A stretch of DNA of 64,000 nt from Chitinophagaceae bacterium (GTDB taxonomy: Bacteria; Bacteroidota; Bacteroidia; Chitinophagales; Chitinophagaceae), in the NCBI GenBank assembly GCA_947446645.1, contig CANFHA010000014.1, positions 62,001 through 126,000 on the forward strand, written 5' to 3'. Under the pieces are notes generated by a model. That model had not been told where the DNA came from, did not search any database, and saw nothing but the letters and a program-made list of their open reading frames with translations. The first letter of the stretch is position 1. Every line of letters starts with the position of its first letter. The position numbers were made by a program, and so were the translations under genes. Positions 1-64,000 of the stretch are shown here, piece after piece.

Positions 1-2
1 CA

Positions 3-1973
3 GTGACGCTATCAATGGCCCAGATCAAGACTTTGCCCGTACTCTTTGGTGAGGTAGACCTGCTGAAAACGCTGCAGCTATTGCCGGGGGTACAATCTGC
101 CGGTGAGGGTAGTTCCGGCTTTTACGTGCGAGGCGGCGGCCCCGACCAAAACCTGGTATTGCTTGACGATGCACCAGTTTACAATACCGGGCATCTCTTC
201 GGTTTTTTCTCGGTCTTCAATTCTGACGCCATCAAGGACGTGACCCTTATAAAAGGCGGTGCGCCGGCAAATTATGGCGGCAGGCTTTCATCGGTGGTGG
301 ATGTGTCTATGAAAGAAGGGAATATGAAAGAGTACCATGCAGAGGGCGGCATCGGCCTTATAGCATCCCGCCTCACATTGCAGGGACCAATAAAGAAAAA
401 CAAAGGTTCGTTTATGCTGGCCGGCCGCCGCACCTATATTGATGCGCTTGCCCGGCCATTCTCCAAGAAGCTAAAGGATATAGGTTACTATTTTTACGAT
501 CTGAACCTTAAAGCAAACTACAAGCTGGGAGAAAAAGACCGAATATACCTTAGCGGCTACATGGGGCTGGACAAGTTCAAGTTCCAAAACCCAACCGGCA
601 CATTTAAAGCTAACATTCCGTGGGGCAACAAGACAGCTACATTCCGCTGGAACCACCAGTTCAACGATAAGTTATTCGTAAATACTACCCTGGTTTATAA
701 CGACTACAATTTCGCTTCCAACTTCAGCGAAAGCACTTTTGGCATAAAGCTGGCATCAGGCATCACCGACTATAATGCAAAAAGCGATTTCGATTATTAC
801 ACCACATTCAATCATCATTTCAAAGCAGGCATAGGATACATTCACCACAAATTTGTTCCTAACCAGATATCAGGTGTAGCAGACAGCATACAGCTGGATC
901 CCAGCAATGCCTTCATCAAGTATGCACACGAAGCAGGCGTATACATCCTGGACGATTTTGAGCCGACAAAATGGTGGAAAATAAATGTGGGCCTGCGCTA
1001 CTCATGGTTTGGGCAGGTAGGACCATATACTGCCTACAATTACGATGCAAACGGAAAAGCTACTGATAGCACCAGCTATGGAAACGGTAAGCTTGTAAAA
1101 GCTTATGGAGGCTGGGAACCTCGTTTTAATATGCGCTTTCAGCTAAACGAAAACTCTTCACTTAAGACCAGCGTTGCAAAGACTTACCAATATCTGGACC
1201 TTGTAACAAACAATGGCAGCACACTGCCGACAGATGTATGGGTACCCAGTACGTATACGGTAAAGCCACAGATGGCCTGGCAGTACTCAGCAGGCTACTT
1301 TCACAATTTTAAGGACAATATGATCGAAACATCGGTAGAGGTGTATTATAAGGACATGAAGAACCAGGTGCAGTACAAAGAGAATTATACGCCTAATATC
1401 CTCGAGGACCCGGAACGCTCTTATGTATTTGGTACAGGCACAGCTTATGGCGGCGAGTTTTTTGTAAACAAAACCAAGGGGAAATTCACCGGATGGATAG
1501 GATACACACTTTCATGGACCTATCAGAAATTCCCGGACCTCAACAGCGGCAATTCATTCCCTGCAAAATATGATCGCAGGCACGACATATCGCTTGTTGG
1601 TACTTATGCACTCAGCAAAAAATGGACATTCTCATCAGTATTTGTTTATGGGTCCGGCAATGCCATTACATTGCCTACTGCGTACTACTTCATAGATGGC
1701 AACCTGCAGGAACAGTTTAGTAAAGTAAATGCGTTCAGGCTACCTTCATACCATCGCCTTGATGTTGCGGCCACATATACTCCTCAGCACGCCAAGCCAC
1801 GCAAATGGCAAGGTAGCTGGACGTTCTCCATCTACAATGTCTATAACAGGCACAATCCATACTTCCTGTATGTAGATAACCAGGGAACCGTAACCAATGG
1901 AATTAAAGTGACCGTATACGAAGTATATATCTTACCTATACTGCCAAGTATTACTTATAATTTTAAATTTTAA
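3..1973 (+). CDS. TonB-dependent receptor, C-terminal portion (5' end outside window)
   Basis: Plug-like motif LPGVQSAGEGSSGFYVRGGGPDQNLVLLDDAPVYN followed by beta-barrel-like sequence ending in aromatic YNFKF; frame appears to continue past the window edge. Confidence 0.9.
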   Translation: MTLSMAQIKTLPVLFGEVDLLKTLQLLPGVQSAGEGSSGFYVRGGGPDQNLVLLDDAPVYNTGHLFGFFSVFNSDAIKDVTLIKGGAPANYGGRLSSVVDVSMKEGNMKEYHAEGGIGLIASRLTLQGPIKKNKGSFMLAGRRTYIDALARPFSKKLKDIGYYFYDLNLKANYKLGEKDRIYLSGYMGLDKFKFQNPTGTFKANIPWGNKTATFRWNHQFNDKLFVNTTLVYNDYNFASNFSESTFGIKLASGITDYNAKSDFDYYTTFNHHFKAGIGYIHHKFVPNQISGVADSIQLDPSNAFIKYAHEAGVYILDDFEPTKWWKINVGLRYSWFGQVGPYTAYNYDANGKATDSTSYGNGKLVKAYGGWEPRFNMRFQLNENSSLKTSVAKTYQYLDLVTNNGSTLPTDVWVPSTYTVKPQMAWQYSAGYFHNFKDNMIETSVEVYYKDMKNQVQYKENYTPNILEDPERSYVFGTGTAYGGEFFVNKTKGKFTGWIGYTLSWTYQKFPDLNSGNSFPAKYDRRHDISLVGTYALSKKWTFSSVFVYGSGNAITLPTAYYFIDGNLQEQFSKVNAFRLPSYHRLDVAATYTPQHAKPRKWQGSWTFSIYNVYNRHNPYFLYVDNQGTVTNGIKVTVYEVYILPILPSITYNFKF

Positions 1974-2628
1974 CAACAGGCGGAAGTATGGAAGGGTTTT
2001 GTGTAAGCACAAGCTTACGCCAACCGCGTGTCATCTCGTTAAACAATGGAATGGCATTAGCACCACCCATATCAAAGAACGTTTCGATGCCAAGATTAAT
2101 CGCTAATATCTTTACTATTTCCTTCGCTTTTTTGCTTTCACCAACCAATACAAGCTGTAACTGATCGTGACCAAAGAGCGGACGCAACAAGTCTTCGTAT
2201 CCTCTTGTGCTGAACACCTTTACAATGTGGCTGGCACCTGTAATGGCCTTAATGGCACATACCGTGGTAACCTGTTCTTCATTGCCGGTGTGAATGTTTG
2301 ATGTGGCATCGATTATGACTTTCCGCCGGATGTCTCCGAGCCAGTAAGCTACCTCACGCACATGTATGGGTGAAGAAGCAATAATAATAAGATCTGCACC
2401 AGCCGCGGCTTCTTCGATACTGCAAACCTGAAGGTTTCTGTAGTCAGACAATTCACTGGTTATACCAATAGCATCACCATCTTTCCAGGCCATCAGCACA
2501 ATATGGCCCGCATGTAAAAACCGCCTGGCGTAAGCCTCTGCAGCGTGGCCGGTGCCAATGATCGCAATCTTCATTGAAACAAATGTCCTGAATCCCATAT
2601 CATTGCATTTAAGTGACCAAAAGATCAA
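1963..2628 (-). CDS. NAD(P)-binding Rossmann / F420-dependent NADP reductase-like protein
   Basis: MKIAIIGTGHAAEAYARRFLHAGH Rossmann motif; start is probably the internal Met (MKIAIIG). Overlaps the receptor 3' end by 11 bp. Confidence 0.75.
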   Translation of the reverse strand: MIFWSLKCNDMGFRTFVSMKIAIIGTGHAAEAYARRFLHAGHIVLMAWKDGDAIGITSELSDYRNLQVCSIEEAAAGADLIIIASSPIHVREVAYWLGDIRRKVIIDATSNIHTGNEEQVTTVCAIKAITGASHIVKVFSTRGYEDLLRPLFGHDQLQLVLVGESKKAKEIVKILAINLGIETFFDMGGANAIPLFNEMTRGWRKLVLTQNPSILPPVVKI

Positions 2629-2721
2629 TAACTACTGTGTTTCATGGTATTAGGGAAGAGTAAGAGACTATTCTAAAAGCGCATTGAAATGCTCTTACAT
2701 ACATACTCTTGTTTTCAAAGG

Positions 2722-2895
2722 CTAAGGTAAAACTTGGTGTACTGGTGGTGTAGGTGTGCTACCAAATATCCGCAGTTTTTCGGATAAATGCAAAGCTTTT
2801 TTAAAAGTATTTTCATCGATACGATAACCTGTTGGCAGGTGTGATTCTATATATTTCCGAATATACGAAGTGACAATCACCGGCAATTTTTTCAC
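2722..2895 (-). CDS. Small hypothetical protein (57 aa, GTG start), not in the supplied ORF track
   Basis: Manual reverse-strand translation: (M)KKLPVIVTSYIRKYIESHLPTGYRIDENTFKKALHLSEKLRIFGSTPTPPVHQVLP*. Confidence 0.35.
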   Translation of the reverse strand: MKKLPVIVTSYIRKYIESHLPTGYRIDENTFKKALHLSEKLRIFGSTPTPPVHQVLP

Positions 2896-3119
2896 AGAAA
2901 TAATGTTTACCGACTATGTCTCCCAACAAAAAGCACCCTCATTTTTGAGTCGTGGCCATTTGATAGCACTTAGCTCGTTGAACTATCGGTCAAAGAAAAC
3001 AGTTTAATTGTTTAAAAATTTGTATTTTAGAGTAGCGTGCCGGAGTTTATGGAAGAAAACAGGTGGGTCTCCGGTCCAGTATAGTTGAAACAAGGTTTTT
3101 AAAATTAAAACTTTAAGAT

Positions 3120-4025
3120 TTGAAACCAACTGACATTAAAGACCCCGAATATTTCCATAAGGTAGTTGACTGCCAGTACGCATGTCCAGCTCATACTCCC
3201 GTTCCGGAGTACATAAGACTTATAGCGCAGGAAAAGTATACAGAGGCATACATGGTAAACTGGGAATCGAATGTATTTCCAACCTATTTTGGTGTTTCCG
3301 GCGATGGCGATACGGCATCAATTGGCATGGGCCAATTTGTTCATGTTATTCGCCGCAACCTGAACATGACGTACATCGTCATGAACAATGGTTGCTATGG
3401 CCTTACCAAAGGCCAGGACTCCGCTACCGCAGATGCCGGATCGAAAAATAAATCAGGAAATGTAAACCTGTTTGAATCTATTGACCTTGCAAGCCTTGCT
3501 ATAGAACTTGGCGCATCTTTTGTTGCCCAGAGTTTTTCTGGCGATAAGGAGCAGCTGGTGCCGCTTATAAGAGAGGCCATGAAGCACCCAGGCTTTGCAT
3601 TTATCAATGTTATCTCGCCTTGCGTTACTTTTAACAACAACATCGGATCTACAAAGTCTTACGACTACGTTCGTGAACATATTGAAGGTACTGGCACTAC
3701 GGACTTTGTACCAATGATGAAAGAGATAACCACTAAATATGCCGAAGGCACTGTGCAGGGGGTAAAAATGCACGATGGCAGCGACCTTCAGCTTCACAAG
3801 CTAGCCCGTGAGTGGAACCCTGAAGACAGGATATCTGCTATCAATGCAGTAAAGTCTGCTGCCTCAAAACATGAAATACTTACTGGTTTGCTTTTTATAG
3901 ATCGGAATACAAAGGATCTGCACCACCTGATTAAAACATCAGACACCCCACTGAATAAGTTGGGGAAGGATGTGCTTTGTCCGGGAAGCGAGAAATTAAA
4001 AGACCTCAACTCAGGATTGAGATAA
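3120..4025 (+). pseudogene. Chimeric ORF: GltD-like N-terminus fused to 2-oxoacid:ferredoxin oxidoreductase beta subunit C-terminus
   Basis: N-term DPEYFHKVVDCQYACPAHTPVPEYIRLIAQEKYTEAYMVNWESNVFP is GltD-like; from GVSGDGDTASIGMGQFVHVIRRNLNMTYIVMNNGCYGLTKGQDSATADAG onward it is KorB/PorB-like; TTG start with an in-frame stop just upstream. Confidence 0.75.
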
Positions 4026-4160
4026 ACCAGGTCGCTAGTATCTGTAGGGAGGATACATTTCAGGTTAAAGACGCTGGTGACTTTCGCACTCGTGCATACC
4101 GATGTATGTTTTGACAAAGAAAATGCGGGTATACGAATGGTTCTGAAGCAATAGCATTTA

Positions 4161-4559
4161 TTATACCTGCTCTGGAAGCGTATACTCAAACTCGTAATAG
4201 TGCTTTTTATCTTTTCTGATAATGGCAAATTTACCAGAGAGACCTTCAAGCTCCCCGGTGCCGGAATCAGGCACCACCATAATATCAAGCGTCCCTTCAC
4301 CTCTGTTCATCGTCGCATTATGCTGCAAAACAAAAGTGCCAGTTTTCCCCTCTAGCGCGCCCTCTACTCTTTCTATAGCTACATATCCGGCCGAACCAGA
4401 AATGGCGGTACCGGAACTTAACATTTGCCCTTGACTCCTCGCAACAAGGTCTCCGAGAAACTCTTTATCAATAGTCATACGCCCAAAAAGCGAAATAACT
4501 ACTTCGTCCTGTTGCGGAATAAGCTTTACATCAAATTCTCCTTTTGCGATCGCTTTCAT
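4161..4559 (-). CDS. DUF3224 domain-containing protein
   Basis: 132 aa; pattern SGSAGYVAIERVEGALEGKTGTFVLQHNATMNRGEGTLDIMVVPDSGTGELEGLSG. Confidence 0.75.
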   Translation of the reverse strand: MKAIAKGEFDVKLIPQQDEVVISLFGRMTIDKEFLGDLVARSQGQMLSSGTAISGSAGYVAIERVEGALEGKTGTFVLQHNATMNRGEGTLDIMVVPDSGTGELEGLSGKFAIIRKDKKHYYEFEYTLPEQV

Positions 4560-4661
4560 ATCGGCGGTTTAAAATTTCAATTTGATTAAAAATAGCAATA
4601 ATTCCATAGTTAGCTGAGCTGACAGGGTAAGTTCTACGAAAACGACTATTTCAATATCAAC

Positions 4662-4704
4662 AAAAAAATGTTGCCGCCTCAGAGACAATTTGAGACGGCA
4701 ACAG
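4662..4704 (-). terminator. Rho-independent terminator of the 4720-5589 gene
   Basis: On minus strand: TGTTGCCGTCTCA...TGAGGCGGCAACA hairpin followed by TTTTTTT. Confidence 0.7.
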
Positions 4705-4719
4705 TAGCATTAATGTGAC

Positions 4720-5589
4720 TTAAGGAAGAAGAAACGGCGCAACCAGGCCTGCTACAGTAGCAGAGTCCAAAGGCTCATCGAACGACTCTGTAGCTGCTAT
4801 ACTCGATACTGTGCCGGTAACCGCAGGCAACGAGGTTATATTTACTGTAAGTTGCATAGTGTTGTTCTCTCCGTTGTAGTTAGCCTGCACTGCGGCAGCT
4901 GGCGCGGTATTGCCCGTTATCCATGGTTTCGGAGCATCTGCCGCTCCTGCTTTTCTACGTATCAATCGAATGTGAGCGGCATGGCGTGCCTCTACGGAAT
5001 GTATTTGTAAAGCCGCAGTAAGAATATTATGGTCAGACTGAAGATTACCAGCCTGGCCCTTATAAGCCCTTACGCCTGTATCTTCAAAAGCCTGCGATAC
5101 GGTAAGAAAAGTTGCATAATCTGAATACACAGGGAATGCGCCGCCGGCAGTAAAGTCATAGGCTGCAGGCACAATGGGGCTACCCGTTACCGGATCTCCG
5201 GAATAGTGGGTAGGTGTGTAAGGTGTAGATCCGGCATTGTGAATCGCATTGCGCAAAAAATTCACATGCGCAAGCTCATTCGCCAGAATAGTAGAAAAAG
5301 CTGCTTTGTCAATGGTAGGTATGAGGGCGCTAAGTATAGCTGAGTTTGTACAGCTATAGTAAAAGTTATACTCCAGGTATTCCAGTTCCAGCGCAAAGTT
5401 CAATGCGTCTATTACTGTGCTGGTCGTTTTGCCATAGGCCTTTGTAAAAAGAGATCCGAAAGCAATGGGGATAGCGGCCACGGCAACTTTCGATCCGAAG
5501 CTTTTCAGTATATCGCGGCGCGGGCTGAGTTTCTCATAAACTTCAGGATCTGCCTTTTCTATTTCGTCTAATATGAATTTGATATCCAT
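4720..5589 (-). CDS. Ferritin-like domain-containing protein
   Basis: ALNFALELEYLEYNFYYSC...ELAHVNFLRNAI...SVEARHAAHIRLIR four-helix ferritin-like signature. Confidence 0.8.
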   Translation of the reverse strand: MDIKFILDEIEKADPEVYEKLSPRRDILKSFGSKVAVAAIPIAFGSLFTKAYGKTTSTVIDALNFALELEYLEYNFYYSCTNSAILSALIPTIDKAAFSTILANELAHVNFLRNAIHNAGSTPYTPTHYSGDPVTGSPIVPAAYDFTAGGAFPVYSDYATFLTVSQAFEDTGVRAYKGQAGNLQSDHNILTAALQIHSVEARHAAHIRLIRRKAGAADAPKPWITGNTAPAAAVQANYNGENNTMQLTVNITSLPAVTGTVSSIAATESFDEPLDSATVAGLVAPFLLP

Positions 5590-5601
5590 GGTGGTTGGTT
5601 T

Positions 5602-6291
5602 TTAATTGTTGGGTAAATTACTTGCGTCCAATTTTGTGTTCAGGTAAGCGCTTGCTGCAGCCAATACCGTATTGGGTGAACTTTCCAGGTCCAGTCCATT
5701 ACTGCCCATGGCGCTGTTATCTGCAAAACTATTATAGCCGATCAGGTCTCGTATATAAGCCGCATGACGCGCCTCTACAGACACTATTTTGCCCGCAACC
5801 AACAAATATTCCGCACTCGTAATGAGTCGGCCTGCACCATTGTAAGCTGACACGCCGAGATCTTCAAATGTCTTGGCAGCACCAAGCACAGCTGCGCGGT
5901 TAGAGAAATCAATAGACGAGAAATTAACAGACAAAGCTTGTATCGCGCTTGTGCCCAGGGCCGCTTTAAAAAATTCACGATGCGCCACTTCATGGTCACG
6001 GATGTCTGTCAGTAAGGCTACCTCGTCTGCAGTGATACCAGAATATTGGGACGCAATAACCCGTGTATAAAATGCTGCTTCAAGTTGTTCCAGCGCATAT
6101 GCATAGTTAAGCACGCCGATATCGCCGCTACCCAGATTTACGCCGTTGTTAGATGATGATTTGTGGCAGGCACCAATTAGCACCCCCACACCCGCCAAGC
6201 CCGCGGATAGCTGAAAAAAATGTCGCCTTGACGGATTTGGCACATCATCCGGGATAGCCATTAGGGAATGTGATTCATTTTGTGTTTTCAT
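5602..6291 (-). CDS. Ferritin-like domain-containing protein (tandem paralogue, Tat/lipoprotein-like N-terminus)
   Basis: SRRHFFQLSAGLAGVGVLIGACHKS leader; LNYAYALEQLEAAFYTRV...DHEVAHREFFKAAL...SVEARHAAYIRDLI. Confidence 0.8.
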   Translation of the reverse strand: MKTQNESHSLMAIPDDVPNPSRRHFFQLSAGLAGVGVLIGACHKSSSNNGVNLGSGDIGVLNYAYALEQLEAAFYTRVIASQYSGITADEVALLTDIRDHEVAHREFFKAALGTSAIQALSVNFSSIDFSNRAAVLGAAKTFEDLGVSAYNGAGRLITSAEYLLVAGKIVSVEARHAAYIRDLIGYNSFADNSAMGSNGLDLESSPNTVLAAASAYLNTKLDASNLPNN

Positions 6292-6451
6292 TTCGATTAG
6301 TTTTTCGGTAAAAAATGAGGTTGTCTTATCTTAACCTACGACCACGACATTAAAAAAGATGGCCCCGAAAAAATTAATTCCGGCATATTTTTTCCGGGCG
6401 AAACGAACTCAATTGATTTGAAGTGTATTATGCGAAGAACAGGATCAAAAT

Positions 6452-6484
6452 AAAAAAGGGCAGCATTGTCATGCCACCCTTTTT
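6452..6484 (-). terminator. Rho-independent terminator
   Basis: AAAAAAGGGCAGCAT-TGTC-ATGCCACCCTTTTT, just downstream of the 6503-7354 minus-strand gene. Confidence 0.6.
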
Positions 6485-6502
6485 AATGTCGAATTTAAAA
6501 TT

Positions 6503-7354
6503 TTACTCTACGGCATCTTTTGCAATTACTGTCCAGTCATCGCCTCCATGTCCCCGGGCTATCCACTTATCCATTTCTTTAGCAATTGCGGGAATAACTG
6601 CAAGGGGAGCCCCACCCGCTTCAGCTTCCGTTATCATCAGTCCGGCATCCTTTCTCGCCATACTAAGCTCCCAGGATGGCTGGTCAAATGTTTTACTGGT
6701 CATCTTCTTCAATCTCACGGGCAGCATGGCCGCGGGGTTCCATGTACCAAATAGTTGGGAAACATCATCAATTGAAATCCCCAGAGTCTTGGCAAGGCTA
6801 AGCGTGTCCGCAAGACCGGCAGTCATCCCTACCAGGAATAAATTACCGATCAATTTTATCCCGGCAGCCTTATTAGTGTCTGTGCCGAAATTCAATACTT
6901 TACCGGTCATCTTAGCGAGCTCCGGTTCTATCTTGTTTATTACGTCAGCGTCGCCTGAAACAAGTATTGTCCCGGTGCTTTCCAGTGCATTTTGCGGCCC
7001 CATAAATACCGGCGCGTGAATGTAGGTATACCCCCTTTTCTTCCACTCTTCGGTGCGCGCAGCTGCACCACTCGCCAGGGTTGTAGTATGATCGATGATA
7101 ATTACTCCGGGTTCAAAGCCTGCGCTTGCTTTTTGTAAAACTTCATTTACTGCAGCATCATCCTTCAGGGTAAGATGTATGCGTGTTGCGCCTTTCACGG
7201 CCTCATCCACATTATCAAATGCTATTGCTCCATCAGCTTCCAGCGCTTTAGCTTTAGCTGCGGTTCTGTTCCAGACATGTATTTGCTCGCCCTTTTTCAG
7301 CAATGCTTTTGTAAAATTCGAACCTAAAAGGCCTGTACCTATAAATGCTATCAT
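6503..7354 (-). CDS. NAD(P)-dependent oxidoreductase, 3-hydroxyisobutyrate dehydrogenase family
   Basis: IAFIGTGLLGSNFTKALLKKGEQIHVWNRT...DHTTT...APVFMGPQNALESTGTILVSGD...AAGIKLIGNLFLVGM. Confidence 0.85.
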   Translation of the reverse strand: MIAFIGTGLLGSNFTKALLKKGEQIHVWNRTAAKAKALEADGAIAFDNVDEAVKGATRIHLTLKDDAAVNEVLQKASAGFEPGVIIIDHTTTLASGAAARTEEWKKRGYTYIHAPVFMGPQNALESTGTILVSGDADVINKIEPELAKMTGKVLNFGTDTNKAAGIKLIGNLFLVGMTAGLADTLSLAKTLGISIDDVSQLFGTWNPAAMLPVRLKKMTSKTFDQPSWELSMARKDAGLMITEAEAGGAPLAVIPAIAKEMDKWIARGHGGDDWTVIAKDAVE

Positions 7355-7494
7355 ATATTTCGTTGAAACGCTTTCTGTGAAACGCTAAGTTAGTGATTTA
7401 GATCGCGGCAATTTACGCCAGCCGCTATTTTTTACAATGGCTCACACCCCTTTGGCATGATGTTTAATAAGCTATCTGCAACTATTAATAACAA

Positions 7495-7677
7495 ATGGTA
7501 TATATTATGAAACAGTTACAGATTCTTTCCATAGCAATAATTCTGCTCACACTTAGCAGCTGCCAGATCATCGGAGATATTTTCAAGACCGGCGTTGGCG
7601 TTGGGGTTTTCCTGGTTATCGGCGTAATAGCACTTATCATATTCATTTTTGCAAAAATTGGCGGTGGCGGTAAGTAA
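7495..7677 (+). CDS. Small membrane lipoprotein
   Basis: MKQLQILSIAIILLTLSSCQ lipobox followed by a hydrophobic segment. Confidence 0.6.
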   Translation: MVYIMKQLQILSIAIILLTLSSCQIIGDIFKTGVGVGVFLVIGVIALIIFIFAKIGGGGK

Positions 7678-7747
7678 CCAATGGTAATTAAAGCCGGAGG
7701 CGATTCACTATCCGTTTGGCGATTTTGGAGTAATTTCGCCAACCTAT

Positions 7748-8350
7748 ATGAATACTATAATGTTTTGGATGCAGCCGTTTGTTGCTGCATTTACAGGATG
7801 GTTTACCACGTGGATTGCGATCTTCATGCTTTTTCATCCCAGGAATCCTAAGCGTTTTCTCGGCATAACGATCCAGGGAATTTTCCCCAAGCGACAACGC
7901 CAGGTAGCAGAAAAGCTGGGCAGCGTTGTGGCTAAAGAGTTAATTCATTTCGATGAAATTGCCATTCAGCTGAAGGACCCTGAAATGCTGCAAAACCTGA
8001 GCCCAACAATTGAAAAACATTTAGATAACTTTCTCCAGGTAAAGCTCAAGGAAAAACTGCCGATCATTTCCATGTTCGTCGGTGATGGCACCATGGCCAA
8101 AATAAAGGAGGGCATGATGGAGGAAATAGCATCCTTGCTGCCGGAGATCATTCATCAATACACTGACTCATTAAGTGAAAAGATTGATATTGAGAAAATG
8201 GTCACAGACAAGGTTTCCAACTTCTCTTCTGACAAATTGGAAGAAATACTTCAATCTGTAATGAAGAAAGAGTTTAAATTCATTGAGATCATCGGAGCTG
8301 TACTTGGCTTTGCGATCGGTCTTATACAGATGGCCGTCTCTTTGCTTTAG
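7748..8350 (+). CDS. DUF445 family membrane protein
   Basis: FVAAFTGWFTTWIAIFMLFHPRNPKRFLGITIQGIFPKRQRQVAEKLG is characteristic of DUF445. Confidence 0.8.
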   Translation: MNTIMFWMQPFVAAFTGWFTTWIAIFMLFHPRNPKRFLGITIQGIFPKRQRQVAEKLGSVVAKELIHFDEIAIQLKDPEMLQNLSPTIEKHLDNFLQVKLKEKLPIISMFVGDGTMAKIKEGMMEEIASLLPEIIHQYTDSLSEKIDIEKMVTDKVSNFSSDKLEEILQSVMKKEFKFIEIIGAVLGFAIGLIQMAVSLL

Positions 8351-8402
8351 GATTATGGAAATTAGTTAATACAGCGTCTTGTAGTGGTATCACGATATCG
8401 CC

Positions 8403-8888
8403 ATGCATAAAGCAATTGCTTTTTTAGTTTTATTTACGTGTGTTATTCAGCGTGTCTGCGCCCAAAGCACAAAGCTAATTAGTGCAACACGCCAGGACTG
8501 GAGCGGAGGGGTTGCCGGACATTCAGGATCCAGGTTTACTTTTTCAATCGAGTTTTCAGGGTATAATGAAGAACCGATCCCTGATACTATTTGGATCGGC
8601 AAAAAACCGGTACCTCTTTTTATTAAGGGAAAGGCGAAGCCGGAAATCGTGAATACGCGACGCATTTCCAGCAATGAAACAATACGGTTCATCATTACCA
8701 CAAGCATTGCCCATGACGCATTCGGTGACCACAGTCCCTACGCATCGCCTCTGCCAAGGGAAGTCAACCATACTATTCCTATACAATATAAGGGCGTGGC
8801 GTTATTGTCTTATCGATACAAGGGAAGCGAGAAATACTTTGAGATCAGAAAGTTTTCCACGATTCTTCCGCCGATGAATTATCCTTGA
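8403..8888 (+). CDS. Hypothetical secreted protein
   Basis: 161 aa, signal peptide MHKAIAFLVLFTCVIQRVCAQ. Confidence 0.55.
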   Translation: MHKAIAFLVLFTCVIQRVCAQSTKLISATRQDWSGGVAGHSGSRFTFSIEFSGYNEEPIPDTIWIGKKPVPLFIKGKAKPEIVNTRRISSNETIRFIITTSIAHDAFGDHSPYASPLPREVNHTIPIQYKGVALLSYRYKGSEKYFEIRKFSTILPPMNYP

Positions 8889-8978
8889 TCCTGGTATTTT
8901 GAAAATTCCGCCGACGCTGGCACGATAGTTAAGTGGTCTTTGTGAACTATTATTTGATCACATTAAAACAACAATCTT

Positions 8979-9200
8979 ATGAGAAAGTACCTGTTAATTG
9001 CAATGCTTGCCATGATCACATCCGGTGTATTTGCCCAGGAAGGTCCAAAGGCGGAGAAGAAGGATGATAAAGCGATGAAAAAGGAACATAAGGCTCGTAA
9101 AAAAGAGTTTCACGGCAGCGAGCGGAAGGCGATGAAAAAGAAAGAAAAAGCCATGAAGAAAGATGACAAAAGCGACCTGAAAGAGGAAATGCACAAATAA
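8979..9200 (+). CDS. Small Lys-rich secreted protein
   Basis: Signal peptide MRKYLLIAMLAMITSGVFAQ followed by a Lys/Glu-rich mature region. Confidence 0.55.
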   Translation: MRKYLLIAMLAMITSGVFAQEGPKAEKKDDKAMKKEHKARKKEFHGSERKAMKKKEKAMKKDDKSDLKEEMHK

Positions 9201-9355
9201 GCAAATAACAGTATTTTTTGGCCCCGGAGGGTGTCCTGCTATCTTGATAGGAGGCAAGCAATCCGGGGCTAAAAAATATTTTTAAAAAAATTCCCTCGTA
9301 TTGCTATGCCAAGAAAAATAAATTATCTATCTTGCCCTCACAAACACATAGAAAA

Positions 9356-9646
9356 ATGATGAAAAACATCCTTATTACATTCTTGTCTATCATGTTGTTC
9401 AGCGTTAGCAGCGCATTTGCACAGGACAAGAAAGCATGTTGCCGCGAAGACTTCCATTGCTACAGGGCATGGAAAAAAGACTGGAAATCAGAGAAGAAAG
9501 CATATAAAGTGCACAAGAAAATGTGGCAAGACCGTCCTTGGGCTGCGGCCAGGAAAGAGCGCAAATCTCACAAGAAAGCCTGGAAGAGCGAAAGAAAAGA
9601 GTATCAGCACGTACACGGTTACGGATATCATGATTTCTGGTATTAA
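9356..9646 (+). CDS. Small basic Trp/Lys-rich secreted protein
   Basis: Signal peptide MMKNILITFLSIMLFSVSSAFAQ; mature region rich in K/R/W with CC and C residues; the track's 9332 start is a TTG, ATG at 9356 preferred. Confidence 0.55.
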   Translation: MMKNILITFLSIMLFSVSSAFAQDKKACCREDFHCYRAWKKDWKSEKKAYKVHKKMWQDRPWAAARKERKSHKKAWKSERKEYQHVHGYGYHDFWY

Positions 9647-9669
9647 TATTTCATAATAAAATAGTTTGA

Positions 9670-9705
9670 ACCCCTGCATCAAAATGCGGGGGTTTTCTTT
9701 TTTTA
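9670..9705 (+). terminator. Rho-independent terminator
   Basis: ACCCCTGCAT-CAAA-ATGCGGGGG followed by TTTTCTTTTTTT. Confidence 0.75.
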
Positions 9706-9779
9706 TTCCTCACATCCAATGGGGTATGAATAAGTGAACTTGTAACCTTACTTTTGTCGTTCTCAAAAAAGCAACATAA

Positions 9780-11933
9780 ATGAAAAAAGCAGTTCTGCTG
9801 TTAGTAGCAGTTATCACAATGTTTGGCGCTCGCGCAGACGAAGGTATGTGGATACCTATGCTCATTGGTAAAAATTATGATGAGATGGTTCGCCTGGGAC
9901 TTCGGCTATCTAAAGAAGACCTTTACAACATTAATAACAGTAGTATTAAAGATGCTATTCTCCAGTTTGGCGGCGGCTGCACAGCTGAGATGATCTCGGC
10001 GAATGGCTTACTGCTTACTAATCACCACTGCGGCTACGACGCCATTGCCAACCTTAGCACGGTAGAAAGAAACCTGCTTGATAATGGATTCTGGGCGCAC
10101 AATATGCAGGAGGAACTACCTGCGCAGGGTGTTACCGCCCTCTTCCTTCAGAGTATGGAAGATGTAACTGACAAGGTAAAGGCCGCAGTAGGTAATGCCA
10201 CAGGAGAGGAATACACAAAGAAATTCGATGCAATAAAGAAAGAAATAGAAGATAAGGAGTCTAACGGCGGTAAACTTGTAGCAAACGTGAAAGACTATTT
10301 CAATGGCAACCAGTTCTTCCTGCTGATATACAAAAGGTATACAGATGTAAGGTTGGTTGGTACACCACCAAAATCACTGGGAAAGTTTGGCGGGGATACC
10401 GACAACTGGATGTGGCCGCGCCATACTGCCGACTTCTCCATGTTCCGGATCTACGCAGATGAAAATAATGAGCCAAAATCTTATAGCCCGAACAATGTAC
10501 CCTACCACCCTAAAAAATTCCTCCCGGTATCAGCACATGGTGAGCAGGAAGGAGACTATGCAATGATCTTTGGTTACCCCGGCCGCACAAACCGGTACGA
10601 AGTATCAAACGGTGTAGACCTGGCCATTAATGTCACTAACCCTTCTATAGTTGCCTGCCGCGATCTGCGCCTAAACATTATGCACAAGCATATGAATATG
10701 AAGAAATCCACGTATCTGCAACTTACGTCCAGCTATTCAAGCATTGCCAACTACTGGAAGTACTTTATCGGACAAACTGAGCAGCTAAAGCGCCTGAACG
10801 TGGTAAGTAAAAAGAGCAAGGCTGAAGAAGAGTTTACAAAATGGGAAAAGGCAAACAATATGCCGGGCGACCTGATGGACAAGTTTGCAAAAATGTATTC
10901 AGATTACACGCCCTATGCAAAACATGCAGCGTTTTATGCAGAGTGCTTCAAAGCTCCGGCTCTTACACGCATGGCCCTGTCCCTGAAACCACTTTATGAT
11001 GCGTATGAGCGCCACAACGGCACCCTTACAGAAGACACTATAAAGAAGTATGTAACTATGGCGAAGACTACCTACAGGCCTGCCTACAAGGTATTTGAGC
11101 CCGGCACTGACAAAGATATGTTTGCCCAAATGACCGATCTCTATTATAAAAACATACCTAAGCAGCAGTTGCCCGACATTTACAAGAAGGCGATACTAAA
11201 AGGTAAAAACGACTGTAACATGTCTACCTATACTAGCTATGCTGACTATGTATTCTCTCATACCTTCCTTTCTGACAGCAATAAATTCAATGCATTCTGC
11301 AAAGCACCGTCAATGGCAAAGCTGAAGGCTGATGCGGCTATGCAATATGCAGTGAGCTACGTATCTAACTACACCACAAATTTCCAGCCAAAAGTGGATG
11401 CCTTTAATGCTAAAAAGGCTGAACTGAGCAAGCAATATGTGCGTGAACAAATGCTGCAGAAGCCAAACAAAAATTTCTATCCTGATGCAAACTCAACGAT
11501 GCGCATTTCTTATGGCAAAGTACTTGGCTATGAGCCACAGGATGCGGTACACTACGATATCAATACAACGCTTGATGGCCTGATGGCGAAATACAAACCG
11601 GGAAGCGAGGAATTTGACGTGCCGCAACAACTAGTGGACCTGTACAAGGCGAAAGACTATGGCCGCTATGCTGATGCTGATGGCACACTGCACACTTGTT
11701 TTATCACCAACAACGACATCACCGGCGGCAACTCAGGAAGCCCGGTTATGAACGCAAACGGCGAGCTTATAGGCGCTGCATTTGACGGCAACTGGGAAGC
11801 CATGAGTGGCGATATCGCCTTTGACAAAAAGTATAAGAGAACAATAGTGTGCGACGCACGATACATACTGTTCCTGATAGACAAAATGGGACATGCCGAC
11901 AACCTGATAAAGGAAATGGATGTGAGATACTAA
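9780..11933 (+). CDS. S46 family dipeptidyl-peptidase, DPP7-like
   Basis: EGMWIPMLI..., NGLLLTNHHCGYDAI catalytic His region, GGNSGSPVMNANGELIGAAFDGNWEAMSGD catalytic Ser region. Confidence 0.92.
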   Translation: MKKAVLLLVAVITMFGARADEGMWIPMLIGKNYDEMVRLGLRLSKEDLYNINNSSIKDAILQFGGGCTAEMISANGLLLTNHHCGYDAIANLSTVERNLLDNGFWAHNMQEELPAQGVTALFLQSMEDVTDKVKAAVGNATGEEYTKKFDAIKKEIEDKESNGGKLVANVKDYFNGNQFFLLIYKRYTDVRLVGTPPKSLGKFGGDTDNWMWPRHTADFSMFRIYADENNEPKSYSPNNVPYHPKKFLPVSAHGEQEGDYAMIFGYPGRTNRYEVSNGVDLAINVTNPSIVACRDLRLNIMHKHMNMKKSTYLQLTSSYSSIANYWKYFIGQTEQLKRLNVVSKKSKAEEEFTKWEKANNMPGDLMDKFAKMYSDYTPYAKHAAFYAECFKAPALTRMALSLKPLYDAYERHNGTLTEDTIKKYVTMAKTTYRPAYKVFEPGTDKDMFAQMTDLYYKNIPKQQLPDIYKKAILKGKNDCNMSTYTSYADYVFSHTFLSDSNKFNAFCKAPSMAKLKADAAMQYAVSYVSNYTTNFQPKVDAFNAKKAELSKQYVREQMLQKPNKNFYPDANSTMRISYGKVLGYEPQDAVHYDINTTLDGLMAKYKPGSEEFDVPQQLVDLYKAKDYGRYADADGTLHTCFITNNDITGGNSGSPVMNANGELIGAAFDGNWEAMSGDIAFDKKYKRTIVCDARYILFLIDKMGHADNLIKEMDVRY

Positions 11934-11956
11934 TGCCGAAGAGCATAACTGATTTC

Positions 11957-11987
11957 AAAAAGCGGGAGGCAATGTCTTCCGCTTTTT
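11957..11987. terminator. Bidirectional terminator between convergent genes
   Basis: AAAAAGCGGGAGG-CAATG-TCTTCCGCTTTTT. Confidence 0.65.
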
Positions 11988-11995
11988 GCTTTACG

Positions 11996-12409
11996 TCACT
12001 TATCCTCGCCTATATTTACCCGTCTTGAATTGCCAAAGGCAGTGTACATGTACAGGTACATCATACGGGACAGACGCATGAGGTATGGCTGGGCAAGCAA
12101 CACGATGACAATGCTAACACCAAGAAAATAAAAAACGCTGTTGTCTTTATAAGACAGGCCGAAAACAGGCCAGTACCACAACAGGTTCAGGAAGAAAAGA
12201 ATCATAGTAAGTGCATAGTTTATGCCTCCACCATTGTTGCTTTCTGATTTCATCCGCTGGCCGCATATCTCGCACTCGTCCTTAAGCGCGAGGCACTTAC
12301 CTAACGGGAACATACTCTTATTCAAAAATACGCTACTCTTCCTGCAACTTGGGCATTTCATTGAAAACATAGCCGGCAGAAAAGATGGTCTTTTAGATTC
12401 ACTACTCAT
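11996..12409 (-). CDS. DUF983 family zinc-ribbon membrane protein
   Basis: MKCPSCRKSSVF...CLALKDECEICGQRM then TM segments. Confidence 0.75.
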   Translation of the reverse strand: MSSESKRPSFLPAMFSMKCPSCRKSSVFLNKSMFPLGKCLALKDECEICGQRMKSESNNGGGINYALTMILFFLNLLWYWPVFGLSYKDNSVFYFLGVSIVIVLLAQPYLMRLSRMMYLYMYTAFGNSRRVNIGEDK

Positions 12410-12611
12410 TGCACTGCAAATTTAATTCATTTACACTTAACAGTTTATGTAAGGTTCTTTCCGCTGGAATTGACCGCTGAAGAGTTTGAAGGGTTCGCCC
12501 TTTTACTGAAACTGACTGTGGCACCAAAGAGTGTCCGTTGTGCACCGGGCAACCAAAGAGTGTTTAGATAGTTAATGGCACAATTTTCATCACTATAGCA
12601 AAAAAACAGCA

Positions 12612-12776
12612 ATGGAAGATCTAAAGAAAAACGAGAGCGAGCAGAAAGAACCAGTTTTAACTGAGAATGTAGAGACTGAATATCCGTTATCAGGCGGAGA
12701 AACTGATCAGGACCTGGTGGAAGGTTTTAAGAGCCTGCTTGGCACTGATGAAGAGGATAAAAATTCGAAAGACTAG
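12612..12776 (+). CDS. Small acidic hypothetical protein (54 aa), not in the supplied ORF track
   Basis: Manual translation: MEDLKKNESEQKEPVLTENVETEYPLSGGETDQDLVEGFKSLLGTDEEDKNSKD*. Confidence 0.5.
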   Translation: MEDLKKNESEQKEPVLTENVETEYPLSGGETDQDLVEGFKSLLGTDEEDKNSKD

Positions 12777-12788
12777 CCAAGGTTTTTA

Positions 12789-14069
12789 CTAGGTCTTTCT
12801 AGGCTTCTTTTTAGCAGCAGGAAACAACACGTTATTCAAAATAAGTCTGTAGCCCGGCGAATTCGGGTGCAGACTTAAATCTGTGGGTGGATCATAAACC
12901 ATGTGCTGATAGTCCTCAGGGTCATGACCACCGTAAAAGGTCCAGGTTCCTTTTCCATACTCACCGTGAATATATTTTGCTTCGTTGGCTGGCTTAAAAT
13001 CACCCATAACGAGCACGCTTGACTTTAAAACATCTTTGCGAAATGAAGTTGTCTGCCCCATAAAGCCCTTGATTGTGGTGGTATGGTCCTGGCAAAGCAT
13101 GGCAGGTATAGGATCAAACTTAGCTGAGAAAGTAAACAGGCTGAAGTAGTCTGTATTCTTAGGTATGATTTGTAATCTCGGCTCTGTATTATCTATATTG
13201 GAGTACTCATAGTGCGTTGCCTCGTTATAAAGTGTGAAATCTTTGAACGCCAGACACTTTGAAAAATCAAGCTTTTGCTGATCGTTAGGATCTATGGGAT
13301 CACCATCGAATTGTTCCGGGCAAATGTCTACTCCATCGGCAGCGAGTGCGATATCGTAAGAATCTGTAGCGGAGCACATTGCGAACATATACCCTCCCCC
13401 GGCCACAAAATCGCGAATTTTCTTAGCGATAGCCAGCTTTAGCTGTGACACCTTTTTAAAGCCATGCTTAGCTGCCTGTGCTTCGGCATCTTTCTGATCT
13501 TTTATGTACCACGGAGCATTGTGAAACTGTGCCCAGAACTTGCCATACTGGCCTGTAAAGTCCTCGTGATGTAAGTGCAGCCAGTCATATTTCGCGAGCC
13601 CATCTGACAGCACCTCATCATCGTACACTTTATCAAAAGGAATCTCAGCATAAGTAAGTACCAGGGTTACCGCATCATCCCACGGCTCTTTACCCGGAGG
13701 CGTATATACTGCTACCTTAGGTGGCTTTTCCAGCTTTATGATGTCGCCATTAAAATCAGGATCCATTATCTGGTTAAGTATGCCATTGTATTGTGCATCG
13801 CTCATTACTTCATAACTCACTCCACGCAACTTGCACATACGCTCTACACTCTCTATCTGATCCAGCCCAAAGCTGCCACCCTTATAGTTGAGCAGCCAGT
13901 CCATAGGTATTCCGGCCTTTAAGGCAGCGTAAGCAACTCCATAGGCTTTGAGATGATTGGTCTGACCTTCGGCATCCATAGGAATAAAGATCTTTGACGC
14001 AAATGCAGCAACACTAAGCGTTACAGACGCAACAAGACACGCAAATACCCGGAATATCTTCTTCAACAT
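12789..14069 (-). CDS. Secreted hypothetical protein, often annotated 'asparagine synthetase B' in Bacteroidetes
   Basis: Signal-peptide start MLKKIFRVFACLVASVTLSVAAFASKIFIPMDAEGQTNHLKAYGVAY; the longer ORF to 14318 overlaps fhs and is probably over-extended. Confidence 0.7.
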   Translation of the reverse strand: MLKKIFRVFACLVASVTLSVAAFASKIFIPMDAEGQTNHLKAYGVAYAALKAGIPMDWLLNYKGGSFGLDQIESVERMCKLRGVSYEVMSDAQYNGILNQIMDPDFNGDIIKLEKPPKVAVYTPPGKEPWDDAVTLVLTYAEIPFDKVYDDEVLSDGLAKYDWLHLHHEDFTGQYGKFWAQFHNAPWYIKDQKDAEAQAAKHGFKKVSQLKLAIAKKIRDFVAGGGYMFAMCSATDSYDIALAADGVDICPEQFDGDPIDPNDQQKLDFSKCLAFKDFTLYNEATHYEYSNIDNTEPRLQIIPKNTDYFSLFTFSAKFDPIPAMLCQDHTTTIKGFMGQTTSFRKDVLKSSVLVMGDFKPANEAKYIHGEYGKGTWTFYGGHDPEDYQHMVYDPPTDLSLHPNSPGYRLILNNVLFPAAKKKPRKT

Positions 14070-14205
14070 AATGTGGTACAAGTTACCGATAAAATAGTTT
14101 ACGGTATTATGGCACTCCCTTTTTAACCCAAATTTCGCACTTGATAAACAGCTGTAGTATAAATGCAAAGGAACTTCTCTATATTTAAACCTAAAAATAA
14201 AAACT

Positions 14206-15897
14206 ATGTCAGAGACAGCGACAAAACCATTTCCTTCAGACATTGAGATTTCCCGCTCCACAGTATTAAAGCCTATTTCTGAGATTGCAAAGAACATAGG
14301 TATTGCAGCGGACGACATTATCCCCTATGGCAAGTACAAGGCCAAGGTACCGTTATCATACATCAATGAAGACAAGATAAAAAACAGCAACCTTATACTC
14401 ATTACTGCCATAACCCCAAATAAAGCGGGGGTAGGTAAAACGGTAACCAGCGTGGCGCTCTCCCTGGGACTGAACCACATAGGTAAAAAAGCAGCGGTGG
14501 CGCTGCGTGAGCCAAGCCTGGGACCCTGTTTTGGCATGAAGGGCGGAGCAGCCGGTGGTGGCTATTCGCAGGTGTTGCCAATGGAGGATATTAACCTTCA
14601 CTTTACCGGCGATTTCCATGCCATAACCTGCGCTAACAATATGATAGCGGCGCTGCTGGACAACTATCAATACCAGAACAGGAATACCGACAAAGCACTG
14701 GAGCGCATAGTGTGGCGCCGCGTTGCTGACGTAAATGACCGCTCACTCAGGAACATTGTAACCGGACTGGGCGGCAGTGCCAATGGCATACCTACTGAAG
14801 CCGGCTTTGATATTACCCCTGCATCTGAAATCATGGCCTTGTTCTGCCTGTCTAGCGACGTAGACGATCTGCAGGCGAGAATAGAGCGAATAGTGCTGGG
14901 ATACCGCACGGACAAAAAGCCATTTACCGTGAAGGACCTGGGCATAGCAGAGTCGATAACGGTGTTGCTGCGGGACGCTATTTTGCCAAACCTGGTACAG
15001 ACCACTGAGCAGACCACTGCATTTGTACATGGCGGCCCGTTCGCGAATATAGCCCACGGCTGTAACTCTGTGCTGGCCACAAAGATGGCCCTCAGCTGCA
15101 CTGATTACGTAGTTACCGAGTCAGGCTTCGGCAGTGACCTGGGTGCAGAAAAGTTCCTGGACATCAAGTGCCGCCTGTCTGGCCTGAGGCCTAAGGCAAC
15201 AGTGATCGTGGCCACTACTGCAGCACTAAAACTGCATGGTGGCGTACCTGCTACTGACATTACCAAACCCAATATGGAATCGCTGATAGCCGGCTTACCT
15301 AACCTGCAGCGCCATATTGAGAACATGAAGAACTTTGGTCAGAGCGTCGTGGTATCCTTCAACCGTTTTAAACATGATACGGATGAAGAAGTAAGCCACC
15401 TGGAGAACTTCTGCGAGCAACAAGGTGTAGTCTTTGCTATAAACAATGGCTTCACCAGTGGTGGTGCCGGCGCTGCCGAGCTTGCCCAAAAGGTGGTGAA
15501 CATGATAGAGAACCACCCTTCGCAGGACATCAATTTCACCTATGATCTTACTGACAGCATTAAAACCAAGATAGAAAAGATAGCCACAAAAATATACCGC
15601 GCCGGTGAGGTCGTATTTACCGGCCCGGCAACTACAAAGCTGAAATCGTTTGAAGCAAACGGCTGGGGCAACCTGCCTGTATGTATAGCTAAGACGCAGT
15701 ACTCCTTTTCTGACGATGAAAAGAAGATATGTGCACCGTCGGGCTTTACGATCAATATTCGCGACCTGGTGATAAATGCAGGAGCAGGATTTATAGTAGC
15801 GGTAGCTGGCGAGATCATGCGGATGCCCGGGCTGCCAAAGGACCCGCAAGCGATGCATATAAAGCTGGTGAATGGCAATATAGAAGGTCTGAGCTAG
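14206..15897 (+). CDS. fhs: Formate--tetrahydrofolate ligase
   Basis: [71 protein letters not shown]. Confidence 0.96.
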
Positions 15898-15968
15898 CAA
15901 ATCATACTACTGTAAGGGATAGTTGGGCGAAAGCTCTGCTATCCTTTTTCTTTTTATAAAATCCCTTA

Positions 15969-16784
15969 ATGTTAGAATCAAAAGAAACTATGCAAAACCA
16001 CGAAATAGACTACCGGATAATAGGCGAAGAAATGCAGTATGTAGAGGTAGAGCTGGACCCCAACGAAACAGCAATAGCCGAAGCCGGTGCCTTTATGATG
16101 ATGGATGATGGCATCCGCATGGACACCATATTCGGCGATGGCAGCCAGCAGCAAACGGGTGGGCTCCTTGGCAAACTGTTCTCTGCAGGCAAGCGGATGC
16201 TGGTAGGTGAAAGCCTGTTTATGACCGCGTATACCAACGTGGGCAACGGCAAGCGCCGCGTATCATTCGCATCGCCATACCCAGGGAAAATAGTGGCACT
16301 GGACCTGATGAAACTTGGAGGCAGGGTGATATGCCAGAAGGATGCATTCCTTTGTGCCGCGCAAGGTGTGTCTGTAGGGATAGAGTTCCAGAAGAAACTA
16401 GGTACGGGTTTGTTTGGCGGTGAAGGGTTCATAATGGAGAAACTGGAAGGTGATGGAATGGCTTTTCTGCATGCCGGCGGGCATGTGCTGGAGCGGGCGC
16501 TGCAGCCAGGTGAACTGGTAAGGATAGATACGGGTTGCATAGTAGGATTCACGAACGATGTGCATTATGACATTGAGTTCATTGGCGGCATTAAGAATAC
16601 ATTCTTTGGCGGCGAGGGCGTGTTCTTTGCGACGCTTCGCGGACCGGGAACGGTGTGGATACAGACACTGCCTATAAGCAGGCTGGCATCGCGCATTATA
16701 TCGTACGGTGGGTTCGGTAAACGGAAAGAGGAAGGCAGCATTTTAGGGGGCCTTGGGAATTTGCTTGATGGGGATGGGGTGTAG
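15969..16784 (+). CDS. TIGR00266 / AIM24 family protein
   Basis: MQYVEVELDPNETAIAEAGAFMMMDDGI...FMTAYTN...FASPYPGKIVALDL...VGFTNDVHYDIEF. Confidence 0.85.
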   Translation: MLESKETMQNHEIDYRIIGEEMQYVEVELDPNETAIAEAGAFMMMDDGIRMDTIFGDGSQQQTGGLLGKLFSAGKRMLVGESLFMTAYTNVGNGKRRVSFASPYPGKIVALDLMKLGGRVICQKDAFLCAAQGVSVGIEFQKKLGTGLFGGEGFIMEKLEGDGMAFLHAGGHVLERALQPGELVRIDTGCIVGFTNDVHYDIEFIGGIKNTFFGGEGVFFATLRGPGTVWIQTLPISRLASRIISYGGFGKRKEEGSILGGLGNLLDGDGV

Positions 16785-16985
16785 AGATATTTTCATGGTG
16801 GTGCTTATTTATGTCACCCTTTCAGGGTTTGTGTGGCATGGGTATAGCTTCTATAATGATGTCATCCTTTCGGGATTTTTCTAACCATAATTGCATTATG
16901 TGATGGATTGTTGTGTGCATTTTGGCGGGTCAATGGCTTTCAATTTCGCCAAGTAGAAACGGCGATGGGCAAGCCAACCACCCCA

Positions 16986-17035
16986 GCCCGAAAACCGCCT
17001 CGCGGTGTTTTCGGGCATCCCCTCCTTTAAAAGGA
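16986..17035. repeat. Composite intergenic hairpin element
   Basis: GCCCGAAAAC(16986-16995)/GTTTTCGGGC(17007-17016) perfect arms, then second hairpin TCCTTT-A-AAAGGA (17023-17035). Confidence 0.6.
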
Positions 17036-17364
17036 AGGGAGTGTGTTGCGCAGCCCTCAAATTCGCTTTCAGATTAGGTGTCTACCGGAGTGGCAGGCTT
17101 AAGGTGAGCGGAGCGTGTTGCGCAGCCCATGTATTCTGGTTTAGAGAACCGGCGTAACGCTTAGGTTGGCTTGAGGGTATTGCGTAGAAAGTTGCGAAAG
17201 CGATGTAATTTCTTTAATAAATTCCTAGCGAGCATAGATGCCTACGGCATGACAAGTATTATGGTCAATCATGTTTAGGATAATACGATTGAGCAGGCGT
17301 ACATGCCTACGGCAAGAGGTATTATACAGATAACAGCTAAGAACATTGACTAACATGAGGTGAC

Positions 17365-19266
17365 TTATGTTTTCAGCACGGGTAGAATCAGGTAGCTGGG
17401 GTGGTCTTTGTCGTGGTAGATGCGGATGTTGGACTTGCGGAAGTCTTCTTTTTTGGCCTTGTATATGTTTTCAAAGTTTTGCGGATTCATGTCTACCAAG
17501 GGAAACCAGCTGCTCTGGACCTGCACCATAATACGATGACCCTTTTTGAAAACATGTGCTACATCGCCTATCTTAAAAGTAACGGGAGTGATCTTGCCCG
17601 GAACAAAAGGAATGGGCTTGTCAAGACTGTTGCGGTATTTGCCGCGCATCACCTCTCCATGTACCAGCATTTCGTAGCCACCCATAGGGTATCTGATCAC
17701 GGGGTCTGAATCATCATAAATATTTATGTTGTTGTAGTAGAGGCTATCGGGAAAAACATCTATGAGCTTTACTACAAAATCAGCATCTGTGGTGGAGATA
17801 GAAGCCTGCAGGGCAGCGATAACGTTGCCGGTGAGTGTAACATCTTCCGGCAAGAGCCCGGTTTTGAATGACAACACATCGGGGCGGCGATCAGCGAAGC
17901 GCTGGTCGTCTGTCATATAATTACGGGTACGATTGAAGTGAACCTCTGCCGCGTATGGTACCGGCTTGTGCGGGTCGCTGACATACTCATCAAAGCTTAC
18001 AGCCGACTTAGGCGATGCCCAGTTGAGTACGTCATCTTTGTGTAAGTAAAGTTTTTCATCATGTGTGCCGACAGGTGGCCACTGCGTGAAGTTTCTCCAT
18101 TCATTGGCACCACTCATAAAAATAGTTGCTTCGGCCAGGCTTGAAATGTCGCCCTCCCCTTTCAGGAAATAATTAAAGAAGGGCACTTCTACATTTTCCT
18201 GATACCAGGTAGATGTATTGCTGCCGAAATGGATATTGCCGAGGTGGGTGCCATCTTTGTTGTCCCACTGGCCATGATACCATGGGCCCATTACCAGCTT
18301 GTTGAACTCTTTGCCGGGATTATTTTTTTCAGCGGTCAGATAGCCATTCCATGCACCCCAATTGTCTTCTGCGTCGAATGTACCCCCTACCCAGAGCATT
18401 GCGGGCTTCAAGTTTTTAGTGGCTTTTCGTGCGTCTCGAGCTTTCCAGTAATCGTCATAATCGCTATGCTCTACGAGATCTTTCCAAAAACGGATGCTGT
18501 CGCCTGTGAGCTTTGTGAGCTTGCTCAGGGGCATGTTTTCCAGGTAAAATTTATAGTTATCGTGCACCGGGTAACCTACCGAGGGATGTGGAGTGGAAAT
18601 AGGCTTGGGATGAGGAATACCGAAACCGAAGCCATAAGGGACATCATAATCGAACTCGTCCATAACAAAGAAAGCGCCATTGTGATGATCGTCGTCGCCG
18701 GCAAACCAGTCGATGCAGGGCGCCTGCGGACTAACCGCGACCAGCGAAGGATGGCCACAGGCAGCACCCATAAGAGAATAAAAGCCTGGATAGGAAACAC
18801 CGAACATTCCGACCTTACCATTGTTATTAGGAATGTTCTTGACCAGCCAGTCTATGGTATCCCAGCTGTCGGTTGTTTCGTCAATGTCCTTGTTACTTTT
18901 TTTGTTGGGACTATAAGGACGCATATCTACAAACTCACCTTCACTCATCCACCTGCCTCTTACATCCTGGATAACTAAAATATACTTTTCTTCAAGATAT
19001 GCCCGCTCGTATGTGCTCCAAAAGTCCCTTAGTGTGTCCTCGCCATACGGGGTACAGGAATAAGGTGTGCGCATGAGCAATATGGGATGAGGCTCGGCAT
19101 TATTATCTGGTGCATATATAGAGGTAAAAAGCCGCACGCTGTCGCGCATGGTAATGTATTGCTCGGTTTTAGTATAGCGCCTCGCCATCCACAGGCTGTC
19201 ATTGCGCCTTGCAAAGGAAGGCACGGAAGCAAGTAAAAGCACAAGCAGGGTAAGTAATCGCCTCAT
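17365..19266 (-). CDS. CocE/NonD family hydrolase (X-Pro dipeptidyl-peptidase S15-like)
   Basis: MRDSVRLFTSIYAP...LLMRTPYS...VIQDVRGRWMSEGEF...GKVGMFGVSYPGFYSLMGA...GPWYHGQW. Confidence 0.92.
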   Translation of the reverse strand: MRRLLTLLVLLLASVPSFARRNDSLWMARRYTKTEQYITMRDSVRLFTSIYAPDNNAEPHPILLMRTPYSCTPYGEDTLRDFWSTYERAYLEEKYILVIQDVRGRWMSEGEFVDMRPYSPNKKSNKDIDETTDSWDTIDWLVKNIPNNNGKVGMFGVSYPGFYSLMGAACGHPSLVAVSPQAPCIDWFAGDDDHHNGAFFVMDEFDYDVPYGFGFGIPHPKPISTPHPSVGYPVHDNYKFYLENMPLSKLTKLTGDSIRFWKDLVEHSDYDDYWKARDARKATKNLKPAMLWVGGTFDAEDNWGAWNGYLTAEKNNPGKEFNKLVMGPWYHGQWDNKDGTHLGNIHFGSNTSTWYQENVEVPFFNYFLKGEGDISSLAEATIFMSGANEWRNFTQWPPVGTHDEKLYLHKDDVLNWASPKSAVSFDEYVSDPHKPVPYAAEVHFNRTRNYMTDDQRFADRRPDVLSFKTGLLPEDVTLTGNVIAALQASISTTDADFVVKLIDVFPDSLYYNNINIYDDSDPVIRYPMGGYEMLVHGEVMRGKYRNSLDKPIPFVPGKITPVTFKIGDVAHVFKKGHRIMVQVQSSWFPLVDMNPQNFENIYKAKKEDFRKSNIRIYHDKDHPSYLILPVLKT

Positions 19267-19315
19267 TTACAGTATGTTTTTATCCTTTTCGTTTTTGCAA
19301 TAAAAAATCATTCCA

Positions 19316-20242
19316 TTATAAGTCTAAGCCCGATATGCCAGGCAAATAATCTGAATTATAGATGAGGCGGGCCAGATCCGTCCAACCGGAGGCAGACCCG
19401 CTTATGTTCAATGTATGAGCAAGCAAGGTATAAATACCCGCTGCATCATCGTGATCTCTCAGATAGTGGACAGAGGTAGCGCCTTCAGACTTTGACAACT
19501 TATTACCATCGGCACCTGAAATAAGCGGGTGATGATAAAAACTGGTATTTGAAAATGTATTGCTCCCCAACAATGACGCCAGGTAGAGCTGAGCCAGTGT
19601 AGATGCCCACAGGTCTTCTCCCCTTACCACAAGGTCTATGCCAAAGTGAATATCATCGAGCAGCGATGTGAGCTGATAAGCCGGGAAACCATCCTTTTTC
19701 CTAACGATGAAATTGCGCATATTAGCAGGCAGCTGCGCCTTGGTAATTGACCCATCCACGCCTTTCACCTCCAACTCTGTTTCATCCTCTATAATCCGCC
19801 AGCTCACATTTGGCGCATCAAACGGGATGTTTTTATGCCTGCAGGTGCCGGGATAAACGCTATCAGGACCGTGAACTACCTGCGTGCGCGTGCATGTGCA
19901 GGCAAAGAGCTTACCAGCATCGCGCAACTGATGCAATGCCTTGTAGTAGGTGTCCATGCGGTGAACCTGCGAATAAATGGTTTCGTATTCGGGTATAGTT
20001 AGCGGACCTTCATCAAAAGGAATATCCAGGTATGAGAGCGTATCGAAAATATCTTGTACAAAGACCTTGTTTGTTCGCTCTCTGTCGGCATCATCTATAC
20101 GCAGCAATACTTTAGCGCCAGAACTACGTGCAAGCGCCACAGTAATAACAAATGAGTATATATTGCCAAGATGTAAAAAGCCACTGGGCGTGGGTGCCAG
20201 CCTTGTTTTGTTAAAAAGAAAATGGTTACCAGCTCTATTCAT
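19316..20242 (-). CDS. gluQ: Glutamyl-Q tRNA(Asp) synthetase / truncated GluRS-like protein
   Basis: TRLAPTPSGFLHLGNIYSF (HIGH-like), CTCTRTQV...YPGTCRHK Zn-type cysteines, KLSKSEG (KMSKS-like), about 308 aa. Confidence 0.8.
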   Translation of the reverse strand: MNRAGNHFLFNKTRLAPTPSGFLHLGNIYSFVITVALARSSGAKVLLRIDDADRERTNKVFVQDIFDTLSYLDIPFDEGPLTIPEYETIYSQVHRMDTYYKALHQLRDAGKLFACTCTRTQVVHGPDSVYPGTCRHKNIPFDAPNVSWRIIEDETELEVKGVDGSITKAQLPANMRNFIVRKKDGFPAYQLTSLLDDIHFGIDLVVRGEDLWASTLAQLYLASLLGSNTFSNTSFYHHPLISGADGNKLSKSEGATSVHYLRDHDDAAGIYTLLAHTLNISGSASGWTDLARLIYNSDYLPGISGLDL

Positions 20243-20318
20243 CTGATTCTCACGAAATAGCTAAGTATTCGAAAACGAATTTGACTAAAGTTACGGATAC
20301 TCATTTTAACCAGAACAA

Positions 20319-20382
20319 AATTTCCCACATGGCGATTGGTAATCAATGTGTTGCTGTTTGAGAATTTCCCACGTGAGAAATT
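20319..20382. promoter_or_regulatory. Repeated AATTTCCCAC(A/G)TG motifs, the second forming a 20-bp near-palindrome
   Basis: AATTTCCCACATG at 20319-20331 and AATTTCCCACGTGAGAAATT at 20363-20382. Confidence 0.4.
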
Positions 20383-21123
20383 TTAAGCTGCAGCAGTATG
20401 AACGGGCCTCAGTGCTTTAGACGGGCCGGTAGTGGCGGTGCCGCGAAGCAACTGCCGCAAATTCTTCTCCGGCACTTTGACAGGGACCGGTTGTGGCTGA
20501 GCCTTGGGCAATGCATTATTGTTTTCTGGCGAACCAGTGGGTGCAGGAGCTGGCGGGATTGTGGATTCCTTTTTACTTTCCTGGCTGCGCCATTCCCGAA
20601 TGTCTTCTTCATCCAGATGCGCTTCCCGCCGTGCGTCTTCCGACACAGGCGCAGAACGACTAATAGCCGATCTCTTTCTTGCGCCTGTTTGCGCTGCGTG
20701 ACAGGTTATGCAGTCATCGATGTGCGGCTGTATCGCTTTCGCCAGCTGCGGATCTTTACTAACTATACTTTCTGATAACAGTGCGTATGCTTCAAGGCTT
20801 TCATTGAGCGCACCTTTGGTTTTGAAATTGTTGATCATGAGCGAGAGCTTGTAGAGGGCATTCACCTCGGGAACGGAAATGGGTTGTCCCTCACGGCCGG
20901 CAGAGAGCAACTGTGTGGAATAGGTGCCGAAGACGTGGTAGCAGTTCTCCTTGAGAAACGAAGGGATATTCTCTCCATTCTTCTTTATCTCCTCCCAATT
21001 GTTTTGGCGGATCCAGAGATGGAGTGTGCGGCGTGATATGCCGAGTCGTCCGGCAATTTCGGTTTTAGAGAGGTCTGTCTGAAAATAAAGCTGCTGTGCT
21101 TGTTGCTGTTGTTCTTGTTTCAT
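20383..21123 (-). CDS. Terminase small subunit-like / HTH DNA-binding protein
   Basis: LYFQTDLSKTEIAGRLGISRRTLHLWIRQNNWEEIKK HTH; DDCITCHA Cys pair; Pro-rich C-terminus. Confidence 0.65.
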   Translation of the reverse strand: MKQEQQQQAQQLYFQTDLSKTEIAGRLGISRRTLHLWIRQNNWEEIKKNGENIPSFLKENCYHVFGTYSTQLLSAGREGQPISVPEVNALYKLSLMINNFKTKGALNESLEAYALLSESIVSKDPQLAKAIQPHIDDCITCHAAQTGARKRSAISRSAPVSEDARREAHLDEEDIREWRSQESKKESTIPPAPAPTGSPENNNALPKAQPQPVPVKVPEKNLRQLLRGTATTGPSKALRPVHTAAA

Positions 21124-21412
21124 TTTTGGTTTATTAGTTGATTAGTTTATTGGTTCATTGGTCCGTTCGGGGACTTGTTTTCGGCGAACAAAGTTAGGCT
21201 GGGCGTGGTTGCTGACGCGAATTTTGTGGATATCTTCTTTTGATAAGGGCTGAAAATGAGAGGGGGTAAGGGAATTAATTTTACGGGTTATCAACATTAT
21301 TTATGCTGAGGCGTCTTTAAGGATGTTGGCGGTATGACTGGCTTTCTAATGCACGATGCCAGGGGACATCTGAGAAAATATTTCACTTGAGTGTTTTTCT
21401 TACCTTTGCGGC

Positions 21413-22018
21413 ATGAATTATGATCTGCCGCTGGCGGAAGAGAAGGTAAAACCGCACCAGGTCACTACGCTGCACCTGGTGTGCGCACTGGGGTTTATTG
21501 GCACCGGAGCTATAATAACCGTTTACAACTATACAATACCGATGTGGGGCGGCGCTTTGCTGGCTGCCGGGATCCTATTGCTTGGTGTGACTCTTTTCAA
21601 GAATAAGTGGCTGACAAGGGAGGTAAATGTACCGGTACGGGTAGCGGAACTGCTGATTGCACTGGCTATTGCCATTTATTCTGTGTCGCAGCAATGGAAA
21701 TTTCCTACCGGCATGTTTGCGATGCTGAGTATAGGCATATTGTTTGCACTATACTGGGAAAGAAAATCGGATGCGGTGCTGTATGTGCATGCGGATGACA
21801 GCGGACTAAAGTTGCCTGTACTCCGGCGACGTACGCTACCATGGACGGAGGTGGAAGAAGTTGTTTTACGGTTTGGTATACTTACCATTAATTGCGTAGA
21901 TAATCACCTGTTTCAATGGACCATTTCAGATACGGATATAGAACCGGGGAAATTTGAAGCCTACTGCGCAGCGCAGGTAGCAGCGCACAAAAGTGAGCGG
22001 AGAAATGATGATTGGTGA
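21413..22018 (+). CDS. Hypothetical membrane protein
   Basis: 201 aa, several TM segments followed by a soluble domain (LPWTEVEEVVLRFGILTINCVDN). Confidence 0.6.
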   Translation: MNYDLPLAEEKVKPHQVTTLHLVCALGFIGTGAIITVYNYTIPMWGGALLAAGILLLGVTLFKNKWLTREVNVPVRVAELLIALAIAIYSVSQQWKFPTGMFAMLSIGILFALYWERKSDAVLYVHADDSGLKLPVLRRRTLPWTEVEEVVLRFGILTINCVDNHLFQWTISDTDIEPGKFEAYCAAQVAAHKSERRNDDW

Positions 22019-22020
22019 TT

Positions 22021-22060
22021 TGAAAGTCAAAATTCAAAAGTCAAAATTCAAAAATTCAGG
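22021..22060. repeat. Low-complexity CAAAATTCAAAAG tract
   Basis: aaagtcaaaattcaaaagtcaaaattcaaaaattca. Confidence 0.6.
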
Positions 22061-22165
22061 ATTTTTAAGTCGAAAATTGAAAGTTTAAAAATGCAGTTTG
22101 AGATAGCAGGAACAGTAGTTTGTTTGTGAGGCGGGTAATCTCTGAATTGTGTAAAAAAGAAAACA

Positions 22166-23458
22166 ATGTTAACGGAACAACCATATTTATTGTATTCTGA
22201 CGGTGACGGGCAGATATTTGAGGATACCAGCCTATATAGTGTAGGCCGCAGCGGATGGGATGCAATGCCAATACCAGAAGAAGAATGGATAGAGCTGCCA
22301 GACGGCGGAAACCTTTATGAACTGCCCGGCAGAAGGGGCATAGGCATAGATGTAAAAACCGGCGAGATGCGCCTATGTGAAAAAGGATGGGCTGTTGCTG
22401 CATTTTTACCGCCAGCCCATACCGGCTTTTATATTGCGGCTTATGAGACCATGGAAGATGCGCCTACCCTACCGTTGTTTTGCTACACAGCTGCGGGATG
22501 GCTGGACGATAAATTTTATGTACCTGCCATGCGTATAGAGCGCGATATAAGGCAGGAGTGCAGCGGCTACGATGAAAACAAAATAAATGAAGGAGTAGGC
22601 GTATTGACACACGCCTACCCGCATAACCGGCTGGTGAAGCACCTGGCTGATAACTGCGCACTTACTTATAACTGCCCTGCAGCAAGGAATTACTTTATGG
22701 GCCGCTGGGAGTGCCCTATACCTACATCTCCGGCATGCAATGCGAATTGTGTGGGCTGTATCTCTTTTCAGCCGGAAGATGAGTCGATAGTGTCGCCGCA
22801 GGACAGGCTGCAGTTTAAGCCAACTGCTGCTGAGATAGTAGAGTTTACTGTGCCACACCTGGAGACAGCACCCTACCCTATAGTGAGCTTTGGGCAAGGC
22901 TGCGAGGGCGAGCCACTATTGATGTGGGAGACCATAAAAGAATCGATAACGGAGATACGCAAGCACACCAAAAAAGGGAGCATAAATATAAACACGAACG
23001 GCAGCAAACCTGCAGCCGTGGATCAGCTGATGCAGGCTGGGCTGGACAGCATACGCGTGAGCCTGAACTCTGCACAGAAGTGGCTATATACCGAGTATTA
23101 CCGGCCAAACAATTACCAGTTTGAAGACATAGTAGAAAGCCTGCGGGTGGTAAGGAAACATGGCGGTTGGGCTTCCATCAATTACTTTGTTTTTCCGGGG
23201 ATGACGGATAGCGTGGCGGAGTACGAAGCACTGCGGGAACTGATAAAGACTACCGGACTGAGCATGATACAGTGGCGGAGCTTTAATATAGACCCGGACT
23301 GGTACCTGGGCAAGATGGGCGTAACAGACCCGGGAGAGTGCATGGGTATAAAGCAGATGATGGAGCTGATACACGAAGAATTCCCTGATGTGAAGTTCGG
23401 CTACTTTAATCCGCCGATAGAGCGAATGGAGAATTTTGATGAGGCATTTGCTCATTGA
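22166..23458 (+). CDS. Radical SAM protein
   Basis: PTSPACNANCVGCISFQ CxxxCxxC motif; SFGQGCEGEPLL; INTNGS; DSIRVSLNS. Confidence 0.92.
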   Translation: MLTEQPYLLYSDGDGQIFEDTSLYSVGRSGWDAMPIPEEEWIELPDGGNLYELPGRRGIGIDVKTGEMRLCEKGWAVAAFLPPAHTGFYIAAYETMEDAPTLPLFCYTAAGWLDDKFYVPAMRIERDIRQECSGYDENKINEGVGVLTHAYPHNRLVKHLADNCALTYNCPAARNYFMGRWECPIPTSPACNANCVGCISFQPEDESIVSPQDRLQFKPTAAEIVEFTVPHLETAPYPIVSFGQGCEGEPLLMWETIKESITEIRKHTKKGSININTNGSKPAAVDQLMQAGLDSIRVSLNSAQKWLYTEYYRPNNYQFEDIVESLRVVRKHGGWASINYFVFPGMTDSVAEYEALRELIKTTGLSMIQWRSFNIDPDWYLGKMGVTDPGECMGIKQMMELIHEEFPDVKFGYFNPPIERMENFDEAFAH

Positions 23459-23658
23459 GAACCTTAGCCAGCGCCAATCTTGCGGGAGAGGTGGTTGTAG
23501 GTCAGTTCAAAAATAAAAATTGGCTGGGGATGAATATCTAATTGAAGCCGAAGCTTTTAACACTAAAAAGTTAAAAACGACGTTTAATTGTGGAATGTTG
23601 ATAATTCGGCGTCTTCAGTCTTTGATCTTTTGAGTACTTTTAATGAAAGTTATCGGCT

Positions 23659-24468
23659 ATGATAGCATTGCAACAGGAACAGCCCGCAGTAAATAACAAA
23701 GCCCTTGCCTGGACAATAGGCGTGCATGCATTGCTGTTGCTGGTTTTCTTTTTTCTGCGGTATAGCATTACACCTATACCACCTGTGGTGCCTGATGGCG
23801 GGCTGGAGGTGAACCTGGGGACCAGCGATAACGGCAGTGGTACCGACCAACCGATGAATACAAAAGACCCTGCAGCATACTCTGCAGCGGTAGTATACAA
23901 AGCCGTAGCTCCAAAAAGCAATCTGCCGAAAGAACTAGTGCGCAGCAACCAGGCTGATGCACCGGACGTGGATGAGAATAAAAAGGACAAGAAAACAGTA
24001 CCATCAGAAAACAGGCCGATGGAAAAACCGAAGCCTGCACCCATAGAAAAGCCGAAGTATATAATGCCAGCCAGCAATGGCCAGGGCGGCAACAGCGCCA
24101 TGCAAAATAAGCCCGGCACAAGCGAAGGCAATACTACAGGCCCGGGCGACCGTGGCGTGGCAGGCGGCACACCGGGCGCGGCTAACTATACCGGAGTGCC
24201 CGGAAATGGGAATGGCGGCATACACCATACACTATCCGGAAGGCGCATCTCACCCGACCACTTTGAAGCTGAGTTTCATGAAGGCGGAAAGGTGGTGATA
24301 CATGTGACCGTGGACAAGAATGGAAACATCATTAACGCGGTTGTAAAGAGCTTCTCGAACAAGGACCTAAAAGGCCTGGCAATGGAAAAGCTGCGCAGTG
24401 CGCACTTTGATAAGAGTGACAGCCCAGAACAGTCGGGCGACATCACTATAAATTTCTCAACACGCTAA
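23659..24468 (+). CDS. TonB-family / energy transducer-like protein
   Basis: N-terminal TM anchor, Pro/Lys-rich linker, C-terminal GGKVVIHVTVDKNGNIINAVVKSFSNKDLKGLAMEKLRSAHF. Confidence 0.75.
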   Translation: MIALQQEQPAVNNKALAWTIGVHALLLLVFFFLRYSITPIPPVVPDGGLEVNLGTSDNGSGTDQPMNTKDPAAYSAAVVYKAVAPKSNLPKELVRSNQADAPDVDENKKDKKTVPSENRPMEKPKPAPIEKPKYIMPASNGQGGNSAMQNKPGTSEGNTTGPGDRGVAGGTPGAANYTGVPGNGNGGIHHTLSGRRISPDHFEAEFHEGGKVVIHVTVDKNGNIINAVVKSFSNKDLKGLAMEKLRSAHFDKSDSPEQSGDITINFSTR

Positions 24469-24475
24469 CACCAGC

Positions 24476-25798
24476 ATGGGCGAAAATAACGCTTACCAGC
24501 AAACACTTGATTATTTGTATGAGCGGCTGCCGATGTTCTCGCGAATAGGCAAGGCTGCGCTGAAACCAGACCTTACGAATACACTAAAGCTGTGTGCTGC
24601 GCTGGGCAACCCACAGGAGCAATTTAAGTCGGTACATATTGCCGGCACTAATGGCAAGGGAAGTACCAGCCACTCACTTGCAGCTGTGTTTCAGCAGGCG
24701 GGTTATAAAACGGGGCTTTATACATCGCCACATCTTATTGATTTCCGGGAGCGGATACTGCTGAACGGTTTGCCGGTGGGTAAGGAATGGGTAGTGGATT
24801 TTGTGGCGAAGAATAAGGGATTGATTGAACAGGTAAATCCGTCGTTTTTTGAGATAACTGTGGCCATGGCATTTGCATATTTTGCAGAAGAAAAAGTGGA
24901 CATCGCTATTATAGAAACGGGACTGGGAGGCAGACTAGATAGTACAAATGTTATTACGCCTGTATTGTCTGTTATCACCAATATCAGCTATGACCATAAA
25001 GATCTGCTAGGCAATACGCTTGCCGAAATAGCAGCTGAAAAGGCGGGTATTATAAAGGAAGGTGTACCAACAGTAATAGGTGAACAAAATGATGAGACGG
25101 AACGTGTGTTCTTTGAACATTCGGTACATAAGCGTTCGCCACTGTATTATGCGGAATCGCTATGGAGCTTAGTGCGCATAAAGCATGATGCCAAATACCA
25201 GCAATATAAAGCGGTGAACAATGCAAAACGTGAAATGTATGATCTGACTACCGACCTGCTTGGTAACTATCAGCAACACAACATAAAGACTGTGCTGACT
25301 GCGGTGGAACTGCTATCGCATACCGGATTTAATATAACGGTGCAGGGTGCAATAAATGCTCTTGCAGGCGTAAAGAAAACCACAGCGTTGCGCGGCAGGT
25401 GGGACTGGATACAGGAGCACCCCACGATAATTTGTGATGTGGCGCACAACCCGGCGGGTCTTGCAGAAGTGCTGGCGCAATGGAAGCATGTGAGCGCAAG
25501 CTCAAAACATATAGTGCTCGGTTTTGTAAAAGACAAGGACATAGCTGAGGCGCTTTCCCTTTTTCCAAAAGACGCAACTTATTACTTCTGCAATGCCGAT
25601 ACGCCGAGGGCACTGCCAGCAGCGGAGCTTAGGGAGGCAGCCAGCCAACAAGGACTGACAGGAGCGGCATATGAGAGTGTAGCGGCTGCGGTGCTTACTG
25701 CAAAAAATAACATGCAGGATACTGACGCATTACTAATTACCGGAAGCTTTTTTATTGTGGGAGAAGCTTTGGGTAATTTGAAGATGCCTTCAAATTAA
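24476..25798 (+). CDS. folC: Folylpolyglutamate synthase / dihydrofolate synthase
   Basis: VHIAGTNGKGSTSHSLAAVFQQAGYKTGLYTSPHL...IIETGLGGRLDSTNVITPVLSVITNISYDHKDLLG. Confidence 0.95.
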   Translation: MGENNAYQQTLDYLYERLPMFSRIGKAALKPDLTNTLKLCAALGNPQEQFKSVHIAGTNGKGSTSHSLAAVFQQAGYKTGLYTSPHLIDFRERILLNGLPVGKEWVVDFVAKNKGLIEQVNPSFFEITVAMAFAYFAEEKVDIAIIETGLGGRLDSTNVITPVLSVITNISYDHKDLLGNTLAEIAAEKAGIIKEGVPTVIGEQNDETERVFFEHSVHKRSPLYYAESLWSLVRIKHDAKYQQYKAVNNAKREMYDLTTDLLGNYQQHNIKTVLTAVELLSHTGFNITVQGAINALAGVKKTTALRGRWDWIQEHPTIICDVAHNPAGLAEVLAQWKHVSASSKHIVLGFVKDKDIAEALSLFPKDATYYFCNADTPRALPAAELREAASQQGLTGAAYESVAAAVLTAKNNMQDTDALLITGSFFIVGEALGNLKMPSN

Positions 25799-26003
25799 TT
25801 TGAAAATTTGAAGATGCGGAAATTTGAAAATGTGGTGTTATACCGGTTAAACTTTTAAAGCACACTAATAGCGAAATTGAGGTTCGTGAGATTGCTTTGC
25901 CACGGCCAGCGCACGTGGCTAAACATCGTGGCGCGCAATGACGCGGGTTATTCGTGTAGAGTTAAAGTTCAACCAGTATTATTAAGCTGAAGGCAGCGAA
26001 TAT

Positions 26004-26186
26004 TTAATTGCCGGCTTTTCCTGTCTTTGATGCGAAAATGAACATGTTCATGCGGATTATTATGATCATCGGAATGACGAACATTCCCCGATACTCTTCT
26101 CCCGCGAAACGCCACAAAATACCGAGTACTAAAAGCGACAGCAGCACCGAGATCGTACAATAAATCTTTCTGTGGGTAGACATCAT
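26004..26186 (-). CDS. Small hypothetical membrane protein
   Basis: Two hydrophobic segments; probable start MSTHRKIYCTISVLLSLLVLGILW. Confidence 0.45.
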   Translation of the reverse strand: MMSTHRKIYCTISVLLSLLVLGILWRFAGEEYRGMFVIPMIIIIRMNMFIFASKTGKAGN

Positions 26187-26245
26187 GTTTGATACAGTGA
26201 TTAAAGGTACTAAATCAAGCCGCACACACCATCTCTGTTATCAAA

Positions 26246-27670
26246 TTATTTGCCCCTGCCCTGGAAGATGACGGTGAAGGTGTAGAGGATGATCTTCAGA
26301 TCGAGTGCGAGGGAACAGTTCTCAATGTAGAGCAAGTCGTACTTCATACGCTCTACCATTTCCGATACATTCTCGGCATAGCCAAACTGAACCATACCCC
26401 ATGATGTAAGGCCCGGCTTTACTTTGTGCAGGTACTTGTAGTGCGCATGTTCTGCACTGATGATATCTATGTAATGTTTGCGCTCTGGCCGGGGACCTAC
26501 CAGGGACATTTCGCCCTTCACTATGTTTACGAATTGCGGCAGCTCATCTATACGCCATTTGCGCATGAACCTGCCCCATGGCGTGATGCGTGGGTCGAGC
26601 TTGCTCGATAGCGCGGGTCCATCTTTTTCTGCTTCTATATACATTGAGCGGAACTTGTAAATGTGGAATGGCCTGCCGAAAATCCCTATGCGCTCCTGCT
26701 TGTAAAATATGCTGCCCCTTGATGACAGCTTGACCATAATAGCCGTAAAAATAAGGAATGGCGAAATAAGCAAAAGCGCAAAAGCAGAAACAAGAATATC
26801 TATGGTGCGCTTGCAAACCCGCTGCCAGTCGGGCATAAGATCGGGGTGAATGTGGATGAGCACCGCGTCATAAACGTTGTTGGTTTTTACCGAGCCGGAT
26901 ATGATGTCATAATAATCGGGCAGTACTTTTACCACAACAGGGCGGTAGCAGAGGCGCGTAAGAATATTCTCCAGCAGGTGGTGCTCAGATGAATCTACGG
27001 CTACGATCACTTCCTCTATCTGGTGCTTGTCTATTATTTCCTCAAGCTGGGAAATGTGGCCAAGCTGCGGGAGAAACTGCGTCATGCCATTACTGGCCTC
27101 TTTGCTGGAATAAATGAACCCGAGGAAAATATTGCCGAGTACTTTGGGATTGTCAAGTACCTGCTTATAGATATTGATGGCCTGCTGATTTCCGCCAATT
27201 ATGAGGGTATTATACCCTACTTTTCCCATCTTTAAATTCGCCTTTACCCTGTATAGTATTACAAGGCGGAATATAAGCGCGAACAAGGTGTGTATGAGCA
27301 GGTAGTGGCTAAACTCGCTGATGAAATATGCGTAGTCTGCGTTATCGTTGGCAAATACGATAACGGCGACCATTATACAACCAATGATGCAGGAGATGAG
27401 CGTCCGGTTGATCTCGTTAAGCCTGGACTTGCGATAGAGATCGAAATAGGTGCCGGACAGCAAATAAGCAATGAGCCATCCACCCGGAATTACCACCAAC
27501 GTATTTATGTAATCGCGTGTATGAAATTTCTGCAGGGTGTCGAGATAGGAAAAACCGGTGAGCACATGCTGGCGGTAAATCCAAAGCGTGAACCAGGCCA
27601 ATGCAGCAGCTATGTAATCCAGCAACACCAGTTGCCGTATAGCTCTTTTTTTGGGTGGGCTGAGTTGCAT
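26246..27670 (-). CDS. Polyprenyl glycosylphosphotransferase (undecaprenyl-phosphate sugar transferase)
   Basis: Multiple N-terminal TMs; KRTIDILVSAFALLLISPFLI...FYKQERIGIFGRPFHIYKFRSM...WRIDELPQFVNIVKGEMSLVGPRPER. Confidence 0.93.
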   Translation of the reverse strand: MQLSPPKKRAIRQLVLLDYIAAALAWFTLWIYRQHVLTGFSYLDTLQKFHTRDYINTLVVIPGGWLIAYLLSGTYFDLYRKSRLNEINRTLISCIIGCIMVAVIVFANDNADYAYFISEFSHYLLIHTLFALIFRLVILYRVKANLKMGKVGYNTLIIGGNQQAINIYKQVLDNPKVLGNIFLGFIYSSKEASNGMTQFLPQLGHISQLEEIIDKHQIEEVIVAVDSSEHHLLENILTRLCYRPVVVKVLPDYYDIISGSVKTNNVYDAVLIHIHPDLMPDWQRVCKRTIDILVSAFALLLISPFLIFTAIMVKLSSRGSIFYKQERIGIFGRPFHIYKFRSMYIEAEKDGPALSSKLDPRITPWGRFMRKWRIDELPQFVNIVKGEMSLVGPRPERKHYIDIISAEHAHYKYLHKVKPGLTSWGMVQFGYAENVSEMVERMKYDLLYIENCSLALDLKIILYTFTVIFQGRGK

Positions 27671-27675
27671 GCTTG

Positions 27676-28608
27676 CTAAAACGTTACCAGTTGAATATTA
27701 TCTATCAAAAGCTTTCCGCTCGACTGAGCATCTGCAAGCACAGCTTTTATATAAAAATTGTAGCTGTCGCCCTGGGCATTAGCCGTGAAGCCATCTACCT
27801 GTAAATAGAATTTCTTCCACGAGGTGGTGGGGCTGATACCTGATAAATAATATGGAGCTGAGGAAATGACGCTGCTTAGGTTTGCCTGGAGACCTACGTA
27901 GAATGGTATGGTAGTCTTGTAGGTGAATTCGATAAATGCTACGCCGGAAGGAATAGTGAAAATATTCCTGGAACTATCAACTGAACTATCGCCAACGGCC
28001 AAAAGATCTATTTGCCCAAACTTACTGCCATCGTAAGACTCAGCATTGTCAGACATTATTCTTAATGAACGGTTGCCGCCACTCTGTGCAAAGTTCGGTG
28101 TATTGTTCGACTCATCGAAGTAATCAATGAGCTTCACGGTAACATCGCGGTAAAACTTTGTTTTAGGCGTGTAGTTTATGATCTTGCCCGGCTGAGCTAT
28201 TAAAGTAGATGTGTCAGGGCTATAGAATGGGTATTGTGCGACATTGTTATTCTGGCCATTAATTGCTACTGCCGGCACAATCTGCAGCTGGCCGGAACCC
28301 GACGCCACCACCGGGAATGTGGCCGGCAGGTCAAAAATACCTACCCTGCTGCCATTATAATAAACCCAAACAGTATTTATCTCATGCGATAAAGTTGGCA
28401 ACTGACCACTTGGGGAATTATCATATCGTAGCACCGTTAAACCGGGACTTTGCTGAAAAGAGAACGAATCGATGTGAATATAGGTGGGTATAGGCTCGTG
28501 TGGGTTGATAATATTGCAGCCCTGCCAGAGAAATGCAGCGCAAAAAAGAAGACCTAATAATTTAGAAGGGGTAAAAATGTTCACCATAGTAGCCTTTTCC
28601 AATCTCAT
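27676..28608 (-). CDS. Hypothetical lipoprotein
   Basis: Lipobox LLFCAAFLWQGCN; beta-rich mature region. Confidence 0.65.
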   Translation of the reverse strand: MRLEKATMVNIFTPSKLLGLLFCAAFLWQGCNIINPHEPIPTYIHIDSFSFQQSPGLTVLRYDNSPSGQLPTLSHEINTVWVYYNGSRVGIFDLPATFPVVASGSGQLQIVPAVAINGQNNNVAQYPFYSPDTSTLIAQPGKIINYTPKTKFYRDVTVKLIDYFDESNNTPNFAQSGGNRSLRIMSDNAESYDGSKFGQIDLLAVGDSSVDSSRNIFTIPSGVAFIEFTYKTTIPFYVGLQANLSSVISSAPYYLSGISPTTSWKKFYLQVDGFTANAQGDSYNFYIKAVLADAQSSGKLLIDNIQLVTF

Positions 28609-28623
28609 TAACGTATATTATGG

Positions 28624-29610
28624 TTAAACATTGTGCAGTTCGTTGTGCAAGCTCATTTTTTTGAGCACCTGGTGTGCTACGTCCATTGCCTGGTAACCGT
28701 GGTAAACAGAAACGCGTACCGGGCGGTCGTTCAGAATAGCCGCGGCAAACTCGGCCAATTCCGTTCGTATGGCATTGAGCGGCGCTACCTCGGGCATATC
28801 TACAGAAATCACCTTTTTCTCACCATTGCCAATGGTCAGGGGTACATCCATCATACTTGGCGGAGCTTCATCTTCTTTAATCCGTATGATCTCCGTTTTC
28901 TTCTCGAGAAAATCGATACCTATGTATGCATCTCGCTGAAAAAGACGCATTTTACGCATATTTTTTAATGAAATTCTGCTGGAAGTGAGGTTGGCTACGC
29001 AGCCATTATCGAATTCTATGCGTGCATTTGCAATATCTGAGGTTTCACTAAGTACGGCAACCCCGCTGGCGGAGATGCGCTTGACCGGCGATTTCACCAG
29101 ACTGAGCACGATATCTATATCGTGTATCATCAGGTCCAGTATTACCGATACGTCTGTACCCCGCGGATTGAACTGTGCCAGACGGTGGGCCTCAATGAAC
29201 ATGGGCTGCAGCAACTGCTCACCAACCGCCAGGAATGCAGGATTATAGCGCTCTACATGCCCCACCTGGCATTTTACATTAGCTTCCTTCACCAGCTGCA
29301 CCAGTTCCATACCTTCATCCAGCGTATGGGCAAGCGGCTTTTCTATAAACAGGTGCTTGCCGCTGAGCAGGCATTTTTTAGCGATATCGTGGTGAGAAGT
29401 GGTTGGCGATACAATATCTATGGCATCGGCAGCTTCTATGAGACTGGCCATATCCATAAATCTTGGTATCTGAAACTGTGCGATTGCAGCCTCAGCCTGG
29501 GCATCATTGGGATCGTAAAAGCCAATCAACTGTGTATCTGGCACATGTTGCCACTGCTGGATGTGTATCTTGCCCAGGTGACCGGCTCCAAAGACTCCTA
29601 CTTTAAGCAT
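28624..29610 (-). CDS. Gfo/Idh/MocA family oxidoreductase
   Basis: KVGVFGAGHLGKIHIQQW...DAIDIVSPTTSHHDIAKKCLLSGKHLFIEKPLAHTLDEG. Confidence 0.93.
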   Translation of the reverse strand: MLKVGVFGAGHLGKIHIQQWQHVPDTQLIGFYDPNDAQAEAAIAQFQIPRFMDMASLIEAADAIDIVSPTTSHHDIAKKCLLSGKHLFIEKPLAHTLDEGMELVQLVKEANVKCQVGHVERYNPAFLAVGEQLLQPMFIEAHRLAQFNPRGTDVSVILDLMIHDIDIVLSLVKSPVKRISASGVAVLSETSDIANARIEFDNGCVANLTSSRISLKNMRKMRLFQRDAYIGIDFLEKKTEIIRIKEDEAPPSMMDVPLTIGNGEKKVISVDMPEVAPLNAIRTELAEFAAAILNDRPVRVSVYHGYQAMDVAHQVLKKMSLHNELHNV

Positions 29611-30135
29611 GCATTAATTATTAAATAAATATAACGTCTTTTTAAGAAACGAACGCAAGATAAGAATAATCCCCTTAGCAATGTAAGTGTAATGATAAAT
29701 TGGATGGGTAATGTGGTGTACTTGTTAATGACAGGAATATAGATATAAATATTATAAAATGAAGCGGTGGTTATTGATTTCAAAAATCGTTTGTTCACGT
29801 AGCATAAGAATTCTATACTTTAAATTAATAAACTATTAAATTGAATAAAATTTTTTAATCAATAACATTTAAATTTGCTCTTTTGAAGCACGCCATACGC
29901 ATGACGAAATGTTAAAAACCGTGCGCTATAAAAACAGAAAAAGTGAGCGCGCCAATAAGCAAGGATAGCGCAAAATTACCTTTCAAAACAGTGAATTTAA
30001 ATGATTCCCGCGACTGCTTCTGGCATTTCCCTGAAACAAAAAAACGTAAAAAAAGATTGATTTTCTCGGCAAATAACGAAAATATAATTCAATCATGTGT
30101 AGGCGTTGATTCGGTCTAAGTTTTCTGAAATATTT

Positions 30136-30166
30136 TTTGCTTTTACCGGAACTTACTTATCTTTAC
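30136..30166 (+). promoter_or_regulatory. Candidate Bacteroidetes-type promoter upstream of gldK
   Basis: TTTG (30136-30139) N19 TATCTTTA (30159-30166), one base off the TAnnTTTG -7 consensus. Confidence 0.3.
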
Positions 30167-30373
30167 GCAAATTAGGTGGGGGTGTTCCCCGTTTAATTAT
30201 TTTAGGTTTTAAAGCTTTATATTGCAAAGGGTATAGTCTGGAAAACGTGGGTAGATAGGATTAAAAACACTTGTTTAACACCCTTCGCCTGCCGTGGACC
30301 AGTTTAGTAATTTTTTGCCACAGTTATTTTTACTGTGAACAGTATCTCAGCTTAAATTCAGGCATCTTACTAA

Positions 30374-31981
30374 ATGATAAAAACACGTCGTATGCACATA
30401 AAGAGTTCATTTTCGTTTGCCGCAGCAACGTTTCTTGCGGCGTCCTCTTTATCAGGTCTTGCTCTTGCTCAAAAAAGTAATCCTAATCCTAACCCGACCC
30501 AATTAAAATCACGTACAAGACCTGTTATTCCATTCAGGCATACTACACTTGCTGCGCCTCCCGGCATGGTATATGTACCTAGTGGTTCAGTGACCATCAA
30601 ATACAGTTCTTCCTCGTCGGATACCAACAGCAAAAAAAGAGTGAGCCTTACCTCATTCTACATGGACAAAACAGAAATTACCAACCAGCAATACAGATTG
30701 TTTACAGAATGGGTTATTGACTCCATAGCTGTAACAAACTATATAAAGGACGAGAAATATTTCTACGATGCACCAGCGGTAGCCAGCAAGAAAAACGCTG
30801 ACAGCAAAAAGAGCGCCGAGGTGGACTCAACCAGGAAGGATACGCTGAACTTCATACAGAAAGACGCAGCCAATGCTGCACCTGAGAAGGACACCACCAA
30901 CTGGTCCAAAAGGAAGATAAACTGGTCTAAAGTAGATCACAAAGAAATATTTGAAACAACAGATGAAGAGCTGAAAGCCAAGATAGCACCGATGCTGGAT
31001 GCGGATGGCCGGATCAAGCAAGAGCTTTATATGTTTACCTATGCTTATGTGCGCTCCCTGGGTACCAATCCAAAAGCGAAGGTGGGTGAGCTGGCCTATG
31101 CTACCGTAAATATTTATCCTGACGAAAAGATATGGGTGAAGGATCTTACGAATGCCCAGGTAGACATGCTGGTTGAGAACTATTTTAATACTCCGCCATT
31201 TGATGACTATCCTGTGGTAGGTGTAAACTGGCACCAGGCAAGGGCTTTTGCTTACTGGCGCTCAAAAGCATCCTCTAACTATGAGTGGATAGCCGACTAC
31301 CTTAAGTACTACCGCCTCAATTACAGCTTACCATCTGAAGCCCAGTGGGTATATGCTGCAGGCGCAGATATGAAGGGTGTATTTGAACCTGAAGCACCTG
31401 ACGCTCAGCCAGTTGTAGACAGTGTTATAACACCGCCAAGTCAAATAATAGACAGCACAATGCTGGTAAGCGACAGCGTGCTGCACGACAGCTCATCTGT
31501 AGCACTGGCCACTGTGCCTACACGCTCATCGAGCATGGAAGAAGACCGCGATGGTAAGCTGCTGGAAAACTTTAAACAGGAAGAAGGACGCTATAATGAT
31601 GATGGTGGTACGTTTACGCTGCCGGTAATGTCATACGCTCCAAATGAGTTTGGTATCTACAACATGGTGGGCAACGTATCTGAGTGGGTGCTTGATGCTT
31701 ACAGCCCATCTGCTTTTGCCTTCATATCAGACGTAAACCCGGTGCTGCTGTTTGATGCAGACACTACCGAGGCCGATGCGATGAAACGCAAAGTGGTACG
31801 TGGCGGGTCGTTTATGAGTAATGCGCGCGCACTGAGCCCCTACACAAGGGATAATGAATTGCAGATGAATGCTCACTGTTATATTGGCTTCAGGTGCATA
31901 TTACCGGCACCGGAAATACTTAACAAATCTGTTGCTACCCGCAGGAAGAATACCGGCAGCAACAGAAAAAACGTAAGGTAA
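30374..31981 (+). CDS. gldK: Gliding motility / T9SS protein GldK (SUMF1-like)
   Basis: PGMVYVPSGSVTIK...SFYMDKTEITNQQYRLFTEWV...PVVGVNWHQARAFAYWRSK...RKVVRGGSFMSNARALSPYTRD; first gene of gldKLMN. Confidence 0.93.
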   Translation: MIKTRRMHIKSSFSFAAATFLAASSLSGLALAQKSNPNPNPTQLKSRTRPVIPFRHTTLAAPPGMVYVPSGSVTIKYSSSSSDTNSKKRVSLTSFYMDKTEITNQQYRLFTEWVIDSIAVTNYIKDEKYFYDAPAVASKKNADSKKSAEVDSTRKDTLNFIQKDAANAAPEKDTTNWSKRKINWSKVDHKEIFETTDEELKAKIAPMLDADGRIKQELYMFTYAYVRSLGTNPKAKVGELAYATVNIYPDEKIWVKDLTNAQVDMLVENYFNTPPFDDYPVVGVNWHQARAFAYWRSKASSNYEWIADYLKYYRLNYSLPSEAQWVYAAGADMKGVFEPEAPDAQPVVDSVITPPSQIIDSTMLVSDSVLHDSSSVALATVPTRSSSMEEDRDGKLLENFKQEEGRYNDDGGTFTLPVMSYAPNEFGIYNMVGNVSEWVLDAYSPSAFAFISDVNPVLLFDADTTEADAMKRKVVRGGSFMSNARALSPYTRDNELQMNAHCYIGFRCILPAPEILNKSVATRRKNTGSNRKNVR

Positions 31982-32085
31982 TTATCACCCATTTTGAAAC
32001 CTTTTTATGAATAGCTAGTCTAAACATTAATCTCACAATAAACACAACCTGAAAATTTAATCATCACTTACAAATCAAAAAAAAT

Positions 32086-32832
32086 ATGAGCAGTAACCCA
32101 CAGCAAGGAAAAAAGAAAGTTGGACTTAATAGTGTAATCTCCTGGGGAGCCACAGTTGTAATCGTTGGATTGATGTTTAAAATCCTTCACTATCCTGGTG
32201 CGGAACTTATGATCTCCGTAGGTCTTGGTACTGAGGCATTCCTTTTTGCCATACTTGGTATTGCAGCTATGAGCGCGGAAGACGAAACGCCTACTGTATC
32301 TACAACGCCCGGCAGCGGAGCGAAACTTAATGACCTTCTTGCTACTTCAGTAACACCTAATGTAATCGAAAACCTGAAAGCAGGTTTTGAACAATTCACG
32401 AAAACTGTTTCTTCTGTAAACCAGGTAGCTAATTCGGTGAGCCTGACTCAGAATTTCCTTAAGGAGCTTGAATCATCTACCGGTGATGTGAAGAAATTCC
32501 GTGAGAACCTGGGAACTGTAACTTCCGGTTTTGACCAGTTCAACAAGTCACTTATGGCTATCAGCCAGATGAGCGCTGTATCACAGGGTATGATGAAAGA
32601 CCTTGAAATAGCAGGCCAGGGCATGAAGTCATTTGCCAAGAATATGAACGATATGAACTCAAGCTTCAGCCAGTTCTCTCAAACTTTACTTGCTATCAAT
32701 CAAATGACTGCATCATCAGCGTCTATGCTGAAAGAGTTTGAAGCAGCTACTAATGGTATGAAGGCGTACAACAAGAACATTACAGACCTGAGCCGTATAT
32801 ACCAGGCACAGCTGGAAGCATTTAAGAAATAA
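32086..32832 (+). CDS. gldL: T9SS / gliding protein GldL
   Basis: SVISWGATVVIVGLMFKILHYPGAELMISVGLGTEAFLFAILG plus coiled-coil C-terminus; operon position. Confidence 0.95.
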   Translation: MSSNPQQGKKKVGLNSVISWGATVVIVGLMFKILHYPGAELMISVGLGTEAFLFAILGIAAMSAEDETPTVSTTPGSGAKLNDLLATSVTPNVIENLKAGFEQFTKTVSSVNQVANSVSLTQNFLKELESSTGDVKKFRENLGTVTSGFDQFNKSLMAISQMSAVSQGMMKDLEIAGQGMKSFAKNMNDMNSSFSQFSQTLLAINQMTASSASMLKEFEAATNGMKAYNKNITDLSRIYQAQLEAFKK

Positions 32833-32923
32833 GGATGTGGCAGCGTGAGCTGCATGAAGTACCAATAAATCTATTAAATTCACTTTTACGCTTAAGTAAT
32901 TAAGCTCAAAATATAATAAACGC

Positions 32924-34459
32924 ATGGCAGGTCTAAAAGAAACCCCCCGGCAAAAGATGATGGGTATACTGTACCTGGTGCTGCTAGGCATAGCGGCCAC
33001 CACGGTTACAGACCATGTTCTTGATGCCTTTAGAAATCTTACAGTCAGTCTTGAGACTTCTACAAAAAATGTTCAGGGCACGGTTAATAATACATTCAGT
33101 TCATTTGAAGCAACGATGATGAAGAATGATCCGTTGCGCGCAACACCTATTAAGGAGAAAGCAAATTCAGTGAAGAAAAATGTATCCGCGCTTAACAGCT
33201 ATATCAATGAGATCAAAGAACTGATGGTAAAAGAAGGTGGCGGAATTGAAGAAACGACGGGAGATGTAAAAGCCCGTGCGGACATCGATATCTCTCCCCG
33301 CATAATGATCAAAAAAGGAACTGCGCTGGAATTGAAAAAACACATAGAAGACACTAAGATCAAAATATGTGCAATTGCCGGAATGACTAAAGAAGAAAGT
33401 GATAAGCTGGCCCTGACTGTAAAAGATCCGCCGAAAAGACCAGGCACCTTGAAAACATCATGGGAAGACGACAACTTTGGTGAGGGTATTCCGCTAACAG
33501 CTGCAATAACCGCACTTACTAAAATACAGGCCGATTTAAAAAATACCGAACAGGAGGTAGTATCCAAAATACTGGGCCAGGCTGTTCATTCAGATGTAAT
33601 CCTGGATCAGTTTGAAGCAGTTGCAGTTGCACCATCTTCTTATATACTCGTAGGACAGGAGTACAAGGCAAGCGTATTTTTAACTGCATCGAGCTCTACA
33701 TCTAATCCTGAAATTACAATAGGCGGCCAAAAGCTGAACGTTGTAAATGGCAAGGGTATTTACTCTACGGTAGCACAGTCTGAAGGTGAAAAGAGCTGGA
33801 CGGCCCTGCTGAAGGTGAAAGATGTAAACGGCAAGATAAAGGAATACCCGGTGACTGAAAGCTATACCGTTGCAAGACCGTCTGCGGTTGTATCTCCTGA
33901 TAAAATGAATGTGTTCTACATAGGCATTCCTAACCCAGTATCGATCTCTGCTGCCGGATTTGCAAAAGACAAGATACATGCAACCATAAGTGCAGGTGAG
34001 CTGCATCCGGCGGGCAACGGCACTTATTCTGTGATGGTGAAAAATCCGGGAGAAGTGACCATATCTGTAAGCGGCACTATGGAGAACGGTAAATCAACCG
34101 TACTGGGCAGCTACAAATTCCGTACTAAGCGCATACCAGCTCCACGTGTGAAATTTGGTGGTAAGGCAGGTGGCAAGATGGGTACCGGTGAAATCAAAGC
34201 TCAGAACAGGATATTTGCCGTACTTGATGATTTTGAATTTGACGCCAAATTTGATATCACCCACTTTACGCTGTACATTACTAAACCTAAGGGAGAACCT
34301 GTGGTACTGGAATCAAACAACAACGCCATTACGCCACAAATGCAGGCTGCTATCAACGGCATTACTTCAGGCTCAAGGGTGTTCTTTGATAACATATTTG
34401 CAACAGGCCCAGATGGCATGAAGAGGCAGCTAGACCCAATCGCGTTTTTGGTCAACTAA
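32924..34459 (+). CDS. gldM: T9SS / gliding protein GldM
   Basis: MAGLKETPRQKMMGILYLVLLGIAATTVTDHVLDAF...; operon position. Confidence 0.95.
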   Translation: MAGLKETPRQKMMGILYLVLLGIAATTVTDHVLDAFRNLTVSLETSTKNVQGTVNNTFSSFEATMMKNDPLRATPIKEKANSVKKNVSALNSYINEIKELMVKEGGGIEETTGDVKARADIDISPRIMIKKGTALELKKHIEDTKIKICAIAGMTKEESDKLALTVKDPPKRPGTLKTSWEDDNFGEGIPLTAAITALTKIQADLKNTEQEVVSKILGQAVHSDVILDQFEAVAVAPSSYILVGQEYKASVFLTASSSTSNPEITIGGQKLNVVNGKGIYSTVAQSEGEKSWTALLKVKDVNGKIKEYPVTESYTVARPSAVVSPDKMNVFYIGIPNPVSISAAGFAKDKIHATISAGELHPAGNGTYSVMVKNPGEVTISVSGTMENGKSTVLGSYKFRTKRIPAPRVKFGGKAGGKMGTGEIKAQNRIFAVLDDFEFDAKFDITHFTLYITKPKGEPVVLESNNNAITPQMQAAINGITSGSRVFFDNIFATGPDGMKRQLDPIAFLVN

Positions 34460-34480
34460 CTAATTGAATTTTAATTTATT

Positions 34481-35515
34481 ATGAGAAAGAACATTGTCCT
34501 GGTATTTTTGGTTTTGCTCGCGGTAGCGCTTGGTACGACTGTATTGGATGCCCAGACCAAGGGGAAGGGCAAAGATAAAGGCAAGGGAAAGACTAAAACA
34601 ACCCAACCAACAACGGACGACGCTACGGGTACTACAAAACCTGTGGAACAACCAAAACCTGTATCTAATACACCAGTAGAAGACCTGGACACTGCCAGGA
34701 ACCTGATGATTGATACACTGGTTGTGGATACCACTATTTCTAATGACTACTCATTGGAAAACAGCCGTCCTGTGGACGGATTCTATAAGCAAACAATGCT
34801 TAAAGGCGCTAAGCCATTTGCATATCCAAAGATCAATAAGAACAACATCAAGTTCTACAAGCGTATATGGCGCGACATGGACCTGACAGACTCTGTGAAC
34901 AGGATATTTGCAACACCGGGCGAAACGCTGATGCAGCTGATAATGGATGCGATACGTACAAACAGGCTGATACCCTATGCGGATGAAAGCTTCAAGAGCC
35001 AACTTAATTACCGGAAAGTGATGAGGATATTCCAGGACAGTGCGATAACAGCGAAATATGACTCAGTAACCGGAGAACAGATAGGCACAATGACGACATT
35101 CAACGAGTTTAATGCAGACTCCGTGACCAAGTTTGAGATCAAAGAAGATATCTTTTTTGATAAGACGCGTGGAAAGGTGGTAACCCAGATAATAGGACTG
35201 GCACCTGTGCGTAAACTGAAGACGAGCACAGGAGAGTATATAGCTGACCAGCACCCTTTCTGGCTTTATTTCCCACAGTGCCGCAACCTGTTTGCAGCTA
35301 AGGAAGTGATAGACCCGCAACGCGACATCTATAACGAAAGCTATGATGACCTTTTCATTCAACGTAATTTCAAAACAGTGATCGTGAAGGAATCTAACCC
35401 TGCCGACCTGAAGATAAAGGATAAGTATCCGAACGATGAGGCACGCCAGAAAAAGGAAGCTGAACGCATAGAGCGCGAGATAAACAACTACAAGCAGAAG
35501 ATGTGGCGTTACTAA
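34481..35515 (+). CDS. gldN: T9SS / gliding protein GldN
   Basis: KRIWRDMDLTDSVNRIFATPGETLMQLIMDAI...EDIFFDKTRGKVVTQIIGLAPV; operon position. Confidence 0.93.
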   Translation: MRKNIVLVFLVLLAVALGTTVLDAQTKGKGKDKGKGKTKTTQPTTDDATGTTKPVEQPKPVSNTPVEDLDTARNLMIDTLVVDTTISNDYSLENSRPVDGFYKQTMLKGAKPFAYPKINKNNIKFYKRIWRDMDLTDSVNRIFATPGETLMQLIMDAIRTNRLIPYADESFKSQLNYRKVMRIFQDSAITAKYDSVTGEQIGTMTTFNEFNADSVTKFEIKEDIFFDKTRGKVVTQIIGLAPVRKLKTSTGEYIADQHPFWLYFPQCRNLFAAKEVIDPQRDIYNESYDDLFIQRNFKTVIVKESNPADLKIKDKYPNDEARQKKEAERIEREINNYKQKMWRY

Positions 35516-35633
35516 TTCAAAAGTAAAAATTCAAAAAAAGCAACGTTTTTCAGCCGATTTTAAAATAGTCAACAACAATTTTATTAATTATTGATTTGAA
35601 AGGGTAAAATTCGTAACTTAGTTGTAACCAGAT

Positions 35634-36404
35634 ATGAAACGTAAGATCATTATTTTTTTAGCGGCCAGTTTCCTGGCGTACCTTCCTGCAAAGGCCCAGG
35701 TGCGTACAGAGATCAATGTGACCGAAAAAAGTAATAGCTCTGACGATGAACGGGACCGCGACAGAAATCATGGTACTGATATCAGCTTTGGTTTCGGCAT
35801 TGGCTCAACGAAGATGTACGGCGATCTGCCGAAATCAAATCCTCAGCCAGTTTATATAGGTCACCTGGAGAAGAACTTAACTCCCAGCATTATCTTTGGT
35901 GAAACGATAATGATAGGCGATCTCTCCAGCCAGGACCTGAAAACAAAGCTGCGCAGCTTTAGCCATTTTACCTCTATAGACGAGCATATAAATGTGGAGC
36001 TTGGTACATTGTTCACAGTGTTCAACAGGAACTATAACGATAATATAGCCCTCCGTATTTTCGGCGGTATATATGGTGGTGTAGGACTTGGGCTGATAAA
36101 CAATAACGTAAAGAAAATAGTAAACATATCGTCTGACGGCACATCTAACCCGGTGCTGATGAAAAATTCAACCGGCTTTTTTATTCCTATCAACATAGGA
36201 TATACACTGCATGTGCCTCACTTCCTGTTTATGAAGAGTGGCTTTATGGCCAATGTAAACTTCCAGTATGAGGACTGCCAGACAGACTACATAGATGGCT
36301 ACAGCCCGCCGCATACTGCAAACAAAAAGAATGATGTGTTCACTGTAATGTCAGCCAGCCTGAAGTTTTACCTGACACACCACCGCAAGGCTGTAAGTAA
36401 TTAA
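35634..36404 (+). CDS. Outer-membrane beta-barrel-like hypothetical protein
   Basis: Signal peptide then alternating beta-rich sequence (FGFGIGSTKMYGDL... MSASLKFYLTHHRK). Confidence 0.55.
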   Translation: MKRKIIIFLAASFLAYLPAKAQVRTEINVTEKSNSSDDERDRDRNHGTDISFGFGIGSTKMYGDLPKSNPQPVYIGHLEKNLTPSIIFGETIMIGDLSSQDLKTKLRSFSHFTSIDEHINVELGTLFTVFNRNYNDNIALRIFGGIYGGVGLGLINNNVKKIVNISSDGTSNPVLMKNSTGFFIPINIGYTLHVPHFLFMKSGFMANVNFQYEDCQTDYIDGYSPPHTANKKNDVFTVMSASLKFYLTHHRKAVSN

Positions 36405-36430
36405 GTAACGAATTGAAAATGAAAACAATA

Positions 36431-36467
36431 AAAAAATCGCCCTGCATCAGGGGCGATTTTTATTTTT
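36431..36467 (+). terminator. Rho-independent terminator
   Basis: AAAAATCGCCC-TGCATCA-GGGGCGATTTTTATTTTT. Confidence 0.8.
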
Positions 36468-36497
36468 AAGCTGTACCGATGCCGTGCAATCCACACT

Positions 36498-37490
36498 GTG
36501 TTACTAAAAAAAATTGCTCCATTTAGTTTGCTGTCCTACTTTGTACGCATTCCTGCAAACGTGGTAAGAAAAATGCCTGACTCCATAATGAGAAACATCA
36601 TTGCGCTCCTGATTTTACTTGCCACTACCCCACTGCTGCATGCACAGACTACCTTTAAAGCCGGCTGGAATAACTACCAGGCGTCAATGATAATACGTGA
36701 ATATACATACAGCTATACATTTGCAGACAGCTTCAAACTATTCCTGACTGACAGTGCGATCACTTATGTAGCTACTGACAGCATGGTAACACAGACACAT
36801 TTTTATCATCTGCGGGATAAGGCCATTTATAAAACGATAAACTACCTGACCGGAAAGAAACAAGTAATAAAGACAGAAGAATATAGGGACGATAACCTGC
36901 AGGTATTGAACGAATGGAAGTATGACGACAAAGGCCGCAAAATATATAGCCTGGAAGATAATAAGCTTACCGGCAATGTGTACAAAAAGAACTTTGATTA
37001 CTCTACCGATAAGAAAACGAATGAGCTGGTAATGACAGAAAGCGCCTACTTCAATAATAAGATTGAGTTCTACACGAAATCTTACTTTGACAAGAATAAT
37101 ATGAAGGTGAAAGAGGTGCGCCTGAATGACAACAACAAGGATGTAATACATGTAGAAAACTACGTTTATGGCGAGAATGGCAAGGTAAAAGAAAGATCAG
37201 TATACTTTCCTGAATTCAAGGTGACCAAGAAATTTACAGAGAACGAAGGCTTGCTGCTGCCAAAGTGCTTTACCGTATTACCAATGGGTGTAAAGGAAAA
37301 GATAAACATTCACACCCGCGTATCGTTTATGAAGAAATTCCTGACGAGTAAGGTGGCGATAATATTCGATAAGGACTGCGATGAAATCAGCTATAAATTC
37401 GTGAGCGGCAATTACTGCGACATAGTAGTGGCAAGCAGTAAGATGAACAATGTAAAAAAAGTAGTGTTCCGGTACAGAGAGAAGATCTGA
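36498..37490 (+). CDS. Hypothetical secreted protein
   Basis: Probable start at MPDSIMRNIIALLILLATTPLLHAQ (about 36573), signal peptide. Confidence 0.6.
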   Translation: MLLKKIAPFSLLSYFVRIPANVVRKMPDSIMRNIIALLILLATTPLLHAQTTFKAGWNNYQASMIIREYTYSYTFADSFKLFLTDSAITYVATDSMVTQTHFYHLRDKAIYKTINYLTGKKQVIKTEEYRDDNLQVLNEWKYDDKGRKIYSLEDNKLTGNVYKKNFDYSTDKKTNELVMTESAYFNNKIEFYTKSYFDKNNMKVKEVRLNDNNKDVIHVENYVYGENGKVKERSVYFPEFKVTKKFTENEGLLLPKCFTVLPMGVKEKINIHTRVSFMKKFLTSKVAIIFDKDCDEISYKFVSGNYCDIVVASSKMNNVKKVVFRYREKI

Positions 37491-37523
37491 TCTATAGCTT
37501 CAGCTACGGGAATTTCAATCAAA

Positions 37524-38210
37524 TTATTTAATGGCAAAATTATGGCCAGGCTTAATAAGTTCTGGATTTGCGGACTGAAAATGCGCTATGCCACGGATAG
37601 ATACATTTGATACATAGGACTCATCGAAATGAGTATTGATGTAATGCTGGTGATAGCCTTCTGCGGGCCAAAACATAGCAACCGGCTTTACTTCTGCGGC
37701 TATAGGTTTTTTATATTTCCCGGACTTATTGAGGACTGAAATATAGTTCTCAATCACTACCCTTTCCGACTCGTTGCGATAAAAAGCTATGCTGCGATAT
37801 TGGGGGCCTTCATCGGGACCTTGTCCGTTTACCTGAGTGGGGTCTTCCTGCGCTTCGAAATAAATTTTCACAAGTGTGGCATAAGATATTTTAGAGCTAT
37901 CGTAGTATACATCTACTGTTTCGGCATGGCCGGTAGTGCTGGTCTCTACATCTTCGTAGGTAGGAGCCACCTTGGTGCCACCCGCATAGCCAGAAACGGC
38001 AGTAACCACCCCTTTAATACTTTCGAAAAGAGTCTCCTCGTGCCAGAAGCACCCAGCGGCAAAAGTGGCCTGTCTATACTTAGAAAGGTCTGCCGGCACA
38101 ACATCTTTCTGGAAGTTAGCGGCTACTGAGGCCACTGTGTTGTGAGCAACATTTTGCCCGCAGGCTGTGAGCGCAATGGCCGTAAAAATTGTCAGAACTA
38201 TGATTTTCAT
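37524..38210 (-). CDS. msrA: Peptide-methionine (S)-S-oxide reductase MsrA, lipoprotein form
   Basis: ATFAAGCFWHEETLFESIKGVVTAVSGYAGG...YRSIAFYRNESER; N-terminal lipobox ALTACG. Confidence 0.93.
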   Translation of the reverse strand: MKIIVLTIFTAIALTACGQNVAHNTVASVAANFQKDVVPADLSKYRQATFAAGCFWHEETLFESIKGVVTAVSGYAGGTKVAPTYEDVETSTTGHAETVDVYYDSSKISYATLVKIYFEAQEDPTQVNGQGPDEGPQYRSIAFYRNESERVVIENYISVLNKSGKYKKPIAAEVKPVAMFWPAEGYHQHYINTHFDESYVSNVSIRGIAHFQSANPELIKPGHNFAIK

Positions 38211-38327
38211 GGTTTGTATGATTAGTATGTTCGTGTTTTACGGTTGTATTTACGATAGGCAGGCGACAGTGGTTGTTAAGATAAAGAAAAGAAGTCAACG
38301 CACAGAAGCGCTTCCAGAAAAAATAAT

Positions 38328-38341
38328 ATACCGATTGGTAT
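38328..38341. promoter_or_regulatory. Palindromic operator candidate for the TetR regulator (copy 1)
   Basis: ATACCGATTGGTAT, arms ATACC/GGTAT. Confidence 0.7.
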
Positions 38342-38359
38342 TTTTTGTAACTTTGTGAT

Positions 38360-38968
38360 ATGAAAGCAGGTGAAATGACGAAGGCAGAAAAGACAAGGCA
38401 CTTCATAGTGGAGCAGGCGGCGCCAATTTTCAATACGAAGGGCTATGCAGGAACATCGTTAGCTGACCTCACTACTGCAACAGGATTAACAAAGGGTTCT
38501 ATCTATGGAAATTTCGAAAGCAAGGAAGAAGTGGCAACGGAGGTATATGAGTATAACATCAGCAGGTTTAACGAGCGGCTGGATGCATACATAAATGCGG
38601 AGCACACGGCAAGCGGAAAGATACTGGCAATAACGAAGTACTACCGTGAAAACTGGAAAAAGATGGCGGAACGGGGCGGCTGCCCTATATTAAATGCTTC
38701 AATAGAGGCCGATGATAACCTGCCCTTTCTGAAAAAGAATGTGCAGCAAAGTATAAAGAAATGGGCGGCAAAAATGAGCATCATCATTGAGATGGGAAAA
38801 CAGAATGGCGAATTTAAAAAAGATATCCTGCCACAGGAATATGCCTATGCGATAATAACCCTGATAGAAGGTAGTATAATGCTATTTAAAATTGAGCACA
38901 ACGTAAAGCACTTGTATGCAGGTATGGACAGGATAGTAAAAATGCTGAATGAAGAGATGACCGCGTAA
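38360..38968 (+). CDS. TetR/AcrR family transcriptional regulator
   Basis: TRHFIVEQAAPIFNTKGYAGTSLADLTTATGLTKGSIYGNFESKEEVATEVYEYNI. Confidence 0.93.
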   Translation: MKAGEMTKAEKTRHFIVEQAAPIFNTKGYAGTSLADLTTATGLTKGSIYGNFESKEEVATEVYEYNISRFNERLDAYINAEHTASGKILAITKYYRENWKKMAERGGCPILNASIEADDNLPFLKKNVQQSIKKWAAKMSIIIEMGKQNGEFKKDILPQEYAYAIITLIEGSIMLFKIEHNVKHLYAGMDRIVKMLNEEMTA

Positions 38969-38986
38969 TTTTTTTTGAACATTAAA

Positions 38987-39000
38987 ATACCGATTGGTAT
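38987..39000. promoter_or_regulatory. Palindromic operator candidate (copy 2)
   Basis: ATACCGATTGGTAT, identical to the copy at 38328-38341. Confidence 0.7.
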
Positions 39001-39027
39001 ATTTTAGACGATTTAAAACATACAATT

Positions 39028-39270
39028 ATGAAACACAAAATAGCATTTGCCATGATAATGGGCGTAGTAACAACGGGTATTATATCATTCACATTGATAT
39101 CGGTCAACATTGGCTTCGGCACACATTTTTTCGGTGTGTGGCTGCAGTCGTGGGGAATGGCGTACTGTGTGGCTATACCTACGATATTAGTCTTCAGCAC
39201 AAGGGTGCAAAAACTTGTGGATAGCCTGTTTAGAGAAGCCCAGACAAAGAAGAAACTTATTGAACAGTAA
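39028..39270 (+). CDS. DUF2798 family membrane protein
   Basis: FAMIMGVVTTGIISFTLISVNIGF...FFGVWLQSWGMAYCVAIPTILVF. Confidence 0.8.
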   Translation: MKHKIAFAMIMGVVTTGIISFTLISVNIGFGTHFFGVWLQSWGMAYCVAIPTILVFSTRVQKLVDSLFREAQTKKKLIEQ

Positions 39271-39316
39271 AATGAATGCTCCATATGAAACTACCGAGCA
39301 GAGCAGGTTTGCCTGA

Positions 39317-40372
39317 CTATTTATCAGCAGCGAGGGCGAATGAGTTGAAGAATTTATCTACATAGGCATTGTTTTCGTTCTTATCGTAGCAGATAACTTC
39401 AAGGATATAGACCCTGTTATGTACCAGGTAAAGCCTGCAGTTCATTACGGCTTTCTCTTCCGACATCCCGATCTTCACGCTTCTGCCGGGATAGTCTTTG
39501 TGAGTGATCTTTTTCTCCGACAGTTTTTTGTAGCGTTCTTTCTTCAGCATGCCCCTTATAGCGCCATTGAAAAAGGTATCAATGATCGATTCCTTGAAAT
39601 CTGAATTAACCATATCTTCCGGATAGTCGGAATACATAAATTCATAGGCTTCGTTGTAGTCTTTATACTTTCCTGTTTCGTAGGTAAAAGTGTGGAGCTT
39701 GAGCACGCCGATTTTGGAATTCACATCCTGCATAACCTCTTCCGGCAACTCAGGGAATGCTATTTTAAAACCTTCCTTTTGCAGCGTAGCCCAGCTATCG
39801 TGAGTCACCTTTTCATGTATGGTTTTGGGTCCTGCAGATACGTCGAACGAGCTGAGAAATTTATCAATTGAGGCATTGTTTTCTTTGGATGATTTGTACG
39901 CTATCTGCAACAGATACAACCTGCGATTTACCAGGTAAACGCGTATCCGCATAACGTAGCTGCCCTCTGGAACATTTATCTTGCCTTCCCTGCCCCTGTA
40001 TCCTTTCAATGAAATTACATTCTCGGAGACCATTTGCCCGGATATGTTTTTCTCAGCACCTGCCAGTGATGCATGCAGCATTTGATCAGCAGATTCATCT
40101 GGCATATCGGAGTTTATCTCTGAGTCAACTTCATCTATATAGCTGATGCTGTAGAGCTCGTTGTCGTCCTTAAATTTACTTGCATCATGCATAAACATTT
40201 TCAGCGGGATGCTGCCATGATCTGTGGCCACCTCCTGATCGCTGACGACTGGTTGCCTTGGGAAGAGGATTTTAAAACCGCCTTCTTTGCTGTCAAACGC
40301 CACCCACTCAGCACTAAAGCCGGTTAGTGCAGCGAGCAGGAAAATGCCAATAAGCGTAATTATTTTTTGCAT
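39317..40372 (-). CDS. Secreted hypothetical protein with two tandem homologous domains
   Basis: Probable start MQKIITLIGIFLLAALTGFSAEW; domain 1 GGFKILFPRQPV...RVYLVNRRLYLLQIAYKSSKENNASIDKFLSSF, domain 2 EGFKIAFPELPE...RLYLVHNRVYILEVICYDKNENNAYVDKFFNSF. Confidence 0.65.
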   Translation of the reverse strand: MQKIITLIGIFLLAALTGFSAEWVAFDSKEGGFKILFPRQPVVSDQEVATDHGSIPLKMFMHDASKFKDDNELYSISYIDEVDSEINSDMPDESADQMLHASLAGAEKNISGQMVSENVISLKGYRGREGKINVPEGSYVMRIRVYLVNRRLYLLQIAYKSSKENNASIDKFLSSFDVSAGPKTIHEKVTHDSWATLQKEGFKIAFPELPEEVMQDVNSKIGVLKLHTFTYETGKYKDYNEAYEFMYSDYPEDMVNSDFKESIIDTFFNGAIRGMLKKERYKKLSEKKITHKDYPGRSVKIGMSEEKAVMNCRLYLVHNRVYILEVICYDKNENNAYVDKFFNSFALAADK

Positions 40373-40510
40373 AGGTATGTTTATAAGCTTGCGCACAGCA
40401 GGCGTGAAAACGGTAACAACCAAATGTAGCAAAAAATAAGAGCTTTTACTGCCATATTCCTTAGCACCGGCAACATGTGGGGTCAACCATGCATATTAAA
40501 CTACAAACGA

Positions 40511-40792
40511 TTATCTATCGTTCAGGCCTATGCCAAAGCCAAACATTGCACCGACCAAAGCTAAGTTGGCAACCAGGACAACCTTTTGCCAATTTGGCCT
40601 GTCGTTCCATTTCTGATCAACATTGAACGGGTCGAAGGCGAGACCGATACCGAGAGATGCCGCAGCCTGGAAATAATCGTTTGCTACAAGGCCCTGGTAT
40701 ATACCTAATAGCAAAAAACCTACATAAACGAACTTATTCATTGGTGTTTTCATACCATCCAATTTTTCTACAAAATTCGATGGATCGTACAA
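40511..40792 (-). CDS. Small hypothetical membrane protein
   Basis: 93 aa with hydrophobic segments. Confidence 0.5.
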   Translation of the reverse strand: MYDPSNFVEKLDGMKTPMNKFVYVGFLLLGIYQGLVANDYFQAAASLGIGLAFDPFNVDQKWNDRPNWQKVVLVANLALVGAMFGFGIGLNDR

Positions 40793-40816
40793 GCCGGAAT
40801 TGGACTTTTGGGACAG

Positions 40817-41680
40817 CTACAAAATTTCCCAAATAATTTTATCGCCATCAACCTGCCTGGCTTCTTTGAAGAACAGCCCTGGATTTTGATTGGTTAACTT
40901 TCTGAATTCCCTGATAAAATAAGACTGGTCGGAATAATTGCTCTCATAGGTGATATTGGTAAGTGTTTTTATTTCATTGGAGTGAAATTTCAGGTGCAAC
41001 GAATGCCGGAACTTAGCTATCCGCCTATAGTCAGAAGGCGAACATGCCATGATTTTTTTAAAGCTTCGTTGAAAAGTCTTCAGATTCAGATCGAGTTTCG
41101 CTGCTACGTCCGAAACATTCATTTCCATGCTTTCATCCTGAAGAAGATCAATCGATTTCTGCATCAACTCAAATTCATCTTTCTCCTGAAAAATGGAAAG
41201 CAGAAACTGTTCTAAATGTTCAATTTTATCTTCAGAGGAAAACAACAAATTAGCCTGTCGCAACCAAGCTTCATTGTAAAATGGCTGCGAAAAATCAGCG
41301 GCAATTTCTGAGTGATCTTCCCTGATAAATCTATTTATACCGAGTGGTTTAAAAACGATGGAAATTTCCTCAATGGTTCCCTGGTAGTTTACGAATACCG
41401 GTTGCATATATTTTCCCAGAATTTCGATGCAAACTAAATCAGGATCACTCTTTTGTTCACTGATCTGCACGCTATTATGCCCACGAGATATACTAACCCC
41501 TTTAAAAAAAGACAAGCCGGTATTGGTGTGAGGAAAAGCCAAATAGCTAATGCTGCCATCTGTGGCAGCATTAAAGAGATAGAATGAGTCGATGTACTTC
41601 TGAAGTAGTGTCGACCTTGGAACAATAGTATTCAGCATTACAACTGCATTAAATGTATTGCAGATAAGCAAAAAAATCAA
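40817..41680 (-). CDS. AraC family transcriptional regulator
   Basis: C-terminal HTH: MNVSDVAAKLDLNLKTFQRSFKKIMACSPSDYRRIAKFRHSL...YSDQSYFIREFRKLTNQNPGLFFKE. Confidence 0.9.
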   Translation of the reverse strand: MIFLLICNTFNAVVMLNTIVPRSTLLQKYIDSFYLFNAATDGSISYLAFPHTNTGLSFFKGVSISRGHNSVQISEQKSDPDLVCIEILGKYMQPVFVNYQGTIEEISIVFKPLGINRFIREDHSEIAADFSQPFYNEAWLRQANLLFSSEDKIEHLEQFLLSIFQEKDEFELMQKSIDLLQDESMEMNVSDVAAKLDLNLKTFQRSFKKIMACSPSDYRRIAKFRHSLHLKFHSNEIKTLTNITYESNYSDQSYFIREFRKLTNQNPGLFFKEARQVDGDKIIWEIL

Positions 41681-42748
41681 CTACGCCACCGCAGTGGCCA
41701 TAAAAGGCGCCATATCTATTCTTGCCGTACGAGACTTTAAAAATGCTATTACCTCTTCATCTGATCTGAAACGGTTACCGATATTGACGAAATGCTTCGC
41801 CAGCAGATCATAACGATTGGACATAAGGTAGATGAATACGTGCAGGAAGTGGATACCATCGAATACGATGGCGTTGTTGGCCTCATACTCTGGTAAGGTA
41901 GCGAGGAAGTAGTTTGGGTGCTCTGTCCAGTGCATGGTGCTCTGCAGGTGGTGGCTTATGTGGTAGCCGTCGTTCCAGCATTTCACATTGTACTTGGTAT
42001 TGATGCAGGTAACACTGTTTTTGTAGGCATTTCCCGGATCATCAGGTGCTATAAAAGCATGCTGGGCCCAGTTGCCCGTCATGGCTATGATACGGAACGT
42101 GAAGAACGGGAGAATGAAAACCACGAGTGTAGCAGGCCAGTTGATAAAGCACAGACCCACGCACATGGCTATGAACAGCAACTCACCACGCACCGAACGG
42201 TATAGCAAACGCTTGCGGCGCTTGCGCACAAAATAGGTGCACAAGTGGTACATGCCCATAAATATGAACGTGCCCAGGTAATGAGTGAAGCCACGCAGTG
42301 AATCGCGCTGGTAAGGCATGGTGGTACTTTCATCCTCGGGCATATTGTTCTCAGGGTGGTGCATACCTATGTGGTGCGTAAAGTAGGTTTCAGGCGTTTG
42401 GCCAAACAGTGGGCCTATAACCCAGGGCAGGTAGTAATTGAGGAAACCGTATTGCTGCTTAAACCAGGGGCGGTGGCTGGTGCAGTGCATCATAAGGCCA
42501 TAAGGCCCCTTGAACGACACGTTATTAAAGAACTGGTACAGGATGGCCGCAGCCCACCATATAGCGCCGGGCACGCCGGGCCAATAGAGCAGCACAGCCA
42601 GCGGTATAAGTGAAAAGGTGATCTTAAGCGTAAGATAGACGAAGGGAAGGTCTCGCTCATCGCGGATTAGGGATACAAAAAAACGATCTAGTGCCGTGGC
42701 GGGTTTGGGGACGCCAGCCGGGTCTGTAATAGTGCCTAATATCTTCAT
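41681..42748 (-). CDS. Fatty acid desaturase family protein
   Basis: His clusters HCTSHRP, HHIGMHHPENN, HISHHLQSTMHWTEHP; likely start MKILGTITDPAGVP. Confidence 0.9.
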   Translation of the reverse strand: MKILGTITDPAGVPKPATALDRFFVSLIRDERDLPFVYLTLKITFSLIPLAVLLYWPGVPGAIWWAAAILYQFFNNVSFKGPYGLMMHCTSHRPWFKQQYGFLNYYLPWVIGPLFGQTPETYFTHHIGMHHPENNMPEDESTTMPYQRDSLRGFTHYLGTFIFMGMYHLCTYFVRKRRKRLLYRSVRGELLFIAMCVGLCFINWPATLVVFILPFFTFRIIAMTGNWAQHAFIAPDDPGNAYKNSVTCINTKYNVKCWNDGYHISHHLQSTMHWTEHPNYFLATLPEYEANNAIVFDGIHFLHVFIYLMSNRYDLLAKHFVNIGNRFRSDEEVIAFLKSRTARIDMAPFMATAVA

Positions 42749-42853
42749 TATAAATGAACCTTGCTTGCATTGCAAGATACCAAATTATTAGGTCAAAAAT
42801 CAGCAGTGGAAAACCAAAAAATGAATAATTAAATGCAAAAAAATGGCTGAAAT

Positions 42854-42890
42854 AAAATAGCCGCCCGGCGACGCGGAGCGGCTATTTTAT
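42854..42890 (-). terminator. Rho-independent terminator downstream of trxA
   Basis: AAAATAGCCGC...GCGGCTATTTTAT hairpin. Confidence 0.75.
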
Positions 42891-42908
42891 ATTTTGAATA
42901 CCGGTAAA

Positions 42909-43232
42909 TTAAGCTCCGAGGATCTTCTGTATTTTCTTGTCGAAAACGTTCTTTGGCGCTGCACCTACCTGCTTGTCTACCACCTGGCCACCTTTTATAA
43001 ACAGCACACATGGTATGCTGGTAACACCGTAGTTGATAGAAAGATTCGGGTTTTCATCTACGTTCACTTTACCTACGTTCACTTTGCCTTCGTACTCTTT
43101 AGAAAGGGCATCGATGGTAGGGCCTAAAGCCAGGCAAGGGCCACACCATGGAGCCCAAAAATCTATTACAGAAAGCTTATCAGCTTTGAGCACTTCAGTG
43201 TCAAAATTCGAATCGGTGAATACTGCTGCCAT
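42909..43232 (-). CDS. trxA: Thioredoxin
   Basis: LSVIDFWAPWCGPCLALGPTIDALSKEYEGKV...YGVTSIPCVLFIKGG. Confidence 0.96.
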   Translation of the reverse strand: MAAVFTDSNFDTEVLKADKLSVIDFWAPWCGPCLALGPTIDALSKEYEGKVNVGKVNVDENPNLSINYGVTSIPCVLFIKGGQVVDKQVGAAPKNVFDKKIQKILGA

Positions 43233-43627
43233 TGTTTATTGATATTTATTTATCGGTTTGAATAAAACACAAAGTTAAGTGATTAAGTGATGGCGGGCGA
43301 ATAGAATAGCGATATACCACTATAAGGTTTCCACATACTGCTAACAAAATGAGGGCGAGGAGCAGAGGGCGGCGAGCGGAGGGCAATAGACAAAGTACTG
43401 TGGACGGGGCCGCCAGATTTCTGCAAAAATGAGCAATGCAAGGGCTAAAAGAAAAACACCTAAACCATTTATTGATAATATGGACATGTAAATGTCGATT
43501 AGGCTTTAATTATTGGGTTTCTTTGAAAGAATCTATTAATTTTATGCTCTAACGCATTGTTCCACTTAAGTAGCGGAACAAAAAACCGGAATAGAAGCTG
43601 TTGCCGGTATAAACTAAAAGCACAACG

Positions 43628-44338
43628 ATGAAAAAAACAAGATCATTTATTGTAACCGCTCTTATCACCTTATTGGCTTTCGGCGCTACCTTATATAATA
43701 CATCTTGCAATAAAGACCGCTGCAATAATGTAACCTGCCAGAACGGCGGTACCTGCGTGAACGGATACTGCAGCTGCCCCACCGGATATGAAGGCGATAA
43801 CTGCGAGATAAAGATAAAGACTACCATAGAATACTGGAACCATGGCCATACCGATATAACACTGACGCTGAATAACTATGCGTATACTGTGCCGGCCGGC
43901 CGCTCCAAAGGGTTTGAAGGCGCCTATGGCGATACACTGCAGGGCAATGGCTATACACATGGTCCATATGGGGTGCAGGTAAACTGGGACACCATAATGA
44001 ACATCTTCCCGGTAAACGGCAAGGTGGTTGTAGACCTGAACGTACCTGCTAAATACTTTTACCTGTACGTGGTTAATGACAGCGCATCAGGACCATTAAA
44101 GTACTTTGTAGTAAATAAAAATGTTGTAGGCCTGGGTGTGCAGCAGAGCATTATTCTTCCTCCACCATACCTGGCTTACCAGTCATCTATAGAGCTGGGC
44201 TATTTTAACGCGGTAGATAGCAGTAATTTGTACATCAAGTCGGCGGCAAATGACGGCGAGTGGCTTTTCTCACGCTCACGCGGCAATTTCCCACTGCCTA
44301 TGACAGAAAACCAGACGGTGACGATAATAGCGAATTAA
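43628..44338 (+). CDS. EGF-like domain lipoprotein
   Basis: NTSCNKDRCNNVTCQNGGTCVNGYCSCPTGYEGDNCE. Confidence 0.75.
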   Translation: MKKTRSFIVTALITLLAFGATLYNTSCNKDRCNNVTCQNGGTCVNGYCSCPTGYEGDNCEIKIKTTIEYWNHGHTDITLTLNNYAYTVPAGRSKGFEGAYGDTLQGNGYTHGPYGVQVNWDTIMNIFPVNGKVVVDLNVPAKYFYLYVVNDSASGPLKYFVVNKNVVGLGVQQSIILPPPYLAYQSSIELGYFNAVDSSNLYIKSAANDGEWLFSRSRGNFPLPMTENQTVTIIAN

Positions 44339-44392
44339 ATTTCACGTTGCACTTCGGCTCTCTTGTTTGAGGAGAAGTGCGACTAAAGCTTA

Positions 44393-44438
44393 TAAAAAGA
44401 GAGCGGGGTTGATTCGATCAACCCCGCTCTCTTTTTAT
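44393..44438. terminator. Strong bidirectional terminator between the EGF lipoprotein gene and dnaE
   Basis: AAAAAGAGAGCGGGGTTGAT-TCG-ATCAACCCCGCTCTCTTTTT. Confidence 0.85.
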
Positions 44439-44450
44439 ACCCATCTGCTA

Positions 44451-47400
44451 TCAGGCTTTATCAAGCGAGTAGCGTATGTCTTCTTCATGCTCTGCCAGGT
44501 ACTGGATGAGCTCATCGTTAACCTCTATCTTACGGTTTTGCGATTTCAGCTTCACTTCGTTACCATCCCAGTCTATAATATGGACGGTAAGCTCTGTAGC
44601 GCCTGGGTATTTTTTCATATTCTCCTCCAGGAAGGTCACAAATTCCCGGTTCACCTTTATGAGCGGCAGGGACAGATGTATCTTCTTCGTAAGCACCTTG
44701 CGCACCTCATCCAGCAGCATCATATTCTGTATCTGGAATTCCATGGTGCCGGGGCGGTATTTGTGCTCGTCATACACGCCTTGTATCATCAGTTTCTGGC
44801 CATTTACCAAGTAGTTGCCATACTGCACGTAGTTCTTTTCCCACAGCAGTATCTCCAGGTGGCCTGAATAGTCATTGATGGTGAGCTTACCAAATTTACT
44901 ACCCTTCTTGGTGGTCATGTGACCTACGTCGGTTACAAAGCCCGCTATGCGTATGTTGCGACCCCGGTTTATGTCAAGATCGGCCACGGGTGTCATGCCA
45001 TAGTTGTCCATCTCAAACTTAAACCCATCCAGCGGGTGGGCGCTGAGGTAGATGCCTACCACTTCCTTCTCGCGGTCCAGCAGCTCGGGCAAGCCCCACT
45101 TTTCGCACTCGGGTATGAGCGGCGGCTTTACCTCGGGCATAGTAGCCTCACCAAACAGGCTGTTGGTAGCCATAGATGAGCTGGCCTGGAACTGGTTGCC
45201 AAAGCGCACCAGCCTTTCCAGCCCCGTTATAGGGTCGTTTGGCGGCGCATAGAAATACTGCGCCCTGTGCAGCTGGGCGGCAAAGCAATCCAGCCCGCCG
45301 GCAAGGACCAGGCTTTCCATTGATTTCTTATTTACGGTGCGTTGGTTTACGCGCTTTATAAAGTCGTATACGGTAAGGTAAGGACCATTGGCCTCGCGCT
45401 CCAGCACTATATCGTCTACCGCGGCCTCGCCCACTCCTTTTATGGCATTGAGCCCAAAGCGCACCACATTTTCCTTGGCCACAGCAAAGCCCTTGAGGCT
45501 TTCATTTACATCCGGACCAAGCACCTGCAGACCCATGCGCTGGCACTCCTCCATGTAAAACTTGATCTTTTCAATATTGCCCTGGTTATTGAGCACGGCG
45601 GCCATATACTCTGCCGGGTAGTGCGCTTTGAGGTAGGCGGTCTGGTAGGCCACAAGGGCATAACAGGTAGAGTGAGATTTGTTGAAGGCGTATTGTGCAA
45701 AGGCTTCCCAGTCGGTCCATATCTTCTGGAGCTTGTCCTCGGGGTGGCCTTTATCTTTTGCACCCTTTATGAACTTCTCCTTCATCTTATCCAGCACAGC
45801 CTTCTGCTTCTTGCCCATTGCCTTGCGCAGCACATCGGCATCGCCCTTGCTGAAGCCGCCAATACTCTGCGACAGCAGCATCACCTGTTCCTGGTACACG
45901 GTAATACCATAGGTATCGCCCAGGTATTCCTCCATCTCCGGTATATCGTAAGAGATGGGTTCCTGGCCGTGCTTACGCTTTATATAGTTAGGTATATACT
46001 CCATGGGGCCCGGACGGTACAGGGCATTCATGGCTATAAGATCGTCAAATTTATCGGGCTTAAGGTTGATCAGGTGCTTTTGCATGCCCGCACTTTCAAA
46101 CTGGAAAGTGCCATTGGTATCGCCTGCCTGGTAGAGCTCGTAGGTCTCCTCATCATCGAGCGGCAGGGTATCTATATCTATTTCGAGGCCATAATTCCTT
46201 TTTATCAGCGCCAGCGCATCTTTTATAATGGTAAGGGTCTTCAGACCCAGGAAGTCCATCTTAATAACGCCGGCATTTTCTATCACATTACCCTCATATT
46301 GGGTAATGAGCGAGTCCACATCCTTGGCCATGAATACTGGCAGCAGATCGGTAAGGTCGCTGGGGGCTATGATGATGCCAGCGGCATGTATGCCGGTGTT
46401 GCGCACAGAGCCTTCCAGCTTCTCGGCATTTCGCAGCACCTCGCCGTGCAGGCTTTGCTGCCCCAGTATCTCGCGCAGCTTCATCACCCACTCTATTTCC
46501 TCTGAGCCAAGGCCTTCTTTCTGGTCCAGGCTACCCTCCCCTTTCAGCTCGGCGCGCAGCAGACGCTTCAGGCTTATGCCCGGCCGCTCCGGCACCAGCT
46601 TGGCCAGCGCATTGCTTTCGCTCAGCGGCAGGTCCATAACACGGGCCACGTCCTTTATACTGCTCTTGGCGGCCATGGTGCCATAGGTGACTATCTGTGC
46701 TACCTGGTTCTTGCCATACTTCTGCACCACATAGTCTATCACCTTCTGGCGGCCTACGTCGTCAAAGTCGGTGTCAATATCGGGCATGCTCTTACGGTCG
46801 GGGTTCAGGAACCTCTCGAACAGCAGTTTGTACTTTATGGGGTCAATATTGGTAATGCCTATGCAGTAGGCCACGGCAGAACCCGCAGCCGAGCCACGGC
46901 CGGGGCCTATGAACACACCCATGTTGCGCCCCTCCTTAATGAAATCGCTAACGATAAGGAAGTAGCCCGCAAAACCCATGGTGCGGATGGTGAACAGCTC
47001 AAACTTCAGCCGCTCCTCCACCTCAGCAGTTATCTCTACATAGCGCTTCTTTGCTCCCTCCCAGGTTATATGTTCTAGGAAGGCGTTCTGGTCATCGTGA
47101 AACTCCGGCGGCACCTTAAAGTGCGGCAGCAGAATATCGCGCTCCAGCTTCAGCGGCTTTATCTTTTCCAGCACCATATTGGTATTATCCAGTGCCTGTG
47201 GCAGATCGCTGAATATGGTTCCCATTTCTTCTGTATTCTTAAAGTAGAACCTGTCGCTGGGGAATGCGAAACGGCCACCCTTCGGCTGGGTTTCATCATC
47301 ATCGCCCAGCTCTTTCCACTTTGGGTCGGCCTGCTTGGATCCGGTGTTTATGCACAGCAGTATATCGTGCGCATTGGCATCGGTCTGGTCTACGTAGTGA

Positions 47401-48068
47401 CTGTCATTGCTCGCAATGATGGGCACATTGAATTTTTCTGCAAAGCGCAGCAGCACCTGGTTCACCTTGTCCTGGTCGCCTATGCCGTGGCGCTGCAGCT
47501 CTATGAAGTAGTCATCGCCAAATAGATCCAGCCACCATTTAAACACCTTCTCCCCTTCGGCCTCGCCCTTGCGCAATATGGTGCGCGGCACCTCGGCGGC
47601 AAGGCAGCAGGTAGTGGCAATAAGCCCTTCGTGATATTTTAGTATCAGTTCCTTATCTATACGGGGGTACTTGCTGTACAGCCCCTCCATATAGCCCAGT
47701 GAGCATAGCTTCACCAGGTTCTTATATCCTATCTCGTCCTTCGCCAGCAGCAGCTGGTGGTAACGCAGGTCTTTATCGTCTTTAGAGAATTGCCGCTTGT
47801 GCCGGTTGTCTACCAGGTAAAACTCGCAGCCTACAACTGGCTTCACTTCCGGCTCCTCTATATCCTTGCCCTCAGGTGTTTTGCCCACCACTTTTTTCTT
47901 CTTCCACGCCTCGGCCACAAAGTCGAACGCACCAAACATATTGCCATGGTCTGTGATGGCCATAGCGGGCATACCATCTTTGCGCGCCTTATCAAAAAGC
48001 TTCGAAATATTGGAAGCCCCATCGAGCAGGGAGAACTGGGTATGATTATGTAAGTGGGAGAATTTCAT
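44451..48068 (-). CDS. dnaE: DNA polymerase III subunit alpha
   Basis: MKFSHLHNHTQFSLLDGASNISKLFDKARKDGMPAMAITDHGNMFG PHP domain; GPGRGSAAGSAVAYCIGIT; PDIDTDFDD. Confidence 0.97.
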   Translation of the reverse strand: MKFSHLHNHTQFSLLDGASNISKLFDKARKDGMPAMAITDHGNMFGAFDFVAEAWKKKKVVGKTPEGKDIEEPEVKPVVGCEFYLVDNRHKRQFSKDDKDLRYHQLLLAKDEIGYKNLVKLCSLGYMEGLYSKYPRIDKELILKYHEGLIATTCCLAAEVPRTILRKGEAEGEKVFKWWLDLFGDDYFIELQRHGIGDQDKVNQVLLRFAEKFNVPIIASNDSHYVDQTDANAHDILLCINTGSKQADPKWKELGDDDETQPKGGRFAFPSDRFYFKNTEEMGTIFSDLPQALDNTNMVLEKIKPLKLERDILLPHFKVPPEFHDDQNAFLEHITWEGAKKRYVEITAEVEERLKFELFTIRTMGFAGYFLIVSDFIKEGRNMGVFIGPGRGSAAGSAVAYCIGITNIDPIKYKLLFERFLNPDRKSMPDIDTDFDDVGRQKVIDYVVQKYGKNQVAQIVTYGTMAAKSSIKDVARVMDLPLSESNALAKLVPERPGISLKRLLRAELKGEGSLDQKEGLGSEEIEWVMKLREILGQQSLHGEVLRNAEKLEGSVRNTGIHAAGIIIAPSDLTDLLPVFMAKDVDSLITQYEGNVIENAGVIKMDFLGLKTLTIIKDALALIKRNYGLEIDIDTLPLDDEETYELYQAGDTNGTFQFESAGMQKHLINLKPDKFDDLIAMNALYRPGPMEYIPNYIKRKHGQEPISYDIPEMEEYLGDTYGITVYQEQVMLLSQSIGGFSKGDADVLRKAMGKKQKAVLDKMKEKFIKGAKDKGHPEDKLQKIWTDWEAFAQYAFNKSHSTCYALVAYQTAYLKAHYPAEYMAAVLNNQGNIEKIKFYMEECQRMGLQVLGPDVNESLKGFAVAKENVVRFGLNAIKGVGEAAVDDIVLEREANGPYLTVYDFIKRVNQRTVNKKSMESLVLAGGLDCFAAQLHRAQYFYAPPNDPITGLERLVRFGNQFQASSSMATNSLFGEATMPEVKPPLIPECEKWGLPELLDREKEVVGIYLSAHPLDGFKFEMDNYGMTPVADLDINRGRNIRIAGFVTDVGHMTTKKGSKFGKLTINDYSGHLEILLWEKNYVQYGNYLVNGQKLMIQGVYDEHKYRPGTMEFQIQNMMLLDEVRKVLTKKIHLSLPLIKVNREFVTFLEENMKKYPGATELTVHIIDWDGNEVKLKSQNRKIEVNDELIQYLAEHEEDIRYSLDKA

Positions 48069-48165
48069 TGGTTCTTGCAGCACAATTGCCCACCCACGGC
48101 AGGCTCTTTCGGCGTCTTACAAAGTAACGAAAAAAGGGGGATGGGGGAAAATGGAGTTATCCACA
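48035..48165. repeat. 131-bp direct repeat, copy 1 (dnaE-proximal, contains dnaE start)
   Basis: Aligned by eye to 48661-48791 with no gaps and about 6 mismatches. Confidence 0.92.
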
Positions 48166-48170
48166 TATCC

Positions 48171-48413
48171 CTACTTCCAAAGCAACTTTATGATATCTTC
48201 TTTGCTCATGTTAAAGTGCACCGCTATATCTCCGACAATGGCAGAGAAAGTACCTATTTTTAACGGATCATGGTTTGGGATGGTAACATGATGCTCACCA
48301 TTCTGCATGGTGGTAAGGCGTATATGGCTTCCTACCTGCCGGGTTTCTTTATAGCCAAGCACTTTTAAAGACTTGATCAATTCAGAGGCGCTGATATCTC
48401 TTGGTAACCTCAT
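48171..48413 (-). CDS. hicA: HicA family mRNA interferase toxin
   Basis: ASELIKSLKVLGYKETRQVGSHIRLTT...HHVTIPNHDPLKIGTFSAIVGDIAVHFNMS. Confidence 0.88.
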   Translation of the reverse strand: MRLPRDISASELIKSLKVLGYKETRQVGSHIRLTTMQNGEHHVTIPNHDPLKIGTFSAIVGDIAVHFNMSKEDIIKLLWK

Positions 48414-48613
48414 GCTGCGAATACTTCGTCTTTTACCACGTGCAAACGTATAAGCCGGGCTTTATTATCAGTATAATGGCAATGCACAGCCTCTTTCACG
48501 GCTACCCTAAGGGCCTCCATAGTTTCTGCCTCGGTAAATATAGATACACCCATTCCTTTGGCAATAAACCCTCCTTCCTCACTTTCCTCAACTAAAAAAA
48601 TAACCTCGTCCAT
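48410..48613 (-). CDS. hicB: HicB-like antitoxin
   Basis: MDEVIFLVEESEEGGFIAKGMGVSIFTEAETMEALRVAVKEAVHCHYTD; overlaps the hicA start by 4 bp. Confidence 0.8.
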   Translation of the reverse strand: MDEVIFLVEESEEGGFIAKGMGVSIFTEAETMEALRVAVKEAVHCHYTDNKARLIRLHVVKDEVFAA

Positions 48614-48660
48614 TTGAGTCGCTTTTTACAAATTTAACGCATTTATTTAAATCGAAGAGT

Positions 48661-48791
48661 ACTGGGTATGATTATGTAAGTGGGAGAATTTCATTGGCTC
48701 TTGCAGCACAATTTCCGACCCGCGGCGGGCCCTTTCGGCGTCTTACAAAGTAACGAAAAAAGGGGGATGGGGGAAAATGGAGTTATCCACA
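48661..48791. repeat. 131-bp direct repeat, copy 2 (hicB-distal, contains duplicated dnaE start)
   Basis: Same sequence as 48035-48165 with about 6 substitutions. Confidence 0.92.
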
Positions 48792-48828
48792 GAATGGGGG
48801 GATTATGAAAATTGAGTTTTAACGTCCT

Positions 48829-48862
48829 CGGCGAGTCTCCGCTCCTTCAGCGGGACTCGCCG
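48829..48862. repeat. Intergenic hairpin
   Basis: CGGCGAGTC-t-CCGCT-CCTTC-AGCGG-GACTCGCCG. Confidence 0.6.
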
Positions 48863-48980
48863 ATACTCGCGCTGGGAACAAAGACAAATGCCTCAGTATC
48901 CTGATGCCGCCGGGGCCTGCGAAGGGCAGAGACACTGCAGGGTACGAAATAACCATATCCACGGCGCTCCCATTATGCTA

Positions 48981-49077
48981 TTAGTGTACTACCGCAAACG
49001 GCTTCGTCAATATGCTCTTGTTGCCGGTTATCCTGAAGAAGTAATTGCCTGTTGACAGTGCGCTTAAATTCACCTGC
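48981..49077 (-). pseudogene. Remnant of a T9SS C-terminal sorting domain
   Basis: Reverse-strand translation QVNLSALSTGNYFFRITGNKSILTKPFAVVH*. Confidence 0.6.
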
Positions 49078-49099
49078 TGGCATATTCTGAGGTTCCGCC

Positions 49100-49124
49100 G
49101 TTGTTGGTGTTCTTCACCAATAAC
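49100..49124 (-). repeat. REP-like hairpin A (inverted relative to B and C)
   Basis: Minus strand: GTTATTGGTG-AAGAA-CACCAACAAC. Confidence 0.75.
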
Positions 49125-49151
49125 GCTCGCTCCGGGCAGGCAACACTGGGG

Positions 49152-49670
49152 CTACATAAGGCAAGAGGTCAATATGCCGCGAGCATCTACGGCTAGAGAA
49201 TAATAAGATGCACTGCTGTATTTATAGTCTTCGGGCTGCGAGCATAGTGCGGCTTTCACGGGATTATTGTGAATGTAGTCGAGTTTCTGTTTCATCACGT
49301 CTTCACTCCATAACTCAACTGTTAATGGATTTCTTTCCCATACCTGATGTTTGCGATCCCTGGCACCAACGTAGAGCTCATTCAGTAAATCGGGGTTATT
49401 ATTCCTGAGGTCTTTCAACACCATCTGTGCTGTGAATTTCAGAAAGTCGCGCTGCACATCTTCACGTTTGTGCGGGTTAATGATGTGCCACAGAATATGA
49501 AGATGGTTGCTCATGATCACATAGGCATGTAGGTGTATCCTCTTATTTGCTACAAGGTATTGCAGAGTATCGAGGATAATGTCCTTGTAGCGGTCATTGG
49601 CAAGCAGGTGTTTCCACTCCAGTATGGTGGCGGTGAAGAAGTGAAGTTCATATTTCTTGCCCGATGGCAT
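49152..49670 (-). mobile_element. REP-associated tyrosine transposase (RAYT, Y1/IS200-like)
   Basis: MPSGKKYELHFFTATILEWKHLL...IHLHAYVIMSNHLHILWHI (HxH with hydrophobic spacing)...LDYIHNNPVKAALCSQPEDYKYSSASYY; flanked by REP-like hairpins. Confidence 0.88.
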
Positions 49671-49736
49671 GTGGCATCTTTTAGAACTAAGATACGTTGC
49701 ATTTGAGAATTCCGGGGTGAGTAGTCCTACGCGAGT

Positions 49737-49761
49737 GATGTTGGTGAAGAACACCAACATC
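49737..49761 (+). repeat. REP-like hairpin C
   Basis: GATGTTGGTG-AAGAA-CACCAACATC. Confidence 0.75.
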
Positions 49762-49799
49762 GGCGGGAAACAAAGTTGCATTACGTGTCCTGCGGGAGC

Positions 49800-49824
49800 G
49801 TTGTTGGTGAAGAACACCAACAAC
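49800..49824 (+). repeat. REP-like hairpin B
   Basis: GTTGTTGGTG-AAGAA-CACCAACAAC. Confidence 0.75.
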
Positions 49825-50124
49825 GGCGGAATCGACAGTAGGTTTTATATCATTTCTGTAATGAATTGCTACAGAACGCGGCTTTTTACTTAGCCCCGCT
49901 TTCGGCCGCTGTTAGTATTCTTCACAGTTTTGCGTAGTATTCTAAAAAAAAGATAAACAAAATCGTTAGGTGTATGTCTCCGAATGCGTCCCAGCGGAGC
50001 GCAATCTTGCTGTGTATGGACAAACTCACCACGAGCAGGTTGCGCCACTACGGGGCGCTATATTAGGAGATCATGTATTACTACAAAGAGGTGGCCGCCT
50101 ACGGGGCAAAAACATGCAATTTTG

Positions 50125-50556
50125 CTAATTCCCGGCCGGGTCAAATTCCACGATCCATTCAATGCCATATTTGTCCCTGAACATTGCGGCATAAGTGCCC
50201 CAGGGGCTGTCGCCGATGGGACCTTCAACAGTTCCGCCTGCAGACAATCCATTAAAGATCCTGTCTGCTTCTTCGCGGCTTTCTGTACTTACTGCTATTT
50301 TAGACCTATTCTCGTTTTCGTTTACCCGGCCCATAAATGCGGGCACATCATTGGCTATTAACGCATTGTTTTTGCCAATGGGCAAAGCAATGTACATTAT
50401 CTTATCCGTCTCATTTGCCGGAACCTGAGATTCATCGCTTGCAAGGTCGCTGAAACGAACAACTTTTGTGAACGCTCCGCCAAAAACTGATTTGTAAAAA
50501 GTGAATGCCTCTTCGGCATTGCCATTGAAATTGATCCAGGGGTTGATTGCTTTCAT
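50125..50556 (-). CDS. VOC family protein (PhnB-like)
   Basis: MKAINPWINFNGNAEEAFTFYKSVFGGAF...DSPWGTYAAMFRDKYGIEWIVEFD. Confidence 0.9.
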   Translation of the reverse strand: MKAINPWINFNGNAEEAFTFYKSVFGGAFTKVVRFSDLASDESQVPANETDKIMYIALPIGKNNALIANDVPAFMGRVNENENRSKIAVSTESREEADRIFNGLSAGGTVEGPIGDSPWGTYAAMFRDKYGIEWIVEFDPAGN

Positions 50557-50669
50557 AATTTTAGATGATTGAATTTTCTTGTTATCACTTACCCATTACC
50601 GGTGGTATGCTAAATGAAATACAAGATACAAAACGTAACCATTGGGCAAATCTCCGGATCAGGACTTTC

Positions 50670-53600
50670 TTACTTCTCAACAACAAAACTTATCACTTTA
50701 CGCTTAGCCCCGTTGCCTACGTTCAGCATATACAATCCATTAGATAAGTTTTCGGGAAGCACGAGCTGCTCATTTATAACGCCACCTGCAGCTATTGTAG
50801 TCGCAGTGTACACTACCTGGCCAACTGAATTTATGATCTCGTAATTTACCAAAGCATCAATAGCTGCGCCTGCTGTACCTTTTACAAAGAACATACCCCT
50901 GTTAGGATTTGGAAACAGACCGATGCTCATTGGTATTGATGGTACACTCACCCTCTCCCCTGTTGTGGATTCTGCAGCAGATATAGTTTCATCACTTACC
51001 AGTTCACCCGCGGTTATGTCGTCCGACTGAGTAGTGTTAACATCCGGTGCTGTACTGCCATTACCAGTACGACCGTGTGGTGTAGCGACGCTAACAGCTT
51101 TGCCCACTGTGGCACTGCAGCCGAAACTATTAGTAACCATATAGGTGATATATACGCTGCCGGATGTGGCTGCTGCACTCACTACGCCGGTGCCGCTGCC
51201 CACACTAATAATAGCCGCATTGCTGCTGGTCCACAGGCCCCCGCTTGTGGTATCAGACAGTGTTGCCGGAACGCTATACGTTACAACGGAAGCGCCCATA
51301 ATGGCTGCAACAGCTGGAAGCGCATTCACTGTTACTACTGACGTAGTGATACAGGTGTTAGCAAGTAAATAAGTGATCACTGAGGTACCGGCAAAAATTC
51401 CGGTTACCCTGCCTGAAGCAGATACCGTAGCTATACCGGTATTGCTGCTGGACCAGGATATTCCCGCTACCGCATCAGACAAAAATGTTCTGCTGCCTGC
51501 ACAAACACTAAGTGTTCCGCTTATAGGCGCGGGTGCCTGGTTTACTGTTATAGGTGCAGCCCTGAAGCAACCGGTACCTAAGGTGTAACTAACTATTGCA
51601 GAACCAGCAGATATACCATTGACAATGCCCGCATTATCTACCGATGCGTAAGCGTTTGCACTGCTCCAGCTACCACCGGCAGTAGCGCTGTTCAGTGCTA
51701 TTGTAGCTGCGGTACACACCTTTACAGGGCCGGTTATAGCGGCGGGATTGGGGTTTACCGTGATCATTACCGATGCCCTGCAGCCGGTAGCTACCATGGT
51801 ATAGTACACAGGAACCATACCGGCATTGGTAGCGCTCACTATGCCACCAGTACCTACTGTAGCAGTAGACGGAATACCACTGCTCCATACACCACCGGGG
51901 GTAATGTCTGAAAGTACTGTTGTTGCGCCCTGGCATACCGCGGCACTGCCCATAATGGCGGCAGGTGTGGGATACACCGTTACTATAGCTGTGGCAGGTA
52001 AGCCGGAAAGCGTATAGCTGAGCGTAGCAGTGCCAGCGGTTAAGCCAGTCACCACCCCGGTGGCAGATACGGTAGCCACACTCAGCGGACTGATGCTCCA
52101 GGTGCCACCTGCAACTGCGTTGAAGAACGGAGCAGTATTACCTGTACATAAATAGAAGTAATAACCGGTGATAGAACCGGGAGTGCCATTTACTGAATTT
52201 ACAGTAATTGTTTTTGTAGCCAGGGCGTTGCTGCATACACTTGTTATTGAGTAGCTGATGGTACTAGTGCCGGGCATTATACCTGTTACCACACCATTGC
52301 TGCCTATAGTTACATTACTGTTGCTTGAAGTCCACACACCACCCGCTACAGAATCAGATAGGTTAATTGCCGACCCCACATTTACAACTGACAACCCGGT
52401 GATGGCACCCACAGACACCGCATTCACGGTTACGGCCATTGAAGCCACCGCTGCGCCACAGCCGTTGGTAACGATATAAGATATTGTTGCCGTACCAGCG
52501 GCGATACCGGTAATATTCCCAAACGCGTCTATGGACACATCAGGTGTTGCGCTCCACGATCCGCCGACAGCCGCGTCGGTGAGGTGAACAGAAGTGCCCA
52601 CACATACTACCGGGTTGCCCGTTATTACACCTGCGTTGGCCAGCGGGTCTATGGTTGTAACTTCAGTAGCGCTCACCGTGCCACAGCTATTTGATAGAGA
52701 ATAGGAGATCATAGCTGTGCCCGCGGTTATGCCGGTCACATTTCCCAGCCCGTCAGTAGCCGCGTTTCCAGTGGCGCTCCATACACCACCTGGCACAGTA
52801 GCCGTGAAGAGAGCGGTTGTAGCCGCACACAGCCTCGCGGCTCCGCTTATAGTTCCGGGATCAGGAAGTGCATTCACTGTTACCATAAAACTCGTGTATG
52901 CCGTTCCGCAACTGTTGACTACGGTATATGAGATAGATGCCGTTCCTGCAGTCAGTCCGGTTATATTACCTGATCCGTCCACGGAAGCGCCTCCGGTTGC
53001 GCCCCATGCGCCGCCTGCCGATGCATCTGATAAAGATTGTGTGGCACCCACACAAATTGTGGCGCTTCCACTAATGGTGCCGGCATAAGGCTGTGGATTC
53101 ACGGTTAACGCATGTGTGGTTACAACCGTACCGCAACTGTTGGTTACCGCATAGGTAATGAGAGTTGTTCCGGCACTCATGCCAGTTATATTGCCGATGC
53201 TATCCACAGTTGCTACGCTTCCGTTCGTGGAGCTCCAAACGCCACCGCTGGCAGTATCTGATAATGCTGCGGTAGCTGCCACACAAATAGTATTTTGTCC
53301 TGTTATCGTGCCGGCTACTGCTGTCACGTCCACGGTGATTACCCTTGTTGTCTTACAGTTATTGGTGGCGGCATAAGAGATGGTAGTAGTGCCGCCTGCA
53401 CGGCCGGTAAGAACACCCGACGTACTGATAGATCCTATAGCAGGAGTAATGGAGTACCAGGTGCCGCCTCCCGTTGCCTCGGTAAGTATAATACTGGTAC
53501 CGGTACATACTGCAGCCGGGCCACCAATAGGAGCAGGGGTAGCATTTACGGTTAACACCTTTGTGGCCCTGCACCCGCTTACTGTATATGTAAAATAGAT

Positions 53601-54155
53601 CGGCACAACGCCGGGATTATTGGCTGTAACAATTCCCGTAGAACCCACGGTTGCAGTGGAAGGGATACCGCTGCTCCATACCCCGCCTGCTCCCGTGTCA
53701 GACAAGTTCATCTCAGAACTGAGGCATATGCTGCCGGGACCAGCAATGGGATCAGGGGTTGCGAAAACCGTCACGACTATAGATGCAGATGAACCGCCTA
53801 CGGTATAACTGAGGGTAGCTGTGCCTGCGCTAAGGCCTGTTACTACTCCGACCGACGACACACTCGCAACGCTTGCTGTGGCCGGACTAATGCTCCAAAC
53901 ACCTCCAGGCGCATCATCAAAAAATGGTGCGGTAGCACCCTTGCACATGTAAAAATAATAACCGGTAATGCCGGGCACGGGTGCCGCAAAAGCATTGCCG
54001 GTACCAAGTGTGAGCAATGTAAAAATTGTTGCGACAAATAGTGTCTTAGAAAGCATATTAAGCCGTAATGCACAAGTCTGTGGGTGCTTCTTTGTAGAAT
54101 TTTTCATAGACATCATTTTTAGGTTTTTATTTTTCCTAAATCCTATCAATAACAA
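50670..54155 (-). CDS. Large surface adhesin-like protein: about 13 Ig-like (Big_2-type) repeats plus T9SS type A sorting domain
   Basis: Repeated ...CxG...LSD...GGVWSS...GxVTGxxAGTxxISYxVxxxCG...TVN modules; C-term IGLFPNPNRGMFFVKG...LSNGLYMLNVGNGAKRKVISFVVEK. Confidence 0.9.
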   Translation of the reverse strand: MLLIGFRKNKNLKMMSMKNSTKKHPQTCALRLNMLSKTLFVATIFTLLTLGTGNAFAAPVPGITGYYFYMCKGATAPFFDDAPGGVWSISPATASVASVSSVGVVTGLSAGTATLSYTVGGSSASIVVTVFATPDPIAGPGSICLSSEMNLSDTGAGGVWSSGIPSTATVGSTGIVTANNPGVVPIYFTYTVSGCRATKVLTVNATPAPIGGPAAVCTGTSIILTEATGGGTWYSITPAIGSISTSGVLTGRAGGTTTISYAATNNCKTTRVITVDVTAVAGTITGQNTICVAATAALSDTASGGVWSSTNGSVATVDSIGNITGMSAGTTLITYAVTNSCGTVVTTHALTVNPQPYAGTISGSATICVGATQSLSDASAGGAWGATGGASVDGSGNITGLTAGTASISYTVVNSCGTAYTSFMVTVNALPDPGTISGAARLCAATTALFTATVPGGVWSATGNAATDGLGNVTGITAGTAMISYSLSNSCGTVSATEVTTIDPLANAGVITGNPVVCVGTSVHLTDAAVGGSWSATPDVSIDAFGNITGIAAGTATISYIVTNGCGAAVASMAVTVNAVSVGAITGLSVVNVGSAINLSDSVAGGVWTSSNSNVTIGSNGVVTGIMPGTSTISYSITSVCSNALATKTITVNSVNGTPGSITGYYFYLCTGNTAPFFNAVAGGTWSISPLSVATVSATGVVTGLTAGTATLSYTLSGLPATAIVTVYPTPAAIMGSAAVCQGATTVLSDITPGGVWSSGIPSTATVGTGGIVSATNAGMVPVYYTMVATGCRASVMITVNPNPAAITGPVKVCTAATIALNSATAGGSWSSANAYASVDNAGIVNGISAGSAIVSYTLGTGCFRAAPITVNQAPAPISGTLSVCAGSRTFLSDAVAGISWSSSNTGIATVSASGRVTGIFAGTSVITYLLANTCITTSVVTVNALPAVAAIMGASVVTYSVPATLSDTTSGGLWTSSNAAIISVGSGTGVVSAAATSGSVYITYMVTNSFGCSATVGKAVSVATPHGRTGNGSTAPDVNTTQSDDITAGELVSDETISAAESTTGERVSVPSIPMSIGLFPNPNRGMFFVKGTAGAAIDALVNYEIINSVGQVVYTATTIAAGGVINEQLVLPENLSNGLYMLNVGNGAKRKVISFVVEK

Positions 54156-54375
54156 ATTTATGTAGTTTTATTAACAAATCAATCACAATATTCTTGTTAA
54201 CAAAAAAATATTTCACAACGGCTTTATGCCTGTTCACCCCAAAATCGGTAAATGATTGACAACGAATGGACTATGATGAGAAGAACCGGATTTGCTTCAG
54301 TTTGTAATTTTTCTTTGGCCCCAGGTTATAGCACGTAGGGGGTGTATATATGCAACAATTATAAACGTAGTTGAT

Positions 54376-54434
54376 AAAAAAATGCCCCGAAACCGACTAT
54401 CTATTCATAGAATATAGTACCCGATTCGGAGCAT
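54376..54434 (-). terminator. Long hairpin terminator of the SDR gene
   Basis: Minus strand ATGCTCCGAA...TTCGGGGCAT followed by TTTTTT. Confidence 0.6.
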
Positions 54435-54478
54435 ATTAACTTAGGCAGTAACTCAAAAGATAAAGTCGCCTGGAACAA

Positions 54479-55291
54479 TCACTTCATCATCCCCAGCATT
54501 ACCCGATCAAACATTCGGTCAGACAGTAAGGCTTTAGCGAAAAGGATCACTTTGGCACCGCCGCCTGTAGCATAGCGTGTTTTAGGTCGGCTGGTGGTAA
54601 TTGCTTTTACTATAGTTTTTGCCACTACTATTGGCTTGGATCCCATCTTGTCTGCCTTCTCAAACATCTGCGCATGTTTACGCGTCAGCGCACCATAGGC
54701 CGTGTCGCCAGATGTTTTGAGCATATGCTCACGCGCTATACCAGCCCACTCTGTTATTATAGCTCCCGGCTCTATGATCACCACATCTATTCCAAATTCC
54801 TTCAGCTCCATACGCAGGCTGTCGCTCAGGCCCTCTACCGCATACTTGGTAGCATGGTACCAGGTGCCATGGGGCTCCCCCAGCTTGCCGCCTATAGACG
54901 AGATATTGATGATACGCCCTGAGCGCTGGCCGCGCATATGCGGCAGCACCAGCTGTGTGAGCCGCGCCATACCGAATATGTTTACTTCAAACTGGTAGCG
55001 AGCCTCGCTCATGGGCACATCTTCCAGCGCACCATAAGATCCATATCCAGCATTGTTTACCAGCACATCTATACGCCCTTCTGCCTGCAGTACCTGGTTT
55101 ACCCCGCTTACCATCGCTACCTCATCAGTTACATCCATTGCCAGCAGCTTCACGCCATCCTGTTTCAGAGCCTGCATTTTTTCTACCCTGCGGGCTGCAC
55201 CATAAACTATGTATCCCTGCTTAACCAGGAGTTTTGCTGTTTCCATGCCGATACCGGAAGATGCGCCGGTTACTAATGCTACTTTTTTCAT
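54479..55291 (-). CDS. SDR family oxidoreductase
   Basis: KVALVTGASSGIGMETAKLL...VLVNNAGYGSYGALEDV...YHATKYAVEGLSDSLRMEL. Confidence 0.95.
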   Translation of the reverse strand: MKKVALVTGASSGIGMETAKLLVKQGYIVYGAARRVEKMQALKQDGVKLLAMDVTDEVAMVSGVNQVLQAEGRIDVLVNNAGYGSYGALEDVPMSEARYQFEVNIFGMARLTQLVLPHMRGQRSGRIINISSIGGKLGEPHGTWYHATKYAVEGLSDSLRMELKEFGIDVVIIEPGAIITEWAGIAREHMLKTSGDTAYGALTRKHAQMFEKADKMGSKPIVVAKTIVKAITTSRPKTRYATGGGAKVILFAKALLSDRMFDRVMLGMMK

Positions 55292-55349
55292 TTTATTGCG
55301 TTTAAGTTTATTTTGATTGACTACTCACTCTATAATTTAATTAAAAAAA

Positions 55350-55916
55350 TCAGGTCAGCATTGCCCACAGCATCTCAAAAGAATCGCTGATGACCTGGTG
55401 CTGCTTTGCTTTGGAGAAATTGGTGGACATAAAGTACTGATTGATACCATAGGCATGGCTGCTGATTATGGTAAACAAAAGCTCTACCGGCTGTGATTTT
55501 ATCACCCCCTCTTTTATGCCCATGCGCAGCATATCGTGAAATGGCTTAACAGATGCCTCTATCTCATCTGGCGCTATCTGCGACAGATAAGGCGAGTTCT
55601 TGAATTGCTCGGCAAACCGGTATTGCAGCTGATTGTCCTGCGCCCAGAACAGGGATGCAAGATACTGCTCCTTCACAGTTTCCTTAAAGGTGGCCTGCCC
55701 TTTTGCATTTTCAAATACATAGGCTGCCATCCTGTTCTTAATGTCTACATACAACGCTACTATCAGCTCATCCTTCGTTTTAAAGTAGTGAAACAACGTA
55801 CCATTAGCTACCCCAGCCTCTTTAGCTATAAGGCTGGTGGGCGTACCATGAAACCCATACTCTACAAAGAGTTTAAGGGCAGCATCCAATAGTAGTTGTT
55901 TTTTATCCTTCTGCAT
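55350..55916 (-). CDS. TetR/AcrR family transcriptional regulator
   Basis: KKQLLLDAALKLFVEYGFHGTPTSLIAKEAGVANGTLFHYFKTKDELIVALYVDIK. Confidence 0.93.
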   Translation of the reverse strand: MQKDKKQLLLDAALKLFVEYGFHGTPTSLIAKEAGVANGTLFHYFKTKDELIVALYVDIKNRMAAYVFENAKGQATFKETVKEQYLASLFWAQDNQLQYRFAEQFKNSPYLSQIAPDEIEASVKPFHDMLRMGIKEGVIKSQPVELLFTIISSHAYGINQYFMSTNFSKAKQHQVISDSFEMLWAMLT

Positions 55917-55918
55917 TA

Positions 55919-55937
55919 TGACTGACTAAACAGTCAG
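55919..55937. promoter_or_regulatory. Palindromic operator candidate at the TetR start
   Basis: TGACTGACTAAACAGTCAG: arms TGACTG/CAGTCA and CTGACT/AGTCAG. Confidence 0.6.
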
Positions 55938-56114
55938 CAAATTTAGAAGAGATTTTTGACATGACAAAATTTTTTAGAAAATGAGGCACCTCAACTCTTG
56001 CTATCAGCCACCCAACGATTTCTATTTTCATAGTGTCTATTAAGAGAAAGGTGCTATTTTAGCACCTGCCTGGTTTCTGGCCAGGGCTTAACCGCTACCT
56101 AAAAACCAACCTTA

Positions 56115-57065
56115 ATGAAGAAATTCGCATACATCCTGGCATTCGGAGCCGCCGGCCTTACTTTATTTTACTCCTGCTCAAAAAAATACGACAAGACTGG
56201 CAGCATCACAACGGGGCAGTATTTTTCCGCTGAGAACCTATTTGCCAGTCTTGCTGTTCACGCCAAAGTTGTAACTATTGATGCTCAGCGCGATACCAGT
56301 TTTTTCGGTAACAGCGGCACCCGATATTCCTTTTATGCTAATACCCTGATGACAGCAGGTGGTGCCCTCGTAACCGGAAAGGTTCAGCTACAGGTGGCCG
56401 AGTACCTGCAGAAGGGAGACATGCTTTTCTCCAAGATGCTTCCCGTAAGTAACGACGAGCCTTTGATATCGGGCGGAGAAATAAACGTATCTGCCAGCCA
56501 GGATGGGCAAAAGCTATTCATGCGCCCGGGCGCTACATTCGATGCAAATATGCCACAGCCTGGAGGGGCGCCTACAGGTATGCTGTTCTTTACCGCCCAG
56601 ACAGCCACGGATACCACGCAGACAAAAGCCAACTGGATCAACACTACCGATACCCTTTCAGAAGGAGCAATAGTCATTAATGGTGACACCCTAAAGATGA
56701 TTTCCGATAGCCTCACCATGTGCAATGCCGATCGTTTTATGACCTCGCCGAATTACCAGTCTTTTAGTGTTACTGTATCCGTAATAGGAGCTACGCTGCC
56801 CTCAGCAAATAAGGTATTCGGCTATACACTATATGACAATTTTAAAGGCGAGCAAATACTTGGTAGAATTGGCGGCTATGCAGATGGTGTGTTCACAGAA
56901 TCCCATGTGCCTGATATTCCCGTTCATTTCGGAATATTTGCGCTTATTGACGGATATTTTTATGGTGGCATAATTGGAGTTACGCCTGCTAACGGCTCCA
57001 ATTATGCTGTAACACTTGTGAAGATGGACCCAAATACTTTCAAGACGCAACTGAACGGTATGTAG
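56115..57065 (+). CDS. Hypothetical lipoprotein
   Basis: MKKFAYILAFGAAGLTLFYSCSKKYDKTGS lipobox. Confidence 0.65.
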   Translation: MKKFAYILAFGAAGLTLFYSCSKKYDKTGSITTGQYFSAENLFASLAVHAKVVTIDAQRDTSFFGNSGTRYSFYANTLMTAGGALVTGKVQLQVAEYLQKGDMLFSKMLPVSNDEPLISGGEINVSASQDGQKLFMRPGATFDANMPQPGGAPTGMLFFTAQTATDTTQTKANWINTTDTLSEGAIVINGDTLKMISDSLTMCNADRFMTSPNYQSFSVTVSVIGATLPSANKVFGYTLYDNFKGEQILGRIGGYADGVFTESHVPDIPVHFGIFALIDGYFYGGIIGVTPANGSNYAVTLVKMDPNTFKTQLNGM

Positions 57066-57193
57066 GCACTTAACAATACTCAAACATTAGAATGTATTAC
57101 CAGATAGAGTGGAAACAGGCGAGGTTGCCCTATGTCAAGGGTGGAAGCAACCTGACGCTGACCACGATGCCGATTGATACGCCTGTGTACTTT

Positions 57194-58021
57194 CTATTTC
57201 TCTACAAACAGATCGTCCAGCAGCTGGCTGTTGAAATGTTCATTCAGATCACCATTTACCTGGTTATAAAGAGCGCTGATAAGAATAGTATGCAGCGCAC
57301 TGCTTATGGTGATAATAAAAAGAATACCGGCAACCATTATCAGCACACCGGCAGTTTCGTTCACCAGGGCAGATATAGCCATGCCTCCCACAGCCACCAG
57401 CAGTATAGCACAAAAGGATATCAGGCCGAGGCTAAAGTTGGCAGTAATGCCCTCACCCCATTTCTGTTTCATGAGATTGGCAGAGCGTTTCAGTGCCTCA
57501 GCCGGGCCCACATTCTCATAGGCAAGTATAGGTATAACAAAGAAGGTGGCGGCACTCCATACTATCCCCACTATACCTACAATGATCTTACCGAGCCAGC
57601 CTACATTGTCCTGTATAAATCGCAGCGCAGTACCCACAGTGGCAGCAAAAACAGCCCATAGAAAAATATAGTGTATACGTCCGGCACTGAACCTGAGACC
57701 CTTTGCTACGCTCACTTCCTCACCATCGAAGTATAGTTTGGCGCAGTGCACCAGGCCCATATTAAAGAAGACAACAATGAAGTAGTTAACTATATAGAAG
57801 CAAAATAGAAACAAATAAATGGTGCCCGAGCTATACTTATCCGTGTCTACCTGCGCCCAGCCAAACGCACCATAAACAACAGAAAGGAAGGAGCCGATGA
57901 CGAGGAGCATTGACAACCCTGAGAGAACAGGAAAAATTATAAGTTCTTTATGTGCATTCAGCACTGCAAGGCTGTTCTTAGCTACCTGCCAGCCGTTAGT
58001 CATACGTGTACCCAGTCCCAT
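57194..58021 (-). CDS. DUF6159-like multi-pass membrane protein
   Basis: GWQVAKNSLAVLNAHKELIIFPVLSGLSMLLV...ALKRSANLMKQKWGEG. Confidence 0.75.
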   Translation of the reverse strand: MGLGTRMTNGWQVAKNSLAVLNAHKELIIFPVLSGLSMLLVIGSFLSVVYGAFGWAQVDTDKYSSGTIYLFLFCFYIVNYFIVVFFNMGLVHCAKLYFDGEEVSVAKGLRFSAGRIHYIFLWAVFAATVGTALRFIQDNVGWLGKIIVGIVGIVWSAATFFVIPILAYENVGPAEALKRSANLMKQKWGEGITANFSLGLISFCAILLVAVGGMAISALVNETAGVLIMVAGILFIITISSALHTILISALYNQVNGDLNEHFNSQLLDDLFVEK

Positions 58022-58160
58022 AAGGTTTATGTTTAGACAATAAATGTAAGAAAATAATCAATTTAGTAATAAGATGTTTGGAACAAAAACAAGAGAAAAA
58101 CACAATAGAAATGCAAGCAAAGGCGTAATAGAGAAATTAATCTTTTTTCTACCTTAAAAT

Positions 58161-58658
58161 ATGCTTCGCCTTCTCTATCTCAGCATTATCGCATTTTCCA
58201 CACTTTCTACTTGCTCCAGGCAATATTCATGCACCAACTATTATGACTATGTATTTGAGTTTCACACAGCGCCAGCTGCGGACTCTATAAGAGATACGAT
58301 GGCCACAGTAGTTGACTACTTAAAGAACGGTGCATTTTCTACGCCTGTAGATACCTTTGCGGCACTACCCTTCTTCTATGCCATCCAATCCTCGCAGTAT
58401 TCACTACCGAAAGGAGCAACAGATGAATTCCTTTACAAGTATGACCGGATAATAACTTTATACCCATCTGGCAGAACGTACAAAATGAGAAATGTGACTC
58501 ATAATGAACGCAGTGTAAAAGGCGCAGACAGCGATCCCGTTGGTTGCACAAACGATATCTTCTTTGTAGTAAATGATTCTCAATATCACGTGCCGGGTAT
58601 GCAGCAAAACGGATCCGGCAGATATGGCGGGGATGCTATAATGCCGATAAAGTATTAA
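58161..58658 (+). CDS. Hypothetical lipoprotein
   Basis: MLRLLYLSIIAFSTLSTCSRQYSC signal/lipobox. Confidence 0.5.
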   Translation: MLRLLYLSIIAFSTLSTCSRQYSCTNYYDYVFEFHTAPAADSIRDTMATVVDYLKNGAFSTPVDTFAALPFFYAIQSSQYSLPKGATDEFLYKYDRIITLYPSGRTYKMRNVTHNERSVKGADSDPVGCTNDIFFVVNDSQYHVPGMQQNGSGRYGGDAIMPIKY

Positions 58659-58727
58659 AACGGCTGTTTCTTACATCGCCTCAACGTTTAGAATATTCCA
58701 CTACATTTATGCCATAAATTTCGCAAA

Positions 58728-59453
58728 GTGCAATATCCCATACTGCTTATTTCCAGCTCAGCCGTGCATGGCTATGGCTACCTGGAGTGCAACAAAGATG
58801 CTATACTGGAGCTGACCAGAGATATTAAAACACCAGTATTATTCGTGCCCTATGCCGCGGCCCGCAGCGAGTGGAACTCCTATACAGAAAAAGTAGCGGC
58901 CTTCTTTCGCAAGCTGGATATTGCGGTAACGGGAATACACACTGTGCCCCGCGAAAAAGTATGTACTGACTATGAGGTAATATTTGTAGGTGGCGGCAAT
59001 ACCTTCCGCCTGCTGCACACGCTACAGCAACAAGGGCTGGTGCAGGAGATACGGGATGCAGTGCTGGGTGGCAAACTAAAGTATATGGGCAGCAGCGCAG
59101 GTACTAACCTGGCCACACGCAGCATATGCACCACCAATGATATGCCGATAGTATACCCGGCACAGGGCTTTGACGGACTAAACCTTTTCACCTTCCAGAT
59201 AAACCCTCACTACCTGGATCCTGAACCGGAAAGCAGCCACAAAGGCGAAACACGCTACCAGCGCCTGGCCGAATTTCACCAGGAAAATGATACTACCGTT
59301 GTAGGTCTGCGTGAGGGCGCTTATATCAATATCAATACCGATTTTGCGGCCACCCGTGAGCTATACATAGGTGGTATAAACGGCGCCAGAATATTCATGA
59401 ACGGGAAGCCGCCATACGAGGCACCGGTGCACAAAAAATTTGTGCTGAAATAA
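58728..59453 (+). CDS. pepE: Dipeptidase PepE (S51), GTG start
   Basis: PVLFVPYAAARSEWNSYTEKV...VIFVGGGNTFRLLHTLQ...KYMGSSAGTNLA...QINPHYLDPEPESSHKGETR. Confidence 0.93.
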   Translation: MQYPILLISSSAVHGYGYLECNKDAILELTRDIKTPVLFVPYAAARSEWNSYTEKVAAFFRKLDIAVTGIHTVPREKVCTDYEVIFVGGGNTFRLLHTLQQQGLVQEIRDAVLGGKLKYMGSSAGTNLATRSICTTNDMPIVYPAQGFDGLNLFTFQINPHYLDPEPESSHKGETRYQRLAEFHQENDTTVVGLREGAYININTDFAATRELYIGGINGARIFMNGKPPYEAPVHKKFVLK

Positions 59454-59690
59454 ATGGATAACCTATCTTTTTGAGCTGCTAAACCCGCGCGCAAAACAAT
59501 GATAATGATCTAAGCTCTTGATGTCAGCGATAGTGGTGCTCCGTGGGTTTGCAAGACAGGGATGCATAAAAAACGTGCCGGGGAATCAATATTTCTATTA
59601 CACACTTCTTTTGTTCACAGGTAGACATTTTAAATAGCAAATGGCAAAATCAAGGCTCAATAAATAATGTGGTTATCATACCTTTATTTT

Positions 59691-59966
59691 ATGATTACAA
59701 AACAATACGAACTGGCTATAGAACTGGAACGCGGCGGCGAATGGATATGTGATGTAACGGTACATGAAGAAGAAGGCATGCTGCGCTACGAAATAGAAGT
59801 GGACCCTCCTATATGGATAGATGGGAAAGAAGCAGAGCCATTTCCTATGGAAATGCGGTATAACGATGCCGGAGAATTGCTGTTCATTACCCAGCATCCG
59901 CTTACCGAAGATCTCACGGAACTGGAAGAAATACTGGCGCGCGAGATCATCAGCGAAGCAGTTTAG
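59691..59966 (+). CDS. Hypothetical protein
   Basis: Likely start MITKQYELAIELERGGEWICDVTV; acidic, 92 aa. Confidence 0.5.
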   Translation: MITKQYELAIELERGGEWICDVTVHEEEGMLRYEIEVDPPIWIDGKEAEPFPMEMRYNDAGELLFITQHPLTEDLTELEEILAREIISEAV

Positions 59967-60071
59967 CAATTGAGATAATACCAGCTATTCAGGATGGATA
60001 GAGTCTGATTACCCTATCCGTTGCAGTCACGATAAACAACCTGTAATATGCCAGCAAACATTTTTTGGAAG

Positions 60072-60440
60072 TTACCACTTCTTAAAGATGACATAAACAG
60101 CAGCAATAATAAGGCAGAAACCAACGATGTGGTTCCACTCAAATCGCTGCTTAAATACAACCGCTGAGAAGATCATAAATATCACCAGTGTTATTGCTTC
60201 CTGCAGCGTTTTCAGCTGCACAAGGTTAAAGGGCCCACCGTTCTCGTTGAAGCCAATACGATTGGCGGGAACCTGGAAAACGTACTCAAAAAATGCCAGG
60301 CCCCAGCTAATCAGGATCACGGAAAACAAGCCAAGGTTTTGCCCCCAGCTCATTTCTTTGAATTTGAGATGTCCATACCAGGCACAGGTCATGAATGTGT
60401 TAGATATGAGCAGGAAAATGATTGTAGTGAAAGCTTTCAT
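60072..60440 (-). CDS. DMT family protein (DUF486)
   Basis: FMTCAWYGHLKF...SWGLAFFEYVFQVPANRIGF...FNLVQLKTLQEAITLVIFMIFSAVVFKQRFEWNH. Confidence 0.9.
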   Translation of the reverse strand: MKAFTTIIFLLISNTFMTCAWYGHLKFKEMSWGQNLGLFSVILISWGLAFFEYVFQVPANRIGFNENGGPFNLVQLKTLQEAITLVIFMIFSAVVFKQRFEWNHIVGFCLIIAAVYVIFKKW

Positions 60441-60499
60441 TTGTAAGAAGTTGTTTGATAAAAAATGAGTACTAATGTATAGGCGCTGGCATAGAATCG

Positions 60500-60685
60500 T
60501 CAGGTCGGCGAACCCATCAACTTCTCAATCTTCTCCGTAAGGCATTTGGGACAATAACAATATGCATTTTCAACCATAGGCATCACAGGAGGCAATTTAC
60601 TGCACCAGCAATCTGCCGGACTACACATAAATATGGTGCCGCATTGCGGACATGTTTTCGAATTTTCGCTACTGTTTAGAGTCAT
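60500..60685 (-). CDS. Cysteine-rich CWC family protein
   Basis: CPQCGTIFMCSPADCWCSKLPPV...YCYCPKCLTEKI. Confidence 0.8.
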   Translation of the reverse strand: MTLNSSENSKTCPQCGTIFMCSPADCWCSKLPPVMPMVENAYCYCPKCLTEKIEKLMGSPT

Positions 60686-61069
60686 TTCATCAACAGCAAA
60701 TCTAATGAATGCTGCTGGTAGGACTGTAGAAAATGCTGTTGAGCAGCCTCTATTTTATGCATTTACTACAAAAAAAATAGCACTCACCACATAATTTGCC
60801 CGTTAACAAAAAGTTATCTGCGCAGTCCTTACATTTATTACAGAACAACTAAACGCCGATGCTATTTAGCTGCAGGAAATTTCTAACATCAACATCTTTT
60901 TGCGAATAAGAAAAGCAATAGAAGTGATGTATTAGCGTATAACATTATGGCATGATATTTGTATTTACATATATTTAGTCCAAATTAACAATAAATTTCA
61001 CAGATATACCTAAATAATCGCCATTAAGATCACAATAACCGCCACTAAAAACCGCACCTTATACAGCCT

Positions 61070-61708
61070 ATGAAGATCATTATCATTACTCCGGAAGAAG
61101 ACATAAGGCATGAACTCGAGACCGTGAATGACCTTTTCAGAAATGGCCTGCAGCGGCTCCATTTGAGAAAATCTGAGTACGACACCAGCGACTATCGCAA
61201 ATATATTAAGGCGATAGAGCCTCAATTTCACCCACGGCTGGTATTGACCTCCAGCTATGAGCTTTACGGTGAATTCAACCTGGGCGGCATACACCTGAAT
61301 ACGTCTGCACGGCGAGACGAGACGTTGAGAAAAAAACTATCCCACATTCCCCAACCGGTATTTTCCACATCCTTTCATACGTGGCAAAAAATTGTAGAGA
61401 ATGATTTCCATTACGGATACGTTTTCATTAGCCCCGTATTCGACAGTATATCCAAGAAAGAGTACAAAGCGAATATAGACCCCTATGGCGCTGCAGAAAC
61501 GAAGCAGAAGCTTGCCAAACTAAATAAATACTGCCCCGAGATATATGGCCTTGGAGGCGTGGGGATAAAGGAAATGGAGTCGCTGCACGAGTATGGCTTT
61601 GATGGCGGTGCGATGCTGGGATCCTTGTGGATGTCGGGCAACCCCGTGGCAACCTTCCTGAGAGCAACAAATGTGGCTACAATGTCTGAGCGCCAAAATG
61701 CGGCTTAA
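61070..61708 (+). CDS. thiE: Thiamine phosphate synthase-like (ThiE/TenI family)
   Basis: LQRLHLRKSEY...LGGIHLN...YVFISPVFDSISKKEY...IYGLGGVGIKEMESLHEYGFDGGAMLGSLW. Confidence 0.85.
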   Translation: MKIIIITPEEDIRHELETVNDLFRNGLQRLHLRKSEYDTSDYRKYIKAIEPQFHPRLVLTSSYELYGEFNLGGIHLNTSARRDETLRKKLSHIPQPVFSTSFHTWQKIVENDFHYGYVFISPVFDSISKKEYKANIDPYGAAETKQKLAKLNKYCPEIYGLGGVGIKEMESLHEYGFDGGAMLGSLWMSGNPVATFLRATNVATMSERQNAA

Positions 61709-62762
61709 CAGCGTTGACTCCATTTTTGAGACTAAATATATTTTTAAAACCATTTCGAATCAGGAGCTTGCCAACGCGGCCGCTCCTGTTTCCTGATGCG
61801 CAGTATAAAACAATAGGACTGACCTGATGGAACAAATGATAACTGCTATCTAATGAGGAAAGAGGGATATTTACCCCTCCGATATTCCAGGCACTATGCT
61901 CCTCTGGCTCACGTACATCCACTAATTGAACTGCAGTATTGTTGCCAAGCATCGCTTCGAGTTCATCGACCTCTATCTCGCCAACGGAAATATCACAGTT
62001 AAGCGCCAAAGACGGAAGTTCTGAGATCTGCTTATTAGCTTCGATAATCCTGAAGGAGAAAGTATGGGTTTGCATGCTTAATGTATCCATCACCAACAAC
62101 TTGCCTGACAATACTTCCCCGATACCAGTCACCATTTTGATCACCTCATTGGCCTGAATAGTGCCGATGATACCCGGCAATGCTGCAATAACGCCTATAT
62201 CAGCGCAGTTGGGAGACTCGCCTGCACCGGGAGGCTCTGGGAATAAACAACGGTATGTAGGCCCACCATTAAAGTTAAAGACCGAGACCTGGCCTTCGAA
62301 TTTATAAATAGCACCCGATACCATGGGCTTGCCGAGCATAACACAGGCATCATTAACGAGATAGCGGGTAGGAAAGTTATCAGAGCCATCAACAATAATG
62401 TCATAACCTGCAAGGATCTCCAGTGCATTAGTGCTGTCAATAAAAACAGGGTACACTTCTATCTGCACATTCGGATTTAACTGCAGCAGCTTCCTTTTGG
62501 CAGTCTGCGCTTTCCCCTGCCCTATCTCCGCCTCCGAATATAATACCTGCCGCTGGAGATTTGAGATATCAATGATGTCGCCATCCACAATACCTATCTC
62601 TCCGATACCGGCAGCCGTGAGATATTGCAATACAGGACATCCCAAGCCACCAGCACCAATCACGAGTACCCTGGCTTTCTTCAGTTTTTGCTGACCAATT
62701 TCTCCTACCTCAGGTAAGATGATTTGTTTACTATAGCGCGCCTGTTCGCCTGGAGATAACAT
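61677..62762 (-). CDS. thiF: HesA/MoeB/ThiF family adenylyltransferase with C-terminal rhodanese domain
   Basis: RYSKQIILPEVGEIGQQKLKKARVLVIGAGGLGCPVLQYLTAAGIGEIGIVDGD...VDVREPEEHSAWNIGGVNIPL...YCASGNRS. Confidence 0.92.
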   Translation of the reverse strand: MLSPGEQARYSKQIILPEVGEIGQQKLKKARVLVIGAGGLGCPVLQYLTAAGIGEIGIVDGDIIDISNLQRQVLYSEAEIGQGKAQTAKRKLLQLNPNVQIEVYPVFIDSTNALEILAGYDIIVDGSDNFPTRYLVNDACVMLGKPMVSGAIYKFEGQVSVFNFNGGPTYRCLFPEPPGAGESPNCADIGVIAALPGIIGTIQANEVIKMVTGIGEVLSGKLLVMDTLSMQTHTFSFRIIEANKQISELPSLALNCDISVGEIEVDELEAMLGNNTAVQLVDVREPEEHSAWNIGGVNIPLSSLDSSYHLFHQVSPIVLYCASGNRSGRVGKLLIRNGFKNIFSLKNGVNAVKPHFGAQTL

Positions 62763-62790
62763 AAGATTTAGGTTGAAAATTCAGATTTCA

Positions 62791-63909
62791 TCAAGCTTTT
62801 TCATGAACGGCAAACTGCGCCCAGTCTTTCCATACTGGTTTGTAGCCTTTCGATTCTATCATTTGTTTCACGTCAGCCACTGAGCGGCTATCGTCAATTT
62901 CGAACTGCTCCAGCGATTCCGGCTCTACTGTATAGCCTCCGGGATTGGTTTTAGAACCTGCACTCATTGTTGTAGCACCAAGCTTAATAACATGATCACG
63001 GAAGACCTGATTTTCCCTTGTAGATATAGACAGCTCAATCTCTTCGTTGAAGATCCGCCATGCACAGATGAGCTGCACCAGCTCTTTATCGGTGATAACA
63101 ACTTTTGGCTCAATGAGGCCTGTGGCCGGGCGTAAGCGGGGAAATGAAATACTATAGCGCGTCTGCCAGAATTTACGTTCCAGGTAACCTACGTGCAACG
63201 CCGTGAAGAAGTTATCTGTACGCCAGTCTTCAAGGCCTATTAAAACACCTAGACCAATTTTATGGATACCTGCAGCACCAAGACGATCCGGAGTATCGAG
63301 CCTGTAGTCGAAGTTTGACTTTTTGCCTTTGGGATGGTACGTTTTGTAGTTGTCTTTATGGTAGGTTTCCTGGTACACAAGCACTGCATAGAGTCCTTCG
63401 GCCACAAGGATGGTATATTCATCCTCATCAAGCGGCTGCACCTCAATGGATATATTAGCGAAGTGTGGCTTTAACAGCCTTATGGCGTCCCGCAAATAAT
63501 CAACACCAACAGTTTTTGTAGCCTCGCCGGTAACCAGCAATACATGCTCAAAGCCCTGTTGTTTAAGATAGGTAGCCTCCTGTAGAATTTCAACAGCAGA
63601 AAGTGTTCTGCGCCGCAACTTATTATCGTAGCTGAAACCACAGTAGGTACAAATGTTCTGGCATTCGTTAGAGAGGTAAAGCGGTGCATACAATTGCACT
63701 GTCTTACCAAAACGTTTTTGGGTGATCCGGTGACTTAGCTGCGCCATACGCTCCAGGTAAGGAGCAGCTGCAGGAGAGATCAGCGCTTTAAAATCTTCAA
63801 TGCCCCGCTTCGTCTTTCCCAAAGCCCGCGCCACATCTGCCGCTGTTTTTGCGTAGATAGAAGACTGAACTTCTTCCCACTTATGCTTATCGAATTCGTC
63901 TCTGAACAT
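62791..63909 (-). CDS. thiH: 2-iminoacetate synthase ThiH
   Basis: LYAPLYLSNECQNICTYCGFSYDNKLRRRTLS...LLVTGEATKTVGVDYL...SISFPRLRPATG. Confidence 0.95.
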   Translation of the reverse strand: MFRDEFDKHKWEEVQSSIYAKTAADVARALGKTKRGIEDFKALISPAAAPYLERMAQLSHRITQKRFGKTVQLYAPLYLSNECQNICTYCGFSYDNKLRRRTLSAVEILQEATYLKQQGFEHVLLVTGEATKTVGVDYLRDAIRLLKPHFANISIEVQPLDEDEYTILVAEGLYAVLVYQETYHKDNYKTYHPKGKKSNFDYRLDTPDRLGAAGIHKIGLGVLIGLEDWRTDNFFTALHVGYLERKFWQTRYSISFPRLRPATGLIEPKVVITDKELVQLICAWRIFNEEIELSISTRENQVFRDHVIKLGATTMSAGSKTNPGGYTVEPESLEQFEIDDSRSVADVKQMIESKGYKPVWKDWAQFAVHEKA

Positions 63910-64000
63910 ACTGTAAATAGTTTTAGCTGCTTTTACTCAAGATGCGGAACACCTGAAAGATGATTTAAAAAATCGGTTAGCGGACTGGTATGCTCAGCAT

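Follow-up and report, generated by a model that had tools for sequence, protein, structure and literature searches.

A probable REPtron in a Chitinophagaceae genome: a RAYT gene flanked by inverted hairpins of a small intergenic family

RAYT proteins and their REP hairpins are an already known kind of system, of which the Bacteroidota branch is little described. The TnpA-REP enzyme binds a single-stranded hairpin and cuts at a nearby CT, after which the 5' end is held on the tyrosine and passed to another 3' end (PMC8266576). According to the abstract of PMC2817692, REP families usually comprise more than 100 copies per genome. In Quentin et al. 2018 (PMC6006769), subclass 2.6 (Bertels group 5) groups TnpA-Y1 proteins mostly from Bacteroidetes. 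Its hairpins are termed 'atypical', lack GT[AG]G and also occur elsewhere in the genome, and its proteins carry the motifs NH[LIV]H, YIH[QN]NP, SS and WQ with a median HUH-Tyr spacing of 82.

The locus described here lies in a 64,000-nucleotide stretch of a Chitinophagaceae genome (the window). With a probability of roughly 0.88, we consider it a REPtron, i.e., a RAYT gene flanked by its cognate REPs, inverted upstream and direct downstream, with a small family of the same REPs scattered between genes.

The RAYT gene and its flanking hairpins

The features of the locus are as follows; the limits of the extended elements come from the flank consensus of 65 copies with a five-base loop.

49093..49137, minus strand: extended REP element A, with flanks 5' GCCCGGAGCGAGC and 3' GGCGGAA
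49100..49124, minus strand: REP hairpin A, GTTATTGGTG-AAGAA-CACCAACAAC, with one A-C mismatch, about 28 nt past the RAYT stop codon
49152..49670, minus strand: RAYT gene (Y1/HUH transposase, TnpA-REP), 172 aa, ATG start, identified by NF047646, its invariant residues and a profile match to 4ER8
49724..49769, plus strand: extended REP element C, GTCCTACGCGAGT ... CGGCGGGAA
49737..49761, plus strand: REP hairpin C, GATGTTGGTG-AAGAA-CACCAACATC, inverted relative to A, about 66 nt before the RAYT start codon
49787..49831, plus strand: extended REP element B, GTCCTGCGGGAGC ... CGGCGGAA
49800..49824, plus strand: REP hairpin B, GTTGTTGGTG-AAGAA-CACCAACAAC, before the RAYT start codon
49903..49929, minus strand: tentatively, a probable decayed fourth REP copy, seen by eye and missed by the automated searches

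The protein passes the NCBIfam equivalog model for REP_Tyr_transpos (NF047646) with 84.2 bits against a cut-off of 80, while Pfam Y1_Tnp stays below its threshold (13.7 versus 23). Its HUH motif is N55-H56-L57-H58 and the catalytic Tyr132 lies within YIHNNP; H56, H58, Y132, N136 and P137 are present without exception in an alignment of 14 RAYT sequences from relatives. Among solved structures, the top match for a profile of these 14 is E. coli TnpA-REP (PDB 4ER8, E 4e-9); IS200/IS605-type structures rank far lower (E 0.04-0.13). The transposase assignment made in the initial annotation is thus upheld by both the family model and the structural match. A PHROGs search gave no match, a related-locus search of genome contigs returned one distant, partial match, and the AlphaFold model predicted from the single sequence (pLDDT 46) was unusable. 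A longer ORF of 223 aa, which extends across hairpins B and C, was rejected as an artefact of a TTG start (49823): it renders both hairpins as LVFFTN, a stretch that is not conserved in relatives, and the conserved protein begins at the ATG at 49670, with relatives aligning from residue 1 (MPSGKKY) onward.

All three 25-nt hairpins lie around the gene where they had first been placed. Their 17-nt core, TTGGTGAAGAACACCAA, has three matches in the window at up to three mismatches, compared to a shuffle mean of 0.14, and hairpin B folds as single-stranded DNA with a z-score of -4.2. The paired change between B and C is truly compensatory (T/A to A/T at stem position 2). The imperfection reported for A is real as well, but it is of the G-T type only on the plus strand and reads A-C on the strand as written. 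The putative fourth copy, GTGAAGAATACTAACAGCGGCCG, is identical to the family form GTGAAGAACACCAACAGCGGCGG at 20 of 23 positions and has lost its 5' arm.

The neighbouring genes are of other kinds. A HicA toxin gene (48171-48413, minus strand; PF07927, E 6.5e-12) is immediately preceded by a probable HicB-like ORF (about 48414-48616), and the two would form a HicAB toxin-antitoxin pair close to the RAYT gene. On the other side lie a Glyoxalase/VOC-family protein (50125-50556, minus strand; PF00903) and a 1161-aa Ig-like-repeat protein (50670-54155, minus strand) with an apparent C-terminal sorting domain, judged by eye.

An intergenic hairpin family whose stems follow the enzyme

The hairpin is not confined to the window. 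The 4.71-Mb host genome holds ten copies of the core at up to two mismatches and none of a reversed-pattern control. The lack of further genomic copies, which had been named as a result that would refute the reading, is therefore not what is observed. Beyond the window, host copies occupy intergenic positions or, on contig C11, one short, doubtful ORF; away from the RAYT gene, most are singlets. Contig C21 carries a cluster of three copies, one of them decayed, with no RAYT within the 8.5 kb taken around them. The intergenic bias that had been proposed as a check is pronounced: among 71 distinct copies from the host and its genus, all away from RAYT genes, eight fall inside ORFs of 100 aa or more, whereas 43 would do so on the basis of coverage (P 7e-18). 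The hairpins on either side of the RAYT gene hence have further copies in the intergenic DNA of its own genome.

The same hairpin class is present in 19 of the 41 genomes searched, and the form GTTGGTGN4-5CACCAAC reaches 8-45 copies in several relatives. The maximum of 45 occurs in genome G003, even though that assembly is only 82% complete. Hairpins can also occur without the gene, since G022, G023 and G024 contain 10, 16 and 10 of them and no RAYT of the window clade was found in these genomes; the ten GTTGGTG hairpins of G024 (L140-L146), which is 98% complete, are therefore orphan REPs. Across 25 genomes of the genus, at least one hairpin is found in all nine with a window-clade RAYT versus eight of the 16 without (P 0.02), and the association fades when at least three hairpins are required (P 0.09). 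Because such orphans exist, the association between hairpin and gene presence is weak.

Conservation extends beyond the 25-nt hairpin to an element of about 46 nt, consisting of approximately GTCCTGCGCGAG, a stem-loop of 10-11 bp and GGCGGAA. The unpaired flanks are conserved, the 3' GGCGGAA side better than the 5' side near GTCCTGCGCGAG. The consensus at the hairpin foot reads CGAG on one side and GGCGG on the opposite one, and the canonical 5' GT[AG]G is absent. Among 65 distinct copies from across one genus, all with a five-base loop, stem pairs 2, 3 and 4, counted outward from the TTGGTG/CACCAA core, all change significantly in a compensatory fashion. Pair 3 occurs as T-A (n = 33), C-G (n = 21), A-T (n = 4) and G-C (n = 4), so that it is Watson-Crick in 62 of 65 copies, against a mean of 26.5 and a maximum of 40 in shuffles that ignore the relatedness of the copies. 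The host genome by itself contains the stem variants TTG/CAA, ATG/CAT, CAG/CTG and TAG/CTA. Four pair types at one position, together with the stem changes within a single genome, make a chance origin unlikely and bear out the earlier suggestion that structure is under selection. Pair 5 shows no significant covariation in this set, and the common stem is therefore taken as 10 bp; a stem of 11-12 bp was rejected as unsupported across copies, though several, A and B included, can form it.

Stem sequence also follows RAYT phylogeny, the comparison that had been suggested at the outset. The Mantel correlation is 0.666, a value reached in 0 of 5000 permutations, and stem similarity climbs with protein identity from 0.45 at 25-35% to 0.96 above 60%. 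Hand-labelled stem classes require nine changes on the RAYT tree (minimum of 15 in 500 shuffles), and automatic labels on a larger tree require 12 (at least 16 in shuffles). A second RAYT clade in the same genus has unrelated hairpins (GTAGTC, CTCGTT and others), while in G311, from outside the class of the host, RAYTs of about 53% identity keep the TTGGTG/CACCAA hairpin and the GGCG tail. The hairpin thus follows the enzyme and not the host, each RAYT lineage having its own REP class.

These data bear on whether the hairpins could instead act at the RNA level, serving adjacent genes as terminators, attenuators or mRNA stabilisers, with their position beside a transposase gene being incidental. 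Their intergenic position and covarying stems would suit such a role, as covariation is blind to the difference between RNA and single-stranded DNA. Yet neither arm is followed by a T run, the 3' side being GGCGGAA, an Rfam search of the region gave no meaningful match, and the stem class both tracks the RAYT clade and recurs in inverted orientation on the two sides of the gene. We regard a purely RNA-level role as very unlikely.

Recurrent layout of RAYT loci

Related RAYT loci repeat the layout seen in the window, with an inverted hairpin upstream and a direct one downstream. In the host, its relatives and the phylum at large, 59 RAYT-type loci were compared. A matched inverted pair is present in 34 of them, compared to 7.5% of combinations of flanks taken from separate loci, so the BIME-like arrangement first noticed in the window recurs well beyond it. 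The loop of the downstream hairpin is purine-rich in 30 of these 34. Where neighbouring hairpins are inverted to each other, 16 of 22 face (-,+), as do the two that flank the RAYT gene, and most spacers measure 63-75 nt. Such pairs fit REPINs as shortened versions of the unit that carries the gene.

Some loci are more elaborate. In G003, an alternating array of hairpins with loop AAAA surrounds a RAYT gene, its spacers alternating between 57 and 67 nt (L090, G003:C78:5500-9000). G002 contains two RAYT units in tandem, separated by about 1.5 kb and each with inverted and direct hairpins of its own (L089, G002:C5:624000-629000), which points to duplication of the whole unit. In G007, a 337-bp unit made of the last 66 RAYT codons and a TTGGCG hairpin stands in tandem beside an intact RAYT gene (L094, G007:C51:33500-39500).

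A self-mobile IS200/IS605-like insertion sequence, with the subterminal hairpins as transposon ends, would account for an enzyme of the same superfamily, for hairpins that bracket the gene and for the tandem duplication in G002. It sits poorly, however, with the single copy of the gene in the host genome, with solo hairpins outnumbering genes, with the weak matches to IS200-type structures and with a tyrosine motif, YIHNNP, of the YxxxNP type (class 2) instead of the YxxxQ of IS200/IS605 class 1.1; we hold it to be highly improbable. That an inverted repeat surrounds one functionally unlinked gene by chance or local duplication, as the mere three good copies in the window might suggest, is refuted by the ten genomic copies with an empty control, the 19 genomes with the same class and the compensatory stem changes.

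Proposed action and relation to known systems

Read as a REPtron, the locus may work by analogy with TnpA-REP. The RAYT would recognise, in single-stranded form and probably at replication forks, a hairpin with a loop-proximal GYG/CRC stem, a purine-rich loop of 4-5 nt and unpaired flanks. Cutting would take place near the hairpin foot through a 5'-phosphotyrosine link and be followed by strand joining, and such events could in the past have spread the REPs, singly and as inverted pairs, over intergenic sites as a small family. The frequent CCT about 8 nt ahead of the stem in the copies of the genus, and the AG at the foot, as in GTAG, fit this cutting model. With about ten copies, the family is small, so its present activity is probably low.

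A further proposal is that the window clade forms a separate RAYT subclass in which the CGAG foot replaces GTAG as a guide and selects C|T upstream of it, or C|A if the foot ends in TG. Among the loop-5 copies, an xxAG foot goes with CT in 20 cases and with CA in three, and an xxTG foot with CA in nine and with CT in one. The link is absent among copies with a GCT spacer and the copies are not independent of lineage, so it is a weak lead and the proposal doubtful. Since conservation is stronger at the GGCGG foot, the enzyme may act on the opposite strand. To our knowledge, RAYT biochemistry comes from a small number of proteobacterial enzymes whose REPs carry GTAG. The Bacteroidota clade, with its many natural enzyme-hairpin pairs in which stems and protein change together, is a comparison set for RAYT recognition without GTAG.

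Like E. coli TnpA-REP (subclass 2.2, PDB 4ER8), the system combines a related HUH/Tyr enzyme, inverted REP pairs and a REP-flanked gene; unlike the GTAG REPs of E. coli, its hairpins lack GTAG and a conserved bulge in the stem, and number only about ten. It shares inverted REP doublets of near-fixed spacing with the REPINs of Pseudomonas fluorescens SBW25 (PMC3116915), as the 63-69-nt spacers in G003 and G023 illustrate, whereas host-genome copies away from the gene are mostly singlets. Its low copy number also departs from the more than 100 copies given as usual in PMC2817692. A literature search, the supplementary tables of PMC6006769 aside, returned no paper describing this hairpin sequence. 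The closest resemblance is to subclass 2.6 as described in PMC6006769: a Bacteroidota host, NHLH, YIHNNP, a tail SS motif and a low-copy gene flanked by genome-recurrent hairpins without GT[AG]G. The idea of a distinct Bacteroidetes subtype hence pointed in the right direction, but the kind is not new, as that article had already set subclass 2.6 apart. The window clade differs from it in a HUH-Tyr spacing of 73 instead of 82, in WE instead of WQ in its closest members and in stems that end in GTG/CAC or GCG/CGC at the loop, whereas the second RAYT clade of the genus, with spacings mostly of 80-82, agrees with the published median. Since 82 is a median and WQ a consensus, the 73 and WE of the window clade do not exclude membership. 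Judged by shared motifs and these differences in sequence, the window clade looks like a sister branch or a divergent member of subclass 2.6; we classify the system simply as a RAYT and its REPs, without claiming membership of subclass 2.6.
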